From Candidatus Neomarinimicrobiota bacterium (GTDB lineage Bacteria > Fidelibacterota > Fidelibacteria > Fidelibacterales > Fidelibacteraceae), in contig JAGGVO010000018.1 in the NCBI GenBank assembly GCA_021157965.1, forward strand, positions 1 to 34,057: a stretch of 34,057 nt of DNA, in the 5' to 3' direction. The position numbers were made by a program, and so were the translations under genes. The notes below the pieces were generated by a model, which was not told the origin of the DNA, did no database searches, and saw only the letters and a program-made list of their open reading frames with translations. Positions 1 to 34,057 of this stretch are shown piece by piece (the stretch's first letter is position 1; the number at the start of each line of letters is the position of its first letter).

Positions 1-1
1 C

Positions 2-357
2 ATTGTGATTTGATGCCAAAACCGACTGACAAACAATATTAATTCAACTATAAATATGTTGGTTAATGTTGTGATTTGATGCCAAAACCGACTGACAAAC
101 AATATAAGTTGGCTGATGTTGACACCGGAGTTTGTTGTGATTTGATGCCAAAACCGACTGACAAACAATACATTCCTTTTGATTTAATTGCTCTTCTTGG
201 TTGTGATTTGATGCCAAAACCGACTGACAAACAATTATTATCTCGATAGGGCGCATAAAATTTTTGTTGTGATTTGATGCCAAAACCGACTGACAAACAA
301 TTGACCAACCAAAATCATTCGTACACAGAAAGTTGTGATTTGATGCCAAAACCGACT
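2..357 (+). CRISPR. CRISPR array, distal end: 6 repeats, 5 spacers, type II-C-like repeat
   Basis: Repeats of 36 bp lie at 2-37, 68-103, 134-169, 200-235 and 266-301, with a truncated sixth at 332-357. The five spacers (38-67, 104-133, 170-199, 236-265, 302-331) are each exactly 30 bp and unrelated to one another. The repeat begins GTTGTGATTTGATGCC and ends GACTGACAAACAAT; the first copy has A instead of G at its first base. A 36/30 geometry and GTTGT...ACAAT ends are typical of type II-C repeats, where the crRNA reads in this direction; the subtype is inferred because no cas gene is visible. The last repeat stops matching after 26 bases, so this is probably the leader-distal end, with leader, older repeats and cas genes to the left of the window. 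Translating the minus strand gives a spurious repetitive peptide. Confidence 0.95.
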
Positions 358-431
358 CTGTCAGATATTATTAAAAAGAAAAATATAAACAATAGCTTAA
401 ACCTAATCGGTGTGATGTCTGTGAAAATTAT

Positions 432-460
432 TTGACGTGTACGGTAAAATGCCGTACATT
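432..460 (+). promoter_or_regulatory. Promoter of the toxin-antitoxin operon
   Basis: A -35 box TTGACG (432-437) and a -10 box TACATT (455-460) are separated by exactly 17 bp. The predicted transcription start is about 10-12 nt before the antitoxin ATG at 479, so the leader would be very short and mostly ribosome binding site (AAAAGGGA, 466-473). The spacing and position make this one of the clearest promoters in the window. Confidence 0.65.
438..458. promoter_or_regulatory. Palindromic operator overlapping the TA promoter
   Basis: TGTACGG (438-444) and CCGTACA (452-458) form a perfect 7-bp inverted repeat with a 7-bp spacer. It fills the region between the -35 and -10 boxes and overlaps the -10. 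Ribbon-helix-helix antitoxins of the DUF1778/TacA type typically autorepress by binding such palindromes at their own promoter, so this is the likely site for the product of the gene at 479-766. Binding is inferred from position and symmetry. Confidence 0.6.
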
Positions 461-478
461 ATTCTAAAAGGGAAAGAC

Positions 479-766
479 ATGAAAGCACAAATCAACAAAG
501 ATGAACGCATAGAACTCCGCGTTTCTTCAACGGATAAAAAGATTTTTAAAAAAGCACAGATCTTAAGCGGTGATAAATCGTTCAGCAGTTTTATTGTGAG
601 AGTTGTGAAACAACAGGCAGAAGAAATCCTTGCCAGGTATGACAGGATTCTTGTCTCAGAAAAAGACAGGCACGCGTTTTTTGACGCTGTATTTGGAGAC
701 CCTGAACCCAACCAGAATTTAATGGAAGCTGCAAAAAGATTTAAATCAAGAATGTCTTCCTCGTGA
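479..766 (+). CDS. DUF1778 (TacA-like) ribbon-helix-helix antitoxin
   Basis: A 95-aa protein starting MKAQINKDERIELRVSS, the typical N-terminus of DUF1778 antitoxins: an RHH strand (ERIELRVS) followed by two helices that dimerise and bind DNA, then a C-terminal tail that in this family wraps around and blocks the GNAT toxin. The ATG at 479 is chosen over an in-frame ATG at 437 because AAAAGGGA lies 5 nt upstream and the earlier ATG falls inside the promoter and operator. The last codons overlap the toxin start (GTGA, 763-766), the usual translational coupling of this module. It sits directly downstream of the broken end of the CRISPR array. Such modules are commonly mobile. Family call is confident; the operator at 438-458 suggests autorepression. 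Confidence 0.85.
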   Translation: MKAQINKDERIELRVSSTDKKIFKKAQILSGDKSFSSFIVRVVKQQAEEILARYDRILVSEKDRHAFFDAVFGDPEPNQNLMEAAKRFKSRMSSS

Positions 767-1254
767 AAATTGTATTACTTGATACATCGCATAACAGAAA
801 GAATTTTACATGCGAAGAACCGTCTTTAACCGCTTATATCCGAAAACAGGTGAGCCAGGATATACGAAAAAGACTTGCGACGTGTTTTGTTGCCATTGAT
901 GAAAATCAAGATGTCATGGGTTATTACACACTGTCCAGCGAAAGCCTTGGCAGAGATGCGATTCCTGAAAGGTATATGAAACGCATTCCCAGGAATTATC
1001 ATGCCCCGGTTATTTTATTGGGCCGGCTGGCAAGGGATATCAGAATGAAAGGAACAGGGCTTGGAGAACATCTTCTGCTGGATGCATTATTCAGAAGCTA
1101 TACCCTGTCATGTCAAAGTATAGGTGCCATGGCTGTTGTTGTTGACCCTATCAATGAATTTGTGCACCGCTTTTATAAAAAATATGGTTTTGTACAACTC
1201 CCCGATAGCGGGAAGATGTTTCTTCCGATGAAAGTTATCGAACAATTAATCTGA
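763..1254 (+). CDS. GNAT acetyltransferase toxin (TacT-like)
   Basis: A 163-aa GNAT-fold protein with the acetyl-CoA pyrophosphate-loop motif in RMKGTGLGEHLL (near residues 93-104, RxxGxG type) and a C-terminal FYKKYGF segment, where TacT-family toxins carry the catalytic tyrosine (FYxxxGF). Known members acetylate the amino group of charged tRNAs and stop translation; their DUF1778 partner neutralises them. Translation starts at GTG 763, overlapping the antitoxin stop by 4 nt, so the pair is co-transcribed. Length matches the family (about 160 aa) and no disruption is visible, so the toxin is probably intact. The tRNA target cannot be read from sequence. A perfect CRISPR repeat copy lies 100 bp downstream. 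Confidence 0.85.
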   Translation: MKIVLLDTSHNRKNFTCEEPSLTAYIRKQVSQDIRKRLATCFVAIDENQDVMGYYTLSSESLGRDAIPERYMKRIPRNYHAPVILLGRLARDIRMKGTGLGEHLLLDALFRSYTLSCQSIGAMAVVVDPINEFVHRFYKKYGFVQLPDSGKMFLPMKVIEQLI

Positions 1255-1353
1255 AAAGTTGCATCATTACAATGGTCATAAAACATAGGATGGAAAGTGG
1301 TTTCTGCACGTTTTCAGCTCTTGGTGACCGTTCCGTTTTATTCCGATTCTTTT

Positions 1354-1389
1354 GTTGTGATTTGATGCCAAAACCGACTGACAAACAAT
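1354..1389 (+). repeat. Orphan CRISPR repeat, identical to the array consensus
   Basis: All 36 bases match the array repeat in the same orientation, about 1 kb past the last array unit and beyond the toxin-antitoxin module. No repeat occurs one period upstream (1288-1323). Downstream, the 30 bp at 1390-1419 have spacer length, and at exactly the next expected repeat position (1420) the sequence GTTGTTATTCG resembles the repeat start GTTGTGATTTG. It is therefore best read as a detached piece of the same array (repeat, spacer, broken repeat). A tracrRNA anti-repeat is less likely because anti-repeats are normally imperfect. A leader-less mini-array or a CRISPR-derived small RNA remains possible. 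Confidence 0.9.
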
Positions 1390-1419
1390 TTTTCTTTGTC
1401 GGGAAGGAACCGATATCTA

Positions 1420-1454
1420 GTTGTTATTCGTTTGAGGGACGAGAAACGAATAAC
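1420..1454. repeat. Hairpin and dispersed repeat next to the orphan CRISPR unit
   Basis: GTTATTCGTTT (1423-1433) and AAACGAATAAC (1444-1454) form a perfect 11-bp inverted repeat with a 10-nt loop. There is no T-tract after it, so it is not an evident terminator. Bases 1424-1443 match the reverse complement of 23594-23613 at 18 of 20 positions, showing that this is a copy of a short dispersed element. The rest of 1255-1540 contains no convincing gene. Confidence 0.6.
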
Positions 1455-1540
1455 GAGAATTAAAAACGTTCATTGGCTCACTTAAATCAATTCCGTAATT
1501 AAGAAATTCAATTCATCCGGTGAAATACCCATCTGCACAT

Positions 1541-2596
1541 TTATTGTGCGAATGGGAGCCCTGTTTCACGGGATTCATTATACATCATTTCCCCAATAAG
1601 AATAGCGGTCCCTGCCGCACCCCGTATAGTATTGTGAGACAAAAGGGTAAAGGTATAATCGAAAACGGGACAGGTTTGCAGGCGGCCGATGGAAACGGCC
1701 ATCCCCTTATCCAGATTGCGGTGGAGCTTGGGCTGGGGATAAGCAGGCTCATGGAAATAGTGTATGGGTTGCAATGGAGCCATGGGCAAATCTTTTTCCT
1801 GGACGGCCGAACGATAGTTTTCCCAAATATGGATGATTTCTTTTTCAGAGGTTTTCTTTTTGAGTTTTACCGAGACACATTCCAGGTGGCCGTTAATGAC
1901 CGGTACTCTGTTACATTGAGCACTGATTTTAATATCCGCCGGTATAATTCGGTTTCCATTCAGGGTTCCCAGGATTTTCAAAGGCTCCCGGCGCATTTTA
2001 TCCTCTTCGCCGGAAATGTATGGAATGACGTTATTCAGTATATCCAAAGAAGAAACACCCGGATATCCGGCACCGGATAAGGCCTGGAAAGTCACAACGT
2101 GCAGGGCTTCCACACCAAAAGCATCCACCAGCGGCTTGATGGCCAGGGTGAGCCCGATAGTGGAACAGTTGGGATTTGTGATGATACATCCCTTGCCGTA
2201 TTCCTGATATGTTTTCAGTTTAAGATGATCAGGATTCACCTCGGGAATCACCAAGGGGACATCCTCATCAAAACGGTGATTCCGGGCGTTTGAGATGACC
2301 GTATATCCCGCCCGGGCAAAATCGGTCTCGATGGGACCTGCCACAGAGGCATCCAGCCCTGAAAAGACAATCCGGCAGGGCAGGTTGGGCTCACAGGTTT
2401 GTACCGTCATGGCTTCGACAAAGTCCGGCATGGGTGTGGGTAAAAACCATGTCACGGCCTCACGGTATGGTTTCCCGGCAGATCGCTCCGATGCCGCGAG
2501 AGCGGTGATCTCGAAAAAAGGATGATTCCTGAGTAAATGAATAAACTGCTGTCCCACACTTCCCGTAGCGCCTAATATGCCGACCGGTATTTTCAC
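1541..2596 (-). CDS. asd: Aspartate-semialdehyde dehydrogenase, archaeal/fungal type
   Basis: A 351-aa cytosolic enzyme that reduces aspartyl-4-phosphate to aspartate-4-semialdehyde with NADPH, the branch point to lysine/diaminopimelate, threonine and methionine. Visible motifs are the Rossmann GATGSVGQ (residues 9-16), the catalytic cysteine in NPNCSTIGL (Cys144) and the general-base histidine in NGHLECVSV (His237). Overall sequence and the NPNCSTIGL form belong to the archaeal/fungal branch and not the common proteobacterial one. The start is GTG at 2596 because AAAGGAG (2602-2608, complement) lies 5 nt upstream; the nearby ATG at 2598 is out of frame and stops at once. Neighbours show no amino-acid operon, so it appears monocistronic. 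Confidence 0.92.
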   Translation of the reverse strand: MKIPVGILGATGSVGQQFIHLLRNHPFFEITALAASERSAGKPYREAVTWFLPTPMPDFVEAMTVQTCEPNLPCRIVFSGLDASVAGPIETDFARAGYTVISNARNHRFDEDVPLVIPEVNPDHLKLKTYQEYGKGCIITNPNCSTIGLTLAIKPLVDAFGVEALHVVTFQALSGAGYPGVSSLDILNNVIPYISGEEDKMRREPLKILGTLNGNRIIPADIKISAQCNRVPVINGHLECVSVKLKKKTSEKEIIHIWENYRSAVQEKDLPMAPLQPIHYFHEPAYPQPKLHRNLDKGMAVSIGRLQTCPVFDYTFTLLSHNTIRGAAGTAILIGEMMYNESRETGLPFAQ

Positions 2597-2622
2597 ATCA
2601 ACTCCTTTATTTTTCTGTTGAG

Positions 2623-2651
2623 AATATATTGACTTCTGCCTTCACCGTCAG
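2623..2651 (-). promoter_or_regulatory. Possible asd promoter
   Basis: On the minus strand, a -35-like CTGACG (2646-2651) and a -10-like TATATT (2623-2628) are 17 bp apart, about 27 nt upstream of the asd GTG. The -35 matches the consensus at 4 of 6 positions, so support is moderate. Confidence 0.35.
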
Positions 2652-2749
2652 CTTGTTTTTATTTAAGATGCTCATAAAGCCGCTCCTGTTTTGATTTTAA
2701 TCCCCGCTTTCATAAATTTGGATAAAATGGTTAAAAAACAGGGGATATT

Positions 2750-5104
2750 ATGACAAAATCCATCACGCGCAGAGATTTTCTGAAACAAACGGGACTGGCA
2801 GGAGGGGGGCTGATTTTTTTGCCGTTGGGACGCATTCTGGCGAATGGCTTTTGGGAAGAACATGCCTGGGTTGATAAAGCCGGAAAGGCACCATACTGGA
2901 ACATGTCTCCCGGCGTAGCAGTCGGAGAAGGGGTCCGGGCTAATTATCCGGTTATTCACCTGTTTGATCAACGTATGTATGTGGCATTGACAGAACAACA
3001 CGCGGATAAGGAGTTGATTCGGATTTATGTTTTTGATGAAAACCTGAAACAGGCAGGCAGCCGGACGGCCCTGTCGGATTTCCCCATAAACAGTCGGCCG
3101 TTTTTGGGATCGGATGGGCAGCATCTGTATGTGTTCTGGCTACGTAAATCCGGAAAAAACGGTGAAATTGTTTTTCAGGATATAAATCAAATATCGGATA
3201 CTCCCCCAAAAATCCTGGCAAAGTGTTCCGGCAACAGCGGATGGATTCGGACGGCTGCATCTCCGGACGGTGATATGATGGTGGTCTGGCAGGACGGGTC
3301 TCAAAAGCCGTATCAATGCCGGTACTCGCTCTTTAAGGATGGAAAACCAGGCCAGATGCAGACACTTAAATCTGACTTTCCGGTACGTCATCCCGATGTG
3401 ATTTTCGGCGGGGATGCTTTTTATGTCGCTGCAGAATACGGGGTAAAAGACTTTCAGTCCCAGATTTACCTCAGCCGGATAAGCAAAAAGGGGAATCCTG
3501 ATGAAACAATCCGAATAACCGATCATCCTGCAGGTAATTATTACCCCTCTCTGGCCCTTTTATCCACGGGGGATATTGCTCTGGCTTATTACAGTCCGCG
3601 AAAAGGGAAACAACATTGGGATATGCCCCGATGGGTCTATCTTTCCCTCTATAACGGCAGGAAAGTCCGTCATTTGGAGACCCTTCCCGGTATGGACCTT
3701 TCCAAGGAACTCACAGATCAGAGTCTTGAATATCCCAGACTGGCCGCTCTGGATTCCGGGCAGCTTTTCCTGACGGGGCGTCCTTCCCAGAACTTCTTCA
3801 TACAGGTTCAAGGGGAAAAGGGATTTGAAAAACCCTGTCGCTTAGAGCAGGACGGATGGGGAGGCCGGGGACTGACCGTTGAACTTGCTGTCAGCGGAAA
3901 CACGGTTTATACAGTCCGCCGGGATTTAAGAAAAGTTATCCTGCAGAAAATTGAGGTGCGCCATCCGGAAGGCCGGATGTCTAAACTGAAATCATTCCCT
4001 GCTGCCGACCGGATTCCTGCACTGAAAAATCCATCCTATGAGAACTACCGGAATGTTTATCCGAAAATCATGGGAGGGACTGTCTTTTTCGGCGATTTGC
4101 ACCACCATACCGCTTATTCGGATGGCATTGGAGATCCGGACGAGTATTATACCCGGGCACGAAATCTTTTTGGGGATGATTTTTTCTGCCTGACGGATCA
4201 TGATAATTTTGTAGGACGGCCGATGCAGCCGGGAGACTGGCAGATGATGAAGGATGTGGCGGATTACTACAATGCCGATGATGTTTTCGCTACCTTTTAC
4301 GGGATTGAGTGGACCACAGGCCGCTATCCCAACAGAGGATACGGCCACCGCAATATTTATTCTATCCATCCCGATATGCCCCTCATCGACCATACCCGGG
4401 AACCCTGGAAATCGTCGAAAGATTTGTTAAGAGAAATCCAGGCCTTTGACGGTATTGCCGTTCCCCATCATATTGGATGGACCGGTACGGACTGGGAAAA
4501 TGCCGATGATGTCCGTCAACCCCTTTGTGAAATTATATCCAACCATGGTGCTTATGAATTTATGGGAAACCGTCCCATTCAGCACCGGGGAGGGAAAAAG
4601 GGCTGTTTTATGCAGGATGGACTGGCAGGCGGACATAAATTCGGTCTGATCGGCAGTACGGATTCTCATGGACTTATCTGGCACCACCGGGCCGGGTATA
4701 AACGAAATTGCATCAGGAGCGGACTGACAGCGGTCATTGCCGAAGATTTGAACCGTGAAAGCCTTTTCCAGGCTATGAAACGCCGGCATACCTATGCCAC
4801 ATCCGGCATTAAATTGTTCTTACGATTTGAATGTGAAAACGGTATGCAAGGTGATGTTCTGTCCATAATGAATGTCCCTGAATTTTCTGTGGAATGCATA
4901 TCACCCGATCCAATTTTGCGCATTGTGATGGTGAAAAACAATTCGGATGTGTATGAATATGGAGGGGATGGTTTACGGTCACGCTTTACCTGGACAGATC
5001 CGAACCCGGTTCCCGGAAAAGAGAGCTGGTATTATCTGAGAATTACCACCCTTTCAGGTGAGATGGCCTGGAGCAGTCCGATATGGATTACTCCTTTGAT
5101 TTAA
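2750..5104 (+). CDS. Tat-exported protein with C-terminal PHP (DUF3604-like) domain
   Basis: A 784-aa protein with a twin-arginine signal, SITRRDFLKQTGLAGG (Arg7-Arg8), so it is exported folded, probably already metal-loaded. Residues about 60-430 are beta-rich with repeated short segments (for example SPDGDMMVVWQDG), suggesting a beta-propeller-like region; this is inference. The C-terminal region starts FFGDLHHHTAYSDG (His451-His453) and continues with CLTDHDN, VPHHIGW and GSTDSHG (Asp638, His640), the metal-ligand pattern of PHP-type phosphoesterases and of DUF3604 proteins. RRHTYATSGIKL near residue 690 also matches DUF3604. Substrate is unknown; a periplasmic hydrolase of a phosphorylated or sulfated compound is plausible. 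Divergent from asd with 153 bp between, and followed by an unrelated small gene. Confidence 0.75.
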   Translation: MTKSITRRDFLKQTGLAGGGLIFLPLGRILANGFWEEHAWVDKAGKAPYWNMSPGVAVGEGVRANYPVIHLFDQRMYVALTEQHADKELIRIYVFDENLKQAGSRTALSDFPINSRPFLGSDGQHLYVFWLRKSGKNGEIVFQDINQISDTPPKILAKCSGNSGWIRTAASPDGDMMVVWQDGSQKPYQCRYSLFKDGKPGQMQTLKSDFPVRHPDVIFGGDAFYVAAEYGVKDFQSQIYLSRISKKGNPDETIRITDHPAGNYYPSLALLSTGDIALAYYSPRKGKQHWDMPRWVYLSLYNGRKVRHLETLPGMDLSKELTDQSLEYPRLAALDSGQLFLTGRPSQNFFIQVQGEKGFEKPCRLEQDGWGGRGLTVELAVSGNTVYTVRRDLRKVILQKIEVRHPEGRMSKLKSFPAADRIPALKNPSYENYRNVYPKIMGGTVFFGDLHHHTAYSDGIGDPDEYYTRARNLFGDDFFCLTDHDNFVGRPMQPGDWQMMKDVADYYNADDVFATFYGIEWTTGRYPNRGYGHRNIYSIHPDMPLIDHTREPWKSSKDLLREIQAFDGIAVPHHIGWTGTDWENADDVRQPLCEIISNHGAYEFMGNRPIQHRGGKKGCFMQDGLAGGHKFGLIGSTDSHGLIWHHRAGYKRNCIRSGLTAVIAEDLNRESLFQAMKRRHTYATSGIKLFLRFECENGMQGDVLSIMNVPEFSVECISPDPILRIVMVKNNSDVYEYGGDGLRSRFTWTDPNPVPGKESWYYLRITTLSGEMAWSSPIWITPLI

Positions 5105-5145
5105 ATTCCTTTTATGTGATAAAGCCCTCATTTCACTGAAAAAAC

Positions 5146-5175
5146 TTGATTTAGGAACTCTTATTATTGTATTTT
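5146..5175 (+). promoter_or_regulatory. Possible promoter of the 57-aa protein gene
   Basis: TTGATT (5146-5151) and TATTTT (5170-5175) are separated by 18 bp and end 35 nt before the ATG at 5211. The surrounding AT-rich stretch offers other -10 candidates, so the exact boxes are uncertain. Confidence 0.35.
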
Positions 5176-5210
5176 GTTTTATATTGTATCATAAAAGCAG
5201 GGAGGTTGCC

Positions 5211-5384
5211 ATGGCAAAAGGAGCAAAAGGATTCGGAGCGAAAATCGCTCACCGGGCGAAAGACAAAAGTAATACCATTTTTGTTAAAGTGTATAAACCC
5301 GTAAAGGGAGCCCATTCCGGAGTTAAGTTTAAAACCAGAATGGTTGCCGTTGCAGATAAAAGCGAACTGGATAAAATGAAATAA
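5211..5384 (+). CDS. Small basic protein of unknown function (57 aa)
   Basis: The product begins MAKGAKGFGAKIAHRAKD and is rich in Lys and Arg. The ATG at 5211 is preceded by GGGAGG at 5200-5205, a strong ribosome binding site, and is preferred to an in-frame ATG at 5184 without one. There is no signal peptide or membrane segment. Composition and size recall small ribosome-associated proteins; the middle part (FVKVYKPVKGAHSGVKF) is faintly like the Bacteroidetes DUF4295 pattern, but this resemblance is weak and no ribosomal genes are adjacent. It lies 63 bp before a lytic transglycosylase gene. Function not recognised; nucleic-acid binding is inferred from charge only. Confidence 0.6.
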   Translation: MAKGAKGFGAKIAHRAKDKSNTIFVKVYKPVKGAHSGVKFKTRMVAVADKSELDKMK

Positions 5385-5447
5385 AGGGACTCCAATCTCC
5401 TTTTTGCAGGATAAAACAAAGCATCTCTTAAACAGAAGGAATTTTAT

Positions 5448-6599
5448 ATGAAATTTGCAGCAATCCTTTTAATGTTTTGTCTGACAACCTTTCTGATTGC
5501 CCAGGATTACCAGCAGGGTATGGAAGACGATATGGAAGCGTTTCGCCGCTTTCAGCAACAGGATGAAGAGGCCTTTTCCGATTTTCAGAAAAAAGACAGA
5601 GAAGCATTTGAGGCTTTCAGGAAAAAAGTGGAAAAAGAATGGGGAGATTTTATTTCGTCCACTCCCAATGACTGGGTGGAATACTCGGAAGATTTACAAA
5701 ATCGCTTCAAAGTAGATTTCGAGAAGGGTGAAGTTACCATTGAAGTCCTTGTGGGTAAAGACGAAGCTAAAAATGAAGCCGTAGTCAAAGAAAAACTCGC
5801 CAAAGCCGTGGAACATATTGCCACAACACGGGCCAAGGCACAGGACTTTCCGGGACAGACGGCAGAAAAAAAGCCTGTGACACCCAAACCGGTTTTACAT
5901 GATCAGTTGAAAACCCCGGATGGTAAAAAAGTTACCCCTCAGAATGCTAAAACCTTTGCACGGGAAGTTGTAAAAAAAGAGCCGGTAAAACCCAAGCCTG
6001 TTAAGGGTAATCCTGATAAAGTGAAAGTTCAGATTTCTCTGGCCCTTGCTCCGGACCATATTCAGACCCGTGCCAAAGATTATATTCCTTCCGTAAAAAA
6101 ATATGCCTTAAAATATAACATTGATCCGGCATTGATTCTGGCCGTGATTCACACCGAATCTCATTTTAATCCAAAAGCCCGATCCCATATCCCTGCATAC
6201 GGACTGATGCAGCTTGTTCCCTGGAGCGGTGCCAAAGATGCCAACCGGTTTCTTTTTAATAAAGATGAAGATGTTTCTGCCGGGGACCTGTACAATCCCG
6301 ATAAAAATATCCAGTTTGGAGTTGCTTATATTTACATCCTCCAAAACCGGTATTTCAAGAAAATCGCAGATCCTCAGGTTAAGAATTATTGTACCATAGC
6401 GGCATACAATGCAGGGGCAGGAAATGTGAGCAGGGCTTTTATTGGCAATACAAATCTTCCAAAGGCAATTCCCACCATCAATACATATACACCGGACAGG
6501 GTATATCATCAGCTTAAAAATAAAATGTCCACGAAAGAAGCACGGAATTATATCCAAAAAGTTTCAAAACTTCACACCCAATACAAATCCTGGATGTAA
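5448..6599 (+). CDS. MltC-like membrane-bound lytic murein transglycosylase
   Basis: A 383-aa exported protein. A signal peptide (about residues 1-18, ending FLIAQ) is followed by a charged helical region with near-repeats (FRRFQQQDEEAFSDF, FQKKDREAFEAF) and then WVEYSEDLQNRFKVDFEKG, resembling the MltC N-terminal domain (DUF3393). A Pro/Lys-rich linker (about 145-200) leads to an SLT/lysozyme-like domain: LAVIHTESHFNPKA with catalytic Glu237, AYGLMQLVP, and AAYNAGAGNV. These enzymes cleave peptidoglycan between MurNAc and GlcNAc, making 1,6-anhydro ends. Unlike E. coli MltC it shows no clear lipobox, so it may be periplasmic and soluble. ATG at 5448 follows AGAAGGAA. The gene ends at a strong terminator. 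Confidence 0.85.
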   Translation: MKFAAILLMFCLTTFLIAQDYQQGMEDDMEAFRRFQQQDEEAFSDFQKKDREAFEAFRKKVEKEWGDFISSTPNDWVEYSEDLQNRFKVDFEKGEVTIEVLVGKDEAKNEAVVKEKLAKAVEHIATTRAKAQDFPGQTAEKKPVTPKPVLHDQLKTPDGKKVTPQNAKTFAREVVKKEPVKPKPVKGNPDKVKVQISLALAPDHIQTRAKDYIPSVKKYALKYNIDPALILAVIHTESHFNPKARSHIPAYGLMQLVPWSGAKDANRFLFNKDEDVSAGDLYNPDKNIQFGVAYIYILQNRYFKKIADPQVKNYCTIAAYNAGAGNVSRAFIGNTNLPKAIPTINTYTPDRVYHQLKNKMSTKEARNYIQKVSKLHTQYKSWM

Positions 6600-6627
6600 T
6601 CTTTAAAATAATTCAAAAATCGTGAAG

Positions 6628-6658
6628 GGAGAGGTTTTAATCACCTCTCCTTTTTTTT
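6628..6658 (+). terminator. Rho-independent terminator after the lytic transglycosylase gene
   Basis: GGAGAGGT (6628-6635) pairs with ACCTCTCC (6643-6650) around a 7-nt loop, followed by eight T (6651-6658). The T-tract touches the stop codon of the convergent kinase gene. On the minus strand there is no good T-tract, so it mainly serves the plus strand. Confidence 0.85.
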
Positions 6659-8723
6659 ATGGATTGGATGAAGATTCGGGTGAGGTTGCCGGAATTCTCA
6701 GTATCATGACTGTGCCGGACGGCAAATTATCTTTTACCTCAATTTGACCCTGATACCTTTCGATGTTCTTTTTTACGATATAGAGTCCCAAACCAGCCCT
6801 TGCTCTGGGGCCAAAGGAAAACTCTTCATCGAAAATTTTGTTTTTTATGGCATCGGATATTCCGCTACCGTTATCGGCAACCCGGATTTCTATCATGGAC
6901 TGATCACTGATGCGGACCGGTTGGATGGAAATATCCACACGGTCTGCTTTACCATGGGTGACGGAATTTTCAATCAGATTATCGACTACGGACTGTAATG
7001 CCTCATCAGCATAAGCTGTTCCCTGACCCGTTATGTGCCATTCAAGAGAAGGATGTTTTAAACGGACCCGGCTCACAACATCCAAAATATTGACCGGTTT
7101 CAGGGCCCCGGAGGAAGCAGAGATTTTTTCGAGCTGTTTCATCCGTTCAATGAGTTCAAGACTTGATTTTGCCTTTTGAACAATGGCATCGAGAAATTCT
7201 TCGTTTTTCTGTCTTTTATACAGCTTCACCGCACTCATGATGGCTGTGTTGTTGTTGGCGAGGTCATGACGCAATATTTTGTTGATCAGGGATAAATGAT
7301 CCTGATGGCGCACTACCAGTTCATGCTCATTTTGAATAGCTTGATTTTTATTTTCTAATGTTTTTAAGTAGTTTCTTCGCATCTGGTTGATTATAACCAG
7401 GATGATGGTGATGACGATCATGAAAGCAACGATGACGATCAACATATTCCTGATTTGCCGGGCTTGCCGGACAGCAGATGTTTTTTCCAAAATTTCCATG
7501 CGGCTTTTTTGTCGTTCAAATTCGTGCTGTAGTTCTTCCATACGAAAAAGAATTTCGTCTTTCCGTAGTGATTCCTCCAGGTTAACAAAAGCTTCATATG
7601 TTTGTAACGCCAACTGATAATCACCGGTCTGTTTGTAAATATCCGATAAAGCAGAGTAAATATCCCTCAGTTCCATAACAGCGTGTGCTTCTTTGGCAAG
7701 GGGCAGGCTCTGTTTTAAATAGTCCAAAGCCTTTTCTGTTTTTCCTTCCTCCAAAGCGATCAATCCAAGATTTTTCAATGCTGATGCCTGACCATATACA
7801 TCTTTTCCTTCGGCGCACAGGGTATATGACCTTTGGGCTTTTTCCCGGGCTTCCTCTAAATTTCCCATTTTTAAATATGTTTCGGCAATATTGTTCAACA
7901 CATTGGAATACAGGAAGTCATTCCTCATTTCCCGGCTCATTTCCAGGACATGTTGAAAATAGACAAGAGCGGAATCATAATTCGCCAGATAAAAGTGGAC
8001 CACTCCCAGATTGGTGGAGGCCGTCAGTATTCCCGGGATAAAATCGGTGCCTTTATAAAAATTATAAACTTCCTGCTGATACTTTCGCGCGATTTCGTAT
8101 TGGCGGAATTGAATATAAATCGTAACCAGGTTGCTCTGGCAGGCAATTTCGCCTTTTTTATTCCCCAGTTGCATGCAGAGCTTTCGGGATTTATTGTAAT
8201 AATTCACTGCATTCGAAAACGCACCCTGTGTGGAATATACACTCCCCAGGTTCATGTATACTATGGCCAGGGCTTTCGAATCATTTTCTTTTAAAAATAT
8301 TCTCTCTGCCTGTTTCAGCAACTTCAAAGATTCCCCGAGATTGCCGGACTGCAGATAGACCGTCCCCAACAGATTGTAACATCGGGCCATTTTTACGGAA
8401 TCATTCATGGCCCGGGCTGTTTTCATGGCCATTTCTGCATATTTCAGTGTGCTATCCAAATTATTTTGCATGTAAAAAAAATCCCCGGCAATTTGATATT
8501 CCGCATTAAACCGGTGTATCCCATATTCTCTGTCATGCCGGATAATTTTATGGTAAAACAGGAGGGATTTTTGGGGTTCCGCATCATGATAATAGTCAGC
8601 TGAATCCAACCAGTTCTCAATTGTTTTGGGAGTGATTGTGGAAGGTTCTCCCTGAGCTCCGGTTAACAGTATTGTATTAAACAGTAAGAGATACAATGTT
8701 ATAATGAGAGTCCGCTTTTTCAT
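6657..8723 (-). CDS. Orphan histidine kinase with periplasmic TPR sensor
   Basis: A 688-aa protein: signal peptide or anchor (1-23), a long TPR region (about 70-385, motifs such as ARCYNLLGTVYLQSGNLGES and ALKNLGLIALEEGKTEKAL), a coiled-coil stretch, one membrane span (about 426-446), then a cytosolic kinase. The H-box is LRHDLANN (His486 as likely phospho-acceptor), the N-box DNLIENS (Asn586), G1 DNGSG (617-621) and G2 GLGLYIVKKN. The membrane layout places the TPRs outside the cytoplasm, so it may sense a protein or envelope partner. No response regulator is encoded nearby, hence orphan. ATG 8723 has GGAGG upstream. Convergent with the lytic transglycosylase gene, divergent from msrA. Confidence 0.85.
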   Translation of the reverse strand: MKKRTLIITLYLLLFNTILLTGAQGEPSTITPKTIENWLDSADYYHDAEPQKSLLFYHKIIRHDREYGIHRFNAEYQIAGDFFYMQNNLDSTLKYAEMAMKTARAMNDSVKMARCYNLLGTVYLQSGNLGESLKLLKQAERIFLKENDSKALAIVYMNLGSVYSTQGAFSNAVNYYNKSRKLCMQLGNKKGEIACQSNLVTIYIQFRQYEIARKYQQEVYNFYKGTDFIPGILTASTNLGVVHFYLANYDSALVYFQHVLEMSREMRNDFLYSNVLNNIAETYLKMGNLEEAREKAQRSYTLCAEGKDVYGQASALKNLGLIALEEGKTEKALDYLKQSLPLAKEAHAVMELRDIYSALSDIYKQTGDYQLALQTYEAFVNLEESLRKDEILFRMEELQHEFERQKSRMEILEKTSAVRQARQIRNMLIVIVAFMIVITIILVIINQMRRNYLKTLENKNQAIQNEHELVVRHQDHLSLINKILRHDLANNNTAIMSAVKLYKRQKNEEFLDAIVQKAKSSLELIERMKQLEKISASSGALKPVNILDVVSRVRLKHPSLEWHITGQGTAYADEALQSVVDNLIENSVTHGKADRVDISIQPVRISDQSMIEIRVADNGSGISDAIKNKIFDEEFSFGPRARAGLGLYIVKKNIERYQGQIEVKDNLPSGTVMILRIPATSPESSSNP

Positions 8724-8881
8724 GGGTAATTTTCCTCCGCTGTCCTTATTTTATGGGGAAAAATCATTCATGATAATATACACATTAAAATGGAACGACT
8801 GTAAAAAATCCTGCGTAAAAAGTAACAATGAAACGATTTATGATACTGATTGGTCTGATAACGATCATTAACGGAGAAACC

Positions 8882-9355
8882 ATGAAAGAGAGAGCGACAT
8901 TTGGCGGAGGATGTTTTTGGGGAGTGGAAGAATCCTTCAGAACCATCCCCGGAGTTTTGGAAACACAGGTCGGCTTTATGGGCGGTAAGACAGCGGACCC
9001 AAGCTATAAAGAAGTCTGCACCGATAAAACAGGTCATGCCGAGGTTATCCATCTGATTTTTGACCCCGAAAGAATATCATACCAGGAACTTTTAAAGACT
9101 TTTTTTAATATTCATAATCCTACTCAGCTCAACAGACAGGGGCCCGATGTGGGGACTCAATACCGGTCCGTCATATTCTATCATTCCGAGGATCAGAAAT
9201 TTCTGGCAGAATCGACGATTAAAGCTCTTGAAAAAGAGGGAAAATATAGCAGGAAGATTGTGACAACCGTTGAACCGGCGTCTACTTTTTATCCTGCAGA
9301 GGCATATCATCAGAAATATCTTTTTAAACGGGGATTGGGGAGCTGTGGGATATAA
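8882..9355 (+). CDS. msrA: Peptide-methionine (S)-S-oxide reductase
   Basis: A 157-aa enzyme that reduces methionine-S-sulfoxide in proteins and free methionine. The catalytic motif is GGGCFWGVEE (Cys11 as nucleophile), followed by VGFMGG, GHAEVIHLIFDP, and GTQYRSVIFYH, all conserved in MsrA. A C-terminal GSCGI supplies a probable resolving cysteine (Cys155). The ATG at 8882 is chosen because CGGAGAAACC lies just upstream; an in-frame ATG at 8828 would add 18 hydrophobic residues that could be a short export signal, but has no ribosome binding site. Monocistronic, ending in a bidirectional terminator. Confidence 0.93.
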   Translation: MKERATFGGGCFWGVEESFRTIPGVLETQVGFMGGKTADPSYKEVCTDKTGHAEVIHLIFDPERISYQELLKTFFNIHNPTQLNRQGPDVGTQYRSVIFYHSEDQKFLAESTIKALEKEGKYSRKIVTTVEPASTFYPAEAYHQKYLFKRGLGSCGI

Positions 9356-9371
9356 ATTCAATTGTTGAAAT

Positions 9372-9404
9372 AAAAAAAGGGGGATCCTGAAGATCCCCTT
9401 TTTT
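9372..9404. terminator. Bidirectional terminator between msrA and the lipoprotein operon
   Basis: GGGGATC (9380-9386) pairs with GATCCCC (9392-9398) around 5 nt. An A-tract on the left (9372-9378) and a T-tract on the right (9399-9404) allow termination in both directions, fitting the convergent genes on either side. Confidence 0.85.
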
Positions 9405-9418
9405 AATAGATTTTTTTC

Positions 9419-10465
9419 TTACTTCAGTCGGTTGTCAAAGTATTCCGTTAGTTGTTTTTCCAGTTTTTTTCCGACATTTTTTTCGATTTCACGCAGGGCG
9501 ATCCGTTTGGCTGCTTCTTTACTCATACCGCCTTCACGCCCTTTGGCATCCAGTTCTACAAAAACGCTGCCGTCGGGTCCCGTCACTTTCAGATTCAGGT
9601 TCCAACCTACAAATTCCATGTTTTCCCGTTGCAGGTCCACATCTTCATAGCTGATGGTCCCGACGATCCGGACTACGGCATTGTTACTCACAAGGGGGAA
9701 TCCCATCCGGCTGATGGTTTCGGATGTCATGGATGCAACCCGCCCGTCGTCGCCGCTGATATTGACGGAAAATGTCAATGCTTTGGCCGCTTCCGCCCGT
9801 TTTTTGCTGATGCTGTTGTGATTGATGGCATCATATTGTGCCGTGAGCATAGAGTGGGAGGCGGGATGGATAAAATTCAACTGTTCCAGCATGGCCTGAT
9901 TAATGGTGCTTATGGCATGGGCGGCATTTAAAAGGGCATAACGGTCTACCGGATTGGAAGCGGATTCGGCATCCTTTAGGAGGAATTCAATTTTCTCATA
10001 ATTAGCGTTTATTTTATCCCGGTATATATCTGCTGTTTCCTTTCGGTCCAGATAAGCCAGGACATGAACTCGTCCCATCTCATCAGTATAGGTTTCACTG
10101 AACTTTACATTGAAGAGGGTTTCACCGGCAAGGACCTTAACAATCTGGTCCATGTCGGTTTGTAGTGTTTCGTCCATGCTGCCGCCCAGTTTCGTGAAAG
10201 CAGAGTAGCGTTCCCGGGTTGTCTGATCCACGGAGATTTCAGATTTGAATATTCTGGCCAGATTCCCCGAGGCGTTATCCTCGGCTGCCTGACGGGTGTC
10301 CCCTGCACCGCGGGCTGCCAGATAATCCTTCTCAGGATAAGCGGCAGCCGGATTATCCACCCAGATAGGTTTGCCTTTTGAACCGCTGGTTCCCTTGCTT
10401 CCGGCACAGGATACTAACATCAGGGTTGTCAGAATTATCAACGTTGTGACATATATTTTTCTCAT
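9419..10465 (-). CDS. LPP20-like lipoprotein, last gene of the LpoB-like operon
   Basis: A 348-aa lipoprotein with lipobox LMLVSCAGS (Cys20). The segment KPIWVDNPAAAYPEKDYLAARGAGDTRQAAEDNA resembles the start of LPP20-family domains (PxWv...Y.aaVG.g.t...A...A). Middle (about residues 150-200) is helical, and the C-terminal half contains VSNNAVVRIVGTISYEDVD and a final amphipathic helix that looks partner-binding. It follows the COG3014-like gene by 11 bp with GGGAG as ribosome binding site. Lipoproteins of this type often occur next to LpoB and COG3014 genes in diderm genomes, suggesting a joint envelope role; the specific function is unknown. Confidence 0.65.
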   Translation of the reverse strand: MRKIYVTTLIILTTLMLVSCAGSKGTSGSKGKPIWVDNPAAAYPEKDYLAARGAGDTRQAAEDNASGNLARIFKSEISVDQTTRERYSAFTKLGGSMDETLQTDMDQIVKVLAGETLFNVKFSETYTDEMGRVHVLAYLDRKETADIYRDKINANYEKIEFLLKDAESASNPVDRYALLNAAHAISTINQAMLEQLNFIHPASHSMLTAQYDAINHNSISKKRAEAAKALTFSVNISGDDGRVASMTSETISRMGFPLVSNNAVVRIVGTISYEDVDLQRENMEFVGWNLNLKVTGPDGSVFVELDAKGREGGMSKEAAKRIALREIEKNVGKKLEKQLTEYFDNRLK

Positions 10466-10476
10466 AACAGACTCCC

Positions 10477-11892
10477 TTATTGTAAACAGAAGGATTCATA
10501 TAAATTCAGAGCACGGGGATTCACCCGGATTGTCCCCAGATCATTACTCCGGATGATATTCCCGTATTGGTCAAGATAAAGGACCTCCAGCCGGTGTTCT
10601 CCCGGTGACAGGTCAAAATCGGCAATTGTTGAAAACCCCGGAAAGAAACGGGAAATACGCAGATCGGCATTTTCGCTGATATCCACAGCCACGTTCGTGG
10701 CGAAGCCGGCCAGCAGGCTCAGATAAGGATTTTCAATTTCCTCTTTCATTTTCTCCTTACCTTTTTCTGCTGCAAATCCCTTAATCAAAGATCGGGCTAC
10801 CGATTTGAGGTAAATCAGGGGAGCTTTAAGCTCAAAGGTGGTTGCAGCCACTTTGTTCATGTTTTCCAGCGGTTTGAGAGTAATTGTTTGATTGTTGTCG
10901 ATCCGGACTTTCACACTGTGAATGAAAGAGCTGCGTTCTTTAAGATAGGGGAGGGAGAATTTAAAATGATATCCTTCTTTGGAAGGCCAGGGAATCGATT
11001 CGGAAAAAGGAGCCGGAGAATCGGAGGAGATAACCACATAATCATCGAATGTGGTTATCCGGAAATTTGCCTTATCCTTGATGGGTCCCAGTCCGTGAAA
11101 GGAGAGAAGGGTGACGGGAATTTTATTCCGGCTTTCAGGACGGACGGAAATTTCAGGGGGATCAAAAGAGTAAATGTGCGGCTGGCTTGAAAAAGCCTGG
11201 AGCATGTTCTGTTTGTCGATGCGGGCGTCATCATAATCTTTTTCATACCGGTACAGTATAACTCCCAATGCATTTCCCAGGGCCGAATTGTGATATTTTA
11301 AGGTTCCCGGTTTAAATTCCGGAACCTTTCCTTCCGATTCATCACCGTCTTCTTCTTTAATTTGCATCATCATGGCCTGCTGATATTTGGCACTCATGTC
11401 CACATATTTGGCTTCCATCTGCTGCAGTTTGTGATGAAGCCGGTTCAATTCCACAAAAGAGGCGTCCGTTTCTCCCAAATGGGCGTAATTCAACGCTTTA
11501 AACACATTGAGATAGATATCCTCATAGTCTTCACCGGCGTAATCCATAGCATTATCATTCAAAAGAAATGATGTGGCAATCTTGGATACGCTGGCGGTAA
11601 ACAGTTCCTCAATACCCCGTTCGGCCTGGGTCAACATGGCATTACTCTCTGAATAATTCCCTATATAATGATGGAGCATCCCCATGTTCAAATAATACAA
11701 AACCCTGTCCTTTTCAGAAAAAGCCTTGTCTTTTACTTTTTCAAGCTGGGCCAGGGGAACGGAAAACTGATTATTGGCAATTGCCTCATCCATACCTTTA
11801 TAAATGGCCGTGTTTGTCATAATTGACGTACAGGAAGGCAGAAAGATGATCAGAATGGTGAATAAGACAACAAACCGATGTGTTGCCTTCAT
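10477..11892 (-). CDS. COG3014-like TPR lipoprotein
   Basis: A 471-aa lipoprotein with lipobox IIFLPSCTS (Cys21). The N-terminal half carries TPR-like helices (for example DRVLYYLNMGMLHHYIGNYSES), and the acidic loop EEDGDESEG lies near residue 180. The C-terminal half is beta-rich, ending with a PEGA-like segment (FDLSPGEHRLEVLYLDQYGN). The order and length match the uncharacterised COG3014 lipoproteins usually found with LpoB and LPP20. Only one base separates its start from the upstream stop codon, so the three genes are one transcript. Role inferred: scaffold or regulator in the periplasm at the outer membrane; not demonstrated. Confidence 0.65.
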   Translation of the reverse strand: MKATHRFVVLFTILIIFLPSCTSIMTNTAIYKGMDEAIANNQFSVPLAQLEKVKDKAFSEKDRVLYYLNMGMLHHYIGNYSESNAMLTQAERGIEELFTASVSKIATSFLLNDNAMDYAGEDYEDIYLNVFKALNYAHLGETDASFVELNRLHHKLQQMEAKYVDMSAKYQQAMMMQIKEEDGDESEGKVPEFKPGTLKYHNSALGNALGVILYRYEKDYDDARIDKQNMLQAFSSQPHIYSFDPPEISVRPESRNKIPVTLLSFHGLGPIKDKANFRITTFDDYVVISSDSPAPFSESIPWPSKEGYHFKFSLPYLKERSSFIHSVKVRIDNNQTITLKPLENMNKVAATTFELKAPLIYLKSVARSLIKGFAAEKGKEKMKEEIENPYLSLLAGFATNVAVDISENADLRISRFFPGFSTIADFDLSPGEHRLEVLYLDQYGNIIRSNDLGTIRVNPRALNLYESFCLQ

Positions 11893-11893
11893 G

Positions 11894-12511
11894 TTACCAT
11901 CCTACTTTTTTTTGGTTGATGAGTTTTTTGATTTTTTTGGTGCCGATCCAGACTTTCTGGTTGGATTCCACATCGATGAGTTCCAAATCAACCTGATAGA
12001 ATTTAGCCTGTTCACCGCCGGCCTGATCCACAAACATCGTGATATAGCCCTGAAGCATATAGTCGGCAGCCTGTTCCTGTGCAACACGCTTGGCCGTTTC
12101 TTCGGAAGCATACTGCTGCTGGTCCATCCGTTCACTCCGGATTTCTTCCCGCTGTTCTGCACTTGCTACAAACTGGACTTTCCCGCTGTTGATCAGTTCA
12201 CGTTCAATATCCTTAATAAAAGCATTGGTCTTAATGTGTTCACTGGCATCCCTGAGACGGATACGTCCTACAATCACCTTGGGAGCCTGACCGTTTTCAG
12301 ATGTAAAATTTGACAACCAGGGACGACTGATCATATCCCGGATCATTTCCTCTGCCACAAGCCGGGAATCCGTATCATTCCAGTAACCGCTCAAATCCGT
12401 CTGGGTATCAGCCGCCGTTCTCTGTACACTCATGGAACTTCCGCAACCGGCTACGAAAACCAGTATCAGAAACAGAAAGAAAAAATTCTTCACAGCATTT
12501 GATTGCTCCAT
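11894..12511 (-). CDS. LpoB-like penicillin-binding protein activator lipoprotein
   Basis: A 205-aa lipoprotein with lipobox LVFVAGCGSS (Cys23). The domain beginning TDLSGYWNDTDSRLVAEEM, followed by WLSNF, KVIVGRIRLRDASEHI, QAADYMLQGYI and FYQVDLELIDVESNQKVW, has the layout of the LpoB family (PF13036), which in E. coli crosses the peptidoglycan to activate PBP1b. Here it heads an operon with COG3014-like and LPP20-like lipoproteins, an arrangement distinct from the E. coli locus, so the PBP partner is not certain. GAGGAG precedes the ATG, and a promoter is visible at 12545-12573. Confidence 0.7.
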   Translation of the reverse strand: MEQSNAVKNFFFLFLILVFVAGCGSSMSVQRTAADTQTDLSGYWNDTDSRLVAEEMIRDMISRPWLSNFTSENGQAPKVIVGRIRLRDASEHIKTNAFIKDIERELINSGKVQFVASAEQREEIRSERMDQQQYASEETAKRVAQEQAADYMLQGYITMFVDQAGGEQAKFYQVDLELIDVESNQKVWIGTKKIKKLINQKKVGW

Positions 12512-12544
12512 GGTTCACTCCTCTCATTTTTTTAGTTTAATGTG

Positions 12545-12573
12545 TGTATAATTTCGTGGAATTCATGTATCAC
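12545..12573 (-). promoter_or_regulatory. Promoter of the LpoB-like lipoprotein operon
   Basis: On the minus strand GTGATA (12568-12573) and TATACA (12545-12550) are exactly 17 bp apart, with the -10 ending 33 bp before the ATG at 12511. The promoter lies just past the stop codon of the upstream NamZ-like gene, so the lipoprotein operon can be transcribed separately. Confidence 0.45.
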
Positions 12574-12581
12574 TTCAAGTG

Positions 12582-13763
12582 TTATTCTCTTTTTTCATCT
12601 GATCCATACAGATTTATAAGATTCAGGCGTTCGTAAAATGTCCTGTATTCCGGTTCCCAGTACACATTAAAGTGATCTAAAGGTGCATGATTGAGCAACA
12701 AATCGCCATATTCATGACTCCCGGTTTTCCGGGCAAGTGCCTTTGTATCCAGGAGAACCTGATCCGGATACAAAATGATCATCAGACGCAGGCAGGCTGT
12801 TATTCTATAAAATTCGGGGAGTTTCACATTGTTAAGACTCAGAATTTGAAAGGCGCTTGTATCATTCCGGACGGTCCGGATGCTGATGGCTCCAAAAGCC
12901 GGGTGGATATCGGCTAATTTTGCCTTGAGAAAAAAAGGATCTGCCGAGGGAGATCCGAACCACAAGTTATCTTTATCAGCCTCGATATATAAATTCGTGG
13001 CCTGTAAAAGACTCAATCCCGTGATATATTTTCCCTGTTCTCCATGAAGAAGCAGGGAATCGACTTTGACCGGATAAGCGGTTTCAATGTATGGTATTTC
13101 AACACGGTTCCGGATATCCAGGGGGATAATACTCAGACGAAGTCCCGGAAAGAAATAGGTTCCGAAATAGTGTGCCACTTCACCGCTTGTGAGTCCGTAC
13201 TGATAGGGAAGTTCAAATCCGTCATGCCATGGACCCTGGCAGGTATCTGCGCGGGTGAGAGGCGGACGGTCACAGACAATGAGCTCCAAATCGTGTTGTT
13301 GTGCCAGGGAAGCAGCGACCTGCAAAATGGAAAGGGCCGGATCGTCAACGATACCACTGAGTTGCATGTCAAACAAAATGGCGTCGCAGGAAAGGATATC
13401 CCGGATATTGAACCGAAGATAAGGGTATTGTTGGTATCGGATGATCGAGCTGTCCATCCAGATAGTTTCCTCAGGGATAGCCAATCCCTTCCATTGCGGT
13501 GCATTGAAAATGTAAATAAGGGGAATAGCAATCTGATCCGACGGTTTCAGGATATCCAGTAAATGCCTGCCCTGTCTGTCCAGACTGCCGTGATTGCAGA
13601 AGACGGCTGTCCGACGCCATTCAAGGGGTTCATATTCCAGCTTTTTTAAAACATCAATGCCGTATGAAACGGGAGATTCCGCCGGGATATCTTTCGGAAA
13701 AAACAACGAAATTGATACCACAAGTAAAAGAGAGAAAAAAACTTTATGATGATTGTGCTGCAT
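12582..13763 (-). CDS. Divergent NamZ/DUF1343-like exported protein
   Basis: A 393-aa exported protein. Features of the NamZ (exo-beta-N-acetylmuramidase, DUF1343) family are recognisable in order: YGIDVLKKL, GRHLLDILK, DAILFDMQLSG (family DVLVFDIQDVG), LELIVCDRPP (PV..LDRPNP) and LPYQYGLTSGEVAHYFG (P..hGMT.GELA). The usual LFaPEHG segment reads YIFNAPQW, so the Glu-His pair is absent and catalysis by the usual mechanism is doubtful. ATG 13763 is preferred because a signal peptide (KVFFSLLLVVSISLFF) follows directly; a TTG at 13799 would add 12 residues. Neither has a good ribosome binding site. It precedes the LpoB-like operon, consistent with a peptidoglycan or envelope role. Confidence 0.6.
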   Translation of the reverse strand: MQHNHHKVFFSLLLVVSISLFFPKDIPAESPVSYGIDVLKKLEYEPLEWRRTAVFCNHGSLDRQGRHLLDILKPSDQIAIPLIYIFNAPQWKGLAIPEETIWMDSSIIRYQQYPYLRFNIRDILSCDAILFDMQLSGIVDDPALSILQVAASLAQQHDLELIVCDRPPLTRADTCQGPWHDGFELPYQYGLTSGEVAHYFGTYFFPGLRLSIIPLDIRNRVEIPYIETAYPVKVDSLLLHGEQGKYITGLSLLQATNLYIEADKDNLWFGSPSADPFFLKAKLADIHPAFGAISIRTVRNDTSAFQILSLNNVKLPEFYRITACLRLMIILYPDQVLLDTKALARKTGSHEYGDLLLNHAPLDHFNVYWEPEYRTFYERLNLINLYGSDEKRE

Positions 13764-13780
13764 CTTAGGTAAAATGCAGC
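13757..13780. promoter_or_regulatory. Inverted repeat over the NamZ-like gene start
   Basis: GCTGCAT (13757-13763) and ATGCAGC (13774-13780) are a perfect 7-bp inverted repeat with a 10-bp spacer, centred between a minus-strand gene and a plus-strand operon. The left arm includes the proposed ATG. It may be an operator or an RNA hairpin limiting translation; no regulator can be named. Confidence 0.3.
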
Positions 13781-13798
13781 AAAGAAAAGGGATATTCA

Positions 13799-13891
13799 AT
13801 GAAAAAATCGATTAGATGGGAAAAAGATAAAGAATTGAAACACCGTGTGGCATTGTCCGTAAGAAAAGTGGAAGGTGAGATGAAAACGTGA
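13799..13891 (+). CDS. Possible 30-aa basic peptide
   Basis: An ATG at 13799 preceded by AAAAGGG (13785-13791) opens a frame of 30 codons starting MKKSIRWEKDKELKHRVAL, with many Lys and Arg. It lies in the 226-bp gap ahead of pfp. No family is recognised, and at this length chance cannot be excluded. It could be a leader peptide or the remnant of a longer gene. The remaining 98 bp up to pfp are AT-rich with no other clear feature. Confidence 0.3.
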   Translation: MKKSIRWEKDKELKHRVALSVRKVEGEMKT

Positions 13892-13989
13892 AGTTCCGGG
13901 AAATATGAAAATTTCAGGAAATACTCGCATAAAAGCTTTGAAAATAAGTAAATTAAAAACTGAAAACATCAAACCATCAGAGGGACGGA

Positions 13990-15642
13990 ATGGAAAAAAT
14001 TTCATTATTGCAACGAGAGAGAGCGAAATATAGGCCCAAGCTGCCGGGTATCTTTGCCGGTGATGGGAGTGCCCGGGCGGTTGAAGGTGAAAAAACCGAA
14101 TCTGTTGCCGATCAGGAAGCCGTTCGCAAGTTATTTCCCTATACCTACGGTTTGCCTTTGATTACGTTGGAAAAATCCGGGAAATCCTATTCGGAGCCCG
14201 TTCATGTAGGTGTTATTTTGTCCGGTGGCCAGGCCCCCGGCGGACATAATGTGATTTCGGGATTGTATGATGGACTCAAAGCTTTGAATTCCCATAACCG
14301 TTTATATGGTTTTCTTGGGGGACCGGGAGGTCTGGTGGACAACAAATACCGTGAGCTAACCGGTGACATAATAGATGCATACAGGAATACGGGTGGATTT
14401 GATATTATCGGCTCCGGACGGACAAAACTGGAAAAAGAGGAGCAATTTGACAAAGGGTTGGAAAACCTGAAGGCTCTGGGAATTAAAGCTCTGGTGATTA
14501 TCGGAGGCGATGACTCCAATACCAATGCAGGCATTCTGGCAGAATACTACCGAAAGATTGATGCCGGTGTGCAGGTAATCGGATGTCCCAAAACCATTGA
14601 CGGCGATTTGAAAAACGAGATGATTGAAGTATCCTTTGGCTTTGATACGGCCACGAAAGTTTACAGTGAGCTCATCGGAAATATTTCCCGGGACGCCCTT
14701 TCCGCAAAAAAATATTGGCATTTTATCAAATTGATGGGACGTTCTGCCTCCCATATTGCACTTGAATGCGGACTGAAAACCCGGCCCAACATCACACTCA
14801 TATCGGAAGAAGTGGAAGCAAAGGGCATGACCCTCGGTGATATTGTTGATGAAATTGCCGGGATCATTGTCAAAAGGGCGGAAAAAGGCAAACATTTCGG
14901 TATTGTGCTTATACCTGAAGGGCTGATTGAATTTATTCCTGAAATGAAAGCCCTGATTGGCGAACTGAATGATGTGATGGCTCAAAAGGCATCAGAACTG
15001 GATGGCAAAGATAATCCCGATGAAAAGCGATCTCTGGTAAAATCCTTTTTATCAGAAAAGGCAGGAGCTTTATATGTTTCCCTGCCTAAGGACATTGCCG
15101 ATCAGCTTATCATGGATCGTGACCCTCACGGCAATGTGCAGGTATCCCGAATCGAGACGGAAAAATTATTGATAGATATGGTAGCAGAAAAATTAAAAGT
15201 TTTGAAGAAAAAAGGGATTTACAAAGGGAAATTCTCGGCTCAGAATCATTTCTTTGGATATGAAGGCCGTTGTGCCGCACCCTCCAACTTTGATGCCGAT
15301 TATGCTTATGCTTTAGGATATACGGCATCAGCTCTTATTGGTGCCGGTAAAACCGGCTATATGTCTTCAGTCCGAAATCTAACCGCCCCCGCATCAAAAT
15401 GGATAGCCGGAGGTGTTCCCTTAACCATGATGATGAATATTGAACGGCGCCACGGGGAAGATAAACCGGTGATTCGGAAAGCACTGGTTGATCTGGAAGG
15501 AAAACCCTTTCAAACACTGGCAAAACAACGGGATCAATGGGCGGTGGAAACCTGTTATGTCTATCCGGGTCCCATACAGTATTTCGGTCCGGAAGATGTA
15601 ACTGACCAGTGCTCAGAGACTCTTACTTTAGAACATGAATAG
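13990..15642 (+). CDS. pfp: Pyrophosphate-dependent 6-phosphofructokinase
   Basis: A 550-aa cytosolic enzyme, the long PPi-PFK clade that includes plant beta subunits. It converts fructose-6-phosphate and PPi to fructose-1,6-bisphosphate reversibly. The substrate-binding loop is [18 protein letters not shown]; the phosphoryl-donor motif is [10 protein letters not shown], where Asp175 replaces the Gly of ATP enzymes; PKTIDGDL (200-207) carries the catalytic aspartates, with Lys201 marking PPi use; [14 protein letters not shown] follows. The start is supported by GAGGGACGG upstream. A class II aldolase lies 17 bp downstream in the same operon, so both act at consecutive steps of glycolysis and gluconeogenesis. 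Use of PPi saves ATP, common in anaerobes. Confidence 0.93.
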
Positions 15643-15659
15643 CCTTAAAAGGAGATAAT

Positions 15660-16754
15660 ATGATGACAGCAGTCAAACCCAAACTTGAACCGGGAGTAAT
15701 AACCGGCAAAAAATTGATGGAAGTCCTGGAATATGCCCGGGAGAATCATTTTGCTTTCCCGGCTGTGAATGTAGTGGGATCCAATTCTATTAATTCTGCC
15801 CTGGAAGCGGCGCGGCAGGCAAAATCCATTTTAATGATTCAGTTCTCAAATGGAGGAGCTCATTTCAATGCCGGCAAATTTTTAAGCAATGAAAACGAAA
15901 AAGCGGCGATAGCCGGAGCGGTTGCCGGAGCCGAGCATATTCACCGGATGGCGAAGGCCTATGGCGTACCGGTGATTCTACATACCGATCATGCCGCTAA
16001 AAAGCTTTTACCCTGGATTGACGGACTATTGGACGCTAATGAAGCCTGGTATGAAAAGCATGGTGCGCCTCTTTTCAGCTCTCACATGCTGGACCTTTCT
16101 GCCGAAGATTTGAAGGAAAATGTGGAGATATGTAAAAAATATTTGAAACGGATGGTAAAAAGTGATCTCCTGCTGGAAATTGAACTGGGAGTAACCGGTG
16201 GGGAAGAAGATGGCGTGGACAATACAGGCATTGATAATTCCCAGCTGTATACTCAGCCTGAACATGTCTCTTTCGCTTACGAAGAATTAAAAGAAATTAG
16301 TCCCATGTTTACCATCGCCGCTTCCTTTGGAAATGTACACGGTGTGTATAAACCCGGAAATGTCAAACTGACCCCGAAGATTTTGGATAATTCCCAGAAA
16401 TACATCGAGAAAAAACACAATACGAAGGAAAAACCTGTTTTCTTTGTCTTTCACGGCGGATCAGGTTCCACGCAGAAAGAAATCCGTGAAGCGATTTCCT
16501 ATGGTGTGATCAAGATGAATATCGATACAGACACCCAATGGGCATTTACCAAACCGATTAAAGACTATATGGATGAAAAGGATGCCTATTTACAGTCTCA
16601 AATCGGCAATCCCGAAGGTGAAGACAAACCGAATAAAAAATACTATGATCCCCGGAAATGGCTCCATGAAGGCGAAAAGGGATTTGTTAAACGCCTGATT
16701 CAGGCCTTTGAAGATCTCAATTCCCTCAATGCTTTTGAATATTTTTATGAATAA
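15660..16754 (+). CDS. fba: Class II fructose-bisphosphate aldolase
   Basis: A 364-aa zinc-dependent aldolase of the E. coli FbaA-like class IIA type, cleaving fructose-1,6-bisphosphate to dihydroxyacetone phosphate and glyceraldehyde-3-phosphate. Motifs: VILHTDHAAKK (catalytic Asp110, zinc ligand His111), ELGVTGGEEDGVDN, ASFGNVHGVYKPGN, VFHGGSGS and KMNIDTDTQWAF. AAAGGAG (15646-15652) precedes tandem ATGs at 15660 and 15663; either may be used. It follows pfp by 17 bp, so the product of the first enzyme is the substrate of the second. A hairpin terminator ends the unit. Confidence 0.95.
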   Translation: MMTAVKPKLEPGVITGKKLMEVLEYARENHFAFPAVNVVGSNSINSALEAARQAKSILMIQFSNGGAHFNAGKFLSNENEKAAIAGAVAGAEHIHRMAKAYGVPVILHTDHAAKKLLPWIDGLLDANEAWYEKHGAPLFSSHMLDLSAEDLKENVEICKKYLKRMVKSDLLLEIELGVTGGEEDGVDNTGIDNSQLYTQPEHVSFAYEELKEISPMFTIAASFGNVHGVYKPGNVKLTPKILDNSQKYIEKKHNTKEKPVFFVFHGGSGSTQKEIREAISYGVIKMNIDTDTQWAFTKPIKDYMDEKDAYLQSQIGNPEGEDKPNKKYYDPRKWLHEGEKGFVKRLIQAFEDLNSLNAFEYFYE

Positions 16755-16777
16755 GTCCGATTCATAAAACGACCCGG

Positions 16778-16804
16778 GCCCCGGATTTTTTCCGGGGCTA
16801 TTTT
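16778..16804 (+). terminator. Terminator of the pfp-fba operon
   Basis: GCCCCGG (16778-16784) pairs with CCGGGGC (16792-16798) around a T-rich 7-nt loop, then TATTTT follows. The stem is strong and the T-tract is short, so it is a probable intrinsic terminator. Confidence 0.65.
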
Positions 16805-16842
16805 CATGATGGCCGTATTTTTGAAGAAAGATCATTGCAACC

Positions 16843-17817
16843 ATGATGAATCATGCCACAAAATCACGTCTTTTTGAAACGCTGGCATATCTCCTGATCC
16901 TCTTTTTTTTACTGATTCATGAATCCGGTTTTAATATTGCAATTCTCAGGTCCCCGGCCATTCTCTTTTCTGCCGGACTCTTTGTTCTCTTAAGGCATGT
17001 TTTTGAAACCCGTGAACGAGTTGATTTTTATGTTTACATAGATACGGTTGTTTTTCTGATTCTGGCGTGGGTGGGGGTAGCGTTGCTTCATACTCTCTTT
17101 TTGCAGAACGGAACAGGATTTTTAAAGCAGACTCTTTTTGTATTCCTGCCTTTAACCGGGCTCTTACTTAATACCAGCCGTCTGGTGCCTCCGTCCCGCT
17201 TGCGCCGCATCTACGGTCTGAGTACTGTTGTTTTCCTGGCAGGTATCTATCATTTAAGCGGACCGGCGCTTCTTTTTCACATCGATCCTGTAAAGCTTAT
17301 AACCCTTTTTGTAGATCAATATTTGGTGAGCCTTTTTTTTCTCTTCCTCTACTTTTTTCTGCCACCCCTGATTCTGTGCATCGGCCGCAATTTGCTGGAA
17401 GATAATGATTTGAGACCTTTCCGGGATTTTATGAAGCTTCTCCTCCCGTTTCAGTCCGTTCTCTATTTTTCACATGCCGCGCTCATTGTAGCCCACAGCT
17501 CCGAAAGCAGCCGGTATATCCTGAGCCATTACCGGATTTTAATTCTCCTTTTCCTTGTCATCATGTTTTTTTGCGGAATCCTTCTGCGAAAACCGGCATA
17601 TAAAGGAATCAAGAAGCATGGAAATGAATTGGGAATAAAAATATTCTCTGCAAGCGGCAAATACAATACCAGGGTGAATTACTCCGGACTCTTGCTCACA
17701 CTGATCGGTGGATTATGGGTATTCAACCGGTTTCCCGACAAATCTATAGGCGGGCTATGGCTTATAATTTCGGGCCTTTATCTGTACAAAACCCTTCAAA
17801 AAAAGGATAAGATATGA
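16843..17817 (+). CDS. Polytopic membrane protein of unknown family
   Basis: A 324-aa protein with roughly nine or ten hydrophobic spans (for example LAYLLILFFLLIHESG near 15-30, FLILAWVGVALLHTLF near 70-86, YLVSLFFLFLYFFLPPLIL near 160-180, and a C-terminal pair around GLLLTLIGGLWVF). No family signature is recognised. Basic residues in the loops (PPSRLRRIYG) suggest topology but no active site stands out. Its stop overlaps the next start (ATGA, 17814-17817), so it is co-expressed with a lipoprotein resembling a metallophosphatase. It begins right after the fba terminator; the ATG is tandem (16843, 16846) with a weak ribosome binding site. Confidence 0.65.
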   Translation: MMNHATKSRLFETLAYLLILFFLLIHESGFNIAILRSPAILFSAGLFVLLRHVFETRERVDFYVYIDTVVFLILAWVGVALLHTLFLQNGTGFLKQTLFVFLPLTGLLLNTSRLVPPSRLRRIYGLSTVVFLAGIYHLSGPALLFHIDPVKLITLFVDQYLVSLFFLFLYFFLPPLILCIGRNLLEDNDLRPFRDFMKLLLPFQSVLYFSHAALIVAHSSESSRYILSHYRILILLFLVIMFFCGILLRKPAYKGIKKHGNELGIKIFSASGKYNTRVNYSGLLLTLIGGLWVFNRFPDKSIGGLWLIISGLYLYKTLQKKDKI

Positions 17818-18920
17818 AAAAAATGATTCTTGTTCTGGTTTTATTCAGCGGGATTTTATCCTGTACTCATCATTCCTCCTCTGCGAATGATTCGGTTAAG
17901 ATAGTAGTGACAGGCAACAGCCGTGCCAAACTGGAACCCTGTGGATGCAGGATTCCTGCGGGCGGATTGCCAAGGCGGATGGGTTTTATTTATTCAATGG
18001 AAAAGGGATGGAGTGATTTCATGAAAATAGAGGCGGGTAATTGGCTTTTTCCTGCTTATAATGCACCTGAAACCGCTCCCCAATCCTGGAAACAAAAATC
18101 CGGCCTGTTGGCAAAAGCCTATGGCGAAGCGCATTATGACGCCATTAATGTTGGGTTTACCGATCTATCCCATGGATATGAGTATTTACTTGAGCTCCAA
18201 AAAGAGAATAAGCTCCCCTTTTTATCTACCAATCTGTTGAATGAAACAGGAGAAACCTTATTCAAACCCTTTTATCTGTTTAACCAAAAGGGTCTTCGCA
18301 TTGCCGTTATGGGAGTCACGTATCTGACGGATGATCAGGCGTCACGCTTTAAATCTCTGACACCTGAAGATGCCATCCGGAAACAACTGCCGAAACTGCG
18401 GAATGAGGCGGATTTAATCCTCATTTTGGCTGATATGCCTCTTGATAAAACAGAAGAACTGGGTGAAACCATCCCTGAAATTGATTTCATTGTCAATTCG
18501 CGGCACAAGGGGAGAACCCAGCTTCCACGGCAGACTGGCGGGAAGGCGGTCTACACATACCTGGGGCCTGATGGTCAGTATGTTGGAATCCTGAAGGTGG
18601 TGTTTAACGCACCCGGGCAGCCTGTCCGGGATATCAGCGGAGCTTATCACCGTCTGGATTTTTCTAAAGGCAGACTGGCGGAATACCGGGAAAGGGCAGG
18701 GGATACTCCCGTGGAAACCTATTATAAAGACAATCCGGGGCTCCTCCGCACGATTCGGGTGTATGAAAAAGAAGTGGAACGGCAGCAATCCATTCTGGAT
18801 ACCACCCAAAACTATTTCATCTGGTCCATGAGACACCTGGATTCGGGTGTCTACAGCCATCCGGAATGGGAAAAAGCTGTTAATGAAGTTCTCATGAAGG
18901 CAGAAGGCGAAAAGAACTAA
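17814..18920 (+). CDS. Lipoprotein resembling UshA-type metallophosphatase, altered metal site
   Basis: A 368-aa lipoprotein with lipobox SGILSCTHH (Cys17). VTGNSRAKLEPCGC (residues 32-45) followed by GGLPRRMGFI corresponds to the first motif of 5'-nucleotidase/calcineurin-type proteins, in the LEPCGC...GGLxRR variant found in some anaerobes. Usual metal motifs are changed: the GD segment reads KIEAGNWLF, and the GNHE motif reads VGFTDLSHG (113-121). LPFLSTNLLNETGE, GLRIAVMGVTYL and IDFIVNSRHKG match later family segments, the last lacking the usual histidine pair. Catalysis is doubtful; it may bind a ligand instead, or use Cys43/Cys45. Translationally coupled to the membrane protein upstream (4-nt overlap). 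Confidence 0.65.
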   Translation: MKKMILVLVLFSGILSCTHHSSSANDSVKIVVTGNSRAKLEPCGCRIPAGGLPRRMGFIYSMEKGWSDFMKIEAGNWLFPAYNAPETAPQSWKQKSGLLAKAYGEAHYDAINVGFTDLSHGYEYLLELQKENKLPFLSTNLLNETGETLFKPFYLFNQKGLRIAVMGVTYLTDDQASRFKSLTPEDAIRKQLPKLRNEADLILILADMPLDKTEELGETIPEIDFIVNSRHKGRTQLPRQTGGKAVYTYLGPDGQYVGILKVVFNAPGQPVRDISGAYHRLDFSKGRLAEYRERAGDTPVETYYKDNPGLLRTIRVYEKEVERQQSILDTTQNYFIWSMRHLDSGVYSHPEWEKAVNEVLMKAEGEKN

Positions 18921-19024
18921 GGGTGATTCTTTCAAAATATGACTGAATGGTGTATATTAACATGCTATTTGAAAAGCGGGTGGAATGGTAAGATCGTATG
19001 TTTTAATGTGAAAGGTAAATTTTT

Positions 19025-19762
19025 ATGAGTGATCAAACACCTGTTATCGAGCTCCAGGATCTTAAGGTGAAGCGCGGTATTCAGAAACTTGAAATATATT
19101 CCATGAAAATCTATCCCGGTGTTTGTTACCATATTTTCGGTCCGAATGGATCGGGAAAATCATTGCTAATGGACGTTTTGGCACACAGGCAGTCTGTAGA
19201 TACCGGGAATATCCTCTATGAAAATAAATCTCTGAAGAAACGGGAATATTCCCAGGCTTTCGTCCGAAAACAGATAGCCTATTTTCAACAAAGACCGACA
19301 GGATGGATTTGTGGGACAGTGCTTTCCTATCTGGAAAAGACACTGAAAGAACGGAAAATCTCTGCAGGAATCGCATATCAGCAGGCAATGGCTAAACTGG
19401 AAGAATTCGATTTGAAGGAATTCGCCAAAGTTAAACGAAGCCAATTGTCCCCCGGTGTTTTTCATAAGGTCGAACTGATTCGTTGCTTATTGCAGAACGG
19501 TGACCTTTTAATACTCGATGAACCTTATAGCATTCCTGATGAAAATTTTATTAAAAAATTTAACAGCTGTTTACGGAATGTCATCCGTAACGAAAAAAAG
19601 GCCGTCGTGATTGCATCAGCCCAAAGCCTGTTCCGATTCAGGCTTGTGGATATTATTCTGAATTTGAATCACGGGCGGATTGTGCGGGTTGAAAAGACCC
19701 GGAAACCCCCAAGGACAGATAACCGGAATCGAAACCGGCATTATCAAAACAATAAACATTAA
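19025..19762 (+). CDS. ABC-type ATPase with degenerate signature and H-loop
   Basis: A 245-aa nucleotide-binding domain. Walker A is FGPNGSGKS (38-46), the Q-loop glutamine is in AYFQQRP (Gln88 or 89), and Walker B is DLLILDEPYS (160-169). The signature LSGGQ is replaced by LSPGV (141-145), and the switch histidine region reads VVIASAQ (194-200) with no His. Canonical ATP hydrolysis may be weak. The C-terminus is very basic (KTRKPPRTDNRNRNR). No adjacent gene is an obvious ABC permease, though the polytopic protein at 16843-17817 is close. Start at ATG 19025 follows AAAGG. It could be a regulatory or non-transport ATPase. Confidence 0.8.
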   Translation: MSDQTPVIELQDLKVKRGIQKLEIYSMKIYPGVCYHIFGPNGSGKSLLMDVLAHRQSVDTGNILYENKSLKKREYSQAFVRKQIAYFQQRPTGWICGTVLSYLEKTLKERKISAGIAYQQAMAKLEEFDLKEFAKVKRSQLSPGVFHKVELIRCLLQNGDLLILDEPYSIPDENFIKKFNSCLRNVIRNEKKAVVIASAQSLFRFRLVDIILNLNHGRIVRVEKTRKPPRTDNRNRNRHYQNNKH

Positions 19763-19787
19763 ACATCATTCCACCCGCCCATATTTT

Positions 19788-20453
19788 ATGATGAAAAAAA
19801 TACCTGTCAATAAATATTCACAATACGGCAAATTTACTAAGCGTCAGAAGATGACGAATACGCTTCGTTATTACGGGATTCGGGATTCCCGGATTCTTGC
19901 TGCTTTTCTTGCGATGCCCCGACATCGCTTTGTTCCCCCTGATCAGGAAGACCGGGCCTATGCCGATACTCCTCTGCATATTGGTTACGGACAAACCATT
20001 TCACAACCTTATGTTATTGCCTTTATGCTTGAAGCCATGGAGCTGAAACCTCATGATAATGTCCTTGAGGTGGGGTCGGGATGCGGTTATGTTACCGCTT
20101 TACTTTCCATGCTGGTAAAAAAAGTGACGGGCATCGAGCTGGAAAAAGCATTGGTAACACGAAGCCGTTTAATCCTGAAAGATCTGGAAATAAAAAATGT
20201 GAGAATTGTCCATGGGGACGGATACCGGGGATTTGAACCCAATGCACCATATGACGGCATTCTGGTCTCTGCAGCACCGGATGATGTCCCGGAGCACCTC
20301 TTTCAACAACTGAAAGAAGGTGGATCACTCATCATTCCCGTTGGCAAATATTCCCAAATGTTGAAAAAAATCAAAAAAAAAGAAGGACAAAGAATCGAAA
20401 CGAACCTGTTGGATGTCCGTTTTGTCCCCCTGAGGAAACCCTCAATATATTGA
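19788..20453 (+). CDS. pcm: Protein-L-isoaspartate O-methyltransferase
   Basis: A 221-aa SAM-dependent enzyme that methylates isoaspartyl residues to start repair of damaged proteins. Motifs: MPRHRFVPPDQEDRAYAD (43-60), IGYGQTISQPYVIAFM (65-80), the SAM-binding VLEVGSGCGYVTALL (92-106), VTGIELEK, and PYDGILVSAAPDDVPEHL. Length is slightly over the usual 205-215 because of a basic N-terminal stretch (MKKIPVNKYSQYGKFTKRQK); an internal ATG at 19851 would remove it. The frame is open further upstream to 19680, but that would overlap the ABC gene by about 80 bp and no signal supports it. It follows the ABC gene by 25 bp, likely same transcript. Confidence 0.9.
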   Translation: MMKKIPVNKYSQYGKFTKRQKMTNTLRYYGIRDSRILAAFLAMPRHRFVPPDQEDRAYADTPLHIGYGQTISQPYVIAFMLEAMELKPHDNVLEVGSGCGYVTALLSMLVKKVTGIELEKALVTRSRLILKDLEIKNVRIVHGDGYRGFEPNAPYDGILVSAAPDDVPEHLFQQLKEGGSLIIPVGKYSQMLKKIKKKEGQRIETNLLDVRFVPLRKPSIY

Positions 20454-20505
20454 AATAAATATAACCTTTTCCGGGGGACTGATTTGTTGTAAATTTCACG
20501 TTCGT

Positions 20506-20514
20506 AAAGGAGGG
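20506..20514 (+). promoter_or_regulatory. Strong Shine-Dalgarno without a standard start codon at the right distance
   Basis: AAAGGAGGGG-type sequence is the best ribosome binding site in this stretch, yet the first standard in-frame start (TTG, 20537) is 22 nt further on. An in-frame ATC at 20519 is 4 nt away and would yield RVSTLLKWIFMCLLLPVYL, a good signal peptide. Confidence 0.4.
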
Positions 20515-20536
20515 GCTTATCCGGGTCAGCACTCTT

Positions 20537-20947
20537 TTGAAATGGATATTCATGTGTCTTCTGCTTCCGGTGTATTTAACAGGGCAGGAGGATGGCAACA
20601 ACGTGGAATCCTTTAAAAATCCGCGGACGGCAGTTCTGTGTTCCGCCTTTTTTCCGGGTGCCGGACAGATGTATAACGGCAAATGGCTGAAAGCCGGAAT
20701 TTTGTCAGGACTCGAAGTGTATACATTATACCGGGCTCATGCCTTTCATGAAGATTATAAACAGGATACCACAGATAAAGATTCTCAAATAAACCGAAAT
20801 AAACATCTGTGGTATGCTGCAGGTGTGTATGTCTATGCCATGCTGGATGCGTATGTAGATGCCCATATCAGCAGCTTTCCCGAAGGAAATCTGGTCTTTG
20901 ACCCTGTGAACAGAACCCTGAAATTCGCCTTAATTCTGGAGTTTTAA
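20537..20947 (+). CDS. DUF5683-like exported protein
   Basis: A 136-aa protein (from TTG 20537) with an N-terminal signal (KWIFMCLLLPVYLTGQ) and the segment NPRTAVLCSAFFPGAGQMYNGKWLKAG, typical of DUF5683, a family common in the Bacteroidetes/FCB group. A hydrophobic stretch LWYAAGVYVYAMLDAYVDAH follows. Function of the family is unknown; it is predicted to be envelope associated. The start is uncertain: the strong ribosome binding site at 20506-20514 would fit an ATC codon at 20519 better than the TTG. The NSS transporter gene begins 2 bp after the stop codon, so the two are in one operon. Confidence 0.65.
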   Translation: MKWIFMCLLLPVYLTGQEDGNNVESFKNPRTAVLCSAFFPGAGQMYNGKWLKAGILSGLEVYTLYRAHAFHEDYKQDTTDKDSQINRNKHLWYAAGVYVYAMLDAYVDAHISSFPEGNLVFDPVNRTLKFALILEF

Positions 20948-20948
20948 T

Positions 20949-22355
20949 ATGGCAGAAAAGCGAGAACACTGGGGAAGTCATATTGGTTTTATCCTGGCAG
21001 CTGCCGGAAGTGCCATCGGCCTGGGGAATATCTGGAAATTTCCCTATGTGGCCGGGAAAAACGGCGGGGCGGCCTTCATTCTGATTTACCTGGTCAGTGT
21101 CTTTTTTATCGGCATTTCCCTGGTAATTGCAGAAATTTTGATTGGACGTAAATCCCAGTTGAACCCCGTCGGGGCTTACCGGAAACTCTCAAAAGGACAC
21201 CGGGGATGGACCCTGGTTGGATACATGGGTGTTTTAACCGGTTTTATCATTTTATCCTATTACAACGTCGTGGCCGGATGGTCTGTCGGGTATTTTATCG
21301 AAGGCCTCCGGGGGAGTGTCCTTTCATTTACTACATCAGAAGAAGCAGCAGACTTTTTCTACCGTCAAATTATGAATCCCGCATGGATTATTGGTTACCA
21401 GGCTTTATTTTCCCTTTTGGTGCTGGCAGTTGTGTATTTTGGCGTGGCCGGCGGTATTGAAAAAATTTCCAGAATTCTCATGCCTGTCTTTTTAGGAATC
21501 TTATTGGTTTTGGTAGGATGGGGAATTTCTCTGGAAGGATCCCGGGAAGGACTGTCATTTTTGTTGAAACCAAACTGGGAAAGTGTTAACGGCAGGACCG
21601 TTTTGGAAGCATTGGGACAGGCTTTTTTTTCACTGAGTCTGGGCATGGGAGCTTTGCTCACATACGGGAGCTACCTGAACAAAGAAGACAGCGTTTTAAG
21701 CAGCTCCATCATGATTGTCTTTTTGGATACGTTGATCGCCCTTCTGGCCGGTATAGCTATTTTTACTTCTGTCTTTGCCATGGGATTTAGCCCCGATGTC
21801 GGTCCCGGACTTGTTTTTTGTGTTTTACCGGCAGTTTTCAGTAAAATGCCGGGAGGCAATGCCTTTGGTCTCCTTTTCTTTCTGCTCCTCACTATTGCGG
21901 CCCTCACATCGGCCATATCCCTCCTGGAAGTCATTACATCCTACTTTGTGGATGAAAAGAAATGGACACGTCACAGAGTTGTGCTGGGAGCAGGACTGAT
22001 TGTTTTCCTGGTAGGAATTCCGTCTGCCCTCTCTTTCGGCCCAATGAGCCACGTCACCCTCTTTAAACGTTCTTTCTTTGATTTTCTGGATTTTCTCTCA
22101 TCCAATATCCTTTTGCCCCTGGGGGGATTGCTCATGGCCCTTTTTGTAGGTTGGGTTGTAAAAAAAACACCCATGATAGAGGAATTTCGCAAAGGTGCCA
22201 ACGGATGGGTGGATACCCACATCTTTCACCCTGTAAAACGGGTCAGACACAAAACAGCCCTTCTGACTATCGGAAATGTATGGTTCTTTGTTGTGAAATA
22301 TCTGGCGCCTGTCGTGATTCTGCTCGTTTTCCTCTATTCAATCGGAATCCTGTGA
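20949..22355 (+). CDS. Sodium-dependent transporter, NSS family
   Basis: A 468-aa polytopic protein of the neurotransmitter:sodium symporter family (LeuT-like). The TM1 region HIGFILAAAGSAIGLGNIWKF contains the unwound substrate/Na+ site, followed by PYVAGKNGGAAF, both family hallmarks. About eleven or twelve spans are visible, as expected for bacterial members. Bacterial relatives import amino acids using Na+; the substrate here cannot be told. GGAG 6 nt before ATG 20949. It overlaps the next gene by one base (TGATG at 22353-22357), so both are translated from one message with the DUF5683-like gene. Confidence 0.93.
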   Translation: MAEKREHWGSHIGFILAAAGSAIGLGNIWKFPYVAGKNGGAAFILIYLVSVFFIGISLVIAEILIGRKSQLNPVGAYRKLSKGHRGWTLVGYMGVLTGFIILSYYNVVAGWSVGYFIEGLRGSVLSFTTSEEAADFFYRQIMNPAWIIGYQALFSLLVLAVVYFGVAGGIEKISRILMPVFLGILLVLVGWGISLEGSREGLSFLLKPNWESVNGRTVLEALGQAFFSLSLGMGALLTYGSYLNKEDSVLSSSIMIVFLDTLIALLAGIAIFTSVFAMGFSPDVGPGLVFCVLPAVFSKMPGGNAFGLLFFLLLTIAALTSAISLLEVITSYFVDEKKWTRHRVVLGAGLIVFLVGIPSALSFGPMSHVTLFKRSFFDFLDFLSSNILLPLGGLLMALFVGWVVKKTPMIEEFRKGANGWVDTHIFHPVKRVRHKTALLTIGNVWFFVVKYLAPVVILLVFLYSIGIL

Positions 22356-22735
22356 TGAAAAAAAGATATGCGATTATCCTGCTGCTTTTGCTTTTTACAG
22401 CTCTTTCGGCTGAAGAGAAAAGGGATCTGATTATGCCGCGGGAAAAACCGAAAGACGCCTGGACCAGTTTTGATAAATGGCAACATTTCTCCTTCAGTTT
22501 GTTGATTACGGTTCAGTCCGGATATGTCATATCCCATGAACACGGTGTTTTTCAGGCACCGGACCGGCAGAACCGGATGATTTCGGCCGGTATAAGCCTT
22601 TCCTTCGGCTTTTTTAAGGAATGCCTGGATATGAGACGGGAACCTTCAGGTTTCTTCAGCTGGAAAGATCTGGTGATGGATATGGGAGGCACACTGGCAG
22701 GTATATGGATACTGAGTACTTTAGATGATGCATGA
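22355..22735 (+). CDS. YfiM-like (DUF2279-related) small exported protein
   Basis: A 126-aa protein with signal peptide KKRYAIILLLLLFTALSAEE. The body shows FDKWQHFSFSLLITVQSGY, SFGFFKECLDMRREPSG and FFSWKDLVMDMGGTLAGIW, matching the pattern of E. coli YfiM and DUF2279 proteins (DKxQHF, KExxD, SWKDLxxDxxG). Conserved His, Glu and Asp residues suggest a membrane-linked catalytic or metal site, but no function is established. The start ATG at 22355 overlaps the NSS stop codon, and its 3' end overlaps the deacetylase start by 11 bp, so it lies within a tightly packed operon. Confidence 0.7.
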   Translation: MKKRYAIILLLLLFTALSAEEKRDLIMPREKPKDAWTSFDKWQHFSFSLLITVQSGYVISHEHGVFQAPDRQNRMISAGISLSFGFFKECLDMRREPSGFFSWKDLVMDMGGTLAGIWILSTLDDA

Positions 22736-23534
22736 CGAGAGACATACATTTCTGAAAAAAGTCCCGGTGCTCCTCTATCATTATGTGAGTCCCCATGGGT
22801 TTAATACCGTTTCTCCACGTCTTTTTGAAAAACATATTCTGTGTTTGAAACAGGCCGGTTATACAGGAATTACCTTTCGGCAGATTCTGAATGGAGATTC
22901 GCTGCCTGAAAAATCGGTGGTCATTACCTTTGATGACGGGTATGACGAGGTTTTTTATCATGCCCTGCCGGTTTTGGAGAAATACGGGTTCAGGGCCGTT
23001 GTGTTTATGTTATCGGGATATATTGGCAAAAGAAACAGCTGGGACCTTTCACTTGAATCCTCAAAGATTCGTCATTTAAACCGTGAAGAATTAGTGGAAT
23101 TATCCCACCGGGGGTGGGAAATTGCTGCCCACGCCCTGAGCCATCGCGTTCTAACTGGAATGAAAACGGATAAAGCCCGGTATGAAATTGAAAAATCCGG
23201 CCGGATTCTTGAGGATCTTTTACATAAACCGACATACGGTTTTGCCTACCCTTTCGGGCGCTATAATGAAACCATTAAGACATTTGTCAGAGAAAGCGGT
23301 TATCGCTATGCATGTAGTACTTTGAAACGGCATCAGCTGCCGGCAACCGACTATGAACTGGTACGAATTCCCGTCTACCGTACCGACGGTATTCGTTCCA
23401 TCGGGAAAAAGCTGGCCTACCCGGAAATTCCCTATGGTGAATATTGTAAACTGAAAGCCATCAGCAGTTTTTCCCGTTTAACACCCCTCTATCAGAAGAT
23501 GAGGGAGAGATGGGGTGATGTTGAGAGGGAATGA
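22725..23534 (+). CDS. Polysaccharide deacetylase (NodB/CE4 family)
   Basis: A 269-aa carbohydrate esterase 4 protein. VPVLLYHYVS near the N-terminus, the catalytic-base/metal motif VVITFDDGYDE (motif 1), IAAHALSHRVL (metal His pair, motif 2) and GFAYPFGRYNE (motif 3) are intact, so metal-dependent deacetylation of an N-acetylated polysaccharide is likely. No signal peptide is seen, as in PgaB/IcaB-unrelated cytosolic or anchored members; the location is therefore uncertain. Starts at ATG 22725, overlapping the YfiM-like gene by 11 bp. The overlap suggests a common envelope-related role for the operon. Confidence 0.88.
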   Translation: MMHDERHTFLKKVPVLLYHYVSPHGFNTVSPRLFEKHILCLKQAGYTGITFRQILNGDSLPEKSVVITFDDGYDEVFYHALPVLEKYGFRAVVFMLSGYIGKRNSWDLSLESSKIRHLNREELVELSHRGWEIAAHALSHRVLTGMKTDKARYEIEKSGRILEDLLHKPTYGFAYPFGRYNETIKTFVRESGYRYACSTLKRHQLPATDYELVRIPVYRTDGIRSIGKKLAYPEIPYGEYCKLKAISSFSRLTPLYQKMRERWGDVERE

Positions 23535-23552
23535 GGAGGAGACGAAGAAACT

Positions 23553-23568
23553 CCGGACTTCAGTCCGG
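23553..23568. repeat. Short REP-like palindrome
   Basis: CCGGACT (23553-23559) and AGTCCGG (23562-23568) form a perfect 7-bp palindrome with a 2-nt loop, followed by GGGGACTT. It resembles intergenic REP-type palindromes; no second copy was found in the window, so the repeat nature is not proven. It could also act as a weak terminator for the deacetylase operon. Confidence 0.45.
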
Positions 23569-23593
23569 GGGACTTAAGAGAAAGAATTCGCCC

Positions 23594-23613
23594 CTCGTCC
23601 AACAAACGAATAA
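23594..23613 (-). repeat. Second copy of the dispersed 20-bp element
   Basis: The complement reads TTATTCGTTTGTTGGACGAG and matches 1424-1443 at 18 of 20 positions. Here the right arm of the 11-bp hairpin seen at 1423-1454 is missing. Confidence 0.6.
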
Positions 23614-23625
23614 GGGATAAAAGCC

Positions 23626-23805
23626 ATGATACTCATTGATCATGATTTGTGTGATTTGTGCGGAACCTGCGTGGGTGTGTGTCCCGTCGACTGTATATCC
23701 ATGTCCGACACGACCCTGAATATTGATGATGATACGTGTATTCAATGTAATTTTTGTATTCAGGTGTGTCCGATGGAAGCCCTGAAGGAGGAGAAGGATG
23801 ATTAG
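23626..23805 (+). CDS. Small 2[4Fe-4S] ferredoxin
   Basis: A 59-aa protein beginning MILIDHDLCDLCGTC. Two CxxCxxCxxxCP motifs (Cys9, 12, 15, 19 with Pro20; and Cys38, 41, 44, 48 with Pro49) predict two [4Fe-4S] clusters, with an extra Cys23. It is a low-potential electron carrier in the cytoplasm. The stop codon overlaps the flavoprotein start by 8 bp (23798-23805), so the two proteins are translationally coupled and the ferredoxin is the probable electron donor to the reductase, as known for archaeal geranylgeranyl reductases. Upstream lie only short repeats. Confidence 0.92.
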   Translation: MILIDHDLCDLCGTCVGVCPVDCISMSDTTLNIDDDTCIQCNFCIQVCPMEALKEEKDD

Positions 23806-24976
23806 ACGGGACTGGGATGTCATCGTTGTGGGGGGTGGACCTGCGGGGACGGTGTTTGCCCGTTATGCTGCTGAAAATGGCCTCTCTGTGCTGATTCTTG
23901 AAAAAGACCGTGAAATCGGATTGCCGGTCCGTTGTGGTGAAGGAGTCAGTATGCGCGGACTTGAAGCTTTTACTCCCGTGAATCCCCGGTGGATTTGCCG
24001 AAAAATCAGTGCTGTGGATTTTTACGCCCCTGACGGGACATTGGTGGAACTGGATTTTAAATTGGAGGGAGCCATTCTGGACCGGCGTGTCTTTGACAGG
24101 GATCTTGCGGACCTGGCCGTTCAGGCCGGTGCGCGGATCTATACCCGGGCGAATGTTACCGATCTGATTCTTGAAGGGGATTATGTGCGGGGTGTTGTTG
24201 TCCGTTATCGGCATGAGGATTTAAAACTTATGTCCCGACTTGTCATTGCTGCTGACGGGGTGGAAAGTCGCATTGCCCGAAAAGCCGGCATTAAAACAGC
24301 CGTCATCCCGGAAAATATGGATAGTTGTGTACAGGTAACAGCCCATGGATTGAATATTAACCCCGATGCCCTGAGTTTTTATATGAAACGGGAATATGCA
24401 CCCGGCGGATATGTGTGGGTTTTTCCTAAAAGTGAAACATCAGCCAATGTAGGGCTGGGCATCAGTGGAAATTTTGCCCGTAAAATCAGTCCCTATAAAT
24501 CCCTTATGAAATTTATGAGAGATACCTTTCCAAATGCATCCTGGAGCAGCTTAGTTGCCGGTGGTGTGCCTACAGACAAAACTCTGGACCGGATTACGGC
24601 GAACGGATTAATGATTGTAGGTGATGCAGCCAGGATGGTGAATCCTCTGAGTGGCGGAGGAATCCATGCGGCTATGCGGGCTGGAAAACTGGCAGCGGAT
24701 ACAGCAGTTGAAGCACTGAAACAGAATGATGTGTCAGAAGATTTTCTGAAACGGTATGCCAAAGCCTGGCATGATGAAGCCGGGAAAAATCATGAGGGAC
24801 TTTATCGTCTGAAGGAGGTGGTTAACAAACTGACAGATGAGGATCTGGATAAGCTGGGACACAAGATGGTGGCTATCCCGAAAGAAAAAAGAAGCCTGAC
24901 CCGGATATTTAAATCAGTTGCCTGGAATAACCCCCGTCTGATTATGGATGTGGTCCGGGCATTTGCCGGAATTTAA
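23798..24976 (+). CDS. Geranylgeranyl-reductase-family FAD-dependent oxidoreductase
   Basis: A 392-aa flavoprotein. The FAD-binding fingerprint is DVIVVGGGPAGTVFARYAAE (7-26), ending with Glu in LILEK. LPVRCGEGVSMRGLEAF is characteristic of geranylgeranyl reductases; VIAADGVESRIARKAG and MIVGDAARMVNPLSGGGI are the further FAD motifs. Family members saturate isoprenoid double bonds in archaeal ether lipids, menaquinone side chains or chlorophyll phytyl chains. Archaeal enzymes use a ferredoxin donor, and here a ferredoxin gene overlaps the start. The sequence looks more archaeal-like than chlorophyll-type (BchP), but the substrate cannot be decided without knowledge of other lipid genes. Confidence 0.85.
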   Translation: MIRRDWDVIVVGGGPAGTVFARYAAENGLSVLILEKDREIGLPVRCGEGVSMRGLEAFTPVNPRWICRKISAVDFYAPDGTLVELDFKLEGAILDRRVFDRDLADLAVQAGARIYTRANVTDLILEGDYVRGVVVRYRHEDLKLMSRLVIAADGVESRIARKAGIKTAVIPENMDSCVQVTAHGLNINPDALSFYMKREYAPGGYVWVFPKSETSANVGLGISGNFARKISPYKSLMKFMRDTFPNASWSSLVAGGVPTDKTLDRITANGLMIVGDAARMVNPLSGGGIHAAMRAGKLAADTAVEALKQNDVSEDFLKRYAKAWHDEAGKNHEGLYRLKEVVNKLTDEDLDKLGHKMVAIPKEKRSLTRIFKSVAWNNPRLIMDVVRAFAGI

Positions 24977-24991
24977 GTAATATGGAGTACT

Positions 24992-27910
24992 ATGCGATTA
25001 ACTGAAAGCTTTCTGCGTGAAATTGGATTAAACCGTTTTGTGGCATTTGATGTGGAAACGACAGGACTGGAACCGGAGAGCTGTGATGTGATACAGTTTT
25101 CGGCATCTGTCTTTGAACTGGGTAAATTTAAAGAAACCCGGAGCTTTTTCTGTAAACCCCGGGGGGAGATCCCTGAATTTATCCGGCAACTGACCCGGAT
25201 TACCGATGAGATGGTTCAGGATGAAAAACCCTTTCCCCAACGGATTGATGAAGTTCTTGATATCTTTGGGGACAGCCCGATTGTAGGGCATAACATCAAA
25301 TTTGACCTGGCCTTTCTTGTGCCGCATTTGAAAGAACCTTTTACAAATCCTGTTGTGGATACGGTGGAGCTCTCCAGAATATTTCTCTATTATCTGCCGG
25401 ACCGGAAACTGGAATCCCTGGCCGCACACTTTAATCTTCAAACAGAAGGAGCTCATCGGGCTGATGTGGACACGGAAAACACCGGTGAACTCTTTCTCCG
25501 TCTTCTCGATATCATGGTGTATTATGATTATCCTGTCTATGATCAGCTTGCAACAATTGCCGCTCCTTTAGCCCAGACTCCTAATACCTGGCTCTATCAG
25601 CGCTTTCTGTCGGTGTATCAGGCCCGGGGAAGAATCCGGGAAGAAAATCTTTCACCCCTCCATCCAGTCCCCAAAAATGCCTTGGGAGAATTTAAAAAGG
25701 GTGCTGATGAATTCAACGAAGACCGGGAAGATGCGACCCTTCAGAAAGTGAATCCCCGGGATATTCAGGATGTTTTCGGGATGAACGGCATCCTTTCACG
25801 GAAATTGAAGGGTTATGAACTCCGGCCGGGGCAGATTCGTTTTGCGTCCGATATTGTTACAGCCCTGAATAAAGGAAATTCCCTGGTGGGAGAAGCAGGC
25901 ACAGGTGTTGGAAAATCCCTGGCCTACCTGATTCCTGCTATCAAGTGGGTGAGAAAAAACCGGGATGCCAATTTTTCCGTTGTGGTCTCATCCAACACCA
26001 AAGCCCTTCAGGAACAGCTCTTCGGTAAGGAAATCCCCTTTATACAAAAAGAGATTGATCCTGATTTCACGGCAACCCTGCTGAAAGGACGGAAAAACTA
26101 CATTTGTTTGACCCGCTGGGAACAATTTTATCAGAATTTGGACGGAGCGGTGGATATTTTCGATCGGGGAAATGTGCTCCCCCTGATTGTGTGGCTCCGC
26201 GAAACCCAGACAGGCGACATTGAAGAAAACAGCGGTTTCAGAGCTTCCCGTTATACTACAATCTGGAGCAAAATCTGCAGCGAAACGGGATATTGTACCA
26301 CGAAACGATGTAGTGACAAAGGGGGATGTTATCTGGGAAAGATTCGCTGGAAATCCCAAAAAGCCGATCTGGTGGTCGTAAATCACTCCCTCTTACTCAG
26401 CGATGCTGCTTCTGATAACCAGGTGCTGCCTGATCACCCCATTCTGGTGATTGATGAGGCGCATAATCTGACCAAAAGCGCTTATAAGTATTTTGCCGTT
26501 GAAGTGGGACCCTGGATCATTGATCAGGTTCTGGAAGCCTTTTTCCGGCAGGGAAGGGATAATTTCGGACTGTTGGTTTTACTAAACCGGAAAATCAATA
26601 AACTGTCAATCTCCGAATCCCTTAAAAATTCTCTTTTGAAACGAATCAGTGCTTTTGAAGAAGAAACCCTTAAACTGCAACGGGAATCACGTCAGTTTTT
26701 TACCCGTTTTCTGGATTTTGTCAACGAGAACATTCGTTCCATGAATCAGCGGTATATCCTGAAATCCCGGTATAAACCTCATCAAAATCCCTTTGAACAC
26801 ACGGGACTGGATAAAAGCAGGGATGATCTGCTCAAGCGGTACGAGAAAATTATTCCGGATTTTCAGAATTTCAGGGATACCCTGGAGAAGTTCCCCCTGA
26901 AAGAACGGTTGCCCATGAGTGCATTGCTGGATGATTTTGATACATCGCTCAAATCGCTGGAAGAATTAAAGCAAAATCTGGAAACGGTACTGATTCCTGA
27001 ACATGATGACTGGGTTTACTGGTACGAGGTGCCTGTAGATCCCAAGAATTTTAATATCGGGCTGTATGCCGTTCCGCTGGCAGTAGATGCCTATATCTAT
27101 GAACGGATACTGCGTCGGAAACATTCGGTGATTGCCACATCGGCAACCCTGACCATTGCCGGTTCTTTTGAGTATTTTAACAAAACAACGGGATTTTCCC
27201 GGTTTGATCCGGCCCGTCTGATGTGCCGCGTTTATGAAAGTCCTTTTGACTATGCCAGTCAGTGTGCCGTGTATGTTCCCACATTTCTGGGTGATCCGGG
27301 ACATGTGAAATTTGAAGAAAACGTGGCCGGTCTTCTGAATGAAATTGCTGCCCGGTTTCAGCCCGGTATGCTGGTTTTGGCGACCTCTTATTACTCCATC
27401 AAGCAGCTCAGTGAACGAATGCATATCCCCTATAAAGAGGAGAATGTTCCCCTGATTTACCAGGCGGGATCGGCATCCCGAAGTGCTCTTCTGAACCGTT
27501 TTCGTGAATCTGGCAATGCCACCCTGATTGGTACGGAATCTTTTTGGGAGGGGGTGGATATTCCCGGGGATGCCCTGGAAATGCTTGTGATGCTGAAACT
27601 CCCCTTTGCCGTTCCATCGGAACCCATTGTGGAAGCCATTACGGAAAAAATGAAAGAGAGTGGAAAAAATCCATTTCTGGAGTATTCCGTCCCCGAAGCG
27701 GTCATCAAATTCAAACAGGGATTCGGGCGCCTGATCAGAAGCCGCCGCGATACGGGAGTTGCCCTTTTTCTGGATAACCGGCTCAGTTTTAAACGATATG
27801 GACGGATATTCATGGATTCACTTCCGGGAAAATATTCCTTTGTAAAAAATAAAGAAGATTTCTTCAGGCACCTGGAAATCTGGTACCGTCGAAAAAGACA
27901 ATCCAGATAA
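24992..27910 (+). CDS. dinG: DEDDh exonuclease fused to DinG-type helicase
   Basis: A 972-aa protein. Residues 13-170 form a DEDDh 3'-5' exonuclease: FVAFDVETTG (Asp20, Glu22), VGHNIKFDLAF (Asp105), HRADVD (His155, Asp160). Residues 270-965 form a superfamily 2 XPD/DinG helicase: Walker A EAGTGVGKS (301-309), DEAH (488-491), IGTESFWEGVDIPG, and QGFGRLIRS. Cys372, Cys435, Cys440 and Cys446 match the E. coli DinG Fe-S ligand pattern (spacing 5 and 6 between the last three), so a [4Fe-4S] cluster is likely. It would act on R-loops, D-loops or replication conflicts. Firmicute DinG fusions carry the exonuclease but lack the cluster, making this combination noteworthy. GGAG precedes ATG 24992. Confidence 0.9.
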   Translation: MRLTESFLREIGLNRFVAFDVETTGLEPESCDVIQFSASVFELGKFKETRSFFCKPRGEIPEFIRQLTRITDEMVQDEKPFPQRIDEVLDIFGDSPIVGHNIKFDLAFLVPHLKEPFTNPVVDTVELSRIFLYYLPDRKLESLAAHFNLQTEGAHRADVDTENTGELFLRLLDIMVYYDYPVYDQLATIAAPLAQTPNTWLYQRFLSVYQARGRIREENLSPLHPVPKNALGEFKKGADEFNEDREDATLQKVNPRDIQDVFGMNGILSRKLKGYELRPGQIRFASDIVTALNKGNSLVGEAGTGVGKSLAYLIPAIKWVRKNRDANFSVVVSSNTKALQEQLFGKEIPFIQKEIDPDFTATLLKGRKNYICLTRWEQFYQNLDGAVDIFDRGNVLPLIVWLRETQTGDIEENSGFRASRYTTIWSKICSETGYCTTKRCSDKGGCYLGKIRWKSQKADLVVVNHSLLLSDAASDNQVLPDHPILVIDEAHNLTKSAYKYFAVEVGPWIIDQVLEAFFRQGRDNFGLLVLLNRKINKLSISESLKNSLLKRISAFEEETLKLQRESRQFFTRFLDFVNENIRSMNQRYILKSRYKPHQNPFEHTGLDKSRDDLLKRYEKIIPDFQNFRDTLEKFPLKERLPMSALLDDFDTSLKSLEELKQNLETVLIPEHDDWVYWYEVPVDPKNFNIGLYAVPLAVDAYIYERILRRKHSVIATSATLTIAGSFEYFNKTTGFSRFDPARLMCRVYESPFDYASQCAVYVPTFLGDPGHVKFEENVAGLLNEIAARFQPGMLVLATSYYSIKQLSERMHIPYKEENVPLIYQAGSASRSALLNRFRESGNATLIGTESFWEGVDIPGDALEMLVMLKLPFAVPSEPIVEAITEKMKESGKNPFLEYSVPEAVIKFKQGFGRLIRSRRDTGVALFLDNRLSFKRYGRIFMDSLPGKYSFVKNKEDFFRHLEIWYRRKRQSR

Positions 27911-28026
27911 ATATGAATCGGCAGATTTTTAAGCTGTTGGGGAACTTTTTGACATTCAGTGTGTGAAAAAGGCAGTTTGATACATTACATAATTATATTT
28001 GTTGACTGAAACAGAGAGGAAAAAAA

Positions 28027-28965
28027 ATGATCAAAGTTGAACACCTCACAAAGCATTACGGACATGTAAAGGCTGTGGATGACATCTCTTTTCATGTCCG
28101 GGACGGAGAAATCCTGGGATTTCTTGGTCCCAACGGTGCCGGAAAATCGACAACCCTCCGGATCATGACATCCTATCTGACCCCGACGTCAGGAAACATT
28201 TATATCAATGACCTGAATGTCCTTGACGACTCTTTGGATATCCGGAAAATCATCGGTTATCTTCCGGAAAACAATCCCCTTTATCCGGAAATGAATGTTT
28301 ATGATTTTCTGAAATTTTCCGCTGCAGCCCGGAAGATTGAAGGAAAAGCCTTTGAAAACCGCCTGAAAGAAGTGTCCGAAATGTGCGGACTTCATGGCGT
28401 GATTCATAAACAGATATCAGAGTTATCCAAGGGGTATAAACAACGGACAGGCCTGGCCCAGGCGATTTTTCACGATCCGGAAATTCTGATTCTGGATGAA
28501 CCGACTACCGGTCTGGATCCCAATCAGATTGTAGAAATCCGGAACCTCATCAAACAACTGGGAAAAGAGAAAACAGTGGTTATCTCATCCCATATCCTTC
28601 AGGAAATTCAGGCGACGGCGGACCGTATGGTGATTATCAATAAGGGAAAAATTGCTGCGAACGGGACCATTGACGAACTCATGAGCAGTTTCAAAGGATT
28701 TACACGCCTGCACCTGGAAATTGAAGGAGTAATGAATGCCCGGGATTTGACGGATATCCATGAGAAAATCAAACTTGCTGACAGCCAAACACTTAATGGA
28801 ATGACTAAAGTAGTGATTGAATATCCGAATACCCTGGATTTGAGAAAGGATGTTTTTCAGTACGCGGTGAAAAAAGGGTGGACACTTCTGGAAATGAATC
28901 GCCATCGCATTTCTTTGGAAGATATGTTTAGAATTCTCACCGTGGAGGAAGGAGGAAAGGCATGA
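28027..28965 (+). CDS. ABC transporter ATP-binding protein, GldA-like
   Basis: A 312-aa ABC ATPase of the ABC-2/DrrA type. Walker A GPNGAGKS (34-41), Q-loop IGYLPENNPLYPE, signature LSKGY (133-137), Walker B ILILDEPTTGLDPNQ (153-167) and switch His189 (VVISSHIL) are all canonical. The C-terminal 90 residues match the extra domain typical of this subclass. GAGAGGA precedes ATG 28027. The permease gene overlaps its stop by 4 bp (28962-28965), and a GldG-like protein follows. In Bacteroidetes the related GldA/GldF/GldG complex is needed for gliding or secretion; in other phyla the export substrate is unknown. Confidence 0.9.
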   Translation: MIKVEHLTKHYGHVKAVDDISFHVRDGEILGFLGPNGAGKSTTLRIMTSYLTPTSGNIYINDLNVLDDSLDIRKIIGYLPENNPLYPEMNVYDFLKFSAAARKIEGKAFENRLKEVSEMCGLHGVIHKQISELSKGYKQRTGLAQAIFHDPEILILDEPTTGLDPNQIVEIRNLIKQLGKEKTVVISSHILQEIQATADRMVIINKGKIAANGTIDELMSSFKGFTRLHLEIEGVMNARDLTDIHEKIKLADSQTLNGMTKVVIEYPNTLDLRKDVFQYAVKKGWTLLEMNRHRISLEDMFRILTVEEGGKA

Positions 28966-29675
28966 ACACAATCCGATTGATATACCGGAAAGAAATGAGC
29001 ACATATTTTAACAGTGCCGTTGCATATATCACCCTGATTATTTTTCTCCTGATCAACGGCTGGTTTTTCACCAGTTCTTTTTTTCTGGTCGGCCAGTCCG
29101 ATCTGAGAATATTATTCAATTCCGTTCCCCTGGTTTTTATCTTTTTCATCCCTGCCATCACTATGGGATCACTGGCCCGGGAAAATCATGCCGGCACCAT
29201 GGAATTCCTTACCACACTGCCGGTGGATGATTACCAGATTGTTCTTGGAAAATTCTTTTCTGCCGTGGCTTTGATCGGGGTTGGACTTCTTTTTACCCTG
29301 CCTCATTTTATCACCCTGCTTTTTGTGGGGACCAGTCCGGATATCGGAGCCATTTTGTGCGGGTATTTGGGGCTACTTCTGGTAGGGGCCATGTACGCCT
29401 CTATCGGGATCTTCGGCAGTGCCGTATCCAATAACCAGATTACTTCTTTCCTCCTGAGTTTTATTGTCATCTTTGCCCTTTATCTTTTTGATAAAATTCT
29501 CATTTTTGTCCCCCCCTTTCTTAGCGGTATTTTGCAGTTTCTCAGTACAGACTACCACTTCAGTAATATCAGCAGAGGTGTCATTGATTCAAGGAATATT
29601 ATCTATTTTCTTTCGGTTATCTTCTTTTTTCTGACACTTTCTGTCAGAGTCCTTGAAATTCGGAAATGGAGGTAA
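28962..29675 (+). CDS. ABC-2 type permease, GldF-like
   Basis: A 237-aa membrane protein with six hydrophobic spans. The N-terminal IRLIYRKEMSTYFNSAVAYI and the motif GSLARENHAGTMEFLTTLPV, where a small cytosolic stretch follows span 2, are typical of the ABC-2 GldF family (family SxxxERxxGTxExLxTxPV). It forms the channel with the ATPase upstream; 4-bp overlap with that gene. The next gene begins 2 bp after its stop codon. Confidence 0.9.
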   Translation: MNTIRLIYRKEMSTYFNSAVAYITLIIFLLINGWFFTSSFFLVGQSDLRILFNSVPLVFIFFIPAITMGSLARENHAGTMEFLTTLPVDDYQIVLGKFFSAVALIGVGLLFTLPHFITLLFVGTSPDIGAILCGYLGLLLVGAMYASIGIFGSAVSNNQITSFLLSFIVIFALYLFDKILIFVPPFLSGILQFLSTDYHFSNISRGVIDSRNIIYFLSVIFFFLTLSVRVLEIRKWR

Positions 29676-29677
29676 TT

Positions 29678-31285
29678 ATGGCCCACATCAATAATAAAAA
29701 ACAGTTTGCACTCTTTATTGTTTTATTGGCCGTGATTTTGATACTTGTCAATATCATATCCCGGTCCCTCTTTTTCCGCTGGGATCTGACCCGGGGGAAT
29801 ATCTATTCTCTGAGTGAATCCAGCAAATCAATTGTAAATCAACTTGATGACAGGATGACTGCCCGGGTTTTCTTTTCCAAAGATTTACCCGGAGAATATG
29901 TGAATTCCCGGCGGTATCTGCAGGATATCCTGGAGGAATACAGGGCTTATTCAAATGGAAATTTTCATTTTGAATTTGTCAATCCCGATGACAATGAGAA
30001 AGCCAAACAAGAAGCTTCGGGATACCGGATTCCTCCGGTGCAACTCCGGGTTCTGGAAAATGATAAACTGGAAATTAAAAATGTCTATATGGGACTGGTT
30101 CTGTTGTACCGGGATAAAAAGGAGGTTTTGCCTGTCATACAGACAACGGAAGGGCTCGAATACGATCTGACGGCGGCAATTAAAAAGATGCTGGCAAAGG
30201 ATTTGAAATCGATCGGACTCATTGCCGGTAAAGGAGAAGGCGTACAAACCAATCAGCTTACCCAGTTTTTGAATCAGACCTACCGGGTGCGTCCTGCGTT
30301 CCTGAATAAACCTGTCCCGTTGGATATTGATCTTATTCTCATGAATGGTGTGATGGATTCCCTTTCGATGGATGAGCTCTACCATTTGGACCAGTTCCTG
30401 ATGCGCGGGGGAAAATTGTTCCTTTCTCAGGCAAGGCAGGAAGCAAAAGTCCAGGAAGGCATGGCGGAATCCATCAGTTCGAATATCTTTTCGTTCCTGG
30501 AACATTATGGATTAACCATCAATCCCGATATTGTTATAGACAAACTCTGCAGCCAGATTCAGATTCAGCAACGGCAGGGTATTTTCACATTCAACAATGC
30601 CGTGGATTATCCGCCCATTCCCGTGATACGTCGGTTCAATGAAGAAAACCCCATTGTGGCCGGACTGGATGAGGTACGGGTCTTTTTTCCTCATGAAATC
30701 ACGGCAGCGCCTGATTCCGGGACTTTTACTCCCCTGTTGTGGACATCCAAAAATTCCGGTTCATTGGCTGAGGGCTATTTTCCGGCCCCATCCATGGGTG
30801 GCAATTATACCCTTCGGAACGGGTACAATATCTATCCGATGGATAATAAACAGCTTCGGAAATTTGATAAAGGCCCCATGGTTGTTGCCGGATTGCGGAC
30901 AGGACCACAGACCAGTTTCTTTGCCGACAGCAGTGAGTATGCCCAAAAAGAAGGGTTTTTGGCCTTTACGGATAACATCAATCTGTTATTGATTACGGAT
31001 AATCGCTTTTTCGACGACACACGGGCTGCTGGCATTCCGGAGAATACAGCACTGATTCTGAATGCCGCCGATGTGATGACGGGTGATGCCGAACTGGTTT
31101 CCATCCGTAACCGGGGTATTAAGGTACGGCCGCTGAAACCGGAAATCCTGACCTCGGATACTGCACGGAATGTGTGGAAATGGGTCAATATCATCACACC
31201 TTCACTGCTTGTTATTCTTTTTGCCCTGTTCAAAGCGGGACAAAATCGTAAAAAACGCCGGAAACTGGAGGAATATTATGACTAA
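29678..31285 (+). CDS. GldG-like ABC auxiliary protein
   Basis: A 535-aa protein with one N-terminal span (FALFIVLLAVILILVNIISR), a large extracytoplasmic region containing RWDLTRGNIYSLSESSK, PGEYVNSRRYLQDILEEY and FEFVNPDD (family hallmarks), and a C-terminal span (IITPSLLVILFALFKAG) before a basic tail. GldG-type proteins work with the GldF permease and GldA ATPase. The start is ATG 29678 because GGAGG sits at 29668-29672; an ATG at 29666 would overlap the permease gene and has no such site. Its 3' end overlaps the next gene by 8 bp. Function beyond ABC partnership is unknown. Confidence 0.88.
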   Translation: MAHINNKKQFALFIVLLAVILILVNIISRSLFFRWDLTRGNIYSLSESSKSIVNQLDDRMTARVFFSKDLPGEYVNSRRYLQDILEEYRAYSNGNFHFEFVNPDDNEKAKQEASGYRIPPVQLRVLENDKLEIKNVYMGLVLLYRDKKEVLPVIQTTEGLEYDLTAAIKKMLAKDLKSIGLIAGKGEGVQTNQLTQFLNQTYRVRPAFLNKPVPLDIDLILMNGVMDSLSMDELYHLDQFLMRGGKLFLSQARQEAKVQEGMAESISSNIFSFLEHYGLTINPDIVIDKLCSQIQIQQRQGIFTFNNAVDYPPIPVIRRFNEENPIVAGLDEVRVFFPHEITAAPDSGTFTPLLWTSKNSGSLAEGYFPAPSMGGNYTLRNGYNIYPMDNKQLRKFDKGPMVVAGLRTGPQTSFFADSSEYAQKEGFLAFTDNINLLLITDNRFFDDTRAAGIPENTALILNAADVMTGDAELVSIRNRGIKVRPLKPEILTSDTARNVWKWVNIITPSLLVILFALFKAGQNRKKRRKLEEYYD

Positions 31286-31796
31286 ACACATTCATTGGAT
31301 TCGCTATACTGTTGTCCTGGTAACAGCCATCCTTGTTTTATGGATTGTGCAAAGCCGGGAGAAACAATTTGAATCGCAGGAAGTACCTGTATTCGATTTT
31401 GATCCGGAATTGGTAACTTCCTTTCAAATCCGGAAAGGAACCGATTCTCTTGCTTTTGCTCTTGAGGATACACTGTGGGTTTTCCAGGAACCGGATACAG
31501 GGAAAGTGGATCAGCAAAAGGTGCATGATTTTCTGAAAACCATCACGGATATGAGTCATGGAACGTATATTGCATCCAATCCTGAGTACTATCCGGAATA
31601 TCATCTGGACGAAGCTTCAGCTACTCACCTTATTTTGAAAAAGGGAGATGAAACCCTGGGAGACATTCTTGTGGGTTGGTCAGATGCTTCTCCCGTGAAG
31701 GATAACATGCGCTATCCCCACGATCCTCATGTCTATCAGCTGGATTTAAAACTGACACGCCATTTGAGAACCCAAGCCGGTTTTTGGCGGGAATAG
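31278..31796 (+). CDS. Short DUF4340-like protein
   Basis: A 172-aa protein with an N-terminal membrane span (YTVVLVTAILVLWIVQ) then a region with DFDPELVTSFQIRKGTDSL, ALEDTLWVFQEPDTGKVDQQKV, and YHLDEASATHLILKKGDETL, as in DUF4340 (repeat of a small domain that follows GldG-like genes in many genomes). Most DUF4340 proteins are longer with two or more repeats; this holds about one. Start ATG 31278 has GGAGG upstream and overlaps the GldG-like gene by 8 bp. It is likely a periplasmic accessory of the ABC system. Confidence 0.7.
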   Translation: MTKHIHWIRYTVVLVTAILVLWIVQSREKQFESQEVPVFDFDPELVTSFQIRKGTDSLAFALEDTLWVFQEPDTGKVDQQKVHDFLKTITDMSHGTYIASNPEYYPEYHLDEASATHLILKKGDETLGDILVGWSDASPVKDNMRYPHDPHVYQLDLKLTRHLRTQAGFWRE

Positions 31797-31891
31797 TTTT
31801 TAATAAAAAAAAGATGCAATAATTCCGGGGAAGAGACAAATATCTTGAATCTTTCCCGGAATGTGCTGATTTTCCCACAAAGGAGGGAAGC

Positions 31892-32305
31892 ATGGCAAAA
31901 ATTGAGCTGACGATTGATGAAATTGTAGATTTGTATACACACTATTTTGAAGCGGAAAAAATTCCGGTCCGGAATCTTATGGCAGTCGATTCCAAAACCG
32001 TCCGGGGTGAAATAAAAGCCCCTTCACTTTCCCTGGATTTTCCCGTCACTCTGACCTTTGATTCATATATGAAACCCAATATCCTTTTTAAAATTGTGTC
32101 CAAAAACGCCTTGGTCAACAGATTATTGCCTGTTGTAAACCGGTTTATGGAGCGGTACCAAAATAACATTATAACGCTGAAGATGCCCTACATTATTATA
32201 GATACAGAAACAGCCATGAAAAAATATGCCGAACTCATACAGATTTTGGACGTGCACCATAACGGGGAAAAATTCCTTGTAGAAATCGGTGTAAAAAGCG
32301 TTTAA
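31892..32305 (+). CDS. Hypothetical protein, 137 aa
   Basis: The product starts MAKIELTIDEIVDLYTHYFE, lacks a signal peptide or membrane span, and has alternating beta-like (LDFPVTLTFDSY) and helical (NRLLPVVNRFMERYQN) parts. No family is recognised. AAAGGAGGGAAG upstream of ATG 31892 is a strong ribosome binding site. It stands between the ABC operon (95 bp after it) and a thioredoxin-like lipoprotein 10 bp downstream, so it is co-transcribed with the latter. Confidence 0.6.
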   Translation: MAKIELTIDEIVDLYTHYFEAEKIPVRNLMAVDSKTVRGEIKAPSLSLDFPVTLTFDSYMKPNILFKIVSKNALVNRLLPVVNRFMERYQNNIITLKMPYIIIDTETAMKKYAELIQILDVHHNGEKFLVEIGVKSV

Positions 32306-32315
32306 AAGGAGATCT

Positions 32316-33527
32316 ATGAAAAAAATCACCCTTGTTGTTGTTTTGATCATGATAGTAGCTGCTTGTGCAATCAAACCAACGGAGAACAGGATTGAAAAGA
32401 TTCTTGCCGTCGAGGAGGATTCTGTTTTCGTCCGGGAGGCCCTTTCCGTGGTCAGTGATGTGGAATCGGCTGAATTAAAATACCGTTTGACGGAGAGGTT
32501 GCTTCCGTTGGTTGTTGACGGGGAGGAGGCGATATACCAGCGGGTACTGAATGCCACCAAAGAGAGTCATAATGCCATGCAATACGCCATGCTGGCAAAC
32601 AGTATTGCCTGGAAAAACAGGGAAAACACCGTCCTGGAGGAAAGACTGTTTTCATTGATTGAAGAAGCAGCCGTCCAATGCCGTACCGGAGAGTTTATTG
32701 ATGTATTGTCTTTATATCTCGATAAGCGAGGGTATTCCACTGTGGATAAAATTGAAGCCGAACCCCAGTACAGGGCTATGATTTTAGATACATACGCTTA
32801 TTATCTGATGAAGATGGACAGGGTGGAAGATGCTTTGGATGTATATGAAGAGATTCTGGCAGAATATGATGACCCTGAAATTCTTATCAATGTTTCCAGA
32901 GCGCAGGCAAAACTGAATCGGTATCAGCATGCTCTGGAGAACGTCCTTAAAGCTCTTACACAGGCACCTGCCCATCAGGATGCTCTGTCGCTGATATATG
33001 AATACGGTGAATCCCTCTCTTATCCTGCATCAGCCATTGATACAATGGTTGAGAAGGCTGTAAATGACGCACATAAGGCGATTATAAGTAATTTGAAAGA
33101 GATTCGGATGGACAAGCCGATGCCGGCTTTTAAACTGGAAAACCTGGACGGTTCAGTTGTCCGCTCCTCTGATCTTGAGGGTAAAATTCTGGTAATTGAT
33201 TTTTTTGCTACCTGGTGTGGTCCCTGCCGCCGGGAATTGCCCAAAGTACACCAGCTATATAAGTCGTACAAGGATGATGAAAATGTAAAATTCTTGATCA
33301 TATCTACCGATAAAGACCGTTCTAAAGTCCGCCCTTTTATCGAAAGCAATCAGTATACTTTTCCCGTTTATTATGGAGGAGATGTATCGGAAAAATTCGG
33401 TATTAAAGGTGTTCCTACCATGTATGTTATCGGACCGGACGGTAAAATCCGTTATGAAAAAATTGGGTATATCGAAGGGGAAGATCTTGAATTCACCCTG
33501 ATGATGTATGTGAATTCGTTGCGTTGA
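32316..33527 (+). CDS. TlpA-like thioredoxin lipoprotein with helical N-terminal domain
   Basis: A 403-aa lipoprotein with lipobox MIVAACAIK (Cys17). Residues about 25-255 are helical with TPR-like segments (AYYLMKMDRVEDALDVYEEI, RAQAKLNRYQHALENVLKAL). The C-terminal domain (about 265-400) is a TlpA/AhpC-TSA thioredoxin fold: MPAFKLENLDGS, the redox motif WCGPC (Cys301, Cys304), STDKDRSKV, and GVPTMYVIGPDGKI with the cis-Pro. It would reduce or shuffle disulfides in the periplasm. AGGAG is 6 nt before the ATG. The stop precedes the repeat-rich segment at 33528. Confidence 0.88.
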   Translation: MKKITLVVVLIMIVAACAIKPTENRIEKILAVEEDSVFVREALSVVSDVESAELKYRLTERLLPLVVDGEEAIYQRVLNATKESHNAMQYAMLANSIAWKNRENTVLEERLFSLIEEAAVQCRTGEFIDVLSLYLDKRGYSTVDKIEAEPQYRAMILDTYAYYLMKMDRVEDALDVYEEILAEYDDPEILINVSRAQAKLNRYQHALENVLKALTQAPAHQDALSLIYEYGESLSYPASAIDTMVEKAVNDAHKAIISNLKEIRMDKPMPAFKLENLDGSVVRSSDLEGKILVIDFFATWCGPCRRELPKVHQLYKSYKDDENVKFLIISTDKDRSKVRPFIESNQYTFPVYYGGDVSEKFGIKGVPTMYVIGPDGKIRYEKIGYIEGEDLEFTLMMYVNSLR

Positions 33528-33583
33528 GACGTTGAGACATTGGGAACTCACTGCGTTCGCTGTTTATGGGTTCACAGTCGTCA

Positions 33584-33708
33584 GTGGACAGTCGTCAGGG
33601 ATGGTCAACTCGTCACGCGTCACGCGTCACTTTTTGAGTGGACAGTCGTCAGTCGTCAGGATTGGTCAACTTGTCACGCGTCACGCGTCACTTTTTAAGT
33701 CGGCAGTC
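33584..33708. repeat. Imperfect tandem repeat, GTCGTCAG / CGTCACG rich
   Basis: Two units, 33584-33637 (54 bp) and 33638-33698 (61 bp, with a 7-bp internal duplication AGTCGTC), followed by a partial third. Each starts GTGGACAGTCGTCAG, contains GGTCAAC and a triple CGTCACG, and ends CACTTTTT. Base composition and word usage differ from all neighbouring genes. The 420 bp from 33528 to 33947 contain only this repeat, hairpins and a promoter. Confidence 0.85.
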
Positions 33709-33729
33709 AAAATACTAAGAAAGTCAGGA

Positions 33730-33752
33730 GGCGGCGTCACAACCGCCATTTT
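33730..33752 (+). terminator. Possible terminator after the repeats
   Basis: GGCGG (33730-33734) pairs with CCGCC (33743-33747), loop of 8 nt, then ATTTTT. The stem is only 5 bp, so the call is weak. Confidence 0.35.
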
Positions 33753-33799
33753 TAACCATGCCCTCGCGCCGAAGATCCCCACTTATTTCCTATATACAG

Positions 33800-33841
33800 A
33801 AAAACCGGAGGGGATTACACAGCCATGCGTGCACGGTTTTT
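33800..33841 (+). terminator. Inverted repeat AAAAACCG...CGGTTTTT
   Basis: AAAAACCG (33800-33807) and CGGTTTTT (33834-33841) pair as 8 bp around a 26-nt loop containing CATGCGTGCAC. The T-tract within the stem suggests an attenuator or terminator ahead of the promoter at 33891. Confidence 0.4.
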
Positions 33842-33890
33842 CTTTCAGTCCTGATAAGCGTCTTCCTTAAGGATTGAACATCTTTTCTGC

Positions 33891-33919
33891 TTGACACATG
33901 TAGCAAAACAGTCTAATTT
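33891..33919 (+). promoter_or_regulatory. Promoter of the partial gene at the right edge
   Basis: A consensus -35 TTGACA (33891-33896) and a -10 TAATTT (33914-33919) are 17 bp apart, 28 bp before the ATG at 33948. Confidence 0.55.
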
Positions 33920-33947
33920 CCTTATAAGAATATAAGTACATGGGAAC

Positions 33948-34057
33948 ATGAAGATCAGTATTATCCGGCGAGGCATTTTTCTATTATTTATCAGCATCAC
34001 TGCGTTTAGTCAGCAATTGCCCCAGATGCGGGTGATTGATACGCCCAGGCTGCTCCG
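33948..34057 (+). CDS. N-terminus of an exported protein, cut by the window end
   Basis: ATG 33948 opens a frame that stays open to the edge (36 full codons). The product begins MKISIIRRGIFLLFISITAF, a signal peptide with a charged start and a hydrophobic core, followed by SQQLPQMRVIDTPRLL. Cleavage after AFSQ is likely. The family cannot be told from this short part; upstream TTGACA-type promoter supports a real gene. Confidence 0.6.
   Translation, partial: MKISIIRRGIFLLFISITAFSQQLPQMRVIDTPRLL

Follow-up and report, generated by a model that had tools for sequence, protein, structure and literature searches.

UshA-like selenoproteins with a CxU motif, together with their Cys homologues, have been described previously (PMC2398784, PMC9312934, PMC13188914), and the UshA-like PCGU family was among the more frequent selenoprotein families of the Global Ocean Sampling, with 76 sequences (PMC2398784). 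The family is represented in NCBIfam by NF041198, the “UshA-like (seleno)protein” (UshA_like_PCGU), which is COG0737-like, combines a UshA-type N-terminal domain with a PCG(U/C) motif followed by GG-x-x-R and exists in Cys and Sec forms. To our knowledge no activity has been measured for a protein of NF041198, and we found no function assigned to the family. Selenocysteine is costly and its usual place is in redox active sites. Related proteins of known function include the 5'-nucleotidases, such as E. coli UshA and CD73, with their dimetal ligands (DxH, GD, GNHE and a later His), and the thiosulfohydrolase SoxB (TIGR04486), the substrate of which is a protein-bound sulfur group.

The window analysed here is a stretch of 34,057 nucleotides from a Candidatus Neomarinimicrobiota bacterium (contig JAGGVO010000018.1), in which a membrane protein, a putative lipoprotein and an ABC-type ATPase are encoded ahead of pcm (Table 1). 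The preliminary description had placed these genes on one strand with the first two overlapping, and this layout stands, the overlap being the four nucleotides ATGA. The lipoprotein gene is followed by a gap of 104 nt (18921–19024), the ATPase gene, another 25 bases and pcm. Upstream of the membrane-protein gene lie genes for a PPi-dependent phosphofructokinase and a class II aldolase, assigned with Pfam and NCBIfam. The hairpin ahead of the membrane-protein gene is only suggestive as a terminator, since such sites are common by chance in this region, where 15 were found against 5.7 expected. All three genes of interest are under purifying selection, with dN/dS in close comparisons of 0.13–0.19 for the lipoprotein, 0.18–0.25 for the membrane protein and 0.10–0.14 for the ATPase.

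Table 1. Features of the locus in window coordinates, and loci of related gene organization in other Marinimicrobia genomes
Feature	Position	Strand	Description
Terminator-like hairpin between fba and the membrane-protein gene	16777..16799	+	9-bp stem, 7 G-C pairs; tail ATTTTCATGA
Membrane-protein gene	16843..17817	+	324 aa; ~10 predicted helices; genus-specific
Putative lipoprotein gene, UshA-like PCGU family, cysteine form	17814..18920	+	368 aa; NF041198 E 6e-46
Codons Cys43-Gly44-Cys45 (tgt gga tgc)	17940..17948	+	Cys45 codon is TGA in selenoprotein-form relatives
Soluble ABC-type ATPase	19025..19762	+	245 aa; LSPGV signature, no H-loop His, basic C-terminal tail
pcm, protein-L-isoaspartate O-methyltransferase	19788..20453 (start likely)	+	Pfam PCMT 221 bits; TIGR00080 above cut-off
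Putative PCGU selenoprotein-rhodanese-MauE/DoxX loci	L063:10376-12470; L067; L114; L116; L118; L119; L123-L128; L130; L131; L133; L134; L138-L140; L144-L147; L149; L150		

The lipoprotein is, by its sequence, the cysteine form of the already known selenoprotein family with the motif Pro-Cys-Gly-Sec/Cys. The preliminary description did not recognise the combination of genes at this locus; for the lipoprotein this no longer holds, as its best match in NCBIfam is NF041198 (157 bits), which far exceeds the matches to phosphatase models, while a search of Pfam returned no match. PCG(U/C) followed by GGxxR is present as LEPCGCRIPAGGLPR, and relatives hold Sec or Cys at the same column. The score is below the curated cut-off of 275 bits, which only one of the phylum's 245 genomes exceeds, 244 bits being the highest value listed for Sec members; the Marinimicrobia form is thus a diverged clade, and the lipoprotein a diverged relative of the family rather than a member at the level of the model. 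At E 1e-15 the profile matches 229 of the 245 genomes, some of the matches being ordinary UshA proteins. Besides the sub-cut-off score, the lipoprotein differs from the described family in having Cys for Sec, one residue less past the motif, GN for GD, and an overlapping membrane-protein gene upstream. Two further UshA-like paralogues, with open frames of ~490–550 aa, are encoded elsewhere in the window genome (G000:C41:139771-140121; G000:C12:143259-143786) and are presumably true nucleotidases.

The loss of metal ligands and the two-cysteine motif noticed earlier in the lipoprotein were both borne out. The sequence reads GNSRAKLEPCGCRIPAGGLPR, Cys43 and Cys45 included, with GN in the place of the GD of UshA and GFTD in the place of GNHE, and the dimetal ligand set of the 5'-nucleotidases (DxH, GD, GNHE and the later His) is absent. 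In an alignment of 16 members, in which Sec was entered as C, the invariant residues are Cys43, Cys45 (or Sec), Gly50, Gly51 and Arg54. GNHE is changed to GxxD in all 16, and GD to GN in the window's family, the Sec forms keeping GD.

The structure model of the lipoprotein is confident (pLDDT 90.9) and predicts a 5'-nucleotidase fold, for which Foldseek returned UshA and CD73 5'-nucleotidases with E-values of 1e-17 to 1e-15 and TM scores of 0.5–0.65. The likeness to E. coli UshA, CD73 and other 5'-nucleotidases comprises this predicted fold and the region around G114-x-x-D117, whereas neither the metal ligands nor the C-terminal nucleotide-binding domain is present and CxC is gained. SoxB belongs to the same superfamily and gives weak matches to members of the lipoprotein family (22–50 bits), but it keeps its metal site and is ~200 aa longer, and no sox neighbours were seen at the lipoprotein locus.

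If ordinary phosphatase and ABC genes had recently decayed, the contrary case named in the preliminary description, the degenerate motifs would be accounted for. The same changes are, however, shared across the genus, the family and, for the lipoprotein, the phylum, so that its replaced metal site is an old, family-wide property; dN/dS of 0.10–0.25 speaks against decay as well, as does the separate presence of the longer UshA-like paralogues in the window genome. No recent decay was found, and this reading, refuted by the conservation, retains next to no probability.

In most relatives a single in-frame TGA is located exactly at the position of Cys45. Among 60 loci outside the window's family this site is U (TGA) in 54 and C in 5, and one locus was unmatched by the motif search. 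The selA gene is absent in all 19 searched genomes of the window's own family, where the lipoprotein has Cys. Of the 22 other genomes in that search, 20 possess it, and in the two that do not, G023 (f6) and G024 (f7), the gene has no TGA at the Cys45 position. A genome from another family of the same order (G019) possesses selA and yet encodes a Cys form, so the Cys may be older than the loss of selA. SECIS-like hairpins follow the TGA, but they stand out little from shuffled sequences (z about -0.5 to -1.1).

The invariance of the CxC/CxU pair points to thiol or selenol redox chemistry and not to a dead phosphatase, and the PCGU family is probably one of redox proteins rather than phosphatases. 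From the matching loss of motifs in the lipoprotein and the ATPase, a sensing or assembly role instead of catalysis had been proposed, but the invariant Cys-X-Cys/Sec of a selenoprotein family runs counter to that argument. A non-catalytic lipoprotein, whose dead UshA fold would bind a ligand and relay a signal via the membrane protein, would fit the lost metal-ligand motifs and the gene for a membrane-protein partner directly upstream; it fits poorly with Sec at the Cys45 position in most of the phylum, a costly residue normally found in redox sites, and with the many family members, the majority, that have no membrane-protein partner of such a kind. We regard such a sensor or assembly factor as rather unlikely. 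Haem binding at Cys43/Cys45 had also been raised and was rejected, the lipoprotein containing no CxxCH motif.

Further indications of function come from gene neighbourhoods. When the genes around 70 lipoprotein loci were clustered, two recurring neighbour families emerged, a membrane-anchored rhodanese (PF00581) and a MauE/DoxX-like membrane protein (PF07291, PF07681). On the same strand and within 1.2 kb of the lipoprotein gene, MauE is found at 28 of the 60 loci outside the window's family (the fusions at L124 and L139 being counted by hand as MauE-carrying), rhodanese at 25 and both at 25. The linked loci represent 12 Marinimicrobia families and both gene orders, and rhodanese and MauE are fused at L124:5380-6450 and L139:7082-8212. 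With 0–2 MauE genes of the linked kind per genome, well under one case of linkage would be expected by chance. A CGC motif is invariant in the linked MauE-like protein, as are two Cys in the rhodanese. The lipoprotein, rhodanese and MauE/DoxX-like genes of these 12 families thus form a putative operon (Table 1). In the open-access literature no paper was found that links UshA, rhodanese and DoxX, and the association may be new for the PCGU family.

The rhodanese-MauE module, a partner of the lipoprotein in those 12 families, is not linked to the lipoprotein gene in the window's genus. All six genomes of the genus keep a MauE-like gene away from the lipoprotein gene; in G004 a rhodanese gene lies directly ahead of it at a distant locus (L153:4491-5426), and in the window genome the contig breaks off immediately ahead of the MauE gene, on its upstream side (L152:4794-5231). 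An amidohydrolase-like gene adjoins this locus in the genus (L153, L152). The link is not obligatory, since genus g2 of the window's family retains the lipoprotein with no MauE match and the linked pair is absent in several Sec-bearing families (f3, f5, f9, f29). At two other loci the selenoprotein gene is adjoined, on the opposite strand, by a gene for a secreted protein with LIM-like Cys-rich repeats (L068:4081-5283, L066:685-1875).

The neighbourhood also bears on whether Cys43 and Cys45 could bind Cu, Zn or Hg, making the lipoprotein a periplasmic metal chaperone. CxC is a common soft-metal site, it falls here within the stretch that corresponds to the ancestral first metal-binding loop, and the linked MauE is weakly similar (20 bits) to the HvfX family of Cu-RiPP maturation. 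Sec at the second position would nonetheless be unusual for a metal carrier and the linkage to rhodanese points to sulfur, which makes metal carriage improbable.

The genus-specific membrane protein was detected in five of the genus's six genomes and in no other of the 245 from the phylum; the contig of the sixth ends inside the lipoprotein gene (L039), and the sole other match (G070, E 9e-4) runs through six stop codons. In all four other members of the genus that can be tested, its gene immediately precedes that of the lipoprotein, and in the five genomes, the window included, the two genes overlap or are at most 10 nt apart. The conserved co-occurrence that the preliminary description proposed to look for is therefore seen, for this pair, wherever it could be checked in the genus. 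The protein has no relative in Pfam, NCBIfam or PDB, and its structure model, based on five sequences, is poor (pLDDT 52.7). Homology to MauE was ruled out (hhalign probability 1.4%). Its invariant residues are H26, E27, R36, R113, D158, Q159, Y160, H211 and H229; none is Cys, so that a role as thiol relay is not evident. The protein may serve to anchor the lipoprotein or to couple it to the membrane. The three invariant His (26, 211, 229) and the invariant DQY could possibly form a haem or quinone site.

The ATPase resembles ABC ATPases (PF00005, 82 bits) in its intact Walker A (GPNGSGKS) and Walker B (LLILDEP) motifs and differs from them in its degenerate signature, the missing H-loop His and its restriction to a single order; at the 16 loci read, the neighbouring gene is pcm and not one for a permease. 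The reported LSPGV in place of LSGGQ and the absence of the switch histidine hold up, and a degenerate signature without the H-loop His is common to all 16 homologues aligned. At its C-terminus the protein carries a conserved basic tail rich in Arg and Asn, KTRKPPRTDNRNRNRHYQNNKH (window 19694–19759), suggestive of contact with nucleic acid or membrane.

It occurs in 19 of the 245 genomes, all of one order, and its gene is followed by pcm in every locus read (16/16, the window included). At all ten loci read outside the genus it is beside pcm and no lipoprotein gene is present, and the lipoprotein is found in most of the phylum where the ATPase is absent. The gene cluster proposed earlier thus holds for the membrane-protein/lipoprotein pair and not for the ATPase, which, to judge by gene order, is with pcm a unit separate from the lipoprotein; the matching loss of motifs in the two proteins is coincidental, as they were never neighbours at the loci read outside the genus. 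In families f5 and f11, pcm lies 0.3–2.4 kb downstream of the selenoprotein gene on the same strand, without the ATPase (L066, L068, L070, L113, L120-L122, L132), and this proximity is possibly an old synteny.

These data also decide against a single three-part, transporter-like complex of membrane protein, lipoprotein and ABC ATPase. In the genus the three genes do stand side by side in one orientation, but a region of ~12–16 kb is collinear there, so that adjacency says little; the ATPase gene lies beside the lipoprotein gene at none of the ten loci outside the genus, and the 104-nt gap after the lipoprotein gene suggests separate units. Such a complex is rejected on the neighbourhood data and we consider it highly improbable.

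The explanation we hold, with a little more than even confidence, is that two independent units adjoin here: the membrane protein with a Cys-form PCGU lipoprotein of redox or sulfur-transfer function, and the ATPase with pcm. In the first unit, the metal-binding loops of a predicted UshA metallophosphatase fold have been replaced and Cys-X-Cys (Cys-X-Sec in relatives) gained near the former site, the lipoprotein being most likely a periplasmic thiol/selenol oxidoreductase or sulfur-transfer protein. Across much of the phylum the membrane-anchored rhodanese and the MauE/DoxX-like CGC protein would mediate the exchange of sulfane sulfur or electrons between lipoprotein and membrane, and the window's genus probably co-expresses the lipoprotein with the new membrane protein, which would dock it or couple it to the membrane. 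In the second unit, the order-specific soluble ATPase, with its impaired hydrolysis motifs, is probably an ATP-binding switch, which may share a function with protein repair by pcm or be merely adjacent to it.

A broader and more tentative proposal is that a UshA-type phosphatase fold has become a periplasmic selenol/thiol enzyme which, with rhodanese and MauE, might constitute a sulfur or redox relay that is common among Marinimicrobia and has so far gone undescribed, and that in the selA-less genus Sec gave way to Cys and a new, genus-specific membrane-protein partner was acquired. The linkage of this selenoprotein family to rhodanese and MauE is the most useful by-product of the analysis, as it gives a specific, testable hypothesis for PCGU proteins, that of periplasmic sulfur or thiol redox chemistry, and the selA-less lineage offers naturally occurring Cys versions, for whose expression no selenocysteine machinery is needed.
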